Shown here: positions 1-54,617 of the stretch, piece by piece
How the letters are laid out: every line of letters starts with the position of its first letter
Numbering within the stretch: position 1 is the first letter of the stretch
DNA from: Synergistaceae bacterium
GTDB taxonomy: Bacteria; Synergistota; Synergistia; Synergistales; Aminobacteriaceae
DNA: 54,617 nt
Reading direction: 5' to 3'
Assembly: GCA_017451025.1 (NCBI GenBank)
Contig: JAFSSM010000053.1
Span: forward strand, 1-54,617
The notes under the pieces: model-generated
Database searches by the model: none
Told to the model about the DNA's origin: nothing
What the model saw: the letters and a program-made list of their open reading frames with translations, nothing else
Translations under genes and position numbers: made by a program

Positions 1-39
1 GAAAAGGCCGTAGGTATGGATATTTTTGCGGAACGGTAA
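1..39 (+). CDS. C-terminal end of a V-type ATP synthase subunit (probably F), partial
   Basis: Only the last 12 codons lie in the window, ending EKAVGMDIFAER before a TAA at 37-39. The stop sits 22 bases before the subunit A start, with a GGAGG ribosome site between them. In bacterial V-type operons the gene directly before subunit A is usually the small central-stalk subunit F (NtpG-type). That position is the basis for the call; the tail itself is too short to prove the family. Confidence 0.5.
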   Translation, partial: EKAVGMDIFAER

Positions 40-61
40 ATTAGGAGGCGGGAGATATTAA

Positions 62-1855
62 ATGCCTGAGAAGAAAGAAATTAAAGGAGTAATAGAGAGG
101 ATCTCCGGCTCTCTTGTCGTAGCTGGCGGGATGGAGGGCGCATCGATGCAGGACGTTGTTCACATCGGCGAACTCGGACTCGTCGGCGAAATACTGGAGG
201 TAAACGGCGACAAGGCATCAATACAGGTCTACGAAGAGACTTCAGGCCTTATGCCCGGCGAACCAGTCGTATCGATGGGAGAACCCCTCAGCGTTGAGCT
301 TGGCCCGGGGATCATTGAGCAGTTCTACGACGGAATACAGAGGCCGCTGGAACTTATCGAGGTAGCCGCGAAAAGCCCCTACATTTCGAGGGGTATCAGC
401 GTCCCTGCGATTGACCGTAAAAAGAAATGGGACTTTACCCCGAAGGTCAAAGTAGGCGAGGAAGTAATAGCTGGCGACATTCTCGGTACAGTTCAGGAGA
501 CCGTAGTAGTCGAGCATAGAATTATGGTGCCTTATGGCATTAAGGGCAAAGTGGCCAAGATTGAGAAGGGCGAGCACACCGTAGAGGATGTTATTGCAGT
601 AATCGACGACAACGGCACAAAGCATGAAGTCAAGATGCTCCAGAAGTGGCCGGTTCGCCGTCCGCGTCCCGTGAAAACTCGTCTTGCACCGAACGTACCC
701 ATGACGACGGGACAGAGAGTCGTTGATGCGTTCTTCCCCGTAGCACTCGGAGGAACAGCGTGCGTGCCCGGCCCGTTCGGTTCAGGAAAGACTGTTATAC
801 AGCACCAGTTTGCGAAGTGGGCACAGGCTCAGATAGTGGTTTACGTAGGATGCGGAGAGCGCGGAAACGAGATGACCGACGTTCTGCTTGAGTTCCCCGA
901 ACTCGATGACCCGCAGACCGGCCAGCCCCTTATGAAGCGCACAACCCTTATTGCTAACACGTCAAATATGCCCGTTGCCGCTCGTGAAGCCAGCGTCTAC
1001 ACGGCAATAACGCTCGCCGAGTACTATCGCGACATGGGCTACTCAGTGGCACTGATGGCAGACAGTACATCACGCTGGGCTGAGGCTCTCCGCGAAATGT
1101 CAGGCCGTCTCGAGGAAATGCCCGGCGAAGAAGGTTACCCCGCATATCTGGGTACACGTCTTGCCAGCTTCTACGAGAGAGCAGGACGCTGCATCGTCAA
1201 CGGCAAGGACGGACGCGAAGGCTCAATCACCGTTATCGGGGCAGTCTCACCTCCCGGCGGAGACTTGTCAGAGCCTGTTACGCAGAACACGTTGCGCGTT
1301 ACCAAAGTCTTCTGGGGACTTGATGCTAACCTCGCGTATCAGAGGCATTTCCCCGCAATCAACTGGCTCAACAGCTATTCACTGTACACGGAGAGGCTTG
1401 ACCCGTACTGGGACGAGAAGTTTGACGACCAGTGGAGCGGACTCCGCGTCGAAGCAATGAGCCTTCTTGAGCAGGAATCACAGCTCAACGAAATAGTGAG
1501 GCTCGTCGGAATCGATGCCCTTTCACGTGATGAACGCATGGTAATGGAGACGGCCAAGTCTCTGCGTGAAGACTTCCTGCATCAGAACGCTTTCCATGAG
1601 ATTGACACGTATGCATCAATGGATAAGCAGTTCAAGATGCTGAAGACTATCGTAGCGTTCCATCATGCCGGACTTGACGCACTCAGGAAGGGCGCGCCGA
1701 TGAACAAGCTGTTCAACCTGCCTGTACGTGAGCAGATTGCGAGAATGCGCTACCTTGAGGAAAAGGACATCGGGCAGATAGACAAGCTCGACGACACCAT
1801 CAAGGAGCAGATCAACGCAATAGTACCTGTCGGAGGTGAAAACAATGCTGCCTAG
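62..1855 (+). CDS. atpA: V-type ATP synthase subunit A (catalytic)
   Basis: Catalytic A subunit of the membrane-peripheral V1 head, which couples ATP hydrolysis or synthesis to H+ or Na+ flow. The 597-residue length is typical. The P-loop GPFGSGKT is near residues 236-243, and the A-type bulge domain (residues about 110-200) that separates A from B subunits is present. [16 protein letters not shown] and [15 protein letters not shown] are the usual conserved blocks. A GGAGG site lies about 12 bases before the ATG. Its last 11 bases overlap the start of the B subunit gene, so translation is probably coupled. The coupling ion cannot be told from this subunit. Confidence 0.97.
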
Positions 1856-3245
1856 AGAGTACAGGACAATATCAAGCATTTCCGGCCCGCTGATGATGGT
1901 CGAGAAGACTACGGACGTGCGTTACGACGAGCTTGTAGAAATCACCCTCGCCAACGGAGACAAGAGGCGCGGCAAAGTCTTAGAGATCGAGAAGGACAGG
2001 GCACTTGTTCAGGTCTTCGAGGGGACTTCAGGCATAGAGAACGAGGACGCGAAAGTAAGATTTCTCGGCAAGGTCTTAACGCTCCCTGTGTCAAGGGACA
2101 TGCTCGGAAGAGTCTTCAACGGACGCGGCGAACCCATCGACGGCGGAGCTCCTCTTATTCCTGAGCAGAACATAGACATTAACGGTATGCCTATGAACCC
2201 GTTTTCGCGCGACTTCCCTTCGGAGTTCATACAGACGGGAATATCGACGATTGACGGCCTTAACCCGATGGTCAGAGGCCAGAAGCTCCCGATATTCTCA
2301 GCGTCAGGACTTCCGCATAACAGGATGGCGGCACAGATTGCACGTCAGGCAACGGTTATCAGCGGGCATGAAGTTTTCGCGGTTGTGTTCGCGGCAATGG
2401 GTATAACGTTCGAGGAAGCGTCGTTCTTCATGGAGGACTTCAGGAGAACGGGTGCCCTTCAGCGTACAGTGCTGTATATCAACTTGGCCGATGACCCCGC
2501 AATCGAGCGTATATCTACACCTCGTATCGCACTTACAGCGGCGGAGTACTTAGCCTTTGAATGCAACATGCATGTTGTCGTAATCTTGACGGACCTCACG
2601 AACTACTGCGAGGCTCTGCGCGAAATTTCGGCGGCACGCAAAGAAGTTCCCGGCCGTCGCGGCTATCCCGGCTATCTCTACACTGACCTTGCGACAATGT
2701 ACGAGAGAGCAGGAAGGCTCAAGGGCAAATCGGGTTCAATCACGCAGATACCGATTTTAACGATGCCCGAAGACGACAAGACGCACCCCATTCCTGACCT
2801 TACGGGCTACATCACTGAGGGGCAGATAATCCTTAGCAGAAGCCTTCACCGTCAGGGAATCTATCCGCCTGTCGACGTTATGCCTTCGCTTTCACGTCTG
2901 AAGGATAAGGGTATCGGCAAGGGCAAGACCCGCGAGGATCACGCAGACCTTATGAACCAGCTTTTTGCGGCATACGCACGCGGCAAGGAAGCGAAGGAGC
3001 TTGCAGTAATTCTCGGTGAGGGTGCTCTGTCTGACGAGGACAAGGCGTTTGCGAAGTTCGCGGATGTCTTCGAGGATAAATATGTACGTCAGGGCGAGTA
3101 CGAGAACAGGACGATTCAGGAGACGTTACAGCTGGGCTGGGATTTGCTCACGATGATTCCTGTGAAGGAATTGAAGCGTATCCGCGACGCGTACATAGAG
3201 AAGTACTTAAAGCCGCTGCTTGAGGGCAAGAAGGCAGAAGCGTAA
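1845..3245 (+). CDS. atpB: V-type ATP synthase subunit B
   Basis: Non-catalytic nucleotide-binding B subunit that alternates with A in the V1 hexamer. The protein is 466 residues, normal for the family, opening with [17 protein letters not shown] and containing the conserved [16 protein letters not shown] and [25 protein letters not shown] blocks. As expected for B it has no classical P-loop. I chose ATG 1845 because GGAGGTG at 1832-1838 is well spaced for it; a GTG at 1836 in the same frame lies inside that ribosome site. The start overlaps the 3' end of the A gene by 11 bases, and the D gene follows after 15 bases. Confidence 0.97.
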
Positions 3246-3260
3246 GGGAGGGATTGACCG

Positions 3261-3884
3261 ATGGCACGCATCAACGTCAACCCCAACCGTATGGAGCTGT
3301 CGCGCCTGAAGAAGAGGCTTGCGGTTGCGAGACGCGGGCACAAGCTCCTGAAGGACAAGCAGGACGCGTTAATCAAGGCGTTCCTTGAGAAGGCAAAGGC
3401 CGGCAAGGAGTTACGCGAGGAAGTCGAGAAGGAGTTAGCGGAGTGCTACGGAACATTTGTGCTCTCGCGCGCGCAGACTACCCCCGAGATTCTGGAGCAG
3501 GCGTTAATCTTTCCGGGCGCAAAGTCCACGCTGTCCGTTAAGTGGCGTAACGTCATGAGCGTAATGGTTCCTGAGTACGACGTTAAGCAGGAAGGCAGCC
3601 CCGTGAATTACGGCTTCGTGAATGTGCCTCTTCTGCTTGATGCGGCTCTGGAACAGTTCAGCAGCCTCATCGGAAGACTTCTGCACTTGGCCGCTGAGGA
3701 GAAGGCTATTCGTCTGATGGCAGGAGAGATTGAGCGCACGAGGAGAAGGGTCAACGCGCTGGAGTACGTTATGATTCCGAACCTTGTGGAGACGATACGC
3801 TACATCAGCATGAAACTGGACGAGCAGGACCGCTCAACGTTAAGCAGGCTGATGAAGATTAAGGAAATAGTTTCGGCAAAGTAA
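3261..3884 (+). CDS. atpD: V-type ATP synthase subunit D
   Basis: Central-stalk rotor subunit D, a long coiled-coil protein turning inside the A3B3 head. It opens with NVNPNRMELSRLKKRLAVARRGHKLLKDKQD, the hallmark block of the family, and has a second helical block, RRRVNALEYVMIPNLVETIRYI, near residues 155-175. The 207-residue length is normal. A GGGAGGG ribosome site precedes the ATG. It is the last gene of the V-ATPase operon here; a bidirectional hairpin terminator follows at 3905-3937. Confidence 0.95.
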   Translation: MARINVNPNRMELSRLKKRLAVARRGHKLLKDKQDALIKAFLEKAKAGKELREEVEKELAECYGTFVLSRAQTTPEILEQALIFPGAKSTLSVKWRNVMSVMVPEYDVKQEGSPVNYGFVNVPLLLDAALEQFSSLIGRLLHLAAEEKAIRLMAGEIERTRRRVNALEYVMIPNLVETIRYISMKLDEQDRSTLSRLMKIKEIVSAK

Positions 3885-3904
3885 GCTGAAGCTGAAGAAA
3901 CGAA

Positions 3905-3937
3905 ATCCCCCTCGAGCGAATCGGGGGGATATTTTTT
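3905..3937. terminator. Bidirectional intrinsic terminator between convergent genes
   Basis: A short stem (ATCCCCC pairing with GGGGGAT) is followed by a T6 run on the plus strand and preceded by a short A run for minus-strand use. It ends the V-ATPase operon and probably the converging methyltransferase transcript. Confidence 0.8.
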
Positions 3938-3940
3938 GCG

Positions 3941-4729
3941 TTACCGTTTGGCGAAGAAGAAATTTGTGCAGGTGAAGTTCTCGAGCCTCTCGTCGTAGCA
4001 GGGTATCTCGATGAGGCCATTCTTCATGATTCTGTACATGACGAAATCATTGTGCAGGAGATTCCAGAAGTCCCGGATGAACGTCCGCGAGTCTATATTG
4101 CATCCCCCGAACTCAATTTGTATGGCACGGATTATTCCGGCGGATAAGGCTTCGTGTGCACCCGCGAGAACATTAAGCTCGTTGCCCTCAACGTCAATTT
4201 TCAGGAGGTCGATTGAGGTGATGCCCTTGCTATCGATGTAGCTGTCGAGCGTGTCGAGCATCACAGCTTCGCTCTGCCCAAAGTCAATGTTGAAGTAATC
4301 GAGCTGGCGTTTGTAGAGGCTGGCAAGTCCCGAACCTGCTTTGTCGTAGTAGAGTACGCCTTCGGACTTCTTGTCGCTCAGGCCGAAGTTGTTCAGGGTG
4401 ATGTTCTTTCTGCCGTTCAGTTCTCCGGCTAAAATCCTGAAGGTCTCGTGTCCGGGTTCAAAGCAGTGTATTTCGGCTTCCGTGTCCTGAAAGTGTGCCA
4501 GCAGGTTTTTGGTGTACTGGCCTTTGTTCGCTCCAACGTCGAAGATTACGAGGGGCTTCTTTCCGGCAGAGTGTGCCTTCACGTATGACAGTACATTGCT
4601 CTCGCCGCTTGAGGTTACTCCGCCTCCGAGTCCGATGTTCATTCCAGCGAGTGAGAGCTTATAGAGCTTCCAGTAGAAAGGGTAAAGCTGTTTTACTCCC
4701 ATGAAAGGGCGCAAAAGTCTTCCGAGCAT
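3941..4729 (-). CDS. FkbM family SAM-dependent methyltransferase
   Basis: A 262-residue class I methyltransferase of the FkbM family. These enzymes usually O-methylate sugars of surface glycans or polyketides. The SAM-binding motif VIFDVGANKGQ lies at residues 61-71. Further conserved blocks are IHCFEPGHETF, the acidic LLKIDVEGNELNVLAGA, and IQIEFG near the end. The TTGGAGGTTG ribosome site lies immediately after the T run of a hairpin terminator (4748-4785), so its transcript must read through or escape that terminator. A consensus promoter and GCAA repeats lie further upstream. A glycan target is inferred from the UXS, sugar transferase and glycosyltransferase genes elsewhere in the window; the substrate is unknown. 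Confidence 0.85.
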   Translation of the reverse strand: MLGRLLRPFMGVKQLYPFYWKLYKLSLAGMNIGLGGGVTSSGESNVLSYVKAHSAGKKPLVIFDVGANKGQYTKNLLAHFQDTEAEIHCFEPGHETFRILAGELNGRKNITLNNFGLSDKKSEGVLYYDKAGSGLASLYKRQLDYFNIDFGQSEAVMLDTLDSYIDSKGITSIDLLKIDVEGNELNVLAGAHEALSAGIIRAIQIEFGGCNIDSRTFIRDFWNLLHNDFVMYRIMKNGLIEIPCYDERLENFTCTNFFFAKR

Positions 4730-4747
4730 TACGCATCAACCTCCAAC

Positions 4748-4785
4748 AAAAAAAGACCCGGCTGTGATGTACTCACAACCGAGCC
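4748..4785 (-). terminator. Strong intrinsic terminator / possible attenuator ahead of the FkbM gene
   Basis: On the minus strand a 13-bp stem (GGCTCGGTTGTGA with TCACAGCCGGGTC, some wobble pairs) with a 5-base loop is followed by T7. It ends 11 bases before the GGAGG of the FkbM gene at 3941-4729. It can serve as the end of the upstream gltD-like transcript or as an attenuator in the FkbM leader. Confidence 0.8.
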
Positions 4786-4848
4786 GTTAATTTCGTAGCT
4801 GAAAATGTAGTTGAAAAAGTTACGGGAAGTTACACAAGACAAGAGGAC

Positions 4849-4872
4849 GCAAGCAAGCAAGCAAGCAAGCAA
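4849..4872. repeat. Tetranucleotide simple repeat, (GCAA)6
   Basis: Six perfect GCAA units (TTGC on the minus strand). They lie just below a consensus minus-strand promoter, so the predicted transcription start falls inside the repeat. Tetranucleotide repeats of this kind are known contingency sites in other bacteria; function here is inferred. Confidence 0.9.
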
Positions 4873-4875
4873 GGA

Positions 4876-4903
4876 ATTATATCGTGATAAATTCTCCTGT
4901 CAA
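4876..4903 (-). promoter_or_regulatory. Consensus sigma-70 promoter
   Basis: A perfect TTGACA (4898-4903) and a perfect TATAAT (4876-4881) are separated by 16 bases on the minus strand. Transcription would begin near 4869, in the GCAA/TTGC repeat, and run about 120 nt to the hairpin at 4748-4785, then into the FkbM gene if not terminated. The product is either an attenuated leader or a small RNA. Confidence 0.75.
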
Positions 4904-4931
4904 CTGTGAAATTCATGCGGGTATTATAGCA

Positions 4932-6152
4932 CTACTCCTTCTCCATGAAAGCCATCATCGCCGCCGCAGCCTTCTTCGCCCCGTCAACCGCATGTACAAC
5001 AGTTTTAGCCCCAGTAACTACATCTCCCGCCGCAAATACTCCTTCCCTCGTGGTCATGTAGTTATCGTCAACGACAAGCAAGCCGTTTTCCGCCGCAGTA
5101 AGCCCGCTCGTCGTGCGAACAAGTTTTCCGCGCGGTACCTGGCTGATCGAAATTATCGTCGAGTCCGCCTCTACCTGTATGCGCTCGTCCTCGTGCCCGA
5201 CTATCTCGTCGTTCTCACCGTAAATTGTCTTGCAGAACACAGGCCCCTTCTCCGTAATCTCCTGAACCTGCATTCCCGTAACTATCTCCGCTCCGTCAAG
5301 CTCTGCATATGCTACCTCGCTTGAACTAGCCGCTATCTCCTTGCCCATCGCGTACAGAGTTACGTAACGCGTTCCGTTGCGCAGAGCCGTGCGTGCAACG
5401 TCCATCGCAGCATTGCCAACGCCGATAACCGCTACCTTTTCCCCCAAGTGATGCGCCTTCGGGTTTGCCAGATAATTCATCGCGTAGTGTACGTTCCCGA
5501 AACTCTCGCCCTTTATGCCCAGCGTTCGCGGAAGTTCCGCACCAGTCCCCACGAAAATTGATGCATACCCGTCCCTGAATAGGTCGTCAATCATGAGGAT
5601 ACTTCCGATTGTGGCGTTGAGGCGAATCTGTATTCCCATCTCGTTTAGCCGTGCATCATATCTGTCGAGAAGACTCTTCGGCAGTCTGAACTCCGGAATG
5701 CCGTACTGCATTACGCCGCCGATTTTGCTCTTCCACTCGAAGACAGTTACAGGGTAGCCCTCACGCGCAAGAAGAACTGCTACGGTGATTCCTGCCGGGC
5801 CTGCTCCGATAACCGCTACCTTCTTATTTTTGCGGTGAACCGGCACAGAGACGAACATTCTGTCAAGATACATCTCGGATATATACTTTTCGATGCTGGA
5901 GAAATGTACGGGGCTGTCCTTGCGTCCGCGTATGCAGTGGCCGGCGCATTGCTTTGCGTGGTTGCAGACTTCGGCACACACTGCGGATAACGGGTTGTTG
6001 GCGAAAAGTTTTTCTCCGGCCTCCATGAGCTTGTGCTGCTTGAAGAGCTGGATGATTTCGGGTATCGGTGTGTGTACAGGACATCCTTCCTGACAGAGAG
6101 GCTTCTTGCAGTTCAGGCAGCGTTCGGCCTCAGTAACTATGTGCAATGGCAT
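4932..6152 (-). CDS. GltD-like NAD(P)H-dependent oxidoreductase (glutamate synthase small-subunit family)
   Basis: A 406-residue flavoprotein of the glutamate synthase beta-subunit family. The N-terminal Fer4_20-type domain carries two Cys clusters, C12/C15/C20/C24 and C59/C63/C69/C73. An FAD-binding VAVIGAGPAG follows at about 112-121, a second Rossmann motif VAVIGVGNAAMD near 240-251, and the C-terminal FAAGDVVTGAKTVVHAVDGAK block. In glutamate synthase this subunit passes electrons from NADPH to the large subunit. No gltA/gltB large subunit is adjacent, so it may act as a stand-alone electron-transfer subunit. A GAGGGGG site precedes the ATG and an extended -10 lies at 6197-6204. Confidence 0.85.
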   Translation of the reverse strand: MPLHIVTEAERCLNCKKPLCQEGCPVHTPIPEIIQLFKQHKLMEAGEKLFANNPLSAVCAEVCNHAKQCAGHCIRGRKDSPVHFSSIEKYISEMYLDRMFVSVPVHRKNKKVAVIGAGPAGITVAVLLAREGYPVTVFEWKSKIGGVMQYGIPEFRLPKSLLDRYDARLNEMGIQIRLNATIGSILMIDDLFRDGYASIFVGTGAELPRTLGIKGESFGNVHYAMNYLANPKAHHLGEKVAVIGVGNAAMDVARTALRNGTRYVTLYAMGKEIAASSSEVAYAELDGAEIVTGMQVQEITEKGPVFCKTIYGENDEIVGHEDERIQVEADSTIISISQVPRGKLVRTTSGLTAAENGLLVVDDNYMTTREGVFAAGDVVTGAKTVVHAVDGAKKAAAAMMAFMEKE

Positions 6153-6196
6153 GTGGTGTTTCCCCCTCGTGATGTGATTATGATGTGAATGAAGGC

Positions 6197-6204
6197 ATTA
6201 TATC
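6197..6204 (-). promoter_or_regulatory. Extended -10 promoter of the GltD-like gene
   Basis: TGATATAAT reads on the minus strand about 45 bases upstream of the ATG at 6152: a perfect TATAAT (6197-6202) with an extended TGn. No good -35 was seen, which is acceptable for an extended -10. Confidence 0.5.
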
Positions 6205-6220
6205 ACGCACAAAATCAGCC

Positions 6221-7294
6221 CTACCACGCGTAAAGCAACGTATCGACAAGTTTTGTTGAGTGATGGCGTATAATGAGCTTATAGTCAGGACACATATCCT
6301 TCACCATAAGAGGAATTGACCAGAAGTCCGTAGCATTGTGATAAATGCATATGGCGAGTCTGGGCTTGAATTTCTTGATGGTCTTGGCCGCACCAAGAAG
6401 CATTTTGTACTCGTAGCTCTCAATATCGGCTTTTAGGAATGTGAAACCTTCTGATAAAAAGTCGTCTAGAGCAACCGTCCTGATTTCTTCGGATTCACTG
6501 CCAGGAACAGAAGCTATTGACGATGCCGCTCCGCTGTTCCCGCTTCTGCTGAGGTACGAGACTGAGGACTCATTAGACACACCATACGGATATACGGTGA
6601 TTGTTTCGGGAGAGAAATTCCATTCTTCGCAAAGCCGTATGACCCTTTTTTCGAGTGCACGGCGGTTTTTCGGATCTGGCTCAAAAGCAATTATCTTTCT
6701 CAGCTGTCCTTCGTGCTGCCATATGAATTTTTCGAGCGTATCTCCTACATATGCCCCGCAGTCAACGAAAATATCATTGCTATTTATGCGCTGAAAAGCA
6801 GGATTAACGAAAGAATGGTCCCACGAGGCGCAATCGTCTACGAATAGTTCTGCCCGTGCCCTGTGCTGGAGAAGGGAGAGATAGATTTCACGAGAGCGTT
6901 CGTCGTCAAGATAGTTAATTACCTGGCGCAATTCTCCTTTGTGGAGGCTGAAGATTGCCGCATCTATGTTGCAGTACTGGACGTTTAGGGAATGGAGTTC
7001 GGCGTGAATATTTTTGAGGGCTTCAGGATTTAGAGCGCAAATAAGTACGAAGGCGTTTTTGTCAGCAGCAACTTCCTGCGGAGAAAATATCTTCTTTCCG
7101 CAGAAATATCCCCCCCCCCCCAAGTAATTTTTACTTACCGTGTAGCCGCAAATATTCAGAGACTTTTCGCGCGCAAGACCTTCCTGATAGCATCTAGACC
7201 AATTACTTATGCCCCAGACGTACAGATTCTTTCCGGCGAAAGACTCAGGATTAGGAAGCGTCCGGAAAAATTCTTCAAGCAATGATGAGTTCAT
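6221..7294 (-). CDS. FkbM family methyltransferase containing a G12 tract (phase-variable, ON here)
   Basis: A 357-residue protein with an N-terminal Rossmann-like segment (residues 20-100, LYVWGISNWSRCYQ) and a C-terminal FkbM methyltransferase domain. The SAM motif is IFVDCGAYVGDT near 175-186, followed by IIAFEPDPKNRRALEK and FLKADIESYEYKMLLGA. It is probably a glycan O-methyltransferase; the N-terminal half resembles sugar-nucleotide-type Rossmann folds, a weak guess. Residues 59-62 are four glycines encoded by an uninterrupted run of 12 G (12 C on the plus strand, 7110-7121). The frame is open in this assembly; gain or loss of one G would truncate the protein near residue 60-90 before the catalytic domain. 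Confidence 0.85.
   Translation of the reverse strand: MNSSLLEEFFRTLPNPESFAGKNLYVWGISNWSRCYQEGLAREKSLNICGYTVSKNYLGGGGYFCGKKIFSPQEVAADKNAFVLICALNPEALKNIHAELHSLNVQYCNIDAAIFSLHKGELRQVINYLDDERSREIYLSLLQHRARAELFVDDCASWDHSFVNPAFQRINSNDIFVDCGAYVGDTLEKFIWQHEGQLRKIIAFEPDPKNRRALEKRVIRLCEEWNFSPETITVYPYGVSNESSVSYLSRSGNSGAASSIASVPGSESEEIRTVALDDFLSEGFTFLKADIESYEYKMLLGAAKTIKKFKPRLAICIYHNATDFWSIPLMVKDMCPDYKLIIRHHSTKLVDTLLYAW
7110..7121. repeat. C12/G12 homopolymer inside the FkbM coding sequence
   Basis: Twelve consecutive C on the plus strand encode Leu-Gly4 on the minus strand at codons 58-62 of the FkbM methyltransferase. Uninterrupted C/G runs this long are prone to slipped-strand mispairing and are classic ON/OFF switches. 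Confidence 0.9.
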
Positions 7295-7333
7295 GCTATC
7301 TGTCCTTTCTGTAAAAATTTGTGATACCGCATA

Positions 7334-7339
7334 ATTATA
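7334..7339 (-). promoter_or_regulatory. Likely -10 box of the phase-variable FkbM gene
   Basis: TATAAT on the minus strand 40 bases above the ATG, directly following the stem of the permease terminator. No clear -35 was seen because the terminator stem occupies that region. Confidence 0.35.
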
Positions 7340-7363
7340 CCCCCCTTCGTATTTTAGGGGGGC
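7340..7363 (-). terminator. Hairpin after the nucleoside ABC operon
   Basis: A GCCCCCC stem pairs with GGGGGG across a short AT-rich loop, just downstream of the last permease stop. It is followed by TATAATTAT rather than a clean T run, so termination strength is uncertain. Confidence 0.5.
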
Positions 7364-7369
7364 TTAATG

Positions 7370-8332
7370 CTATCTCTGGCCTTTGTCGTAAATCTGTCCC
7401 AGTGCTCTCGGTGAATGATTGTGCTTGCTGAAAAACACCAGCAATAACAGCGTCAACACATACGGCAATATTCTCACCAGGTCGTTATACCCCGAAGGAA
7501 GGCCGAGCTGATTAATTATCGCCGCACCTCCGCTCCGTGCAAACCCGAATATCAGGCAGGCTCCCAGTGATGGCAGTATCGACCAGTTCCCGAAGATTAA
7601 CGCTGCAATCGACAGATAGCCATAACCCAGATATATATCCGGCGAGAAGTTCGCACTCACTGAATACGCAAACGCTAGTCCCGCAATTCCCGACAGACAC
7701 CCCGATATGAATACCGCAACTGTCCTCACAGCGTACACGTTAATTCCCGCCGCATCAGCCGAGTGCGGATTGTCTCCGCAGGCACGCAAGCGCATTCCGT
7801 AAACCGTCCTGTACAGCACGTACCACATCACTAACGCTACAACCACTATGATTATCTCGAACGGGTATATGTCCCTGAAGACTGCACCGATTACAGGAAT
7901 CTCACTCAATCCTGGAATTGTTATGCGCGTGCTCGCTCCAAGCATAAACTTGTTCGCAGTGTTTCCGAACAGTGAGGCATTTATGCTTTTCGTCAGGAAG
8001 CTAGTTAGGGCCATCGCCAAAATATTCATCACTACTCCGCTGATTACCTGGTCAGCCTTGAAGCGAATGCACAGCAGTGCGTGAAGCAGTGCAAAAATTC
8101 CGCCGCCAATCACCGCACACACAAACCCCGCGTAATACGGTACCTGCGAACTTGGCCCGAATATCCCGGACAGCCACACAACAGCTATAGCTCCCGTGAA
8201 CGCACCGAACCCCTGAAATCCTTCGAGCGCAAGATTCGTGATGCCGCTCTTCTCGCTGTAAATTCCGCCTATCGCCATTATGAACAGAGGTAGCGCAAAA
8301 CTCAGGCCGTCAATAATTATCATGTCAAGCAT
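7370..8332 (-). CDS. Nucleoside ABC transporter permease 2 (NupC/YufQ type)
   Basis: Inner-membrane permease of the BPD_transp_2 family that pairs with the other permease to import nucleosides. It is about 320 residues and highly hydrophobic. Characteristic blocks are GGIYSEKSGITNLALEGFQGFGAF near the start and LRACGDNPHSADAAGINV, the cytoplasmic loop that contacts the ATPase. I chose the ATG at 8330-8332 (MLDMIIIDG): it follows the upstream permease stop directly and starts in the first hydrophobic segment. A longer frame to 8377 overlaps that gene. Last gene of a four-gene operon. Confidence 0.9.
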   Translation of the reverse strand: MLDMIIIDGLSFALPLFIMAIGGIYSEKSGITNLALEGFQGFGAFTGAIAVVWLSGIFGPSSQVPYYAGFVCAVIGGGIFALLHALLCIRFKADQVISGVVMNILAMALTSFLTKSINASLFGNTANKFMLGASTRITIPGLSEIPVIGAVFRDIYPFEIIIVVVALVMWYVLYRTVYGMRLRACGDNPHSADAAGINVYAVRTVAVFISGCLSGIAGLAFAYSVSANFSPDIYLGYGYLSIAALIFGNWSILPSLGACLIFGFARSGGAAIINQLGLPSGYNDLVRILPYVLTLLLLVFFSKHNHSPRALGQIYDKGQR

Positions 8333-8333
8333 G

Positions 8334-9371
8334 TTACTTCTTCTTCCTCCTGTCCAGAACCGCAGAGCACGACGCAAACGTCAGGATAAACGCCGTAATC
8401 AGGCTCGCAATCTCCGGCTCGATGTGCTGGCGCGAACTCATGTACACCGTTCCTTTCGAGATTACCGTTATCAGGAACGACGCAAGCACACAACCGATCG
8501 GGTTATTCCCGCCAAGAAGGGACACAGCGATTGCGTCAAACCCCATAGACGGAGTAGTCCCGGGCTGAATCGCCGCCAGGTACCCGCAGAAATACGACAC
8601 ACCTGCAAGCCCGGCAAGTGCCCCCGAAAACGTCATAGTCAGCAGTGATGTCCTGTTTACGTTCATCCCGGCGTAATATGCGGCACGCGGCGAAAGTCCA
8701 ACGGCCTTAACCTCGTAGCCGTAAGTCGTACGGTTCAGCACCCACTGAAGAATCAGCGCAGTGATTATCGCCAGCGGAAAGGCCAGCGCAATATCTACCT
8801 TCAGCTTCTCCCAGCGAAAGCCCGAAATTGTCAGGCGTGCAGCGTCAACGATGGATTTGCTCTGACGCGATACAGGGTTGATGTAGAACGTGTTGATGTA
8901 AAACGTTATCAGGTACATCAATATTGAGTTGAGCATTATGGAGCTGACTACTTCGCTGACGTTGAAGCGGTATTTCAGCCAGCCGATTAACGCCCCGATT
9001 AACGCTCCGGCCAAGAATCCAGCGATTACCACCAGAATCCGCGAAGGGATAAATCCTGCGAGAATGTGTGCTGTGATTCCTGCCGCCATCATCTGCCCGC
9101 TTACCCCTATATTGAAGAACCCGCCCTTGAGTGCCAGCGCAACCGACAGCGACGCAAAAATCATCGGGGTCATCGCGTCGATAAAGCTCATGAAGTCCGT
9201 GAACATGCTCTGACGGCCCGCGTACTTTGCCTTCTCCATTAGGCCAGACCCTTGCAGGAGATTCATGTAGGCGGCTATCGGGTCTTTGCCCATCAGCCAG
9301 AGAATTAACGCCCCGAACAACAGGCTGATTATTATTGCGAGGCAGGATAACGTGAATTTTTGTGCCTTCAT
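8334..9371 (-). CDS. Nucleoside ABC transporter permease 1 (NupB/YufP type)
   Basis: A 345-residue BPD_transp_2 permease with about eight to ten membrane segments and the family loop VKAVGLSPRAAYYAGMNVNR, where it docks to the ATPase. The ATG overlaps the stop codon of the ATPase gene (ATGA), and the next permease begins just after its TAA, a tightly coupled operon. A Lys/Arg-rich tail ends the protein on the cytoplasmic side. Confidence 0.9.
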   Translation of the reverse strand: MKAQKFTLSCLAIIISLLFGALILWLMGKDPIAAYMNLLQGSGLMEKAKYAGRQSMFTDFMSFIDAMTPMIFASLSVALALKGGFFNIGVSGQMMAAGITAHILAGFIPSRILVVIAGFLAGALIGALIGWLKYRFNVSEVVSSIMLNSILMYLITFYINTFYINPVSRQSKSIVDAARLTISGFRWEKLKVDIALAFPLAIITALILQWVLNRTTYGYEVKAVGLSPRAAYYAGMNVNRTSLLTMTFSGALAGLAGVSYFCGYLAAIQPGTTPSMGFDAIAVSLLGGNNPIGCVLASFLITVISKGTVYMSSRQHIEPEIASLITAFILTFASCSAVLDRRKKK

Positions 9372-10903
9372 GCTGTTTTTCCCACTCCCATCATGTACAG
9401 GCCTATATCATCTACGCTAAGTTCTGAGGCAGGAGCTATTTTGTTGATGCTTCCGTTGTAGATTACGCCGATCGTGTCCGCACAGTCCATAATCTCGTCG
9501 AGGTCAAGCGAGATTAACAGCACCGCCGCTCCTCTGTCGCGTTCGGCGACTATCTGCCGGTGAATGTTCATCACTGCTCCGGCATCGAGGCCGCGTGTCG
9601 GCTGCATGAAGATGATTAACGGTGTCCGCATGTCCACCTCGCGCGCAATGATTGCCTTCTGCTGGTTGCCGCCGGACATTGAGCGTGTGATTGTCGCTCC
9701 GCCCTGACTGCTCCGGATGTCGTAACGTTCCAGCAGTTTCTGGCCGTGCTCGTTGAAGGCCGACTCGCTGATGACTCCCTTGCTTGAGAATGCAGGGCTG
9801 TAGTACTGACGAAGCGGAAAGTTATCACGAAGGGTGAAGTCCAGTACTAACCCGACGTTGTGCCTGTCCTCCGGAATGTACGCTATCCCTGCCTCGATGT
9901 GTTCCCTCACGCTTGCGCGGGTTATGTCTTGCCCGTTCAGGATTACGCTTCCGCCAGAGCAAGGCATCAGTCCAGCGATTGCGTCGGCTAATTCGTTCTG
10001 GCCGTTCCCGGAGACTCCGGCTAGCGCAAAAACTTCTCCGGAGTGTATCTCGAAACTGGCTCCCTTCACTGCCTCATAACCTGTTATGCTCTTCACGCTC
10101 ATATCAGCTACTTTCAGCACAACATCACCGAATTTTGCGGGCTTTTTCTCGGTCGTGAAGGAGATTTCGTGCCCGACCATCTGCCTGGCCATTTCGTCAG
10201 TAGATGTCGTCTTCACGTCGAGGATTGATACCAGTTTTCCCCTGTTCATGATCGCGCATCTATCCGCTATGGCCTTAATCTCGTTCAGCTTGTGGGTGAT
10301 GAGAATTATCGTCTTGCCGTAATCCCTGAGACCGTCGAGCACCAATAACAGAGCCTTTATCTCCTGAGGAGTAAGGACCGCAGTAGGCTCATCGAATATC
10401 AGTATTTCCGCCTCACGGTAGAGCATCTTCAGAATTTCTACCTTCTGCATTGAGGCAACGTTCAGGTTCTCGATGACATCTTCGGGATTAATTTTGAGGC
10501 CGTAACGTTCAGAAAGCTCCGTGATGTCATTATTAGCCTTCCTGATGTCAACGTAAGGCAGCAGCCCCAGAAATTTACGTTTGGGTTCAAGGCCAAGAAT
10601 AATGTTCTCAGTTACTGTGTAGTTCGAGACCAGCCGGAACTCCTGATGAACCATGCCGATACTTAGCTGCGTAGCGTAACGAGGGGAGTCTATCCGCTCG
10701 CGTTTGCCGCGAATGAATATCTCCCCTTCGTCAGGCTCATACATTCCGAACAGCATACTCACCAGCGTAGATTTTCCCGCTCCGTTTTCACCAAGCACCG
10801 CAAAAATTTCACCCTTGTTGATACTCAGTGATACATCATCGTTTGCGACGATTCCGGGAAAACGTTTCGTGATATGCCGCAGTTCTACGATAGGTTCTGC
10901 CAT
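9368..10903 (-). CDS. Nucleoside ABC transporter ATP-binding protein (double NBD, NupA/YufO type)
   Basis: A 511-residue ATPase with two nucleotide-binding domains in one chain, as in RbsA/YufO-type importers. NBD1 has Walker A GENGAGKST at 38-46 and Walker B ILIFDEPTAVLTPQE. NBD2 starts near residue 255 with a degenerate Walker A (GVSGNGQNE) and a good signature SGGNQQKAIIARE. This asymmetry is normal for the family. The ATG follows the binding-protein TAG with no gap, and the 3' end overlaps permease 1 by 4 bases. Confidence 0.94.
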   Translation of the reverse strand: MAEPIVELRHITKRFPGIVANDDVSLSINKGEIFAVLGENGAGKSTLVSMLFGMYEPDEGEIFIRGKRERIDSPRYATQLSIGMVHQEFRLVSNYTVTENIILGLEPKRKFLGLLPYVDIRKANNDITELSERYGLKINPEDVIENLNVASMQKVEILKMLYREAEILIFDEPTAVLTPQEIKALLLVLDGLRDYGKTIILITHKLNEIKAIADRCAIMNRGKLVSILDVKTTSTDEMARQMVGHEISFTTEKKPAKFGDVVLKVADMSVKSITGYEAVKGASFEIHSGEVFALAGVSGNGQNELADAIAGLMPCSGGSVILNGQDITRASVREHIEAGIAYIPEDRHNVGLVLDFTLRDNFPLRQYYSPAFSSKGVISESAFNEHGQKLLERYDIRSSQGGATITRSMSGGNQQKAIIAREVDMRTPLIIFMQPTRGLDAGAVMNIHRQIVAERDRGAAVLLISLDLDEIMDCADTIGVIYNGSINKIAPASELSVDDIGLYMMGVGKTA

Positions 10904-12007
10904 CTATTCCGCGTCCAGTCCCTCGAAATTGTCGGGCATTGTCCCGGAGTAGAAGGACGCAGGTACAATCTTTCCGGCCTTCAGGAGCGCAAGTGCCGCA
11001 TCAAGTTTCGTGATTGCGTCAGCACTGAGCTGATGATGTCCTTCTGTCTTCACGTACCCGATCGAGTCTTCTGCTGCACCCAGCAGGAAATTTCCGCCCT
11101 TAAAGTTTCCGGCAGCTGCGTCGCGGAGGACTCTTGCGTCGTTCTTGCCCATTACTTTTAGCGAGCTGGTAAGGATAACGTTTGCGTCGCCGTTCTTGCC
11201 GTCGTTGAACTGGTCAGCGTCGCACCCGATTATGTACACACCGCTGGCCTCTTTCGCCGCAGTGAACACTCCCATTCCTGCGCCGCCCGCCGCAACGAAA
11301 ATTACATCACAGCCTTCACGGATAAGTGCCTGCCCTACGATTTTGCCGTTAGCCTGATCCACGAATGAGCCGACATAATTTCCGCCGACCTGCTTTCCTG
11401 TTACGTCAGTTCCGGAGTAAGACGCAAGCTCTACGATTTGCGCACCAGTGCCGTAATGTTTGTTGGCATAGTTCACGCCGCTCATGAACCCGTACTGATA
11501 GTTTACGTTCGTCGGGAAAGCTATTCCGTTGACAACTGCAACCTTCTTCGTCTTTGTGGAGAGTGCCGCCGCTATTCCGGCCAAGAATCCGCCCTCCTGC
11601 TCCTTGAACTTCATAGCGTTAATGTTTTCGACTTCGACCTCCTCACCGTCAGACTTAGCAGGCCAGGTATCGACGAGCAGGAATTTTACGTCGGGGTTAT
11701 CCTCTGCAAGGTCAACTATACCCGAGAACTGGAAGCCCACGCATACGATTGCGTCATAGTCAGCAACGATGTCCTCGATGGTCTTCACGCACGAGGCAGG
11801 GTCTCCGCTTTTGTCCTGTACTGTCGTGTAGGACGAGTCGGGGTTGGTCTGGCTGAACTCAAGAATGCCGTTGTAGTTGTCCTCGTTGAAGCCTCCATCG
11901 TGAACGTCGTTAGGGGACGTGACGATAGCAACTTTGATTGCCTCCGCAAAACATGTTCCTGCTAAAAGAGACAGTGCCAGCATAGAGAGTAGTAAACGCT
12001 TCTTCAT
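10904..12007 (-). CDS. BMP family nucleoside-binding protein of the ABC importer
   Basis: Exported substrate-binding protein of the BmpA/Med family, 367 residues. A cleavable signal peptide ends near LLAGTCFA; the Cys could also be lipidated (LAGTC is an imperfect lipobox). The mature part begins IKVAIVTSPNDVHDGGFNED, typical of purine-nucleoside binders, and includes DAIVCVGFQF and VIFVAAGGAGMGVF. First gene of the operon: AGGAGGT ribosome site and a TATAAT about 33 bases above the ATG. Family members bind nucleosides or other purine compounds; the exact ligand is not readable here. Confidence 0.92.
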   Translation of the reverse strand: MKKRLLLSMLALSLLAGTCFAEAIKVAIVTSPNDVHDGGFNEDNYNGILEFSQTNPDSSYTTVQDKSGDPASCVKTIEDIVADYDAIVCVGFQFSGIVDLAEDNPDVKFLLVDTWPAKSDGEEVEVENINAMKFKEQEGGFLAGIAAALSTKTKKVAVVNGIAFPTNVNYQYGFMSGVNYANKHYGTGAQIVELASYSGTDVTGKQVGGNYVGSFVDQANGKIVGQALIREGCDVIFVAAGGAGMGVFTAAKEASGVYIIGCDADQFNDGKNGDANVILTSSLKVMGKNDARVLRDAAAGNFKGGNFLLGAAEDSIGYVKTEGHHQLSADAITKLDAALALLKAGKIVPASFYSGTMPDNFEGLDAE

Positions 12008-12039
12008 GAAGATACCTCCTGAAAATTTGGGATGCCGTA

Positions 12040-12045
12040 ATTATA
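12040..12045 (-). promoter_or_regulatory. -10 box of the nucleoside importer operon
   Basis: A perfect TATAAT on the minus strand upstream of the binding-protein gene. The -35 is weak (CTGTTA-like). It diverges from a plus-strand promoter about 45 bases away. No purine riboswitch is visible in the 132-base intergenic region. Confidence 0.5.
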
Positions 12046-12086
12046 GTGCAGACTTGACGAAATAACAGGCTGTATCAAGTTGTGCC

Positions 12087-12095
12087 TGTTATAAT
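12087..12095 (+). promoter_or_regulatory. Extended -10 promoter of the antiporter-subunit gene
   Basis: TGTTATAAT on the plus strand, with TATAAT at 12090-12095, 45 bases before the ATG at 12140. No strong -35 was found. Confidence 0.5.
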
Positions 12096-12139
12096 AATGT
12101 TATTCCACGCATAAACTATCACGAAGGAGACTATCTGCC

Positions 12140-14116
12140 ATGAAGGGGAATTATACGTTGCTGTTCCTGGTTCTCTGGCCTATGCTCGGAGGGCTGTTGT
12201 CATATGTTGCCGGGAGATTCAGCCGGAAGGTCAGGGATTACGCCGCTGATGCTGTGTGCCTGATCGAGCTTGCTGTTGTTCTGACGTGCTATAAGCATAT
12301 CGGCTCGGAGCTGATAATTCCCGGTGCCTGCGGTCTGGGAATGAAGTTCTCACTTGACGGTTTCAGGTACATTTATGCGGTGATAATCGCCTTCATGTGG
12401 GCGGCAACTACGATATTTTCCCGCGAATACCTCAAAGGCCACAGAAACAGGAACCGCTATTACCTTTACGTCCTGCTCACTCTTGGCAGCATAATGGGAG
12501 TATTTTTGTCGGGGGATCTGTACACTACGTTCATATTCTTCGAGATGATGTCGCTGTTCTCGTACGTAATGGTAGTTCAAGACGAGACACCTGAAGCCCA
12601 GAGAGCCGCAGAAACGTATTTAGCCATCGCGATAATCGGAGGTCTGGCGACACTCACGGGCTTAATCATGCTGTATGCGAAGGCCGGTACGCTGGATATT
12701 GCGGGATTGTCGAAGCTGGAGGACAAAAACGGGCTGTACGTTCCCGGGATTTTGGTGTTTATCGGTTTCGCGGCAAAGGCGGCAATTTTCCCGTCGCATA
12801 TCTGGCTTCCGACAGCACACACCGCCGCTCCCGCACCGTCGAGCGCACTGCTCTCCGGCCTGCTCACGAAGTCCGGGCTGTTCGGGATTCTGGTGCTGAG
12901 TGCCGGGCCCTTCCTGCACGATCCTCTGTGGGGATTGATGCTCCTGGTTCTTGCCGTGATTACTATGGTGCTGGGTGCAGTTCTCGCGGTCTTCTCGGTG
13001 AACATAAAGCGGACTCTTGCGTGTTCGTCGATGTCCCAATTGGGATTTATCCTGACCGGAGTCGCAATGCAGTGTTTCTTGGGCAAAGAGAATGACCTTG
13101 CTGTTCGCGGAACTATCCTCTACATGGTCGGGCACTCCCTCGTAAAACTGGTGCTGTTCCTGTGCGCCGGAGTCGTCCACATGAACACCCACAAGCTCAA
13201 CCTCAACGATATTAAAGGCTTCGGGAAGGGAAAGAAGGTCTTTATGTTTGCGTTCCTGATGGGCGGACTTGGCCTGATGGGTGCACCGTTCTGGAACGGG
13301 TATTTAGGGAAGACGCTTATTCATGACGCAATCGTCGAGCACCTTCACGAACTTGGAAGCGTTGTGCGCGGCGGAGCAGGGAGTTTTGCGTTTATGACGG
13401 CAGGGACTGAGGCGGGGTTGTTCAGCGTGTGCGAGTGGCTGTTCCTGATCTCTGGAGGACTGACTACTGCTTATGTGATTAAGCTGTTCGTTGCGCTGTT
13501 TGTGGCTTCTCCGTCACCGGACATGCACCAGAAGGAAAAATATATCTCGTGGAGCAACGCACTAATCCTGACATTTTCGGCAATCCTTCTCCAGATAATT
13601 GGAATGATGCCCTACAAAGCGGGGGATGCAATAAGCATTCTGGGTTCACCGTTCATGAACGGACCGGAGCATCACCATATTCTGAACTATTTTTCGTCTG
13701 GATGCCTTGAGGGTGCGATAATCTCAATCGGAATTGGAATAGCGGTATACTTCCTGTTCATCCAGAACTTCCTGCTCGAACGCAAGGGAAATAACATAAC
13801 GTACATTGACCTGTGGCCTGAGAAGCTGAACATCGAAAACTTCCTGTTCAGGCCGTTAATCGGGACAATCCTTCCGTTTTTGGGAGCACTTTTCGCACGT
13901 GTGGTTGACCTGGTTACTGCTGGGCCGGTTGCGTTGATGCTGTCTAGTGCTTCGCGCGTAAAGTTCATTCGTCCGCCGGAAGATACTGACTTCGGGTATT
14001 ACCAGGAGACTCAGAAGGGCGAAACAGTCGGGAAGCTGTTACCGTCGAGTCTTGCGTACGGGCTGATGACTTTTGCGATTGGGCTGTTGTTCGTGATAGC
14101 ATTCATGATGCTGTAA
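12140..14116 (+). CDS. Orphan proton-antiporter-like subunit (NuoL/M, MrpD, HyfB superfamily)
   Basis: A 658-residue membrane protein of the Proton_antipo_M superfamily, with roughly 14-16 membrane segments. Conserved blocks include FFEMMSLFSYVMVVQDETPEAQRAAETYL (residues about 134-162), the Lys-bearing FAAKAAIFPSHIWLPTAHTAAPAPSSALLSG, and VNIKRTLACSSMSQLGFILTG. These proteins translocate H+ or Na+ in complex I, Mrp antiporters and membrane hydrogenases. No partner subunits lie beside it; only a DUF1622 membrane protein follows 12 bases later. GAAGGAG ribosome site. It could be a stray part of a complex encoded elsewhere. Confidence 0.85.
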   Translation: MKGNYTLLFLVLWPMLGGLLSYVAGRFSRKVRDYAADAVCLIELAVVLTCYKHIGSELIIPGACGLGMKFSLDGFRYIYAVIIAFMWAATTIFSREYLKGHRNRNRYYLYVLLTLGSIMGVFLSGDLYTTFIFFEMMSLFSYVMVVQDETPEAQRAAETYLAIAIIGGLATLTGLIMLYAKAGTLDIAGLSKLEDKNGLYVPGILVFIGFAAKAAIFPSHIWLPTAHTAAPAPSSALLSGLLTKSGLFGILVLSAGPFLHDPLWGLMLLVLAVITMVLGAVLAVFSVNIKRTLACSSMSQLGFILTGVAMQCFLGKENDLAVRGTILYMVGHSLVKLVLFLCAGVVHMNTHKLNLNDIKGFGKGKKVFMFAFLMGGLGLMGAPFWNGYLGKTLIHDAIVEHLHELGSVVRGGAGSFAFMTAGTEAGLFSVCEWLFLISGGLTTAYVIKLFVALFVASPSPDMHQKEKYISWSNALILTFSAILLQIIGMMPYKAGDAISILGSPFMNGPEHHHILNYFSSGCLEGAIISIGIGIAVYFLFIQNFLLERKGNNITYIDLWPEKLNIENFLFRPLIGTILPFLGALFARVVDLVTAGPVALMLSSASRVKFIRPPEDTDFGYYQETQKGETVGKLLPSSLAYGLMTFAIGLLFVIAFMML

Positions 14117-14128
14117 GGAGGAAGAAGA

Positions 14129-14452
14129 ATGATTGCGGACATTGAGGAAATTTTCGAGATAGTTGTACAGTGCGGAGTGCTCCTGATGGAGTGTGTTGGA
14201 GTAACAATTCTGCTGGTTACGACGGTAAAAAGTATCTGGGGATGCCTGAGGCGGGACCCGCACGTGAGGCTGACGCTTGCGCAGGGGATTGCGCTTGCGC
14301 TGGAGTTCAAGTTAGGCGGTGAGGTGTTGAGGACGGTGATTGTCCGAGAATGGAGCGAGCTTGCAATTTTGGGGGCAATAATCGTGTTGAGGGGGGCGTT
14401 GACGTTCCTGATTCACTGGGAGATAAAGACGGAAGAGGCACACTTGGGATAA
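14129..14452 (+). CDS. DUF1622 family small membrane protein
   Basis: A 107-residue protein with two or three hydrophobic helices. The central block RLTLAQGIALALEFKLGGEVLRTVIV is typical of DUF1622, a family of unknown function. It begins 12 bases after the antiporter-like gene with a strong AAGGAGGAAG ribosome site, so the two are almost certainly cotranscribed and perhaps interact in the membrane. A hairpin terminator follows. Confidence 0.8.
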   Translation: MIADIEEIFEIVVQCGVLLMECVGVTILLVTTVKSIWGCLRRDPHVRLTLAQGIALALEFKLGGEVLRTVIVREWSELAILGAIIVLRGALTFLIHWEIKTEEAHLG

Positions 14453-14458
14453 ATGAAA

Positions 14459-14491
14459 GGGGGACGGTCAAGACCAACCCCCTGAATTTTT
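14459..14491 (+). terminator. Intrinsic terminator of the antiporter/DUF1622 operon
   Basis: GGGGG pairs with CCCCC, with an inner GGTC/GACC stem, and is followed within a few bases by T5. Confidence 0.75.
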
Positions 14492-14545
14492 GCGGACTAG
14501 TTTACGTGCTTCAAGATAATTTCTGCATTGGAAGCAGTTCTGCCG

Positions 14546-14863
14546 TTATGAGTTCCTGAAAGTTTCCTTCGCTGCCTGCTTAACGCGATCGAACCCTTCA
14601 TGCATTTCATCAGCCTTAGCAGAAAATTCCTGCCTCTGCTCCCTCGAAAAACGAGTATCATGCGAAGCATTGCGGTACTTCTTTTCCGCCTGGCCAGCCG
14701 CATAACTCACAACTGTTCCGGTAATGTCGGCAACATTCTTGAATCCGAACAAACCGCCAATAGCTCCGCCTACTAATGCTCCTACAGGCCCGGCAACAAA
14801 AGCTCCAACAATTGCACATGTAGCCGCTCCGCCAGCAGTATCTCCCGTTGTCCTCTCGCTCAT
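14546..14863 (-). CDS. Glycine-zipper protein
   Basis: A 105-residue protein with a Gly/Ala-rich hydrophobic N-terminal half (residues 10-42, small residues spaced as GxxxG: VAGPVGALVGGAIGGLFG) and a charged C-terminal half, probably helical. Glycine-zipper segments insert into or pack against membranes. Function unknown. No cleavable signal peptide is obvious. It lies downstream of the zinc-ribbon gene on the same strand, 28 bases away, and may share its transcript and therefore its tract-controlled promoter. Confidence 0.65.
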   Translation of the reverse strand: MSERTTGDTAGGAATCAIVGAFVAGPVGALVGGAIGGLFGFKNVADITGTVVSYAAGQAEKKYRNASHDTRFSREQRQEFSAKADEMHEGFDRVKQAAKETFRNS

Positions 14864-14891
14864 AATTTCACCATCACTCCCGGAATTTTTC

Positions 14892-15044
14892 TCACTTCTT
14901 GAGCCTCACCAAGTGAACATTACCGCTGCTGTCCACCCTCAACGTTGCACCGCATCCCTGACACCTGAACTCAGAATTTTTCAGCGTACTGCCTATGCGT
15001 TCACGATGACAGTTAGGACATTCAACGCTAATCGTTTCATTCAT
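14892..15044 (-). CDS. Small zinc-ribbon protein, 50 residues
   Basis: An open frame of 50 codons with ATG at 15042-15044 and an AAGGAG site at good spacing. Two Cys pairs, CPNC at residues 9-12 and CQGC at 29-32, form a classic zinc ribbon; the C-terminal part is basic (VRLKK). Such mini-ribbons usually bind nucleic acid or partner proteins; the specific role is unknown. The gene has its own promoter, with a 12-base C run in its spacer, so expression may vary between cells. Confidence 0.75.
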   Translation of the reverse strand: MNETISVECPNCHRERIGSTLKNSEFRCQGCGATLRVDSSGNVHLVRLKK

Positions 15045-15076
15045 GGAAATCACTCCTTATGTGAAATGACAGGCTA

Positions 15077-15108
15077 ATTATACGCAGGGGGGGGGGGGTA
15101 TAAATCAA
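15077..15108 (-). promoter_or_regulatory. Promoter of the zinc-ribbon gene with a C12 tract in its spacer
   Basis: On the minus strand a TTGATT (15103-15108) and a perfect TATAAT (15077-15082) are 20 bases apart. Twelve of the 20 spacer bases are the C run at 15087-15098. Twenty is longer than the optimal 17; loss of two to four C would bring the spacing to 16-18. The arrangement is like the known homopolymer-spacer promoters of Neisseria. Confidence 0.6.
15087..15098. repeat. G12/C12 homopolymer in a promoter spacer
   Basis: Twelve consecutive G on the plus strand between ribE and the zinc-ribbon gene, not in any coding frame. Confidence 0.9.
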
Positions 15109-15118
15109 TAGGTACTTA

Positions 15119-15745
15119 TTACGATAATAACGACGCTAAATATTCATCGCTATTCTTCTTCCATGTGTTCAGCCTCGCAACATATTTCCCCAGTATGTCC
15201 GTCTCAAGGTTAATCACGCTCCCGGCCCTCAGCCCTCCCAAAGTCGTAGCCTCCAGCGTCGCAGGAATCAGTCCCACCGAAAAACTATTAACTCCCGCAT
15301 CAATCACCGTCAGGCTAACTCCGTCAATCGCCACACTACCCTTCTCCACAATCCCCCGCAATAACTCCCTATCCTCCGGCTCAAACACAGCCTCGCGAGT
15401 CTCCGTTCCCCTCACTTCACGCAACGTCGCAACTCCGTCAACATGTCCCAGCACCAAATGACCGTCCAGCCTGTCCGTGAGTCTCATTGCACGTTCAAGA
15501 TTCACCCTAGTACCAGCACGAAGCCCCCTCCCGAACCACGTCCGCACCCACGTCTCGCGCATCATCTCTACCTCAAAGCTCCTAGAGTCATTCCGAGTTA
15601 CGGTCAGGCACGCTCCGCTCACGCTCACCGACTGCCCCCTCAATAACTCTCCAGAAATTCCCGCCTCAATACTCAGCGTATAGTACGCTCCAGTCTGCCG
15701 AAAACTCCTCACTGTCCCGATTGTCTCTATAAGTCCGGTGAACAT
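15119..15745 (-). CDS. ribE: Riboflavin synthase, alpha subunit type
   Basis: Converts two molecules of 6,7-dimethyl-8-ribityllumazine into riboflavin plus a pyrimidinedione. The 208-residue protein has the two tandem lumazine-binding repeats: MFTGLIETIGTV at the N-terminus and HLVLGHVDGVATL at about residue 95. Conserved SVSGACLTV and SVAIDGVSLTV each sit at the end of a repeat. The start overlaps the 3' end of ribD by 19 bases, implying coupled translation. Genes for RibBA and lumazine synthase are not nearby. Confidence 0.94.
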   Translation of the reverse strand: MFTGLIETIGTVRSFRQTGAYYTLSIEAGISGELLRGQSVSVSGACLTVTRNDSRSFEVEMMRETWVRTWFGRGLRAGTRVNLERAMRLTDRLDGHLVLGHVDGVATLREVRGTETREAVFEPEDRELLRGIVEKGSVAIDGVSLTVIDAGVNSFSVGLIPATLEATTLGGLRAGSVINLETDILGKYVARLNTWKKNSDEYLASLLS

Positions 15746-16740
15746 GTCAGCCTTCCCTCCAGCAATATATCTTCTCCTAAAATTGTGCTCTTCATGTTTT
15801 CAAGCCTGAAAGCATCATGCACCGACGCAAACCCTGCTCCAACATCAAGGCCTTTACCTTCGCCGAATATTCGCGGAGAAACAAACACCTTCACGTAATC
15901 CGCCAATCCTTCGCGAAGGAATGAGCTTATCACTTTAGGACCGCCCTCAACCATCAGAGTGTTTACCCCGAGTGTGGTCAAGTCCTTCAACATTTCCTGA
16001 AGGTTGGATCCTTTAATGGCGAAACATTTTCCGTCGGAACCCCAGACTTTTGCGGAAGAAGGGATTTCTCCAAGCACAACCCTCAAAGGATTTATCCCCG
16101 CTACATTCCGAACCGTCAGCTCCGGATCATCAGCAAGAACCGTACCCCTTCCTACAAGCACAGCGTCATTCTCCGCGCGTATTCTGTGTGCCTCAGTCCG
16201 TGCCTCCTCACCAGTAATCCACTTGCTCGCACCGTTCGCAAGGCACATCTTGCCGTCAAGGCTCATCGCCATTTTCAGCGTAACGAACGGCCTGTGATAT
16301 TTGTGCACAAAAATAAATCCCCTGTTCAGCCACTTGGCCGCCGCCTCAAATTCTGGAAGTTCTGTAACTGTTATTCCGGCTCCGCGCAGAAGTGCTATCC
16401 CCTTGCTGTTGACCTTCGGGTTCGGGTCAGTCATCGCGATTACGACTTCGCTGACCTCTTCAGCGGCTAACCTGTTTGCGCAAGGCGGGGTCTTCCCGTA
16501 GTGTGAGCATGGCTCAAGCGTAACGTACACAGTTGACCCGCGAACGTCGAAACCGTGTGCGTGTGCGTCGTTCAGTGCCTCAATTTCTGCGTGCGGATGC
16601 CCGTATTCGTGGTGCCAGCCCTCGCCAATTATGCGTCCGTCCTTCACGATTACGCACCCTACCATAGGATTTGGCGAAGTCCTCCTGAGACCTCGTGATG
16701 CTAGCTCCAATGCTCTCTTCATGTATATTGCGTGTGAAAT
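15727..16740 (-). CDS. ribD: Bifunctional riboflavin deaminase/reductase RibD, probable AUU start
   Basis: Deaminates and then reduces the pyrimidine intermediate of riboflavin synthesis. The N-terminal deaminase has the zinc site HAE plus PCSHYGKTPPC (residues 44-46 and 71-81 counted from the ATG at 16722). The C-terminal reductase has MAMSLDGKMCLANGASKWITG and TLMVEGGPKVISSFL. Start: the ATG at 16720-16722 gives MKRALELA but has no ribosome site nearby. An AGGAGG lies 8 bases above an ATT at 16738-16740, which adds six residues (ATT-SHAIY) and restores the usual RibD N-terminus of the form xYMxRALELA. I therefore favour the ATT; the ATG is the conservative alternative. Confidence 0.88.
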   Translation of the reverse strand: MSHAIYMKRALELASRGLRRTSPNPMVGCVIVKDGRIIGEGWHHEYGHPHAEIEALNDAHAHGFDVRGSTVYVTLEPCSHYGKTPPCANRLAAEEVSEVVIAMTDPNPKVNSKGIALLRGAGITVTELPEFEAAAKWLNRGFIFVHKYHRPFVTLKMAMSLDGKMCLANGASKWITGEEARTEAHRIRAENDAVLVGRGTVLADDPELTVRNVAGINPLRVVLGEIPSSAKVWGSDGKCFAIKGSNLQEMLKDLTTLGVNTLMVEGGPKVISSFLREGLADYVKVFVSPRIFGEGKGLDVGAGFASVHDAFRLENMKSTILGEDILLEGRLTCSPDL

Positions 16741-16810
16741 TTTGGGTGCCTCCTGAAAAATTTTGAGTGTATTATATACAAATTATTTACTCAGGAGGAA
16801 ATCTCATACT

Positions 16811-19003
16811 TTGAATGCGTTAAAAATATTCGTTGTCTCCGTTATGCTGTTAGTCTCCGCAACTCCCTCAATGTCTGCAGCACGTAAAGCCAGAAATTCC
16901 TACGACATAATTGTTGCCGGAGGAGGCACAGGAGGAATTTCCGCAGCTATCCAGGCCGCAAGAATGGGAGCAAGCGTCCTCGTCGTTGAACCCAGCACGT
17001 GGATCGGAGGGCAGGCTACAGCCGCAGGAGTCTCAAACATGGACGACATGAGCCGCCAGAAATCAGGCATATACTTAGAGTTCATCAACAGGATACAGAG
17101 TTATTACGACATGCACGGTAAATCTATGGGCACTTGCTATTGGGACTCACGAAGCCTCGCTTTCGAGCCCCATATCGGACAGGAAGCGTTTGTTGCCATG
17201 ATTAACGAGGCAAGACGGCGCGGTACTCTGGAGTTCCTGATGAGTTCGAACATTATCAGCGTCAAGATGGAAAAGAACAAAATCACCGGCGTAACTGTCC
17301 TGCAGAACGACAAATCGCAGAGAGTCTATGACTGCAAGATTCTGATTGATGCAACGGAATACGGAGATATTCTCCCGCTCGCGAAAGCTCAGTACAGAAT
17401 CGGTAACACGGTCTCCAAATTCATGAACTCTGACGCAATGATTCAGGAGATAACCTGGACAGCAGTCCTGCATAAATACACCGGCGGAGTCCCTTTGCAC
17501 CTAAAGCCTGTTAATCCTCTTCCCGGCTATGACCTGGCCAAGCGCAACTACGAGAGTTTTGTCAGCGCAGACGGCTTCAACTTCAGGAACACTTACCCTG
17601 TGGCAACCCCCGTGAACTTCATGACTCACAACGCCTATCGCGGACTGCCTGACAGCTCCAATCCATACAGCTACGATGCAGACAAGGACAACCGACCGTT
17701 CATAACCAAGACCAGCGTAAACTGGGGCAACGATTATCCAGGAACTTATGGCTGGACGAACGGGAAGCGCGGACTCCCTGTCGCTTACCTAGAGGACAAG
17801 AAGTTACGCCTTCAAGTTGAACGTGAGGCACTCATCAAGACACTTCATTTTATCTGGTACGTACAAAACGAATTGGGTGAGGACTGGTCGGTTGCCGACG
17901 ACGAGTACAAGAACAGAATACTTCCTGAAGCCGCGAGAGGTCTTCCGCAGGACTGGCAGGAGATAGTCCGCAGAATGCCCGTTATCCCTTACGTCCGGGA
18001 GTCCAGGCGCGTAATCGGCAAGCATACCCTCACTTCACACGAACTCCTGAGTAATTCGCTGAGCTACAGGGACGGACAGACCAGCCACGAGTTCAGCGAC
18101 GCAATAGCAATCGGCGGATATATCCTCGACCTTCACGGAGCGAACACCGACGCAGATATGGAGTGGGAACTTGAGGAAAGATCCCAGTCCTCAATTATCA
18201 ACAGACCGAGAGGGCCTTTTCAGGTTCCGATGAATATTCTGATTCCTGCGGACACTGACGGGCTTATCGCCGCCGAGAAGAATTTATCGATGTCCCGCCT
18301 CGCCGCAGGGGCCTTGCGGCTTCAGCCAATAACCATGATGACGGGACAGGCCGCCGGAGCACTCGCCGCAGTGTGTGCGCGGGACGGTAAACAGCCGCGT
18401 GAAGTTCACCCTATGCGCGTACAGTGGGAACTGCTGAAGTCCGGAGTGTCTCTGTCGCTGTGCAAGTACTCTGACGTTCCGCCGGAACACGGCCTGAATC
18501 ACACAATCCAAATCTCGAACATGTACGGTCTGGTCGAAGCAAATGAGTATCCTCATGCTCCGTCGTACAACATCAGGGAATACGAGGACCCTGTGCTCGC
18601 AATGGCGATAATTCGCGGCCAGGATAAGGGTACTTTCGGAGTTGATGACATAATCACGAGCGGCGAGGCTGAAGCTATTTTGCAGAGGGCGCGCAAGGCC
18701 ATGAAGATTAAGGACACTAACAAGGTTACTTCGGGGAAGAATCACGACTTTATTTCGCGCGGAGACCTGGCTAAAGCTGTGTGCGATGCCTTCCCTGCCT
18801 TGAAGGACATTAATACTCCGAAGAACTCGCGCATTCCCTTCAACGTAGGGAAGCACAGGAACTCGGAGTATGTTGAACGTCTTGGCCGATTGGGGATTCT
18901 GGATGTCTACGGACGTGAAGCAGAATATTATTATGGCCGGCCTGTAACCAAAGGCGAAGCTACGGATATTATCGTGAGAGCCTGCGTTCAGGCAGCACAG
19001 TAA
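16811..19003 (+). CDS. Exported FAD-dependent oxidoreductase
   Basis: A 730-residue flavoprotein with an N-terminal signal peptide (hydrophobic stretch ending SMSA). The FAD-binding motif IIVAGGGTGGISAAIQAARMGASVLVVEP lies near residues 32-60, and the WIGGQATAAGVSN block is typical of the FAD_oxidored family, whose substrates are mostly unknown. The C-terminal about 130 residues form a separate, possibly binding, domain. I chose TTG 16811, preceded by AGGAGG 12 bases upstream, because it puts the signal peptide at the N-terminus; the frame remains open to a TTG at 16763. It converges with the symporter gene. Confidence 0.8.
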   Translation: MNALKIFVVSVMLLVSATPSMSAARKARNSYDIIVAGGGTGGISAAIQAARMGASVLVVEPSTWIGGQATAAGVSNMDDMSRQKSGIYLEFINRIQSYYDMHGKSMGTCYWDSRSLAFEPHIGQEAFVAMINEARRRGTLEFLMSSNIISVKMEKNKITGVTVLQNDKSQRVYDCKILIDATEYGDILPLAKAQYRIGNTVSKFMNSDAMIQEITWTAVLHKYTGGVPLHLKPVNPLPGYDLAKRNYESFVSADGFNFRNTYPVATPVNFMTHNAYRGLPDSSNPYSYDADKDNRPFITKTSVNWGNDYPGTYGWTNGKRGLPVAYLEDKKLRLQVEREALIKTLHFIWYVQNELGEDWSVADDEYKNRILPEAARGLPQDWQEIVRRMPVIPYVRESRRVIGKHTLTSHELLSNSLSYRDGQTSHEFSDAIAIGGYILDLHGANTDADMEWELEERSQSSIINRPRGPFQVPMNILIPADTDGLIAAEKNLSMSRLAAGALRLQPITMMTGQAAGALAAVCARDGKQPREVHPMRVQWELLKSGVSLSLCKYSDVPPEHGLNHTIQISNMYGLVEANEYPHAPSYNIREYEDPVLAMAIIRGQDKGTFGVDDIITSGEAEAILQRARKAMKIKDTNKVTSGKNHDFISRGDLAKAVCDAFPALKDINTPKNSRIPFNVGKHRNSEYVERLGRLGILDVYGREAEYYYGRPVTKGEATDIIVRACVQAAQ

Positions 19004-19006
19004 CCT

Positions 19007-20416
19007 CTAAAACTCCTGTCCTGATTCTTTCGGGGCAGGGGCCTTTTTTAATAATGAGGCCATCATCACCACGAACGACAATATTATTCCGCAAGTAGAA
19101 GCATTCAGCACAATTCCGCCTACACTGAAAGTCTTTCCCGCGAATGTCATCCACACCGTCAACGCCGCTCCCAGAACCGCAGACACCATCGCTCCAAAAT
19201 TGCCTGCTCTGCGAGTGAACAGCCCGAACACAAGCGGAGCACTCAGCGATACGCTCATCAGCGAGTAGAATATCGTCAAAGCTGAAATTATGCTCTCCAG
19301 TCTCAGCGCGAGAATTACTCCCAGCACTCCGCACACAAGACTCACGGAACGTGAAGCCAGCAATAATTTTCTGTCGGATATTTTCGGGTTCATGAACCGC
19401 CTGTACAGATCGTTCACCAGAGACCCCGCCAGCATGTACAGCACCGTATCCGCAGTGCTTACTTCTGCCGCAAAAATTCCTGCGAGCGCAAGGCAGGCCG
19501 CCCAGAACGGCATCATCTCCTTCATCGCTGTCGGCAGGGCCAAGTCCGCGCGGGAGAGTCCCGGAAATGCCGCAAAACATGCCATACCTATAATCACGGG
19601 GATAACCGCAAACACGAGCTGAACCAGTCCGTTCATGGCAGTCCCGATTCGGATTGAGCGTTCATCTTTTGCCGCAAAGACTTTTCCGATTAAGCCGGGC
19701 GATATGAAGAACGACGGCACCAGCATAACCAAATACCCGATGATTGCTCCGCTGCCCATTCCGAACGCGTCAAAGTATGTTTCGCTCTTCACTGCCTCAC
19801 GTATTCCCTCAATGCCTCCCGTGAAACTCAATACATAAGGCACTGCCGCAATGAACCCCGCAAGAATTACGGCAACCTCGACAATATTGACGACCGCACT
19901 CGACAGCAAGCCGCCCGCCGCAAAATACAGCGTAGTTACGACAGCTCCGGCAATTACTCCCTGAGTTTTGGGAATGCCCGCCGCAACTTCCAGTATCCAC
20001 GCAATACCCAGCAATTGCCCCGCGAACAGCGCAAGAGTACCTGCCGCCATCATCAGGGAGATTAGCCCGGAAAATGCACGGCTGTATCTGGCATCGAGAT
20101 AATCGCTGAGGGTGTAGAAGTTGTGTTTTTGCGCGAGCCTCCAGATTCTTGGCCCGACCCAGAACGCCAGAATCATTGAGCCAATTCCTGCACTGCCTAT
20201 CCACCACCACGCAGAGAGCCCGTTAGTGTACGCTAAGGCAGTTACCCCGACTGTAGAACCTGCTCCGAGATTTGCGGCTATCAGCGTCGTGAAGAGAAGT
20301 CCGCTCCCGAAATTTCGTCCGGCAACGAAAAAGTCCGAAGCGGATTTTGCCTTGCGTCCTATGAACGCACCGAGCACAACGAGAATCACAGCATAAATGA
20401 CAATGAACGCTAACAT
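19007..20416 (-). CDS. Sodium/solute symporter (SSS family)
   Basis: A 469-residue integral membrane transporter of the SSS/SLC5 family with about 13 membrane helices. Conserved family blocks are FFVAGRNFGSGLLFTTLIAANLGAGSTVG (residues 25-55), ALAYTNGLSAWWWIGSAGIG, and AEVSTADTVLYMLAGSLVNDLY, which carries Na+-site residues. Members import pantothenate, proline, sugars or carboxylates with Na+; the substrate cannot be told. The start is ATG 20416, with GGGAGGG 12 bases above; a longer frame to 20446 runs into the tRNA terminator and lacks a ribosome site. Confidence 0.88.
   Translation of the reverse strand: MLAFIVIYAVILVVLGAFIGRKAKSASDFFVAGRNFGSGLLFTTLIAANLGAGSTVGVTALAYTNGLSAWWWIGSAGIGSMILAFWVGPRIWRLAQKHNFYTLSDYLDARYSRAFSGLISLMMAAGTLALFAGQLLGIAWILEVAAGIPKTQGVIAGAVVTTLYFAAGGLLSSAVVNIVEVAVILAGFIAAVPYVLSFTGGIEGIREAVKSETYFDAFGMGSGAIIGYLVMLVPSFFISPGLIGKVFAAKDERSIRIGTAMNGLVQLVFAVIPVIIGMACFAAFPGLSRADLALPTAMKEMMPFWAACLALAGIFAAEVSTADTVLYMLAGSLVNDLYRRFMNPKISDRKLLLASRSVSLVCGVLGVILALRLESIISALTIFYSLMSVSLSAPLVFGLFTRRAGNFGAMVSAVLGAALTVWMTFAGKTFSVGGIVLNASTCGIILSFVVMMASLLKKAPAPKESGQEF
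19013..19049 (+). terminator. Terminator of the FAD oxidoreductase gene
   Basis: CCTGTCC pairs with GGGCAGG across about 11 bases and is followed by T6. It lies inside the 3' end of the converging symporter gene. Confidence 0.6.
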
Positions 20417-20446
20417 GAAGTGTGTTTTTCCCTCCCATGAATACAC

Positions 20447-20484
20447 GAAAACTCCCTGCTTAGATTTTGCTCTAAACAGGGAGT
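20447..20484 (-). terminator. Terminator downstream of tRNA-Gln
   Basis: On the minus strand ACTCCCTG...TCTAAGCAGGGAGT forms a stem of about 13 bp followed by TTTTC. It ends just upstream of the symporter start. Confidence 0.8.
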
Positions 20485-20511
20485 AATTTCTTCCGTCTTC
20501 TTAGAATCAAT

Positions 20512-20585
20512 TGGCTGGGAATCAGGGATTCGAACCCCAATTGCCTGATCCAGAGTCAGGTGTGCTGCCGTTGCACCAATTCCCA
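20512..20585 (-). tRNA. tRNA-Gln (anticodon CUG)
   Basis: A complete cloverleaf on the minus strand: acceptor TGGGAAT pairs with ATTCCCA, discriminator G, CCA encoded. The anticodon stem CCTGA/TCAGG encloses loop CTCTGGA with anticodon CUG, reading CAG. The T loop is TTCGAAT. It has its own promoter and terminator, a single-gene unit. Confidence 0.95.
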
Positions 20586-20624
20586 GCGTTATTAGTTATT
20601 GATGTTCGTCGTGAACAGTGAGAA

Positions 20625-20652
20625 ATTTTAGCAGTTTCCCCGAAAAAGTCAA
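20625..20652 (-). promoter_or_regulatory. Promoter of tRNA-Gln
   Basis: TTGACT (20647-20652) and TAAAAT (20625-20630) on the minus strand with a 16-base spacer, about 40 bases above the tRNA 5' end. It overlaps, back to back, the UXS gene promoter. Confidence 0.65.
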
Positions 20653-20656
20653 TGAC

Positions 20657-20665
20657 TGTTATAAT
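20657..20665 (+). promoter_or_regulatory. Extended -10 promoter of the UXS/sugar transferase operon
   Basis: TGTTATAAT on the plus strand, 31 bases before the ATG at 20697. The -35 is weak. It lies next to the tRNA-Gln -35, so the two promoters may compete. Confidence 0.5.
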
Positions 20666-20696
20666 CTCAGGCACAACTTGCAGAAAGGATATAACC

Positions 20697-21641
20697 ATGT
20701 CAGGAAAAAGAATACTCGTTACAGGAGGAGCGGGCTTCATCGGCTCGCATCTCTGTGAAAAACTCCTTGAACAAGGAAACGACGTTATATGCGCCGATAA
20801 TCTGTTCACCGGCCAGAAGCAGAACATACGCCACCTTATGCGCAATGATTACTTCGAGTTCATCAGGCACGACATTATCGAGAATTTATACGTTGAGTGC
20901 GACCAGATATATAACCTTGCCTGCCCCGCTTCGCCTATTCACTATCAGTATGACCCCATCAAGACCAGCAAGGCATGCTTTATCGGCTCACTTAACGCTC
21001 TGGGCCTCGCGAAAAGATGCCGCGCAAGAATCCTTCAGGCCTCAACCTCCGAAATCTACGGAGACCCCGAAGTTCACCCGCAGCCTGAGAGCTACAGAGG
21101 GTGCGTGAACACGATCGGAATACGTTCGTGCTACGACGAGGGCAAGAGAATCGCCGAGACCCTGTTCTTTGACTACCACAGGCAGCACGGAGTGGATATT
21201 AAGGTCGTGAGAATCTTCAACACCTACGGCCCGAGAATGCGAAGCGATGACGGAAGAGTAGTCAGCAACTTCATCGTGCAGGCACTCAAAGGCGAGGACA
21301 TTACGATTTACGGCGACGGAGCACAGACCAGGAGCTTCTGTTTCGTGAGTGATATGGTTGACGGAATAATTCGCATGATGAACAGCCGCGACGGCTTCAC
21401 CGGGCCTGTAAATCTCGGCAATCCCGGAGAGTTCTCTATGCTGGAACTGGCTGAACTGGTGCTGAAATTGACAGGCTCACGCTCAAAAATTGTGCACATG
21501 CCTCTTCCGGCTGACGACCCGACGCAGAGAAAACCGGTTATTGAGCTTGCACAAAAGGAACTGGGCTGGAGTCCGACAATAAACCTCGAGGACGGCCTCA
21601 AGGACACGATAGACTATTTCCGTGAGGTGCTGAATGTATAG
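20697..21641 (+). CDS. UDP-glucuronate decarboxylase (UXS family), makes UDP-xylose
   Basis: A 314-residue extended short-chain dehydrogenase that decarboxylates UDP-glucuronate to UDP-xylose. It has the NAD motif GGAGFIGSH at residues 10-18, the UXS signature [15 protein letters not shown], and the [11 protein letters not shown] block holding the YxxxK catalytic pair. ATG 20697 is chosen for AGAAAGG upstream; a longer frame to 20652 runs into the promoter. The next gene overlaps its last 8 bases. Together they suggest a xylose-containing surface polysaccharide. Confidence 0.9.
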
Positions 21642-22245
21642 GCTGTTCGTAAAGAGACTGCTGGATATTGCGCTGAGTCTGGCGGCCCTTGTTGTGCTGG
21701 CAGTTCCGATGTGTGTGTTTGCCATGATGATTAAGCTCGAGGATAGGGGAAGTGCATTGTTCGCGCAAAAGAGAGTTGGGATTCACAAGAGGCACTTCAT
21801 GATGTACAAGTTCCGGTCAATGCGAAACGACACACCGCACGATGTACCGACTCATATGCTGGAGAATCCGGAGCAATACCTTCTTAGATGCGGAAAGTGG
21901 ATGCGGAAATACAGCATTGACGAGCTTCCGCAGATAATCAATATCCTGAAGGGGGATATGTCGATAGTCGGGCCAAGACCTGCGTTGTGGAATCAGTATG
22001 ACCTTCTGGCTGAACGCGACAGGTACGGTGCGAACGACATTAAGCCTGGCCTGACGGGATGGGCGCAGATAAATGGGCGCGATGAGCTGGAGATTTCGGA
22101 GAAGGCAAGGTATGACGGGGAATATGTACAGCGTGAAAGTTTTGCGTTTGATGTGATGTGCGTGTGGCGTACGGTAATTAATGCGGTTCGTCATGAAGGA
22201 GTAGTTGAGGGCGGAACCGGGGCGAAGCATATACAGCAATCATGA
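21634..22245 (+). CDS. Polyprenyl-phosphate sugar-1-phosphate transferase (WcaJ/WbaP C-terminal type)
   Basis: Starts surface-glycan synthesis by transferring a sugar-1-phosphate to undecaprenyl phosphate at the inner membrane. The 203-residue minimal form has one N-terminal membrane hairpin ([25 protein letters not shown]) and the conserved catalytic blocks [36 protein letters not shown] and [16 protein letters not shown] overlaps the UXS stop (8 bases), so translation is coupled. Donor sugar not determined. Confidence 0.92.
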
Positions 22246-22318
22246 AGGGGTGTGATAGGCATCACATGAGGTTACGTAGAACATAGCGACGCAAAACTTC
22301 CTAGAAATGAATACATTC

Positions 22319-22351
22319 ACAAAAATTACGGCCCTGATTCCCTCAGAGCCG
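22319..22351 (-). terminator. Terminator of argG
   Basis: On the minus strand CGGCTCTGA pairs with TCAGGGCCG and is followed by TAATTTTT, about 11 bases after the argG stop. Confidence 0.7.
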
Positions 22352-22361
22352 CAGCAATTTC

Positions 22362-23594
22362 TTATGCCTCTATCGGAATTTCTGCCTCATCCTGTCTCGG
22401 CCAAGTCGAAGTCCACGTCCTCACTGGCATTCCCCAGATGTTGATGAACCCCACCGCCGCAGAATGGTCGAACGTATCTCCCTCAGAGTAAGTCGCCAGA
22501 TCATGACGGTAAATGCTCTTGGCCGCCTTCAAGCCCCTCACTACTGCACTGCCCTTGAACAGCCTCATCTTCACCGTGCCGTTCACGTAACGCTGAGTGT
22601 CGTTGATGAATGCGTTGATCGCGTCCCTCAGCGGCGAGAACCAGTAGCCCTCGTAGGTCAGCTCGGCGAATCTTGTCTCAAGCTCCCTCTTCGTCCTGAG
22701 CACCTGTTTATCCAGCGTCAGCGTCTCCATTGCGCGGTGAGCAGTCAGCAATGTAGTTGAGCCGGGGCACTCGTAAACTTCCCGCGACTTGAACCCTACA
22801 AGCCTGTCCTCCACCATGTCAACCCTGCCTATTCCGTGCCGGCCTGCTATCTTGTTGAGCTTCTGGATAAGTTCAATTCCGTGCATCCTCTCGCCGTTCA
22901 GTGCCGCAGGTATTCCTCCCTCAAACGTAATCTCCACGTATTCGGGAGCATCAGGGCCTTCGAGCGGGTTAGCCGTCATCTCGTAGGCATCTTCCGGCGG
23001 CTCGTTCCACGGATCTTCGAGCAGGCCGCACTCAATCGAGCGTCCCCACAGATTATCGTCCGTGCTGTAGGGTGAACCTGCCGTAGCCTTCACGGGGATT
23101 CCGTGCTTTTCGGCGTACTCTATCTCTGCCTCGCGCGTGAAGTGCCAGTCCCGGACAGGAGCAAGCACCTTGATTTTCGGGTTAAGTGCCGTTGCGCAGA
23201 CCTCTATGCGCACCTGATCCTGACCCTTGCCGGTGCACCCGTGTGCTACTGCTACCGCTCCCTCCTTGTTCGCAATGTCTACCAGCGTCTTGGCGATGAG
23301 CGGACGGGACAATGCGGACACAAGAGGATATGTTCCCTGATACATTGCGTTGGCCTTCAGCGAGGGATATACATAATTTTCCACAAACGTCTTCTTCAGG
23401 TCGAAGATATATGCTTTGACTGCTCCGCTGTTAAGAGCTTTGGCTTTAGCGGCCTGAAGGTCAACGTCCTTCTGTCCTACATCGGCAGTCATCGTGATTA
23501 CGTCATAGCCTTGTTCTGTGAGCCACATTACAGCTACGGAAGTATCAAGCCCTCCGCTGTAGGCTAATACTGCCTTGCCTTTTTTCTCTGCCAT
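22362..23594 (-). CDS. argG: Argininosuccinate synthase
   Basis: Condenses citrulline and aspartate with ATP to argininosuccinate in arginine synthesis; cytoplasmic. The 410-residue protein begins MAEKKGKAVLAYSGGLDTSVAVMWL with the ATP pyrophosphatase motif SGGLDTS. It continues with HGCTGKGQDQVR, SPYSTDDNLWGRS and ECPGSTTLLTAHR, all conserved. I chose ATG 23594 with a GAAGGAA site; an ORF extension to 23648 has no ribosome site. It stands alone with its own terminator. Confidence 0.96.
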   Translation of the reverse strand: MAEKKGKAVLAYSGGLDTSVAVMWLTEQGYDVITMTADVGQKDVDLQAAKAKALNSGAVKAYIFDLKKTFVENYVYPSLKANAMYQGTYPLVSALSRPLIAKTLVDIANKEGAVAVAHGCTGKGQDQVRIEVCATALNPKIKVLAPVRDWHFTREAEIEYAEKHGIPVKATAGSPYSTDDNLWGRSIECGLLEDPWNEPPEDAYEMTANPLEGPDAPEYVEITFEGGIPAALNGERMHGIELIQKLNKIAGRHGIGRVDMVEDRLVGFKSREVYECPGSTTLLTAHRAMETLTLDKQVLRTKRELETRFAELTYEGYWFSPLRDAINAFINDTQRYVNGTVKMRLFKGSAVVRGLKAAKSIYRHDLATYSEGDTFDHSAAVGFINIWGMPVRTWTSTWPRQDEAEIPIEA

Positions 23595-23676
23595 GAATGA
23601 GATTCCTTCTCTCGGTGAAAATTTGGTGATGTCAAGATAATAGCACAAACTAGTTTTATTGGATGGTGGTATACAT

Positions 23677-23711
23677 CAAAAACTCCCTCCCCTAATCTTC
23701 AGGAGAGGGAG
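23677..23711 (-). terminator. Terminator of the GH57 gene
   Basis: CTCCCTC pairs with GAGGGAG, extended by further pairs, followed by T5 on the minus strand, 9 bases past the stop. Confidence 0.75.
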
Positions 23712-23719
23712 CAGCCTTC

Positions 23720-26134
23720 TCATATCATGCACATAGAGTCCAGCAGCTCATTAGAGAACCGCAATGCCCGGCCAAGCTCATAGAGTCCTTTTCCTGCACG
23801 GTCCTCCTCGCCGCCGACAAATGCACCGTACTTCTTCAGCAGCTCATAGTACAAATTCTGCACATCATCAAGCGTCAGCTTCCACTCGAATTTTTCGGTG
23901 AATAACTTTATCAGACCGTTCAAGTTCTCCAGAATCTCAACGTCAAGCCCGCTCATGCACATTCCCGCAATAATTCTGCTCATGCTCTCCGCAAAAGCAT
24001 AGCGTATCTGTTCCTCGTAGGGCCTTACCTGCCAGAATACCGCAAACTCGAAATCACGCCTTATGCTTCCCACATCAGGCACAGGGCTTTCCAATTTCTG
24101 GATAATGTCGCTCGTCAGGGTAAACTCCGCCGCCATTGTGATTATTGCGGGCGGACGGGAACCTAACAGCGTAAGGTATTCCAGGAGCTGGTCATAATTC
24201 TTGACGATGTCCCTGACTCTGTCCTCCATCTTCTGCACGTCCTGGTGAAGCAGCTCATTTATCAGCCTGTAGCGTGAATTTGAGGGAATGTTATTCAGCG
24301 TGAACTGGTTGTACCCGAACTCGCTGAACATTAAGTTTACGCTGTCCTCATTGTAGAACACGGCCTGAAGTTCCTTGACCTGGTCAATTGATAGAGCGTC
24401 CATGTTTTCGGCTTCGGATATGCCGCAGGATATTGATGTGCCTCCGTTATGCTTGACGGCGAAAAGATAATTCCCCTCAATGTCCGTGATGTTTGAGTGC
24501 ACGTGAACTTTTCCGGCGGAGAAAGATTTTCCGTCGCCAAGCTCGAGGCGCAAAACACTTCCTTTCATGTCCCAGCATCCTTCGGAAAATTCCGGCTTGA
24601 AGTCCCGCAACAGCGTCGTGATTCCGTAATACGCCGCCATCTGCATACGGTCGGTTATGCCCTGCTTTGCGCGGAGTTCGTAGATTTTCGCGCCGTCCTG
24701 CAATTCCGGGACGTTGCTGGGAGCTTCCGCAAGCATCTTCAGGAACGCAGGCTCAAGGTCAACGTCGAACAGCATCTTTACCAGCTGAATTGCGCGTGCC
24801 GCATAGCGCATAATCTGCACCGGCTCAATCCTGGAAATCTCGTCGAAGAACCATCCGCACGACGTAAACATTAACAGAGAGTTGCGCTGTATCTCGAGGA
24901 GCATTAGTGCCCTGACGCGCTCTTCGTGCGAAAGTTCGCGGCCTACGTTCTTTCGCAGAAAGATATTCACGCTGTCGTCCGACCTGTCCAGAATCACGTC
25001 GATATACTTGTCCCGTGCCTCCCAGCAGTCATTGAACATGCTGTTGTGCTCGTAAATATCGGCCAGCTTGTCGCGCAGGAAGTTCAATGCGTCGCGAAGG
25101 GGCTTTCTCCATTTGTGATGATAGCCTGGAGTTCCGTCCCCGCAGAAGCAGTCGCTCCTCCAGCGTTCAACCCCGTGTGCGCAGCTCCACGAAGAATTTT
25201 CGATTATCTGTGCCTCCATTTCAGGAGGGTAGAACGACAGAAATTCTCCGTAGACCGTCAATTGGGCTTCGGCTGATGTATCGATGGTCTCGAGACAGTA
25301 AGCCAGAGCCATATCACCGTGCTTGTGGTGATGTCCGTATGATTCTCCGTCGGTGGCAACGTGAGTCAGGACAGGGAAGCCTGGTTTGGGAGCAGCGTTG
25401 ATGAGTTCGCGTGCAAAATTCCCTCCGTCATTGAGGAGACCTGCAAAAGCTATTTTCTGTGAGAGCGGTCCGTCATAGAAGAACAAGTTTATGCTCCGGC
25501 CTGACGGCAATTTGCACAGGTAAGCGCAGCGTGAGTCTACTTTTCCGCCGCTGACATCTTCCCATTCCTTGCGGCCAAGTATGCGCACAGCTTTGGCCTG
25601 ATAGGGTGATAACACAGTGAAGATTATTCCATTTTCGGCGAGGACTTCCAGAGTCTCGGTGTCGACTGCGCACTCGGCGAGCCACATGCCTTCGGGCATA
25701 CGTCCGAACCTGCTCCTGAAGTCCGCGATTCCCCAGCGTACTTGAGTTTCCTTGTCGCGGCGGTTAGCGAGGGGCATGATGATATGGTTGTAGACCTGAG
25801 CCATAGCCGGGCCGTGTCCCGAGAATCTTTTGCGGCCTATTTTGTCTGCCTCGAGGATTGCCTCGTAGCAGAGCGGGTCTTTCTCCTCAAGCCATGCAAG
25901 AAGTGTCGGGCCTATGTTGAAGCTCATGCGCGAGTAATTGTTGCAGATTTTGCGTATGTCTCCCTTTTCGTCGAGAATGCGCGAAGCTGCGTTGCGGCTG
26001 TAACACTCGGAAGATATGCGGGCGTTCCAGTCGTGGAAGGGTGCGGCGGATTCCTGAACCTCTACGGCTTCGAGCCAGGGGTTTTCGCGCGGCGGCTGGT
26101 AGAAGTGTCCGTGAATGCAAATGTATTTTGGCAA
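23720..26134 (-). CDS. Glycoside hydrolase family 57 / DUF3536 protein (alpha-amylase or glucan-branching type)
   Basis: An 804-residue cytoplasmic protein with no signal peptide. It begins YICIHGHFYQPPRENPWLE, the GH57 N-terminal strand with HxHFYQPPRE. Further GH57-like blocks are FSGHGPAMAQVYNHIIMPLAN, GMWLAECAVD (candidate catalytic Glu) and THVATDGESYGHHHKHGDMAL (candidate catalytic Asp). The second half matches the DUF3536 architecture. GH57 enzymes act on alpha-glucans such as glycogen; the precise reaction is not certain. The TTG start at 26134 has AAAGGAG 9 bases upstream. A TATAAT at 26177-26182 is its likely -10. Confidence 0.85.
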   Translation of the reverse strand: MPKYICIHGHFYQPPRENPWLEAVEVQESAAPFHDWNARISSECYSRNAASRILDEKGDIRKICNNYSRMSFNIGPTLLAWLEEKDPLCYEAILEADKIGRKRFSGHGPAMAQVYNHIIMPLANRRDKETQVRWGIADFRSRFGRMPEGMWLAECAVDTETLEVLAENGIIFTVLSPYQAKAVRILGRKEWEDVSGGKVDSRCAYLCKLPSGRSINLFFYDGPLSQKIAFAGLLNDGGNFARELINAAPKPGFPVLTHVATDGESYGHHHKHGDMALAYCLETIDTSAEAQLTVYGEFLSFYPPEMEAQIIENSSWSCAHGVERWRSDCFCGDGTPGYHHKWRKPLRDALNFLRDKLADIYEHNSMFNDCWEARDKYIDVILDRSDDSVNIFLRKNVGRELSHEERVRALMLLEIQRNSLLMFTSCGWFFDEISRIEPVQIMRYAARAIQLVKMLFDVDLEPAFLKMLAEAPSNVPELQDGAKIYELRAKQGITDRMQMAAYYGITTLLRDFKPEFSEGCWDMKGSVLRLELGDGKSFSAGKVHVHSNITDIEGNYLFAVKHNGGTSISCGISEAENMDALSIDQVKELQAVFYNEDSVNLMFSEFGYNQFTLNNIPSNSRYRLINELLHQDVQKMEDRVRDIVKNYDQLLEYLTLLGSRPPAIITMAAEFTLTSDIIQKLESPVPDVGSIRRDFEFAVFWQVRPYEEQIRYAFAESMSRIIAGMCMSGLDVEILENLNGLIKLFTEKFEWKLTLDDVQNLYYELLKKYGAFVGGEEDRAGKGLYELGRALRFSNELLDSMCMI

Positions 26135-26176
26135 GCAATAAGTCTCCTTTCGTGAATTAGGGATAATCTATCGTTA

Positions 26177-26182
26177 ATTATA
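26177..26182 (-). promoter_or_regulatory. -10 box of the GH57 gene
   Basis: TATAAT on the minus strand 43 bases above the TTG start, -35 weak. The C12 tract at 26258-26269 lies about 75 bases further upstream. Confidence 0.4.
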
Positions 26183-26257
26183 CTCACCCTCACAAATTTT
26201 GCGGGCATAAAGCGGACGTACACAGGACACTCAAAAGCGATGAGTAATTCTACTGTA

Positions 26258-26269
26258 CCCCCCCCCCCC
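26258..26269. repeat. C12 homopolymer in the divergent intergenic region
   Basis: Twelve C on the plus strand between the GH57 gene (-) and the small-ORF/glycine-zipper locus (+). An extended -10 (TGGTATTAT, 26279-26287) begins 9 bases downstream on the plus strand. The 317-base gap 26136-26452 holds this tract, the two promoters and a broken small ORF. Confidence 0.9.
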
Positions 26270-26278
26270 AGAAATTAC

Positions 26279-26287
26279 TGGTATTAT
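26279..26287 (+). promoter_or_regulatory. Extended -10 downstream of the C12 tract
   Basis: TGG then TATTAT on the plus strand. A -35 at normal spacing would fall inside the C run, so the tract replaces the usual -35 region. It would transcribe the small ORF at 26328 and the glycine-zipper gene at 26453. Confidence 0.35.
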
Positions 26288-26327
26288 TCCGCTATTCCCA
26301 AACAAAACAAAATGAGGAGGAAACGGA

Positions 26328-26436
26328 CTGAAAAAAGCTGTTGTGCTGCTGGCGATTCGGGGCAATAATCGAAGCTATGTTTATGTTCTTCGTGAATCCA
26401 TGTGAGAATGTTTCGTGTTTGCCGATAGTGTACTAA
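26328..26436 (+). pseudogene. Possible frameshifted small membrane peptide
   Basis: A strong GAGGAGG site (26314-26320) sits 7 bases before CTG-AAA-AAA-GCT, which reads as a start of signal-peptide type (L/M-KKAVVLLA). Frame 1 then stops at 26403. A shift of one base near 26353 opens a second frame, FGAIIEAMFMFFVNPCENVSCLP, ending at a TAA at 26434-26436. Together they would form a peptide of about 35 residues with a hydrophobic helix and two Cys. The CTG start and the shift make this tentative. Confidence 0.25.
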
Positions 26437-26452
26437 TGAAAGGAGAAAAATC

Positions 26453-26892
26453 ATGTTGAAGAAGTCGAGAGTTATTGCGGTGTTGTCGGTGTACGTCATG
26501 ATGTTTGCGGTCGTTGAGCCTGCATTTGCATGGTGGGGTGAGGATACTGCGTACAGTGGTTTCATGGGCGGTGGCTTTGGAGCAGTTGTCGGCGCATTAG
26601 TCGTAGGAGCTGCTGTTGTTGCGACTGGCGGACTCGCTGCTCTGCCTGCTGCCGCTACTGCAATAGGAGGAGCTGCCGCAACTGGTGCTGTTTATGGCGG
26701 TGCCGGAGGAGCAGTCGTAGGAGCTGGAATAGGGGCTGCAACTGACAAGGAAACCGTAGATAACTGTGCTAAAACAGTTTCTGTATTAGGGGATGAAATT
26801 GTGGCTGGAATAGTGGTAGCAGCTGGGGCAGGGGAAGTCGCGGAAAAGTATCTGCCTCCGGCCCTCGTGCTGGGGGCATGCCTTTTACCTAA
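26453..26892 (+). CDS. Exported glycine-zipper protein, 3' end uncertain
   Basis: The N-terminal signal peptide ends near EPAFA. The mature part is extremely Gly/Ala-rich, with several GxxxG zippers (GGGFGAVVGALVVGAAVVATGG; AVYGGAGGAVVGAGIGAATD). The AAAGGAG site is well placed. The frame as assembled has no stop before the terminator at 26891-26928: it runs on to 27232, antisense to the Ca2+ ATPase. One extra G in the GGGGG near 26873-26877 would instead end it at TAA 26890-26892, just before the terminator. I give that end as the likely one. Function unknown; membrane-active peptides and outer-membrane linkers share this composition. Confidence 0.5.
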
Positions 26893-26928
26893 AAACAATC
26901 CCCCCTGCATTCCACAGAGGGGATTTTT
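26891..26928. terminator. Bidirectional terminator
   Basis: AAAAACAATCCCC pairs with GGGGATTTTTG around a loop of about 15 bases, serving the glycine-zipper gene on the plus strand and the Ca2+ ATPase on the minus strand. Confidence 0.8.
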
Positions 26929-26937
26929 GTTTGCTCG

Positions 26938-29502
26938 TTACGCTGTTTTAGTCTGCCACTTCTCGATGAGTTCTACCAGCTTGCCGTTCAGCACAAGGTT
27001 CTTCATGAACAGCACAAACGGTACAACCAGAACCGCAAGCACAAAGCAGTTCAGCCACGAGTCCAGGCTCAACGCCTCTACGCTCAGGACTTCTCCGCCG
27101 AACTCAATGAATACCCACTGCAGTACAAAGATGAACAGCATCGTCAACACGCAGTTCAACGACGAAGCCATGCGCATACCGTTGAACGTGATGGACATCA
27201 TGAACACCGCGAAGAGTGCCGTCTTCAGGTAAGTGATGTCAACATTACCGAACAATCCTCTGACTTTCGGCACAAACAGCACAGCCAGGCATATCACCGT
27301 GATGTACGCTGCCCCCGTCAAAATGTCGCTTAACATGGACTTCGTGATGATGTTCTCATCGCGCGGAATTGGCTTCTCGTTCATGTAAGACTCGCGTGGC
27401 GGTTCTGACCCGAAAGCTATTGCCGCGAGGGTATCCATCGCTAAATTGATGAGCAGCAGCTGAATTACCGTTAGTATCACATTTTCGCCGAACATAGGCC
27501 CGAAGAAGCATAGAGCTACCGCCGCAACGTTCACCGTCAGCTGGAACACGAGGAACTTCCGGATGCTCTTGAACATGCTGCGTCCGTAAAGTATCGCCTT
27601 CGCAATGGACTTGAAGTTGTCGTCCAGAATCGTAATATCTCCGGCTTCCTTCGCTACTTCCGTCCCTGAACCCATCGCAAAACCAACGTCTGCCTTCTTG
27701 AGCGCAGGGGAGTCGTTCACTCCGTCGCCTGTCATACCAACAACGAGGTTAAGCTCCTGCGCAATTTTGACGAGCCTGCTCTTGTCGGAAGGCAGTGCTC
27801 GCGAAATTACGCGCAGGTCCGGAAGAATTGCCTTCAGTTCGTCGTCAGTCTTCTCCGCCATTTCCTGAGAGGTCATCGCAATTTCTTCTGGGCTGGTGAT
27901 TAATCCGGCTTCCTTCGCTATTGCTGTTGCTGTCTCCTTGCGGTCGCCGGTTACCATGATTACCTGAATGCCGGCCTTGCGCACCTGCTTTATCGCATCT
28001 ACAGCTTCCTTCCTGACGTTGTCGCGAATACTCAGCACGCACACTAACTCCATGCCCATACCTGAGTCTTTGGCGATTGCAAGAAGTCTCATTGCGCGTC
28101 CGGCCTGAGTGTTGATGTACGTGTCCAATTTCTTCACTGAAGGAATGTTTGTGCATTCAGCGATAATCTTTTCGGGTGCTCCCTTGATGTACTTCGTGCC
28201 GTTCGCAAATTCCACAGTTGAGGTCTTCTTGTCGGAGTTGAACGCCTCGAAAGATTTCACGTCCTTCTTGCGTGACTCAATCTCACTAAGAACGTCGGCG
28301 TGCTCAAGGAAAAATCCCATCAATGCACGGTCTGTACTGTTACCGCCGATTACTTGGCCGTCTCCGACGGTTGCGCTGTTGTTCACGCCAGCTCCAGATA
28401 TGAGGTCGTCAAGTAAAGCCTTGGGCAGTTTCTCGAACGACTTATATGCTTTAGCATCCGGACCTGCTACCTCCGCGATGGTGAGTCTGCCCTCTGTGAT
28501 CGTTCCGGTCTTGTCGCTGAAAAGAATATTCAGGCTTCCGGCGGTCTCGAGTCCGTTGAGTTTCCTCACAAGCACGTTATCGCCCGCCATCTGCATTGAC
28601 TGGAAGGACATCAGCATTGAAGTGAGCATAGGCAGTCCTTCAGGAACAGCACACACAACGATAGTTACGGCTACGGTGATTGCGTCGATGATTAAGCGCG
28701 CCCAAGCGTAACCGTCAGCCGGGAGATTTCCGCCCATAAGCGTACGCAGGATAATTCCCACGAAGATAGCTGTTGCTCCGGTGTAGCCGAAGACCGAAAT
28801 TTGGTGTGCGAGCTTGCCGAGTTTGACCTGAAGGGGAGTTTTGCGTGTAGCTTCCTGAACTTCGAGGGCAAGTTCTCCGAATAAAGTCTTGTCGCCGACA
28901 ACGTCAACCTTCATGTAGCATTCGCCGGAGACGACGACAGTCCCGCGATACACATAGTACTTGTTGAGGAGGTCGCGGGTGTTGAACGAAACGTTTTCCT
29001 CATTAACAATCTTCTCCGCTTCCTCAGTCTCGCCGTTGAGTGCTGACTGGTCGACCTTGATACTTCCGCTAATTATCGTCCCGTCTGCGGGTATCTTGTC
29101 TCCTGCCTGAAGGAACACTACGTCTCCGGCGACTACTTCACTGACGTGAACTTCATGAATGCTGGAATTGCGGATGACCTTTGTTGTTTCTCCGGCTTCC
29201 TGCTGAGACTTGAGGAGTGAGGCTTTTTGTTCCTGCTTGAACTCTGTGATTGAGGAAACTCCTGAAGCTATCAGGACAGCGACGAGAATCCCGAAGGGTT
29301 CGAACCATTCTGCTCTGCCCATGAAGAACAGCACCAGTTGTATAACCAGTGCGCATAACAGAATGATGATCATGGGGTCGGAGAGAGATGCGAGGAACTT
29401 GGTGAGGAGAGGTTCACGCGGAAGTTCGGTTAGGGCGTTTGAGCCGAATTGTTCTCGGCTCTGCTGGACTTCTGAGTCAGTTAGTCCCTTAATGTCTGGC
29501 AT
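26938..29502 (-). CDS. Calcium-translocating P-type ATPase (type IIB/PMCA-like)
   Basis: An 854-residue cation pump that exports Ca2+ at the expense of ATP. It has the phosphorylation motif SDKTGTITEG (Asp near residue 330), KGAPEK in the nucleotide domain, VTGDRKETATAIAKEAG, and the hinge GMTGDGVNDSPALKKADVGFAMGSGTEVAKEA. The TM4 motif VCAVPEGLP and TM6 INLAMDTLAA fit type II Ca2+ pumps. The N-terminus starts LTDSEVQQSREQFGSNALTE, the cation-ATPase N domain. ATG with GGAGG upstream; TATAAT about 40 bases above. Confidence 0.92.
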   Translation of the reverse strand: MPDIKGLTDSEVQQSREQFGSNALTELPREPLLTKFLASLSDPMIIILLCALVIQLVLFFMGRAEWFEPFGILVAVLIASGVSSITEFKQEQKASLLKSQQEAGETTKVIRNSSIHEVHVSEVVAGDVVFLQAGDKIPADGTIISGSIKVDQSALNGETEEAEKIVNEENVSFNTRDLLNKYYVYRGTVVVSGECYMKVDVVGDKTLFGELALEVQEATRKTPLQVKLGKLAHQISVFGYTGATAIFVGIILRTLMGGNLPADGYAWARLIIDAITVAVTIVVCAVPEGLPMLTSMLMSFQSMQMAGDNVLVRKLNGLETAGSLNILFSDKTGTITEGRLTIAEVAGPDAKAYKSFEKLPKALLDDLISGAGVNNSATVGDGQVIGGNSTDRALMGFFLEHADVLSEIESRKKDVKSFEAFNSDKKTSTVEFANGTKYIKGAPEKIIAECTNIPSVKKLDTYINTQAGRAMRLLAIAKDSGMGMELVCVLSIRDNVRKEAVDAIKQVRKAGIQVIMVTGDRKETATAIAKEAGLITSPEEIAMTSQEMAEKTDDELKAILPDLRVISRALPSDKSRLVKIAQELNLVVGMTGDGVNDSPALKKADVGFAMGSGTEVAKEAGDITILDDNFKSIAKAILYGRSMFKSIRKFLVFQLTVNVAAVALCFFGPMFGENVILTVIQLLLINLAMDTLAAIAFGSEPPRESYMNEKPIPRDENIITKSMLSDILTGAAYITVICLAVLFVPKVRGLFGNVDITYLKTALFAVFMMSITFNGMRMASSLNCVLTMLFIFVLQWVFIEFGGEVLSVEALSLDSWLNCFVLAVLVVPFVLFMKNLVLNGKLVELIEKWQTKTA

Positions 29503-29557
29503 AAAGAATAATCCTCCTGTAAAAGTTTTGTGGATAGAGTGATTATAGCCTGTATCA

Positions 29558-29598
29558 TGAAAAAAACAAAAGCTCCCCTGAATTTTTCGAGAGGAGCT
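29558..29598 (-). terminator. Terminator of the glycosyltransferase gene
   Basis: AGCTCC pairs with GGAGCT, extended with CTCT/AGGGG, and is followed by TTTGTTTTTTT on the minus strand, 10 bases past the stop. Confidence 0.8.
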
Positions 29599-29607
29599 GA
29601 TGCCTTG

Positions 29608-30700
29608 CTAAATCTTATTCAGCAGATCAAGCCATTTTGAGGCTATTGTGCCGGTTTCATAAAGTGCTGAGTTCTCGAAGGAGGCTCTGCCCATTTTTCT
29701 GCGGAGTTCGTCATTTTTCGCAATAGCTATTATCTTCTCTGCCAGCCCCCGCACATCTCCAACGTCAACAATATAGCCGTTAACGCCATCATGGATCATG
29801 TCAGAAGGGCCATAATTGCAGTTGAAGCTGACTACAGGAAGTCCGCAGGTTTCTGCCTCGATAAGTACCATAGGAAGCCCCTCATAGATTGAGGTCATCG
29901 TCATAATGTCCGAAGCTAGATACTCACTCTTGATGTCGCTTACAGGAGGGTGAATGTGCACGAAGTCCTCAAGGCATTTTTCGGCAATAAGGCGTTGCAG
30001 AAATGGTTCATCATCGCCCTTGCCGAATATAGTTATGTGCCAGTCGGGGATTTCGGGTTTCATGATTGCCGCAGCTTCTATCAGAGCAGGAAAATTCTTC
30101 TGCTCAATAATACGGCCTACAGCTATGATCCTTTTAGTGTTTAGCGGTGAAGTCTTGTCCCTAGTGAAAGATATCGAATTGGGAATGACGAATATTCTGT
30201 TTTTGTCAACAACATCGTAGTAATTTTCAGAATCGCCTTTTGTGAGGCACACCAGAGCATCGCAACGGTGATATACGAATTTTCTGATAGCATTTAACAC
30301 TCTGCCGAAGGGCCTGTGATCCATGAGGGACTGATAATTGAAATGTTCGCATGCTACTTTTTTGAAGTTGCGGCCAAAAAAGTACATCATAACGCAAACT
30401 TGCCTGCCTGCCCCAAAAACAACCTCAATATTGTTATCACTAAGGTAGGCCCGAACCTTATGGATATACTTCAGCCAGCCCAGTCTTCTCTTCTCACGGC
30501 TGGTGTTTCCCGCGTGGAATAATTTTACGCTGCTGTGAAGAGGATACGGACATTTATTGTCCCCCCCCCCCTACAGTAGTTGTAACTATTACGTGCACGT
30601 TGAAGCTTCTCTCAGCAAATATGTTCGCTAAATTCACAACAGCACGTTCCGTTCCGCCTACACTTAATGTGTCCAGCAGTATCGCAATATTCGAGTACAA
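29608..30700 (-). CDS. GT4-type glycosyltransferase, phase-variable, out of frame here (G11)
   Basis: As assembled the gene is split. The first part starts at TTG 30698-30700, after AAAGGAGGT, and reads YSNIAILLDTLSVGGTERAVVNLAN (the GT4 N-terminal GGTER block). It meets a run of 11 G (30561-30571) and stops two codons later, at 48 residues. With 10 or 13 G the frame continues without a stop through VKLFHAGNTSREKRRLG and KYIHKVRAYLSDNNIEVVFGAG into the 260-residue part that is open here from ATG 30390. The complete protein would be about 363 residues, normal for GT4, with PNSISF, AVGRIIEQKNFPALIEA and the donor-site YEGLPMVLIEAETCGLPVVSF. Cytoplasmic, surface-glycan synthesis inferred. A short product from the internal ATG would lack the acceptor-binding half. 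Confidence 0.85.
30561..30571. repeat. C11/G11 homopolymer in the glycosyltransferase
   Basis: Eleven C on the plus strand fall at codons 43-47 of the glycosyltransferase and put the gene out of frame. The tract codes for glycine in the sense strand, as in the FkbM gene. Confidence 0.92.
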
Positions 30701-31079
30701 GCTATTACCTCCTTTATAGATTAGTGTTTATCCATTAAATTATTATACGCCCTATCGAACGCATCTTTTCCTGAATTGCACATCAACATGAAAATCAAAA
30801 TTTCAAATTTATATCCGCCGAATTAATATATCGCAGGGAATTAATATTTCATGGCCGCGTAAGTTAATCACGTCTGGGGTTTCCACAGGGGTCTTCGTCC
30901 AAGAGCAAATCTTTTTAAGTGATGGATTAGACGTGTTTATGAATAAGGGGGACAATTTGCGAACGAAGTTATTGAAAGAAAATAAGCGTGCGGGTTTCCG
31001 ATTACACAAACCATTTCATAATCCCATTAGAACGAAATATCCATATCGTTGTTTCCCGAACTGAATCCGTTATTGTTTA
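30701..31079. other. AT-rich intergenic region, 379 bases
   Basis: It contains the ribosome site of the glycosyltransferase at its left end. A 66-codon open frame (30809-31009, minus) has no ribosome site or family resemblance that I can defend. No terminator with a clean T run was found after the phytase stop. The base composition is clearly more AT-rich than most of the window. Confidence 0.4.
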
Positions 31080-32102
31080 TTATTTTTGTTTAATATTTTC
31101 AGCATTCGCAAGCCACTCACTCCAAGAGACTTCATAATTCGACATATAATTTTCCTCAACATACTGACAGAACAAAAGCACCAATCTTGCTTTCTCCTCA
31201 TAATAAGGTGCTTTATAATTATCAGAGTTTTCGGTGTAAAGGGGATAACTTCCGCCAAGTTTAGTTTGTCGTACAATAACATCAATAGCAGGAACGTTAG
31301 GATTTTTCATCTTATCATAGAGTGTCATAAAAATTCCTGTACGACCCTTCCCAGCCTGACAATGAAAATGTAACCATGTCTTATTCATATCAATTCCCTT
31401 AACAAAACCAATGAACTCATCAATTTGCTCCGGAGTTGGCCATGTATGATCTTGAATAGGGATTCTATAATAGTGTAGGCCGAAACTTTCTACCAATTCT
31501 TTTTCAGTCAGAAATCCTCTTACATAAAAATCAGTCTCATCAACTTTGTTATCATTTTCCCGTGCGTATAACTTAACTGTTTTACCTATTAATGGTACAA
31601 AACGCTTCATTTCATCGTTGTAAATTTCATCTAAAGAGAGTTCTAAATTACCCCAATTGTGAGATTCATACCATGAAGCAGGAACTGCTCCCAAAAGTAC
31701 GTGACTCTCCCTGCGCAAGTCAATAATATAAATCTCCTTGCCATCAGCGATATTGCGAAGTTCATCTGCGAGTTTGCAAAACTGCGGAAGTGAGAATTGA
31801 GCACTGCCTGATATACAAAGACTTTCTAAACCGTCTTCTCTCAGAAGAATGTCATCGATCCCGTATTTTGCATTGGTCTTGTTAAATTTATAGAGACCTT
31901 TTTTAATAAAGCGTACATTGTCCAGTTCTCTTTTCCATGCTCCAATAGAATCTCTGTCCATACGTATAAAAGGTTCAAAGGTTGCAGTGGCTTCATTTAC
32001 CTGCTGTGTTATTGAAACTGCTGCTGGGGTGATACTACCAATAATTAATGATAGCCACAGCAATGAAAATAAAGCTCTTGATAAATTTTTAACTTTCATC
32101 AT
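31080..32102 (-). CDS. Exported PTP-like phytase (cysteine phytase)
   Basis: A 340-residue protein with an N-terminal signal peptide and a protein-tyrosine-phosphatase fold. The P-loop HCQAGKGRTG (CX5RT, near residues 247-256) holds the nucleophilic Cys and the Arg, and the general-acid loop IPIQDHTWPTPEQ with DHxWP is that of PTP-like inositol polyphosphatases of rumen bacteria such as Selenomonas. The enzyme would remove phosphates from phytate outside the cytoplasm. AAGGAG precedes the ATG pair at 32102/32099. The gene is visibly more AT-rich than its neighbours (many AAA, TTT and ATT codons), which suggests transfer. Confidence 0.82.
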   Translation of the reverse strand: MMKVKNLSRALFSLLWLSLIIGSITPAAVSITQQVNEATATFEPFIRMDRDSIGAWKRELDNVRFIKKGLYKFNKTNAKYGIDDILLREDGLESLCISGSAQFSLPQFCKLADELRNIADGKEIYIIDLRRESHVLLGAVPASWYESHNWGNLELSLDEIYNDEMKRFVPLIGKTVKLYARENDNKVDETDFYVRGFLTEKELVESFGLHYYRIPIQDHTWPTPEQIDEFIGFVKGIDMNKTWLHFHCQAGKGRTGIFMTLYDKMKNPNVPAIDVIVRQTKLGGSYPLYTENSDNYKAPYYEEKARLVLLFCQYVEENYMSNYEVSWSEWLANAENIKQK

Positions 32103-32215
32103 TTTAATACTCCTTATTAGTTATACATCTCTGCTTTTGGGCCCGTCAACATGGTTGAAAGTGATTACGGCGACTTGGTTAGCTTTTGTCCCTTCATCGA
32201 GTTTTACTGAAGTGT

Positions 32216-32256
32216 TGAGGCCCCGATAAGCTGTAGAAACTTACAGGGCCTTTTGG
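32216..32256. terminator. Hairpin between phytase and 5'-nucleotidase genes
   Basis: AGGCCCTGTAAG pairs imperfectly with CTTATCGGGGCCT just after the nucleotidase stop. The T run is short on the plus side and absent on the minus side, so it may be a weak terminator or an mRNA-stabilising hairpin. Confidence 0.4.
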
Positions 32257-32261
32257 GCTGT

Positions 32262-33875
32262 CTACTTCACAAAAGTAACGCGGTGCTGTGAGTCTTTGTA
32301 TTTCTCCGGAATTTCAGGGAATGACCTCAGATAGTCTGCAAACATATCCAGCTCTACACCGTAATCGGCTTCAACTAACTTTGCCCCCTTGAAGACGTGC
32401 CCGTCCCCGCCCTCGCGAACAATATAATTCGAGCCGACAAGTTTATATATTTTCTTCGGGTCGAGCGGTTCACCGTTCACCATAGCGTCCTTGATACGGC
32501 GTTCTCCGGAAATTTTCAGCAAATATATCTTGTCATCAGTCTGTACTGGACTCGGAACTCTTGCGTCAAGAGTATATGTCATGCCAGCAACATGAAGGAA
32601 GCCGCCGGTTCTGTTCGGATATAACCTTACGCTGTGTTCAAGCTCATCAAGTATCGTCTGCCCTGAGACTTCCCATATAGCTATACTGGTGTTATACGGC
32701 AGAACGTTCAGAGCATCTTCAAACGTTATATCTCCGACATCGATATTATTACGAATATTGCCGCCGTTCATGATTGCTACATCTGCCTTGCCAGTTTTAG
32801 CCTCAGCCGTTGAAGCAAGCAATGCATCTGCTACTAAATCAGCTAGCCCCGTCTCCTGATTCCTGATCAGCCATTCGTTATTGTCGTCTTTAGCCCGCAG
32901 AATAAAATCTGTATGGGTTAATTTCTGGCTTAACGTATCACCGTAGCGTGCCTTGATTTCGTTGACTAAAGCATCGATCTCCGGGGTCTTGCCGTCAACT
33001 CTGCTGATTAATTCCGTCTTGATGCCGCCGGTTTTTGTGATGGTAACTTGGCCGATATTCATCAGCTTTGAGCCTGTTTGAGTTATTACTACGTCTTTGC
33101 CGTCGAGATTCTTGCAGAGAAGGCCGGGCGTAACTTCATGTGAATGTCCGTCGATAAACACATCAATGTTCCGCGTACGTTCTGCGATAAACGGAGCACT
33201 CCATTCTTTTACAACGTCCTTATATTCGCCCAGATGTCCAACGAGTACGACATAATCAGCTCCTTCACTTTTTGCGGAGTCTACGGCCTTCTGAATCGCT
33301 GCTATCAATTTCTCGCCGGTGCTTTCGCCGTCAAAGTCATAGATATATTTCCCATCCTCGTCCATGAACGTTGAAGGGGTTGATATAGCTATTGACTCTG
33401 GTGTGCAGGCTCCGACAAACGCAACCTTCACATTTCCGTATTTGCGCATCTTGTAGGGGGCAAAGACTAATTTACCCGTGCGCAGGTCCCTAAAGTTCGC
33501 GGAGACGAAGCCGCATTTGAGGTTGCGTGCAAAGCTCTGAAAGTGTCCCCAGCCATAATCAAATTCATGATTGCCAGGTACTGCAATTTCGTAGCTCATT
33601 GCGTTCATGATCTCAACGATATAGCGTCCCTGCGAAATGTCGCCGATTGCTCCGCCCTGCGCCCAGTTTCCAGCGTCAACAAGCGTAACGTACGGAGTGC
33701 GCTTATGCATCGCGCGCTTGTAGTACTCGACACCAGCATAACCGATATTTTCGTCTACTCCGCAGTTCACATCGTTGGTGAATAGAATTACGATGTCATT
33801 TTTTGGAGTATTTGCCCGACATACTGAAGCAGCAAGAGCAACAGCAAGCAGAGCAAGCATAAAACGTTTTCCCAT
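32262..33875 (-). CDS. Exported 5'-nucleotidase / UshA-family metallophosphatase
   Basis: Removes phosphate from nucleotides (and possibly cyclic nucleotides or UDP-sugars) outside the cytoplasm. The protein is about 537 residues with a signal peptide (MLALLAVALAASVCRA). The metallophosphatase part has ILFTNDVNCGVDEN, VDAGNWAQGG, VPGNHEFDYGW, VLVGHLGEY and DVFIDGHSHEV. The C-terminal 5'-nucleotidase domain has IMNGGNIRNNIDVGDITFEDALNVLPYNT. Unusually the first metal motif is TNDVNCG rather than the common TNDxHG. ATG 33875 has AAGGAGG 10 bases upstream; a TTG two codons earlier is too close to it. With the nucleoside importer and phytase it suggests scavenging of phosphate and nucleosides. 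Confidence 0.88.
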   Translation of the reverse strand: MGKRFMLALLAVALAASVCRANTPKNDIVILFTNDVNCGVDENIGYAGVEYYKRAMHKRTPYVTLVDAGNWAQGGAIGDISQGRYIVEIMNAMSYEIAVPGNHEFDYGWGHFQSFARNLKCGFVSANFRDLRTGKLVFAPYKMRKYGNVKVAFVGACTPESIAISTPSTFMDEDGKYIYDFDGESTGEKLIAAIQKAVDSAKSEGADYVVLVGHLGEYKDVVKEWSAPFIAERTRNIDVFIDGHSHEVTPGLLCKNLDGKDVVITQTGSKLMNIGQVTITKTGGIKTELISRVDGKTPEIDALVNEIKARYGDTLSQKLTHTDFILRAKDDNNEWLIRNQETGLADLVADALLASTAEAKTGKADVAIMNGGNIRNNIDVGDITFEDALNVLPYNTSIAIWEVSGQTILDELEHSVRLYPNRTGGFLHVAGMTYTLDARVPSPVQTDDKIYLLKISGERRIKDAMVNGEPLDPKKIYKLVGSNYIVREGGDGHVFKGAKLVEADYGVELDMFADYLRSFPEIPEKYKDSQHRVTFVK

Positions 33876-33882
33876 GAACAAA

Positions 33883-35854
33883 TTACCTCCTTAAAGTAAT
33901 TGCCTTCAGCGCAAGCACCGAAATAAGCATAATTATACCGAAACCTCCACTGCACCCGCCGGATGATGAATTGCCTCCGCCATTGCCGCCATTAATGCCG
34001 ATGTCCTTTGTTGCGTCAACAGCCGGGCTTGACGAAAGCACCACAATCTTAATTTTCTCCGTGTGTCCCTGAGCTGTCGCGGTGATTTCTGTTGAACCTT
34101 CCTTGAGAGCCTTCACGTATCCTTCGTTCGTGATTTCTGTAACACTTTAGTCCGCTATGCTGTAACTCACGATGCCGAGAATAGGCGCGGAAATGTCGTA
34201 ATTCCCGTCTTCGGTGTGAGCAACAAGCCCTATCGGTGTTTCGTCGCCGACGTGGCAGTATATAGTTCCGCCTCCAGAAGCACTTAGCCCCGTTGTTACG
34301 CCGTCAATCTGAGGAGGAAATACAACCGTAAGTTCTCCGGGAGACATCTTTGACATCAGAGCATACGTAAAATTCAAGCGACCTGTCGATGTACTGTTCT
34401 CAGTTCCGGGTATCTGCTCCCCTGATTCTCGAAGGGCTGTAGTCCGAGAGCATGGCATCAAATGCACGGTCACATGCCGCAGAAGAAACAGGGTTAACCT
34501 TAACGACTAAATCATGGTCATCATTCCCGAACAGTGCACCGAGAAGTTCGCGGAACCTCGCCCCAGTATCAATGCCGTTAAGAACTGTTGAGATTACGTC
34601 AAGTTTCGATGAAATAAGAAGATTGACGGTATTTTCAGGAAGCCAGGTTGTTGCTGCCAGACTGGTTTTGTCCTTGTTCTTCACGTCGTCCAGCAGCTTG
34701 TTGAACTTTTCCTGATCCGCGCTTACCTTGCCATAAATTGCATGGAACGGGACATAAGGGTACCACAAGTTCGCAATGTACGCGCTGTTCAGTGAGGTAT
34801 CCTCTATGACTTCGTTAGCATTCTTTTTGTCGAACACAAGACCCTTTAGGATTGAGTGGATATTGCCTTCCCAAATGTTTTTTGCCGGACAGTTCTGCCA
34901 CGATGACAGCAGAGTCTCGAACTTCCCCGCACAGAATGACGATACATTGCTTCCGAGATTCGGCGAAGCTATCGTTACGACTCTCCTCACTGTCCCGAGA
35001 CCATAAGAGTTTGCGGTCTTGTTGCCAGTGTCGATGTCGCTGCGGAGATACTGACGGGCCAAGAGACCTCCTGAGCTGTGCGTTACGAGGTCTGCGCGTG
35101 TAGCTACGATCCCCTGCGCGTTGAGGCTGTCGAAAGTTTCCGCAATAACCTTCGCGAGTCCGTTGTTGTTGTTGGCGATAAGTTCCTTAGGGCTTTTCTC
35201 GTTGGCATAATTCCAGCTGGCTACGGTAAGTCCTGCGTCCTCGAGCTTCTGCCAGACTCCGCGTTTCGTTCCCTGAGTGTAGCCGAACGCACGCTCGTTT
35301 GTACCGAATTCTCCGTGTATCAGAACAACAGGAGGTGCCTGTAATGTGAGTGTGAGTATCTCGGTTGTCGGTGTTCCGCCTTCTGATGGTGTGAAGGTGG
35401 CCGTAACCGTGAACTGGCCTTTGGGATATGTGATTGAGTCCGGCCAAGTTTCTGGGGCAATGAATACCGCTGAGGCCTGATACACACTTCCTGCGGATGC
35501 TGCGGCTACGGGTGAGGTGATTTCGCTTCTGTCTGTGAGACGCTCAAGCCTTAAGCCTGGAATGGACGGTGATACGTTGAAGTCTACTATTCCTGCTTTG
35601 TCTGACTGGTAACGCAGGATTAGGTGAGTGTTCCCGTCAGCGACAAGTCCTGTCTTGCCGTAATCCGACGCTGAGAGATTCGCAATTGCCTCTTCAGTTA
35701 TTGCCTGGCCGTCGCCCGCAAGATATGCGCTGTTGGAGACCGAGTGAATGATTCTCCCGGCAGTGAGTCCGCGCTCAAGTGCCGCAAAGTCCGCGTGTGC
35801 AGGTGCGGCCAAGAGAGACAGCACACAAAGTAACAACAAAACCTTCCTCTTCAT
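33883..35854 (-). pseudogene. Exported lipase/esterase with Ig-like domain and Synergist-CTERM tail, broken by a frameshift and a TAA
   Basis: Starting at ATG 35854 is a signal peptide (KRKVLLLLCVLSLLAAPAHA), then a beta-rich segment and an alpha/beta-hydrolase domain with VVLIHGEFGTNERAFGY and the nucleophile elbow DLVTHSSGGLLARQYL, resembling extracellular triacylglycerol lipases. The frame open at 35854 stops at 34400. A single-base shift near 34425 moves into a second frame (RLNFTYALMSKMSPGELTVVF), which runs to an in-frame TAA at 34147-34149. Beyond that the same frame continues as a BIG2-type Ig fold (SVTEITNEGYVKALKEGSTEITATA) and ends SSSGGCSGGFGIIMLISVLALK plus Arg residues, a Cys-type C-terminal sorting tail. 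The pieces align as one gene of about 650 codons. It also reads in frame from the Lnt-like gene upstream. Confidence 0.7.
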
Positions 35855-37309
35855 AAAAAAGCCGCTAAGTATCGCGGCCGCCAAATACATTGCGCATATC
35901 CACGGGAACCAGTTACCAGTCATTCCGTATATGGTCTGTCTGCCGTGCTTGGGAATATCGAGGTAAATCATGCCTGTATGTACTCCCATAACATTCTGCA
36001 TGTGAAGAGGCCTGCCGAACACATCGTAAAGGATGATATTTCCATTCACTGGATTCCTGAGGACCGAGAAGCCGCACTCGATAGCCCGGGCCTGTATTCC
36101 GTAGGACGTAAAGTACTGGAACGCCTGCCAGTCATAGGACGGATTGAGGAAAATATCTGCTTCCCTGCCGTTGTAGGCGTACTTGTTCGAAGTGTAATCC
36201 GCACAAATCAGATAGGTGTACTTCACGCCGTCAACCTCAACAACCGGAGTTCTGCCGTCGCCTCTTTCTGTCTCCGGTTCTTCCACAACAGGGACAAGAT
36301 GATTCTTCAGGTAAGTGTTCAGCAGTTCACCTTTGCTGTTGATGAAATTCAGGGTGTTCTTGTGCTTGCCTTGTTCCGGCATCCTGAGGAGGGGAAGCAG
36401 TATATTTATGCTGTTGTCTTTGGCGATACCTTCTGCCTGGTCAAGAAACTTTGCACTCGAAGGCTCAGGGCAGACGAAAGCATCTTCCGGGAAAACAAGC
36501 AGTGTCGCCTCATTCCGCGCTGCCTGTTCAGCACGCTGCTTGATGATATCGACGTTTGCCTGAAACACCTTCTCTTCATCCGAGCCGTCATAACGTGCAA
36601 GAATTGACTTGTCTTCGAGCAGCAGGTTAAAGTTCTCCACACTCGCGGCGACTTTCACTGTCTGGTCGCTCGTTGTGATTTTCTCGACAGTCGTCATACC
36701 TATTCCTGTTACGACGACGACAAAAATTCCATAGCCGACAGCATTCATCACTGTATCCCTGTGTATGCCTTCCTCCCAGATGTAATTTGCGACAGAAGCG
36801 AACAGCGTAACCACAAACGACACTCCTACCACGCCTGTAACGCTCGCAAGCTGCATGAGGCCCAAGTTCCAGAACTGTGACACTGATAGCGAAGTCATGA
36901 CCGAGATAAACGGATTATCGATGAAGAACTCGGACACAGCAACTGCCGCCGGAAACGCATAATAAGCGATGATGCGTTTTGCCCCGAACTTCCGGCAGAG
37001 GAAATACACGAGGAACGGGAACCACATCCTTATTCCTTTGAACGAGCAGAAAACTTGATTCATGATGTTGGGGTCATCCTCAACGAGCCTGAAGAACGTG
37101 ATGTTGGCGACAATGATTATCCCCGCAAGCATAAGAATGATCGATGACCACTTTGTGCGGTTGTTGATGAACCGGATTAACGGAACGGCGAAAATCCACG
37201 CGCATATGCCTGTGTTGAAGATGCCGTAGGAAAACGTCGTCAGCACCAGCCCCAAGACCAGCCAGAAATAGGGATGCTTCCTCTCAAATTCGCTCATGAT
37301 AATATTCAT
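35855..37309 (-). CDS. Apolipoprotein N-acyltransferase-like protein (Lnt/CN-hydrolase), fused in frame to the lipase
   Basis: Residues 1-485 of a 969-codon frame. There are about six membrane segments, then a carbon-nitrogen hydrolase domain. Candidate catalytic residues are Glu in LLVFPEDAF (about 275), Lys in YLKNHLVPVVE, and Cys in YLICADYTSNKY; in classical Lnt the last block is ICYE. A final membrane helix (ICAMYLAAAILSGFF) ends it, as in Lnt, which acylates the N-terminal Cys of lipoproteins. There is no stop: the frame enters the lipase signal peptide at residue 486. The junction codons contain T6; with T5 the gene would end at a TGA overlapping the lipase ATG. Start: ATG 37309 has AAAGGAG only 1 base away, so ATG 37297 is also possible. 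Confidence 0.72.
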
Positions 37310-37330
37310 TCTCCTTTCGTTACAGAGAAA

Positions 37331-37364
37331 GCGGAGAAGCCCTGCGCATTGAGAACTTCTACGC
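37331..37364 (-). other. Intercistronic hairpin
   Basis: GCGTAGAAG pairs with CTTCTCCGC between the triple-hydrolase stop and the Lnt-like start on the minus strand; no T run follows. It is probably an mRNA processing or stabilising element, like the one at 41976-42022. Confidence 0.35.
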
Positions 37365-37380
37365 CGTTTATCTTTTGCTG

Positions 37381-40296
37381 CTATCTGCCAGTCATGTATG
37401 CCGCGATTCGTTTCGCGACGTTGTCCTTGATGTTGCTGTAGTAATACGTGTAATCGTTGTCGTGTCTGCCGTCCGGACCAAAGAGAGCAGCAAACAGATT
37501 GGCGACCTCTTCAGGAAGCGGCCGGGCTTTGACATTCGTTATAACCACGCCGCGGGCAAGGTTAATCTGTGCGTCCGCACCAATATCGCCGATTTCGGGT
37601 TCGCCGGTTTCCTCATTCGCAAAGAGCGAGCCTAAATTCTCACTTGCCGGAGCATAAGTTTCATCGAGCTTCCAGTTCAGCGGGTTAATACTGATAGCGT
37701 TCGGGAGTACCACAGAGTTCGTGGCGTTCATCTCGAGGTTCTTCCTGCCCTCAGTGTTCCAGCTGATGATGACTCCCGTGTCATTCTCGCCCTTCGCGAA
37801 CTTCAAGTGCGGGCAGGCTTCTAGGTCGTCCTTCGTTACTGAGAAGCCGATAACGTAAGCGGCTATCATGCGCTTGTAGTAGTCGGGGTGTTCCTTGAAG
37901 TACTTTTCCAGAACGAGCTTTGCTATTGCCGAACCCTGACTGTGTCCTGCAAGAATGAAGGGGCGGCCGCCGTTATACTTCTCGAAGTAGTAATCGAGAG
38001 CAGCGGTTATATCCTCGTACGGCACACCCAAAAGTGCAGCATCGATATTCCCGGTCTTCTTTTGGACTTCTCCTGCATACCGCAGGCCGGATTGGCGGTA
38101 GTACGGCATGAACACATTGGTGGAGTCTTCGTACACGGTAGCATGGGACATGTATTCTTCCTCAAAACCAGCCAGCATTTCTTTGTTGTCGATAGCCGCG
38201 TAATCGGGCGCGCCATCCTCGAAGCTGCTCACGATATACGCCGTCGAGTTGATGTAGAACGTGTCAACGTCCTTCGTAATCTCCGGGATTTTGTACCAGC
38301 TTGCTGGCTGAGAGTAGTCGGGAGCTTTCCCCGCGTTCGCCTTATATGCTGATATGCGCTTGGCCGCATTGTCCTTGATGTTGTTGTAATAGAACGTGTA
38401 GTCGCCGTTGTGGAAGCTCTGCGGTCCGAAGAACTCAGCTCCCCAAACAGGTTCGGAGTCTGCGTGCGTCAGGATCACTCCGCGATTGAGGACAACCTGA
38501 GCGTCTGCTCCAATATCGCCGATTTCGTACGTGCCGGTATTTTCGTTCAGGACAAGAGAGCCTTTGTTCTCGCTCGCCGGTGCGTAAGTGTCGTCGAGTT
38601 TCCAGTTCAGAGGGTTAATGCTGATTTCGCCGGGCAGTACAACGACGTTTGAGACGTTCCATTCTACGTTCTTGAGGCCTTCGGTGTTCCAGCTAACTAT
38701 GACTCCTGTATCGCTTTCGCCCGTAGCGAACTTCAGGTGAGGATTGGCGGCGAGGTCGTCCTTCGTTACGGAGAAGCCTATAACGTAGGCCGCTATCATG
38801 CGCTTGTAGTACTCCGGGTGCTCCTTGAAGTAGTCCTTCAGCACGAGGGTGATAATGCCTGAGCCTTGACTGTGCCCAGCAATGATGAACGGACGGCCGT
38901 TGTTGTAGTTCTCGAAGTAATAGTCGAGCGCGGCGGTTATGTCCTCGTAGGGAGTGGCGGAAAATGCTTTGCGCGGGTCTCCGCTCTTCTTCCCGATTTC
39001 TCCCGCGTACCTCATTCCGGCCTGGCGGTAATACGGTATGAACAGGTTAGTGGATTCCTCGTACGCGCTCGCCATAATCATATGGTCGAACTTCACGCCC
39101 TCTAACATTTCGGGGTTGTCGAGCGGAGCGTAATCCGGGTCGCCTTCATTTGCGGCCATGTAGTCCGTCGGGTAGACGAAGAACGTATCGACATCCTTAG
39201 TGATGGGCGGAATCTTGTACCAGCTTGCGAACTTGGAATAGTCGGGAGCTTTCACGGTTCCTGCCTTATAAGCTGCAATCCGCTTCGCTACGTTGTCCTT
39301 GATGTTGTTGTAGTAGAACGTGTAATCATTGTCGTGACGGGCATCAGGTCCGAAGAAGTCATATACTATCTTTGCGGCAAAATCGGGTATCGGTCCGGCT
39401 TTGGCGTTCGTTACCACCACTCCGCGAGCAAGATTTACCTGCGCATCTGCCCCAGCATCACCGATTGATGGCTCGCCGGTTTCCTTGTCCTCTATCAGCG
39501 AGCCTAAGTTCTCACTCACAGGTGCGTAGGTCTCATCTAGCTTCCAGTTCAGAGGATTGATGCTGATTGTTCCAGGCAGTACAACAACGTTGGCAGCGTT
39601 AGTCTCCACATTCTGCTTGCCTTCAGTGTTCCAGCTGACGATTACGCCCGTATCACTCTCGCCGGATGCGAACTTCAGGTGAGGGTTTGCCGCGAGGTCA
39701 TCTTTCGTAACGGAGTAGCCGATGACGTAAGCCGCAACCATTCGTTCATAGTAATCGGGATGTTCTCTAAAGTACTTCTTCAGCAGGCGCAAAGTAATAG
39801 CTGAACCCTGACTGTGTCCGGCGATAATGAACGGACGGCCATTGTTGCAGTGTTCGAAGTAGTAGTCGAGAGCTGTGGTTATGTCCTCGTAGGGCATTCC
39901 GAGAAGTGCTGCATCAAGGCTCCCGGTCTTCTTCCAGGCTTCTCCTGCATACCGCAGGCCTGACTGCCGGTAATACGGCACGAATACATTGGTGGAATCT
40001 GCGTACACGCTTGCCTGCGTCATGTATTCGACCTCAAACCCTTTCAGCATCTCCTCGTTGTCGAGTGTCGCGTAGTCAGGAGCACCGTCCTCGAAGCTCC
40101 CCATGATGTACTCAGTCGCGCAGATGTAGAATGTGTCGACATCCTTTGTGATCTCCGGGAACCTGCACCAGCTGGACGGCTGGGAATAGTCAGGAGCTGG
40201 CGATGCACCGGCGCATACCGCCAGAGCGAAGACCAGAACTCCGCACACTGCCAACGCAAAAACGTTCTTCTTCATGAAGTTCATCTTTTCGGTCAA
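37381..40296 (-). CDS. Exported protein with three tandem DUF3089 alpha/beta-hydrolase domains
   Basis: After a signal peptide (KKNVFALAVCGVLVFALAVC...), three copies of about 310 residues follow one another, starting near residues 33, 345 and 655. Each begins PDYSxxxSW(C/Y)(R/K)(F/I)P and contains the nucleophile elbow IIAGHSQGS (ILAGHSQGS in the third; Ser near 160, 475 and 784), VPYYRQSGLRYAGE-type blocks, and NPLNWKLD(E/D)TYAP. All three keep the GHSQGS serine, so all may be active. The family is predicted to hydrolyse esters; the substrate is unknown. The TTG start at 40296 overlaps the esterase stop (TTGA); ATGs 5 and 8 codons in are equally possible as no clear ribosome site is seen. 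Confidence 0.85.
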   Translation of the reverse strand: MTEKMNFMKKNVFALAVCGVLVFALAVCAGASPAPDYSQPSSWCRFPEITKDVDTFYICATEYIMGSFEDGAPDYATLDNEEMLKGFEVEYMTQASVYADSTNVFVPYYRQSGLRYAGEAWKKTGSLDAALLGMPYEDITTALDYYFEHCNNGRPFIIAGHSQGSAITLRLLKKYFREHPDYYERMVAAYVIGYSVTKDDLAANPHLKFASGESDTGVIVSWNTEGKQNVETNAANVVVLPGTISINPLNWKLDETYAPVSENLGSLIEDKETGEPSIGDAGADAQVNLARGVVVTNAKAGPIPDFAAKIVYDFFGPDARHDNDYTFYYNNIKDNVAKRIAAYKAGTVKAPDYSKFASWYKIPPITKDVDTFFVYPTDYMAANEGDPDYAPLDNPEMLEGVKFDHMIMASAYEESTNLFIPYYRQAGMRYAGEIGKKSGDPRKAFSATPYEDITAALDYYFENYNNGRPFIIAGHSQGSGIITLVLKDYFKEHPEYYKRMIAAYVIGFSVTKDDLAANPHLKFATGESDTGVIVSWNTEGLKNVEWNVSNVVVLPGEISINPLNWKLDDTYAPASENKGSLVLNENTGTYEIGDIGADAQVVLNRGVILTHADSEPVWGAEFFGPQSFHNGDYTFYYNNIKDNAAKRISAYKANAGKAPDYSQPASWYKIPEITKDVDTFYINSTAYIVSSFEDGAPDYAAIDNKEMLAGFEEEYMSHATVYEDSTNVFMPYYRQSGLRYAGEVQKKTGNIDAALLGVPYEDITAALDYYFEKYNGGRPFILAGHSQGSAIAKLVLEKYFKEHPDYYKRMIAAYVIGFSVTKDDLEACPHLKFAKGENDTGVIISWNTEGRKNLEMNATNSVVLPNAISINPLNWKLDETYAPASENLGSLFANEETGEPEIGDIGADAQINLARGVVITNVKARPLPEEVANLFAALFGPDGRHDNDYTYYYSNIKDNVAKRIAAYMTGR

Positions 40297-41954
40297 ATGC
40301 AGTAGTACTTACTCAGGAAATATGTCCTGTCCCAGTCAATAATTTTCAGCTCGGACTCCTTTGCCGGGTGAATATCGAACTCGTCGAGTATCATCAACGG
40401 CTTGTTCTCCAGATCGTAGAGCGGCCATTCATGAGCTTTTCCGTCAGGCGAATCTTCTGCACTGAGCGACGGGTTACCCGTTTTCGCGAACTGTACCCAC
40501 ATCTTGCGCATCGTCTTCGAGAACGTCTCATCGAATCTTCTCCCCGTAACAAGAGTCTCCTCCGCGTGGTTGAAGACTGTCGACAGCTCTACCGCATGTC
40601 CGCTCTTCATTTTGGGAATAGAAGATTCAACCCTGAAGTAGTAGGTATAGGATTTTCCTCCGGCCTTCGCCTGGTTCTCCGACATCCTGAACAGCGGCGC
40701 GATGAACACAATTTGATCAAACAGGCGGCTTGTGCTTGTGTAGTCGGGACTAACGTCTTTCACGTTCCTGCAGAAGCCCTCAACTAACGCCATCTCTTCT
40801 TCCGTCAGCTGAGCCAGCTTCTTGGCCTTGAGGTCAGCGGCCCATTCGTCATAGAAGTCCCCGAAGCCGACAACAAAGTAGCCCATTTCGTCCTTAGTGC
40901 AGCCCTGCAGGAAATCTATATCCTTTGCCGCGCCATTTGCATACGCCTCGTAAGGGTCAAGAGGCAGATATTTTCCGTCCCTTTCCGCCCAAACCCGGAG
41001 CGTGAGAATATCTGCTTCGTCAACAAATTTCCTGACATCCAGCTTCTGCAGGTCGGCAACTGTTTTACACCCTAATTTTTCCATCAGCTCATTCGTGCAG
41101 GCGATGGCTTGTTCAGTTGAGCGGGTGAAGACTGGTGAGCCGCTTTGTGCGATTACGCGCCTGAAGTATTTGTGAGAGCCTTCGATTAGGGGAAGCAGGG
41201 ATACACTTCCGCCGCCTGCGGACTGACCCATGATAGTAACGTTGTCGGGATCACCGCCGAAGCCTGCAATGTTCTCGTGTACCCACTTCAACCCCATAAT
41301 CTGATCCATAAGGCCAAGATTCTGAGCGTCAGGGTAATCCTTACCATCCGGAAGATGGGACAAGTGAAGGAAACCAAAAACACCGAGCCTGTACTCGATT
41401 GAAACAAGGATTACGTCAGGATTTTCCTTGACGAAATTACTGCCTTCTTCACGTGGTTCAACCGTTCCTCCAACTTCAAAAGCACCGCCGTGAATCCACA
41501 CTATAACGGGCTTATTTTTCACGCCGTCGTCAGCTTTCCATACGTTCAGATGCAGGCAGTCTTCGCCCTGCACGTAAAGTGAGGCAATTTGCCAGATGTC
41601 ATTTACTTGGCAGGGACTCTTTCCGTTGTAATACGCCTCATAAACGCCGTCGTCAGGAACTACATCAACCGGTGCTTTCCAGCGGAGTTCACCTACAGGC
41701 TGTTTCCCGACAAAAGGAATACCCTTGTAGGCGATGACATCTCCCGTTTTTCTGCCGACAAACGTGCCGTTAATGCACTTCACTGCGAGGGACTCATCAT
41801 AATTGCCGTCAGAGATCCTTTTGTTCTCACCGTACAGTGCCAGCATTCTCTCTTTCGCCTCATTCATTGCTGACGAAGCAGAAGGGACAGTTTCCCCGAA
41901 AGCACAGCCGCTCATCACGGCGGCCAGCAGCATAACACTCAACAATTTGCGCAT
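40293..41954 (-). CDS. Type B carboxylesterase, predicted lipoprotein
   Basis: A 553-residue alpha/beta hydrolase of the carboxylesterase type B family. The signal peptide ends in a lipobox-like VMSGC (Cys 17), so it is probably membrane-anchored outside the cytoplasm. Motifs are GEDCLHLNVWKA, VIVWIHGGAFEVGG (oxyanion hole) and the nucleophile elbow TIMGQSAGGGSV (Ser near 247). It is clearly paralogous to the C-terminal half of the fusion protein encoded next door; both share YGENKxIxDxxYDESLAxKCINGTF at the start of the domain. AAGGAGGT precedes the ATG. It is followed with overlap by the triple hydrolase gene. Confidence 0.9.
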   Translation of the reverse strand: MRKLLSVMLLAAVMSGCAFGETVPSASSAMNEAKERMLALYGENKRISDGNYDESLAVKCINGTFVGRKTGDVIAYKGIPFVGKQPVGELRWKAPVDVVPDDGVYEAYYNGKSPCQVNDIWQIASLYVQGEDCLHLNVWKADDGVKNKPVIVWIHGGAFEVGGTVEPREEGSNFVKENPDVILVSIEYRLGVFGFLHLSHLPDGKDYPDAQNLGLMDQIMGLKWVHENIAGFGGDPDNVTIMGQSAGGGSVSLLPLIEGSHKYFRRVIAQSGSPVFTRSTEQAIACTNELMEKLGCKTVADLQKLDVRKFVDEADILTLRVWAERDGKYLPLDPYEAYANGAAKDIDFLQGCTKDEMGYFVVGFGDFYDEWAADLKAKKLAQLTEEEMALVEGFCRNVKDVSPDYTSTSRLFDQIVFIAPLFRMSENQAKAGGKSYTYYFRVESSIPKMKSGHAVELSTVFNHAEETLVTGRRFDETFSKTMRKMWVQFAKTGNPSLSAEDSPDGKAHEWPLYDLENKPLMILDEFDIHPAKESELKIIDWDRTYFLSKYYCI

Positions 41955-41975
41955 AAAAATACCTCCTTATGTATT

Positions 41976-42022
41976 GCGGAAGCGAAGAAAACCTGCGTTC
42001 TGCAGACTTTCCCCGCTCCCGC
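41976..42022 (-). other. Large intercistronic hairpin
   Basis: GCGGGAGCGGGGAAA pairs imperfectly with TTTTCTTCGCTTCCGC, with an inner CTGC/GCAG stem, between the fusion-gene stop and the esterase start. No T run. It may separate expression of the two genes or protect the message. Confidence 0.45.
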
Positions 42023-42034
42023 CTTTGCTTACGC

Positions 42035-45000
42035 TTAAAGCATGTAGTATTTGATCAGGAAATATGTCCTTTCCCAATCCACAATCTTAAGCTCTGATTC
42101 TGTTGCCGGATGGATGTCGAACTCGTCAAAGACCATTACGTTCTTGTTCTCCAGGTCGTAGAGAGGCCACGACTTTGCTTTGCCGTCTGGGGACATGTCC
42201 GCGCTGAGTGAAGGATCAGCAGTCTTCGCAAACTGCACCCACATTCTGCGCATGGTCTTCGAGAAAGTCTCGTCATAATCTTGTCTTCCTCCGCTAAATT
42301 CAGGATGGCAGAATAAAATCGGGACCTCTTCAAAATGTGCGGCTTTCAGTTCCGGTGAAGATTCCACCCTGTAGTAATAGGTGTAGGATTTGCCTCCGCC
42401 CTGTGTCTGACTCTCCGACATTTTGATTGCGCCGTCAATAAACCAGCTATGACCGAAAAGCCGGCTGTCAGGTTCCCAGTCTTCTCCTCCCGCTTCATTG
42501 CAGTAGCTCTCGATACGCGTTTTCTCGTCATCCGTCAGCAGATGGGCATACTTCTTCGTCGTGCGGTCAGCAGCCCACGCTTTGAAGTTTTCGACTCCCC
42601 AGTCGAACACAAAGCAATTCATCTCGTCTTTGTTGCAGCCCTGAAGAAACGCTATATTCTTCGCCGCTCCGTTTGCGTAGGCCGAATAGGGATCAAAAGG
42701 CAGGTGGATTCCGTCTCTCACGGGGAAAATGCGCAGTGCGATGACCTTTCCTGCTGTGTCCACCAGCTTACGGGCATCGACATTCTGCAGGTCAGCGACG
42801 GTTTTACAGCCGAGAGCATCCATCAAGTCATTCGTGCACACAATGGATTCTTCCAGAGAGTTAGTCTGCGAGGGAGAACCGCTTTGTGCGATAACCCGCT
42901 TGAAGTACTGCTGAGAGCCGTTAATCAGGGGAAGCATGGTTACGCTCCCGGCACCGGCAGATTCACCCCAGATAGTAATGTTGTCGGGGTCTCCGCCGAA
43001 GCCCGCAATGTTTTCATGAAGCCACTTCAACGCTGCCTTCTGATCCAGGAGGCCGAGATTCTGAGCGTCAGGGTAATCCTTGCCGTCCTCCAAATGGGAC
43101 AGGTGGAGGAAACCTAACGCTCCGAGCCGGTACTGAATGGAAACGACGATTACATCAGGATTTTCTTTTACGAAATTGGTGCAGTCAAATATCTCAAGGC
43201 CCGTTCCGCCAGACACAAAAGCTCCGCCATGTATCCACACAATGACCGGCTTCTTCTCCGAGTTCTTCTCGTCGGCCTTCCAGACGTTGAGATAAAGGCA
43301 GTCTTCACCTTGAGGGAGTCCGAGTGCCTCATCCTGGCAGGAGGCTTTCCCGAAGTAGTACGCTTCATACACTCCGTCGTCCGGGACAACGCCGACAGGA
43401 GCCTTCCAGCGGTATTTCCCTACGGGCTGTTTACCTACGAACGGAATACCCTTAAAGGTAATGACACCCTCAGACTTTCTCCCGACGAACGTACCATTGA
43501 TGCATTTGGCCGCAAGCGACTCGTCATACTTGTCGTCAATTATCGGCTTGTTTTCTCCATACTGCGCTCTCAATTCTGCTTTCGCTTTTGCCAGAGCATC
43601 ATTCCCGCCCTGCTCTTCTGAAGAGAAAACCTTTTTACCCTCGAAGTATGTTGCTGAGGGCTTGGCAGTGTGAATCTCCGTTGCCGGGCACGTCAGCACA
43701 TCCTTGTTCACGAGGAGGAAGTCTGCGTATTTGCCTTCCTTGACACTTCCGCGCTCATCCTCAAGGAACATCTGCTTTGCACAGTTAATAGTCAATGCTG
43801 TGAGTGCCTGTTCGCGGGTGATGAGTTCTTCAGGCCACCACGGACTCCCGTTCTCGGAGTGAAGCACGCCAGTAACAGCGATCTCCATTATGCCGAACGG
43901 ATCATCAGGACTACCGGAGAGCGCAGGATAGTCTGAGTGCATTGACGCGGGGGTGCCGTAGTCAAAGTATGACTTCATGGGATAAGACTTGTCCTCCTGA
44001 CCTGCAGGAGTCATTCCGTGCTCACGAATATACTCAGCTGCTCCTGCCGGCATATGGTGCCAAGTTACACCCGAAGTAACATAGATGTTGTGGTCTGCAA
44101 TGCGCTGATAGTCCGCGTCGTTGACGTTACGCACGTGAACCAGAGTGTTGCGCATTTCGGGCTTCCCGCCGTTGACGAAAGCGTTGACCGCACAGTTTAC
44201 GGCTTTGTTGCCCAACGCGTGAATGTGTATAGTCAGTCCCTTTTCGTTGGCTTTGCGCGTAAGTTCGGTCAATTCTTCCTCTTTCCAGTTGGGGATTCCC
44301 TGATGGCCATCAGGATAAAGAGGCTCAACATACCCTGTACCTGTTTCCACTGTTCCGTCCATGAGGAGCTTGATCCATCTCGGCATTACGCGTTTGGAGG
44401 CGAATTTCTTTGCGTCAACAGCCCTTGCCAGAGCCTCGTCCATATCCATCCAGCTTTCAATCTCGTAGGGCAGACCCACTACGAAGTGCAGCTTGCCGGC
44501 CTTATCCAGCTGCTGAACGGCCTTATAGTAGTTTGTGTTGACGAAATAGTTTCCCCAGCCTTCGTGGTACATAGTGTAACCTTCTGACAACATGTGATGC
44601 TCTATCTCCGCCACGTTCGATATGGCCATGTCAAGCGTATAGATATCGTCAAGGAAGGAACGCACATAAGTTTGCGCCTGTTCCGACAGAAAACCGTTAG
44701 GAATGCCGTTGTCGTCTACTCCGATTTCGCCGCCGCGTAATTCTGTCTTGCCCGCAGAGCCGTCTTCCTTCATGATGCCTGCCTTGACCAGCAGGATGGT
44801 GTTCGCCAAAGCCTTGTGGCATTCATCGTCCAAGAAATACATCGGAATATCACTGCAGATGGCATCCAGCTCCTGGCGGGTCGGTATATGCTTCTGAAAG
44901 CGCATGAGATTCCAACCCTGACCAAAGGTAGCCGTTGCCCCCGTGTTCCTTGCCTTTTTGACTGCTGCAGGAACTGTCTCCTTCAGAAAGTGCTCCGGGG

Positions 45001-45340
45001 TCTCCTCCAAATCAATCACCGTGCCGACCGTTTTGAGGGCGTAACCCAGCATGTAATGCGCGTGTCCGTTGCCACATCCTGGCATCACGAGTCCCTTCCC
45101 GGTGTAATCGACAACTTCGGTCTTGTCTTCATCAACGAATGCTTCCGCACCCTTCTTGTCGCCAACATAAACGTACCTGCCGTCTTTCACGGCGAATGCT
45201 TCCACAATCTTATTGCCTTCGGACGTGAAGATTTTGCCATAGACCACGAGATCAGCCTCTTCTGCAGAACTGCAGGTAGCGAAACTGAAAGCCGCAAGCA
45301 CGGCTAATAAGAGGCTCAACACTTTTTTAGATATACTCAT
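42035..45340 (-). CDS. Exported amidohydrolase-carboxylesterase fusion protein
   Basis: A 1101-residue two-domain protein. Residues 1-25 are a signal peptide. Residues about 30-565 form an Amidohydro_3 (YtcJ-like) metal-dependent hydrolase with the HxH site in GCGNGHAHY, LLMDGTVETGTGYVEPLYPDGHQG, TIHIHALGNKAVN and the Asp in SMHSDYPALSG. Residues about 575-1101 form a type B carboxylesterase with VIVWIHGGAFVSGG and GESAGAGSVT (Ser near 793). Each half has a stand-alone paralog in the same cluster, the esterase immediately downstream and the amidohydrolase two genes upstream. An AGGAGA site precedes the ATG. The pairing suggests a substrate with both an amide and an ester bond, or N-acyl product channelling; this is inference. 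Confidence 0.88.
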   Translation of the reverse strand: MSISKKVLSLLLAVLAAFSFATCSSAEEADLVVYGKIFTSEGNKIVEAFAVKDGRYVYVGDKKGAEAFVDEDKTEVVDYTGKGLVMPGCGNGHAHYMLGYALKTVGTVIDLEETPEHFLKETVPAAVKKARNTGATATFGQGWNLMRFQKHIPTRQELDAICSDIPMYFLDDECHKALANTILLVKAGIMKEDGSAGKTELRGGEIGVDDNGIPNGFLSEQAQTYVRSFLDDIYTLDMAISNVAEIEHHMLSEGYTMYHEGWGNYFVNTNYYKAVQQLDKAGKLHFVVGLPYEIESWMDMDEALARAVDAKKFASKRVMPRWIKLLMDGTVETGTGYVEPLYPDGHQGIPNWKEEELTELTRKANEKGLTIHIHALGNKAVNCAVNAFVNGGKPEMRNTLVHVRNVNDADYQRIADHNIYVTSGVTWHHMPAGAAEYIREHGMTPAGQEDKSYPMKSYFDYGTPASMHSDYPALSGSPDDPFGIMEIAVTGVLHSENGSPWWPEELITREQALTALTINCAKQMFLEDERGSVKEGKYADFLLVNKDVLTCPATEIHTAKPSATYFEGKKVFSSEEQGGNDALAKAKAELRAQYGENKPIIDDKYDESLAAKCINGTFVGRKSEGVITFKGIPFVGKQPVGKYRWKAPVGVVPDDGVYEAYYFGKASCQDEALGLPQGEDCLYLNVWKADEKNSEKKPVIVWIHGGAFVSGGTGLEIFDCTNFVKENPDVIVVSIQYRLGALGFLHLSHLEDGKDYPDAQNLGLLDQKAALKWLHENIAGFGGDPDNITIWGESAGAGSVTMLPLINGSQQYFKRVIAQSGSPSQTNSLEESIVCTNDLMDALGCKTVADLQNVDARKLVDTAGKVIALRIFPVRDGIHLPFDPYSAYANGAAKNIAFLQGCNKDEMNCFVFDWGVENFKAWAADRTTKKYAHLLTDDEKTRIESYCNEAGGEDWEPDSRLFGHSWFIDGAIKMSESQTQGGGKSYTYYYRVESSPELKAAHFEEVPILFCHPEFSGGRQDYDETFSKTMRRMWVQFAKTADPSLSADMSPDGKAKSWPLYDLENKNVMVFDEFDIHPATESELKIVDWERTYFLIKYYML

Positions 45341-45385
45341 CTTATCTTCTCCTATGAATTTTTGCCCTGAAATGTTAGAGAAAGG

Positions 45386-46567
45386 TTAGTCCAGCTTGAA
45401 GTCGTAATGCTTCGTATAGTTCTTCTGAATGTTCAGGCGGAGCGTCCTGTTCGCGAAGTCGTAAACCGCTGTGTGCCACGTCTGCCAGAAGTTATTAGGC
45501 TGAATGTTCCTGTCGTGCAGCTTGTAGGTGTCAATGCTGTACTGGATCACAGCCTTGAAGTCCATAGGAGCACTCGCTATAGTCAGACTCCCTCCAGTGA
45601 ACTCCGTGTACCAGAACGGCTCTGTCCCAGCTTCATACGCTTGGGTATATTTCACGCGCTCCATCAAGCGAGCCATTCCTTCAGCAGATTTTCCGCCCTC
45701 GTCGTAATGTTCCTTCAGGATGGCGTAACGCTCAACTCCGCAGGCACTGGGCGTAAGGATAGGGAAACCTTCATAGACTTTTCCTGCGACTGTTTGCCCT
45801 GTCTGCGCGATATACATTGCGTAAGGAGTGTTAGGCGCGTAGTTGACGTAGAAGTTCGTCATGATGTTGTCCGTGTCGTTCCTGGCGACAAGTTCGCCGT
45901 CGATGCACTCGATGATATAAGTCTCCTTCTCGTCAGACAGCATCCAGTGAAGCCCCCATGTGCCATAACCGCCGTAAATGTCCATGTCCTTCAACAGCTC
46001 TACACCATGAGCGGCGGATTTTGCGTGATCGAGAACGTAGCGGACTACCGCAACAGCATGAATGCGGGGGTTGCCGTAGTTGGTCGAGAGCAGAGTAGCG
46101 AAGTCCATATCAGGGGCAGGAGCAACGTTGCAGTTCATGGCTACGCCGTTTTCGTTGATGCCGTCAAAGGTCAGGTTGGGCATTGCGAGCATCTGAGCTT
46201 CCGAAATCTTGTCGACCTCGCTTGATTTCAGCGTGAGAATCGCGGACATGCCTATACTTGCGTAACGTCCCTCTTTTGCGGCGACCTTGATCACGAACTC
46301 CGGAACATCAGCGTAATCCAGATCCAGATTGCGGCCGTAGAAGTTACCGTTGCGGACAGCGGAGCACGCGAAGCCGGTTTTGACCTGTTCGCCCGTCGTG
46401 AGGTCAGGCACGTAGTCGGTGTACTCCACGTAGTACAGGTAATCGGCCAGCTTTTGGGGAGCCGTGAAGGTGGATGCCTGCGCTGAAACTGCAAGCATGA
46501 GGACGAGAAGCAGTACTCCCGTGATGGAAAAGATGCGGGAATGATTCTGTGTTTTCTGTTGCATCAT
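45386..46567 (-). CDS. Exported linear-amide Ntn hydrolase (choloylglycine hydrolase/acid-ceramidase-like)
   Basis: A 393-residue protein with a signal peptide (VLLLVLMLAVSAQAS) and an Ntn-hydrolase core. The likely nucleophile is Cys 68 in TGFACSAVRNGNFYGRNLDLDY, matching the CS...GRNLD pattern of conjugated bile-acid hydrolases and penicillin V acylases, where cleavage before Cys makes it N-terminal. Later blocks are NENGVAMNCNVAP and YGTWGLHWMLSDEKETYIIE. Substrates of the family are N-acyl amides such as conjugated bile acids, N-acyl amino acids or acyl-homoserine lactones. GGAGGT site upstream. It sits between the two amidohydrolase paralogs. Confidence 0.8.
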   Translation of the reverse strand: MMQQKTQNHSRIFSITGVLLLVLMLAVSAQASTFTAPQKLADYLYYVEYTDYVPDLTTGEQVKTGFACSAVRNGNFYGRNLDLDYADVPEFVIKVAAKEGRYASIGMSAILTLKSSEVDKISEAQMLAMPNLTFDGINENGVAMNCNVAPAPDMDFATLLSTNYGNPRIHAVAVVRYVLDHAKSAAHGVELLKDMDIYGGYGTWGLHWMLSDEKETYIIECIDGELVARNDTDNIMTNFYVNYAPNTPYAMYIAQTGQTVAGKVYEGFPILTPSACGVERYAILKEHYDEGGKSAEGMARLMERVKYTQAYEAGTEPFWYTEFTGGSLTIASAPMDFKAVIQYSIDTYKLHDRNIQPNNFWQTWHTAVYDFANRTLRLNIQKNYTKHYDFKLD

Positions 46568-46588
46568 AATAGATACCTCCAGTTATAG

Positions 46589-48334
46589 TTACTGTAAGGA
46601 CAAACAGACTGGGAAAACTTTCTTTCCCTCGAAGTAAGTTGCTTCGGGCTTGGCCGTGTGAATCTCCGTTACAGGACATGTCAGCACGTCCTTATCGACA
46701 AGCAGGAAGTCAGCGTACTTTCCTTCTTTGACGCTTCCGCGCTCGTCCTCGATGAACATCTGTTTTGCGACATTGATGGTCAGAGCCGTTAGTGCCTGCT
46801 CTCGCGTAACGAGTTCCTCAGGCCACCATGCCTTCGCGTTCTCGAGATGATATACACCCGTAACCGCAATCTCCATAATCCCGAACGGATCATCAGGCGA
46901 ACCGCTCAATGCCGGGAAGTCCGAGTGCGAGGACACGTTGATTCCGTAATCAAAGTAGGACTTCATGGGATAACCTTTGTCCTTCATGCCTTCAGGAAGT
47001 ATCGCGCTCAGCACCTCCTGCAGCTCATCTTCTGCATGATGCCAGAGCATACCCTCAGTTACGTAGATGTTGTGATCCGCCATGCGCTGGTAATCCGGCT
47101 CATTGACACCGTACACGTGTACAAGAGTATTGCGCATCTCGTCCCTGCCTCCGCTGATTAAGGCGTTGACAATGCGATTTACGCCTTTGTTGCCCATAAC
47201 GTGAACATGCATTGTGATTCCGTTTTCATTGGTCTTGCGGGTTATGTCTGTCAGTTCTTCTTCCGACCAATTAGGGATTCCTTGATGACCGTCTGGATAG
47301 AGCGGCTCGACGAATCCCGTTCCGGTCTCCACCGTACCGTCCATAAAAAGTTTCATCCAGTTCGGTTTTACGCGCGTTGAAGCATATTGCTTTGCGTCTC
47401 TGGCTTTGGCTATAGCTGCATCAACGTCCATCCAGCTGTCCAGCTCGTACGCAGTCCCCAGCACAAAGTGCATATCTCCGGCCTTGTCCATCCGGCTGGC
47501 AGCCTTATAGAAACTGTCGTTGAAGAAGTACGTAGAGTATCCGTCGAGATACATTGTGTACCCTTCGGACAAAAGCTGCTCCTGAATTTTCTCCATGTTT
47601 GCCAGTGCCATTTCGACGGGGAAGAGATTTTCGTTGTCCAGGAATGAGCGCACATAAGTCCCTGCCTGCTCCTTCAGGTAACCTGTAGGAGTCCCGTCAG
47701 CACCTATCTCAACCTCCCCGCCGCGAATCTCTGACTTGAGCACAGTTCCGTCTTCCTTCATTATCCCTGCGTTGACCTGAGCGAGAGTATTCACGAGTCC
47801 CTTGTGTCCTTCCTCGTCCGCAAAGTAAATCGGAATATCACTGCATATTGCGTCTAACTGCTGACGGGTGGGCATATTTTTAGAGAAAGTCAGTATGTTC
47901 CAGCCCATACCGAATATTGCCTTTGCTCCTGTGTCTCTTGCCTTCTTGACGGCAGAAGGAACGGTCTCAGTCAGAAACTTGTTCACGTCATCTTCCCTGC
48001 TGATCAGCGTTCCGGCTGACCCTATGGCATATCCCATCGAATAATGAGCGTGGCCGTTTCCGCATCATGGCATAACGAGTCCCTTGCCGGTGTAGTCGAT
48101 AACTTCAGTCTTGCCGGCCTCGATGAATGCTTCTGCACCCTTTCTGTCCCCGACGTAAACATATTTTCCGTCCTTCACCGCGAAAGCCTCCACAATCTGG
48201 CTGCCTTCAGACGTGAATATCTTTCCGTAGACCACGAGGTCGGCACTGGTCGCGGCTTGTGAGGGCATACCAGCTCCGAAGATAATGCTCATAACTGCGA
48301 TGAACAGCAAACTAATACGAATTGCCTTGTTCAT
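46589..48334 (-). pseudogene. Exported amidohydrolase interrupted by an in-frame TGA
   Basis: Paralog of the N-terminal half of the fusion at 42035-45340. A signal peptide (residues 1-28) is followed by DLVVYGKIFTSEGSQIVEAFAVKDGKYVYVG and GKGLVMP, then TGA at codon 90 (48065-48067). The same frame continues CGNGHAHYSMGYA and all other Amidohydro_3 motifs to a stop at 46589. The paralog has GGA (Gly) at this position, so a single G-to-T change explains the lesion. The C-terminus (FEGKKVFPVCLSLQ) ends where the fusion protein carries on into its esterase. Restart at the ATG six codons further on would lose the HxH metal site. AAAGGAG upstream of ATG 48334. Confidence 0.8.
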
Positions 48335-48356
48335 TCCTTACATTCTCCTTTCGTTG

Positions 48357-49796
48357 TTATTCGGACGCACGCATTCTTATCGCAAATTCCCCTTCTCCGA
48401 CCTGGGCACGGTCCGGCGTTACGGCGAGGAAAGCCTCCGTATCAGAAATAAACGAGAGCTTGTACGTGTCTCCGTCATGAGAAAACTGCAAGAAGTTTCC
48501 CGAGCGTGTCATCGTTACCTGCCGGCTGTTCTCCGAGATCGGAATTACCATGTCATCCTCAGAGATTCCGGGCAAACTTGCAAGTATCTTGTTGGCGCAT
48601 AAGAATGAGGAGTTTATATCCATTGCTGCCGTAACTGTGCCGTCGTCATTCAGCCTTACGCCTGAGAAGTTCAGCTCGGCATTCCTCAGCGAGAACGAGA
48701 AAGCACCAAGAAGATTGAGCAGTTCTACTTCTTCTCCGTCGCCCCGAAAATCGGACATATAACCGCCGCCCATTCCACTAGACGCTGTCCAAGTTTTGCG
48801 CATGGCCTCTTCCACATTAACGGACACCTTCTTTAACGGCAAGAACATGCAGACCTGCCCATTGCTATCTTCATTCTCAAGCATGAATACGAAGATTTCG
48901 TCGACATTCTCGACAAATATTATGCTCTCGCTGCCGTCTTCTGCCATAAACCTGTAAACATCGCCGTATATGTTCGTCAATATTCCTCTGCCGTCGGAAA
49001 TATCCTGCAGTAATGAGGTTTCAGCGTGTTCCTCAGTGCTCGCAGTCCTCATGCGCAGAGAGCAGAAAGAAGCCGTGCTCAGGTCTGACGCTGTCCCGCT
49101 GAAGAACATTGACACGGACTCAGGAGCCGCCGCAGCAATAATCCGGCCGTCAGCAGCAAAATAACCTCCGCCCTGTGTTCCGTCCAAGCTCCATGTTCCG
49201 GCCAAGACCGTATCGGGATTGAGGGAATTAGCCGGCTTCTTGTCCATCACCGTGCTGAACTCGCAGTCATAGCCGAGATACTTAACTCTTCCCGAAAGAG
49301 TCATCTTTTCGTCCGAAGTCATGCTTATTGTCAGAGTTCCGGCATTTGGAATTGTCGCAGTCCACTCGTTGGTGCTGTTGCGCCGGGTTGAGAGAGCAGC
49401 TCCGTTAAAAGCTATCGGCATGAATGCAGAGTCTCCGCTGATTATCACGATCGCGGTCAATTTTGCTGTGCCGGTGTCCCACGAAACATTGCAGTCCTCA
49501 AAGACAGCCATTACTCTTGTTACCGGCGCAGAAATCTTGTCGTTTTTGGTGTTGCGGTATTCTTCCAGTACGTCGCTCGGAACTTCGTCGCCCAGCTCCG
49601 CGAGCAAAACTTCGAGGTCCTCGTTTTCAGCCGTATCTTCTATTGTGGCTGTTCCGCTATTTGATGATGTCCATGCGCCAGTCATAGCCGAGTTCACGTC
49701 CGTTGTGCTGGTTACTGGAGAGTCGCTGTCGCTGCCGCATCCCCCTGCAAGAAACACGAGGGAAATTAAGACGAGGGCAAAAAACTTTTTATCCAT
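48357..49796 (-). CDS. Predicted lipoprotein of unknown function
   Basis: A 479-residue protein with a textbook lipoprotein signal (FALVLISLVFLAGGC, Cys 20) followed by a Ser/Asp-rich linker. The mature part looks beta-rich, with three similar segments each built around a short motif of the form (T/W)W(S/T)... and a closing strand (for example GTWSLDGTQGGGYFAADG and KTWTASSGMGGGYMSDF). That hints at lipocalin-like or repeated sandwich domains. No enzyme motif recognised. AAAGGAGG precedes the ATG. It lies between the beta-helix gene and the hydrolases on the same strand. Confidence 0.75.
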   Translation of the reverse strand: MDKKFFALVLISLVFLAGGCGSDSDSPVTSTTDVNSAMTGAWTSSNSGTATIEDTAENEDLEVLLAELGDEVPSDVLEEYRNTKNDKISAPVTRVMAVFEDCNVSWDTGTAKLTAIVIISGDSAFMPIAFNGAALSTRRNSTNEWTATIPNAGTLTISMTSDEKMTLSGRVKYLGYDCEFSTVMDKKPANSLNPDTVLAGTWSLDGTQGGGYFAADGRIIAAAAPESVSMFFSGTASDLSTASFCSLRMRTASTEEHAETSLLQDISDGRGILTNIYGDVYRFMAEDGSESIIFVENVDEIFVFMLENEDSNGQVCMFLPLKKVSVNVEEAMRKTWTASSGMGGGYMSDFRGDGEEVELLNLLGAFSFSLRNAELNFSGVRLNDDGTVTAAMDINSSFLCANKILASLPGISEDDMVIPISENSRQVTMTRSGNFLQFSHDGDTYKLSFISDTEAFLAVTPDRAQVGEGEFAIRMRASE

Positions 49797-49811
49797 TTGC
49801 GTCTGCCTCCT

Positions 49812-50642
49812 TTACTGTATGTCTGTGCTTGAGCTGCCATCAATGTAGATGTCAGGGCTTTCTGGAGCAATATTGCCCGAAATGTCGCAGCTTGTTGCAG
49901 TTACGCTCGCAGAACTTACGAGAGCTATTCCGCCGCCTTGAGCTTTGGGGGCACTGTTTGCCGTAATTTTGCAGTCGTTCATTGTGATAGTGCTTCTTAA
50001 TGCTCCAACAGCTCCGCCGTATGAGTTTTGTGCTTCATTGCCGGTAAGATTACAGCCGGACATCGTAATTGTGCCGCCTACAGCCGATATTCCTCCGCCT
50101 GCAACCATTGAGACATTCTCCGAAATATCACAGCCTGCCAGTTCAAGAGTGTCGGCCTGCGAATGTATGCCGCCTCCGCCAAAAATGCCTGTATTGCCGT
50201 GAATGTCGCAGCTGATTATCCTGACCGTACCGCCGTCAAGTTTTACTCCTCCGCCGTTGGTCGAATAGCCGCCGGTGAGTGTAAGATTCTCAAGCGTAAT
50301 ATTTCCCTGACACCTTATTACGCGGTCTTTTTTAGTCGCGCCGCTTCGGTCTAAAACCGCGTTCCCTATGCCTCTAAGCGTGAGATTTTTCTTGATGTTG
50401 ATGCTGTCTTTCATCAGCTTGAAGTCGCCCGACAACGAAATAGTGCCGCCGCTTTGAATGTGATCTACTGCGTTCTGAATAGCTGTCCCGTCAGAGTTGG
50501 TGATTAACACCTTGTTGAAGCCAGCAGGAACATGGTATCCCTAGCCCAAGTCAATATCTGCCGCAAAAGCACATCCTGCTAATGCAAATGCCATCAACAG
50601 GACTGACAGCACAAGTAAAACATTTCTCCGTGTCATGACCAT
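49812..50642 (-). pseudogene. Exported parallel beta-helix protein interrupted by an in-frame TAG
   Basis: From ATG 50642 (AAAGGAG six bases upstream) the frame gives a signal peptide with lipobox-like ALAGC, then ADIDLG and a TAG at codon 34 (50541-50543). The same frame continues GYHVPAGFNKVLITNSDGTAIQ into a right-handed beta-helix of about 230 residues with repeated units such as GGGVKLDGGTVRIISCDIHGN and GGGISAVGGTITMSGCNLTGN. This resembles pectate-lyase-fold or Pmp-type surface proteins. An internal ATG or GTG after the TAG could only give a product without a signal peptide. One base change would restore the gene. Confidence 0.75.
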
Positions 50643-50663
50643 AAATAACTCCTTTCATAATTG

Positions 50664-50699
50664 AAAACCCCCGAGCGTTTTTAGCGTTCGAGGGTTTTT
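50664..50699 (-). terminator. Terminator of the giant surface-protein gene
   Basis: AACCCTCGAACGCT pairs with AGCGCTCGGGGGTT-like sequence around a T/A loop, followed by TTTTC on the minus strand; the plus side also ends in T5. Confidence 0.75.
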
Positions 50700-50714
50700 C
50701 TTCCTTTCGCGCTT

Positions 50715-53700
50715 TTAGGAACGGCTCTTCCTTCTTAAGGCCATAACGAGGAATGCAAGTGTTCCAAAGCCGAACCCTGAGTTACAGCCGCCTCCTGAAG
50801 ACGATAAGTCGTCGTCAGTGTAGTCGTTGGTCGGGGTCTGGTTGTTGTTGCCATTGGCCGGGGTCTCGTTGTTACCGTTGCCATTGGTAGGAGTCTCGCT
50901 GTTACCGCCGTTGCTGTCGGTAGGAGTCTCATTGTTGCCGTTGGCCGGAGTCTCGCTGTTGCCGCCGTTGTTATCGGCAGGAGTATTGTTGTTGCCGTTG
51001 GTAGGGGTCTCGTTGTTATCGCCATTGCTGGGAGCAGCAGGCACAAGCTCACCCTCAACAGCTACAGGATCATACTCGACTCCGCCTTCCATGAATGCAG
51101 ACACGGAAACATCGCCTTCTGCAGGGATTGTGTCAACCACTTCACCCTGAGCGTTGACGAACTTTCCGACCTGAACCTCAGCCTCAGCCGCCGCCGAGAA
51201 TCCCGTTCCTCCTGCTCTGCCCTTCGGTATCATCAGGAAGCTCATCTTGCGGCCTCTGTATGCCGCGACCTGCTCGGTGATCCCGAACACTGCAACACCG
51301 GGAGTCAGTGAAGTCATTGACGGGAACCTCAGCGCGATTACGAGCGAAGCAACGTTGCTGAACTGGTTTGTGAGTGAACTCAAAGCTGCCTGTACTGCTT
51401 CCGTTGAAGCAGTCTGCCCGGATGTGATTGCATTGTTATCCAGCAGAACAGTACCTGCCGAGAGGTTCAGAGCCTGAAGCACAAGGCCGAACACTGCGGG
51501 ATTGCTGGTGAAGACATCCGCTACTTCCGGTGCTTCAGTGATGGCAGTCGAGGGAACCTCTGCTCCGCCGGGTACAGGTGCGGGGGTGTCCGGCGTGGTC
51601 GGGGTGTCGTTGCCGCCATTAGCTGGCGACTCGTTGTTACCGCCCTGATTGCCATTGTTGCCGTTATTTCCGCCAGAGTTGCCGTTGCTTCCGCCGTTGC
51701 CGTTGCTAGGTGTGCCGTTGTTACCGCCCTGATTGCCATTGTTGCCGTTGTCAGGAATGGCAGTATTGCTGCTCTGGTCTCCGCTAAGCTCTGTGTTGAA
51801 CGTCAGAACTCCCGCGTTCGTCCACACATCGTCGTCATCGTCATATGCGAGTTTCTGAACGGTTATCTCATAGACTCCCTTCGGCGTGTAACCTGCTATC
51901 GAGCTGACCGTTACTATTGCAATTCGGCCGTAATTGCTCGGAGCTTCTTCGTCCTCGCTGGGGTCCTCAAGGCTGACGATGGTCTCAAGGCCGATGTCAA
52001 GGAAATACCTGTCATCGCTTTCTGCGTCGTCGTCTTCGTCTGAGGCCGAAACTGTTTCGTTCAGCTTCACTCCCGAAATGTTCCAGAAAACGGGCTCGTC
52101 CGTGCTGAGAACATAAGTTCCGGTTGTGTCGTTCGAAACGAGATAACTTGCAAGCTCCTCAAGCTCAAAGAAGGGATCTTCGCCCGCGTAAAATTCCTCC
52201 GCCAACTCTTCAAGGTCCTCTTCGGTGATGGCTATTACTCCGAACGTCATGTAATCCGCCGCCGCAGCAACCTCATCCGCCGAAGCCAGAATATCCGCCG
52301 GCGATACCGCGAACGTAACCTGATTCTGCCCGCTGAGCAGCGCAAAATCGTTTATCATGAACACGTCCTCAATATCGCTGGACTCAAGCTCGCTCAAGTC
52401 AACTATCGTGTTGATGCTTGCGTTCGGGAGCTTCGCCTTCCCTGAAGGCGTTAATACATACCCCACGAAGAACGCATACGGGACTTCCGGGCCGGTATTG
52501 GTGAAGTTCGCCGTTATCGGTACGAACGAGTCATCACTGCACGCGTCAATGAACGCCGCCATGTCGGTTATCGCCTTGCCGTCTTCGTCCGTGAAGGATA
52601 ACGTAGTAAGCTGGATTTCGTCGTCCTCAGCAGCATAGAAATTCCAGGCATTGCTCACGCTGACAAATCCGCTGCTCGACACGTTGAGGTCGTCCTTATC
52701 GAAGGCGTAGAACGGATAGAAACCCGTGTTGTTCCCGCCCCAGTCGCGGATCGTCGTGTTGTCCGCCTCATAGCGTGCCTCGTGAACCTCATCAAGTGCG
52801 TTGTCCGGGTCAATCTCCACGTAGAAGTAGTACTGCCTGCCGGGCGTGAGGTTCGGTGTCCACTCGAATACAGCCGTACCCTTGTTGTTGTTGCCCTCGT
52901 TCTTCCAGCCGCCGAGCGTCATTGAGACTGTGCCTATCGGAGTCTTCTGCGCTGTCGGGGAATTGTCATTTGCCCACGAAAGCCGGACGTTGAAGCTTCC
53001 GGTGTCCTTGAAGCTGGCGTTGTACATAGGAACGCGGATCTCATACTTCAGCCCGTTCAAGAGCCTGTTATCCGAGTAGAACGCAAAGTCGGGAACGTAG
53101 AACCTGATTCCCCTGATCTTCATTGCTGACTTGTCGTAGGTGTTGGCCCTGAAAGCTGCGCCATCCTTCACGAACTTCTGCGGAAGAAGCAGTGCAGGGT
53201 CGGGCTTCTGCTGGTAGATGCTTCCGGGTTCCCACAGCCGGGCGTGGTTGGTGCTCGAAAGTTCTACTGCCGCCGCAAGAGTCATTGCTCCTTCTTTCGC
53301 GACGAAGGGCTGCATCTTCACCGTGTGATCCGCCGCCTGCATAGCCGTGAGCGTTGAGCTGCCCTGCAGACTGTAGCTGATGCGCTCGGTCTTGCTGTAC
53401 TCCTTCGAGAACGTCTTGGGGTTTTCACTGTCAGGTACATTCACACCTCCAGCATTCTTACCATTAACCAGCCTGTCGACGACATTTGTAATCGTAGTGA
53501 ACGTGCTCGGGGTAACGGTCTTTTCGGTGTGCTGCATGTTCGAGGTCGCCTTCGTGAAGGTTATTCCCGTAGTATCTGCCACACTGCTGAACTCCCACGT
53601 GTCCTCGTCCGCAAGAAGTCCTGACTCGTTGTAGCCCTCGACATCCGCAATCTGGGACGGGTACGAGAAGAAGTTGCCCTCCTCATGAAGCGGCTGGTAC

Positions 53701-54617
53701 ATTGAATCAGTGATCGAGCTTGACGTATGAAGCGGCGCGTTCTCACTCATCGTGAACGTCAGGAAAAGTTCTTTATCGCCCTGCACACTGCTGGGATTGT
53801 CGATAGGTGTCGAGTCAACTCTCGGCCCCCAAGCCAGCCACATCGGAAGCGGCCTCGTCATAACGGGATAACGCCAGATATGCCGTGCCGTATCGGTGTA
53901 CAGAATTGCATCGTGGGTCGTCGCCGTAATGTTCTTGTCAATCACCGTCGTTGAGGACTCAGTGTTGCTGCGCTGGTCAATCGACTCGACCTTGTCAGTG
54001 AAGAACTCTATCATGTCAGTAAGTCCTTCTGTCGGGCTGGAGGGCTTCCAGACTGCGTTTTGCCTTTCTTCCGGGCTCATGTTGTCCACTTTTATGCCGT
54101 GCGCAATATCTCCGATTGCAGACGCAAACGCTGTCAGACCCTTTACAGCCCCGAGTGTTCCCTGTACGCTCTGGTCAGTCCCGGTAGGGTCAGCCGCAAA
54201 CACTGTCTCGATCGACTGGCTCAAGTCCTGCTTCACGGTGTTGGTCGTGGAGTCTGTGGTTGACTTTCCGTATGAGACGGTCATATTGCCGCCGTTCATA
54301 GCGTCGCTGTACGTGAAGTTTGTGGGCTGTTCTGTGAGGGCTGAACCGTCCGAACTCACATTGTCGACGTGATAGGGAACCGCGCTTAGAGCCGCGATGT
54401 AGCTTCTGTTCGACTTCTTCTTCAGGTGTGTAGGTTTGTCGAGTTCAACGCCCTCGCCGGCGATGTCAGCCGCAATAAGTCCGCGCCACGTTCCCCCAGT
54501 CTTCGGCTCAGCAACTACGAGTTTCCCGTCATCGAAACCGTCAAACTGTTTGCTGGCGTTGAGTTTCGTCTGGAAGACCGTTACGCAGTCGGTACCGCCC
54601 GGCCTCTTCCATGCCAC
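50715..54617 (-). CDS. Giant surface protein with CARDB-like domain, Asn/Gly/Thr linkers and Synergist-CTERM tail (5' end outside window)
   Basis: 1300 residues are visible; the gene runs off the right edge, so the N-terminus and signal peptide are missing. The first 650 residues are rich in Ser/Thr/Asp and unassigned. Near 560-640 is a CARDB-like adhesion fold (YFYVEIDPDNALDEVHEARYEADNT). Then come an acidic beta-rich domain, a Gly/Asn linker (GNNGNQGGNN units), a domain of about 190 residues and a second linker of NETPxNGN repeats. The tail is DDLSSSGGGCNSGFGFG, a hydrophobic helix, and RRKSRS. The tail predicts cleavage near the Cys and anchoring at the cell surface. Role: adhesin or S-layer-like; inferred. 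Confidence 0.75.
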   Translation of the reverse strand: MAWKRPGGTDCVTVFQTKLNASKQFDGFDDGKLVVAEPKTGGTWRGLIAADIAGEGVELDKPTHLKKKSNRSYIAALSAVPYHVDNVSSDGSALTEQPTNFTYSDAMNGGNMTVSYGKSTTDSTTNTVKQDLSQSIETVFAADPTGTDQSVQGTLGAVKGLTAFASAIGDIAHGIKVDNMSPEERQNAVWKPSSPTEGLTDMIEFFTDKVESIDQRSNTESSTTVIDKNITATTHDAILYTDTARHIWRYPVMTRPLPMWLAWGPRVDSTPIDNPSSVQGDKELFLTFTMSENAPLHTSSSITDSMYQPLHEEGNFFSYPSQIADVEGYNESGLLADEDTWEFSSVADTTGITFTKATSNMQHTEKTVTPSTFTTITNVVDRLVNGKNAGGVNVPDSENPKTFSKEYSKTERISYSLQGSSTLTAMQAADHTVKMQPFVAKEGAMTLAAAVELSSTNHARLWEPGSIYQQKPDPALLLPQKFVKDGAAFRANTYDKSAMKIRGIRFYVPDFAFYSDNRLLNGLKYEIRVPMYNASFKDTGSFNVRLSWANDNSPTAQKTPIGTVSMTLGGWKNEGNNNKGTAVFEWTPNLTPGRQYYFYVEIDPDNALDEVHEARYEADNTTIRDWGGNNTGFYPFYAFDKDDLNVSSSGFVSVSNAWNFYAAEDDEIQLTTLSFTDEDGKAITDMAAFIDACSDDSFVPITANFTNTGPEVPYAFFVGYVLTPSGKAKLPNASINTIVDLSELESSDIEDVFMINDFALLSGQNQVTFAVSPADILASADEVAAAADYMTFGVIAITEEDLEELAEEFYAGEDPFFELEELASYLVSNDTTGTYVLSTDEPVFWNISGVKLNETVSASDEDDDAESDDRYFLDIGLETIVSLEDPSEDEEAPSNYGRIAIVTVSSIAGYTPKGVYEITVQKLAYDDDDDVWTNAGVLTFNTELSGDQSSNTAIPDNGNNGNQGGNNGTPSNGNGGSNGNSGGNNGNNGNQGGNNESPANGGNDTPTTPDTPAPVPGGAEVPSTAITEAPEVADVFTSNPAVFGLVLQALNLSAGTVLLDNNAITSGQTASTEAVQAALSSLTNQFSNVASLVIALRFPSMTSLTPGVAVFGITEQVAAYRGRKMSFLMIPKGRAGGTGFSAAAEAEVQVGKFVNAQGEVVDTIPAEGDVSVSAFMEGGVEYDPVAVEGELVPAAPSNGDNNETPTNGNNNTPADNNGGNSETPANGNNETPTDSNGGNSETPTNGNGNNETPANGNNNQTPTNDYTDDDLSSSGGGCNSGFGFGTLAFLVMALRRKSRS
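50827..51040. repeat. Coding tandem repeats, NETPxNGN linker
   Basis: Imperfect units of about 30-45 bases (for example GGAGTCTCGCTGTTGCC on the plus strand) encode Asn/Gly/Glu/Thr/Pro repeats between the last domain and the sorting tail. In-frame copy-number changes would alter linker length. Confidence 0.65.
51605..51755. repeat. Coding repeats, GNNGNQGG linker
   Basis: A 26-base unit beginning CCGCCCTGATTGCCATTG occurs twice (about 51640 and 51727) within a Gly/Asn-rich stretch; units encode GNNGNQGG. Confidence 0.6.

Follow-up and report, generated by a model that had tools for sequence, protein, structure and literature searches.

A glycosyltransferase gene probably switched by a poly-G tract, one of 59 such tracts in the genome of a Synergistaceae bacterium

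The window analyzed here is the whole of a 54,617-nucleotide contig (JAFSSM010000053.1 of assembly GCA_017451025.1, contig C39 in our analysis) from a 2.35 Mb draft genome, G000, of a Synergistaceae bacterium. On its minus strand a ribosome-binding site read from the sequence, AAAGGAGGT (30715–30707), lies 6 nt 5′ of a TTG start codon at 30700. From this codon an N-terminal half of 43 codons (30572–30700) runs into a tract of exactly 11 Gs, GGGGGGGGGGG (30571–30561), which is followed by ACAATAAATG. Read through G11, the TTG frame comprises 48 codons and is ended by a TAA (30556–30554); on the 3′ side another frame stays open from the tract as far as the stop at 29608, a length of 316 codons (29608–30558). 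Given a 5′ side in phase 0 and a 3′ side in phase 2, the only tract lengths that join the two in frame are 10, 13 and so on. An earlier note on this DNA had described a TTG start behind a ribosome-binding site, 11 Gs, a stop at codon 49 and restoration of the frame by G10 or G13, and each of these holds. The note had also described a C-terminal domain of 260 residues joined to the N-terminal part without a stop; the joined frame is indeed free of stops, but 260 residues is only the ATG-started part of the open frame.

Both halves look like parts of a GT4 glycosyltransferase, the N-terminal half weakly so, in agreement with the identity proposed before. In particular, the N-terminal half matches PF13439 with an E value of 0.0067 (16.9 bits, under the Pfam cut-off of 28.5 because the half is cut short), and the ATG-started part of the C-terminal half matches PF00534 with an E value of 3e-38 (131.5 bits against a cut-off of 26.4). 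The GT4 pair of domains in one protein is thus met, with the whole gene aligned to an intact ortholog. This ortholog, the best match among 60 relatives, is an unbroken gene in a genome of the same genus (G010, contig C6; 58% identity over 259 residues), with which both halves align end to end and collinearly, as expected if, as had been suggested, two halves of one gene meet at the homopolymer. The next gene in G010, as in the window, encodes a cation ATPase (recognized from the sequence by eye, without a search). At the position of the tract G010 reads GAAGGGGAC, with four Gs. Because G010 has only GGGG at this site and both halves are collinear with its gene, the simplest reading is that the tract expanded in place within an ordinary gene, an inference from the alignment alone. 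No split gene lacking the tract was seen when the locus was compared in relatives. The locus thus meets two criteria for a contingency gene: a homopolymer of hypermutable length lies within a coding region, and its two sides form one gene that is in frame at certain lengths only.

The tract is not alone. Within the window we found 19 overlapping matches to G8, from four tracts, against an expectation of 0.94; 100 dinucleotide shuffles of the window all stayed below 19. One of the other three tracts, a G12 on the minus strand (7110–7121), lies in frame (ON) inside an open reading frame for an FkbM-type methyltransferase (6221–7294). Another G12 (15087–15098, plus strand) lies outside any clear gene, past the 3′ end of a minus-strand reading frame (15119–15745) that by eye resembles riboflavin synthase, and the last (26258–26269, minus strand, also G12) lies about 120 nt 5′ of the start of an 804-codon reading frame (23720–26134). 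The latter two, both outside clear genes, are possible transcriptional switches. Elsewhere in the genome, an intergenic G13 (C35:1561) directly behind TTGACA suggests a promoter spacer, and so possible transcriptional phase variation, by inference.

Across the genome there are 59 runs of G or C of nine or more. In a 370 kb sample made up of the window and the DNA around the tracts, which holds practically every such run, the numbers of G/C runs of lengths 4 to 14 were 1069, 202, 32, 4, 0, 1, 7, 7, 15, 8 and 9. The distribution is bimodal, with no run of 8 and a second peak at 10–14 with its top at 12, and A/T runs in the same DNA reach a maximum length of 8. (Note that the sample is centred on tracts, which inflates the long peak in comparison with short runs; the gap at 7–9 is not an effect of the sampling.) We called a tract clearly intragenic if at least 30 open codons lay on each side of it, and 35 of the 59 qualify. 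Of these, nine are in frame, 15 need one G less and 11 need one G more (p=0.45 against equal use of the phases); the tract phases are random, as expected of equal phases. By position, four tracts lie at gene 3′ ends, six near 5′ ends, nine elsewhere and five at contig edges. Reading G-wise gives long open frames on both sides; the tracts are many, mostly intragenic and with G on the coding strand, as in Campylobacter. After a tract, an out-of-frame stop is met earlier than within the same genes (median 5.5 against 11 codons, p=1.6e-5), which accounts for part of the A/T-rich right flank. Five contig ends of G000 fall within 30 nt of tracts, where 0.09 were expected, and these breaks could reflect mixed tract lengths or sequencing trouble with long homopolymers. 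One contig (C25, at 40235) ends in G23; next to it, on the opposite strand, a frame of 1778 codons is open, which may be a repetitive surface-protein gene or else an assembly artefact.

Most tract genes encode glycosyl-, acyl- or methyltransferases, ATP-grasp enzymes or beta-helix proteins. Their Pfam matches include glycosyltransferases (GT1/4, GT2, GT6 and GT11), LicD and Caps_synth; FkbM methyltransferases, acyl- and acetyltransferases and a CDP-alcohol transferase; ATP-grasp, KAS III, AMP-binding, NAD epimerase, radical SAM and ribulose-phosphate epimerase enzymes; and beta-helix/PMP-like proteins, sensor kinases and an amino-acid permease. Several tract genes have no Pfam match. Judged by these domain assignments, the predicted gene set is what a surface phasome usually contains.

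Tract length varies between species. (Note that the only ortholog found for the glycosyltransferase is tract-less, so the comparisons of length come from the permease and from other tracts of the genus, and that they are made between species and not within one.) We read the permease locus (G000:C32:9658) in G000 and 29 congeners: 17 genomes carry a tract, of 9, 10, 11, 12, 13 or 18 Gs, and in 13 congeners the tract is absent, with no run of six Gs. A genome outside this set, G098, has G16 at the same locus. The permease tract, in the orthologs as well, sits at the C-terminal end of the gene, just before a second permease gene, and the locus is a good model for the gain and loss of a tract. Closely related pairs differ as well: G028 and G004, 90% identical over 905 bp, carry G13 and G12, respectively, and a tract of G11 in G010 corresponds to one of G13 in G030. 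Within the G000 genome no near-identical duplicates with differing tract lengths were found; the closest paralogs are about 75% alike.

Tracts of nine or more Gs occur in 168 of 188 Synergistota genomes, and long ones (12 or more) are concentrated in the source genus. We rejected a phylum-wide phasome: the GC-rich genomes G071 (64% GC) and G130 (70% GC) have only G9–G10 runs that are tails of their composition, with no flank. The long tracts of G082 and G165 lie in contexts quite unlike those of the genus, in part a repeated gene family and in part stretches of G/C runs often near contig ends. In G082, of another genus of the family, tracts of G12–G20 lie in copies of the repeat CTCTCGACATCTGTCATnGTGC-Gn-nGAAAAAGACCAATTCGG, a different, repeat-borne poly-G. 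In G165 poly-G lies close to poly-C, hairpin-like and in many cases near contig ends, possibly as an artefact.

Taken together, we put at roughly 0.88 the probability that the GT4 gene is phase variable by slippage in its poly-G tract, one of the 59. Switching itself is inferred, there being no data from reads, strains or expression. The earlier suggestion of a contingency gene is favoured by every comparative test available, that is, by the tract-less ortholog, the random phase of the 59 tracts and the variation in length. Length changes of this kind are generally ascribed to slipped-strand mispairing, by which the coding-strand poly-G after codon 43 would gain or lose Gs. With the assembled G11, translation would end at the TAA, which lies five codons after the tract begins, without yielding an enzyme; at G10 or G13 it would give an enzyme of about 363 residues, an ON product that is likewise inferred. 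MutS1 (838.8 bits against a cut-off of 641.7) and MutL (394.9 bits when joined, against 180) are both present in G000, and missing mismatch repair is therefore not the reason for the tracts. Their presence would lower slippage and so counts against switching, although other repair-proficient species also switch.

We considered three other explanations for the state of the gene. The frameshift in the assembled allele is what a decaying pseudogene, broken once in a run of Gs, would contain; we think this very improbable, since the C-terminal half continues for its 316 codons without another stop or frameshift, its pN of 0.29 against a pS of 0.71 relative to the G010 ortholog (values that also include the time before the split) speaks against decay, and 58 other tracts have open frames on both sides. 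That the tract is real and the gene intact in cells, its true length being G10 (or G13) and miscounted in the assembly, is improbable but has somewhat more to recommend it: long homopolymers are error-prone in assemblies, and contigs of G000 end at tracts. For this reason the description of the gene as locked OFF can be kept only in part, in that G11 is out of frame in the assembly; "locked" is too strong a word for a long homopolymer in a single draft. However, 26 of the 35 intragenic tracts are out of frame, which fits random phase and not small errors around an in-frame length, and even a miscounted tract would likely be hypermutable, as orthologous tracts differ in length. Finally, homopolymers can make polymerase slip, and one allele could in principle give a short and a long product through a programmed frameshift or transcriptional slippage. 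We find this scarcely credible here, given that tracts vary in length (from G9 to G18 in a single ortholog), that all three phases are in use, and that a survey of frame transitions that covered such sites and included two Synergistetes genomes ties this slippage to A/T runs (PMC3711429). Phase variation by slippage thus remains our reading of the locus.

The tracts of the genus share a further feature, first seen when the flanks were sorted by eye. Upstream of the Gs, at a distance of about 16 nt and in genes that are not related to one another, stands a common block of DNA, TACGTAAwTTTAC, which accompanies most of the G000 runs. An EM model of 132 tracts from five congeneric genomes recovered the core TACGTAAwTww with a log-likelihood of 348, compared with 107–118 for shuffled flanks and 62–78 for DNA 60–300 nt away. 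With up to one mismatch allowed, TACGTAA begins between −17 and −15 in 36 cases and rarely at other positions. Tracts of held-out genomes were recognized with an AUC of 0.84–0.95 against distant DNA and 0.82–0.93 against shuffles of the same flanks. (The p values for the block are optimistic, since some loci are orthologous between genomes.) Of the 43 genomes of the genus, 28 contain the pattern ACGTAA-N4..12-G9, compared with a single one among 145 other Synergistota; the reversed pattern, as a control, gave two matches. In G000 the block is found in two of the three codon phases, 0 and 1, and never in the one that would put its TAA in frame, and it is therefore a feature of the DNA, which rules out a protein motif. 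Nor can paralogy explain it, only few tract pairs being paralogous, or mere AT-richness, given the result with composition-matched shuffles in held-out genomes. Beside short G runs, as potential seeds, the block showed no excess in G000 and few instances in relatives. About 20 matches in MAGs of termite-gut Planctomycetaceae were set aside as mostly one dispersed repeat (TACGTAAAxCA-G12 in the JAIRTV MAG) unrelated to the genus block. A few loci give the impression, by eye, of inverted-repeat arms flanking the tract, which we do not claim.

In the window, the flank upstream of the methyltransferase tract, GTAAGTAAAAATTACTT, fits the block and scores above all controls. For the glycosyltransferase tract there is only an ACGTAA 23 nt 5′ of the Gs (30589–30594, minus strand), possibly a displaced copy, outside the usual spacing and no higher than the 90th percentile of control DNA. 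The block is thus a property of the tract class, and is not demonstrated for the glycosyltransferase gene.

What the block is can only be framed as alternatives, namely a protein site, a sequence spread by gene conversion or a mutational bias; its discrete spacing favours a site, and no function is shown. It is possible, though we lean against it, that the block is not a working site and merely arose as gene conversion or template switching copied tract and flank between genes. In some unrelated G000 genes the 16 nt that precede the tract are indeed almost identical (TACGTAATTTGTGTAA with variants), but conservation takes the form of a discrete block about 16 nt off that drops beside the tract, the permease tracts lie at two positions and in three species lack the block, and the glycosyltransferase tract replaced a GGGG. 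More doubtful still is a dedicated cis site for seeding, lengthening or keeping tracts at chosen genes, with a factor specific to the genus that binds or cuts it; phase variation would then be programmed in cis rather than by passive slippage alone.

Poly-G switching of this general kind is known from other phyla. Poly-G ON/OFF frame switching of glycosyltransferases of the lgt type occurs in Neisseria, a mismatch-repair-proficient organism; the G000 gene is unrelated to those genes, belongs to another phylum and has no known phenotype. The poly-G phasome of Campylobacter (PMC6321876) is alike in its many tracts per genome, mostly within open reading frames, with G on the coding strand and in surface-modifying genes. 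It differs in phylum and in its peak length (9–10, compared with 12 in G000); the conserved upstream block of the G000 genus is unreported for Campylobacter in the literature examined and was not tested there. Campylobacter is also without MutS1 and MutL, both of which G000 has, and their absence is no requirement for phase variation. As in the C-terminal phase variation of Helicobacter canadensis (PMC2823697), some tracts at gene 3′ ends, such as those of the permease and the ribulose-phosphate epimerase, would alter only the C-terminus; the glycosyltransferase tract, near the 5′ end, is unlike that arrangement. For Synergistota, the earlier note had known of no such description, and our searches for repeat-driven phase variation in Synergistetes, Synergistota or Synergistaceae likewise found none (open-licence papers only, so that absence is no proof); one survey lists a putative inversion for one Synergistetes species out of two (PMC5903667). 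In this phylum, a poly-G phasome of the Campylobacter kind thus appears not to have been described. The glycosyltransferase gene joins a known kind, and it is the genus-wide set and the conserved block that set the system apart, pending proof of switching and of a role for the block.

If the 59 tracts, mostly in surface-glycan and cell-envelope genes, do switch, individual cells would differ in the combination of sugars on their surface. A role in surface glycans is itself inferred, as is slippage in living cells and any benefit, such as evasion of phage or host. The genus is known from gut MAGs, those of ruminants among them, and has up to 59 tracts per genome, which makes the question testable in gut metagenomes. 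If assemblies break at tracts, annotation of these bacteria probably misses some of their surface-glycan genes or calls them pseudogenes. If the block is functional, it would determine in cis where tracts arise, something that we have not seen described for poly-G switching. An uncultured gut bacterium, apparently not a pathogen, thus seems to possess a large repertoire of random ON/OFF switching.
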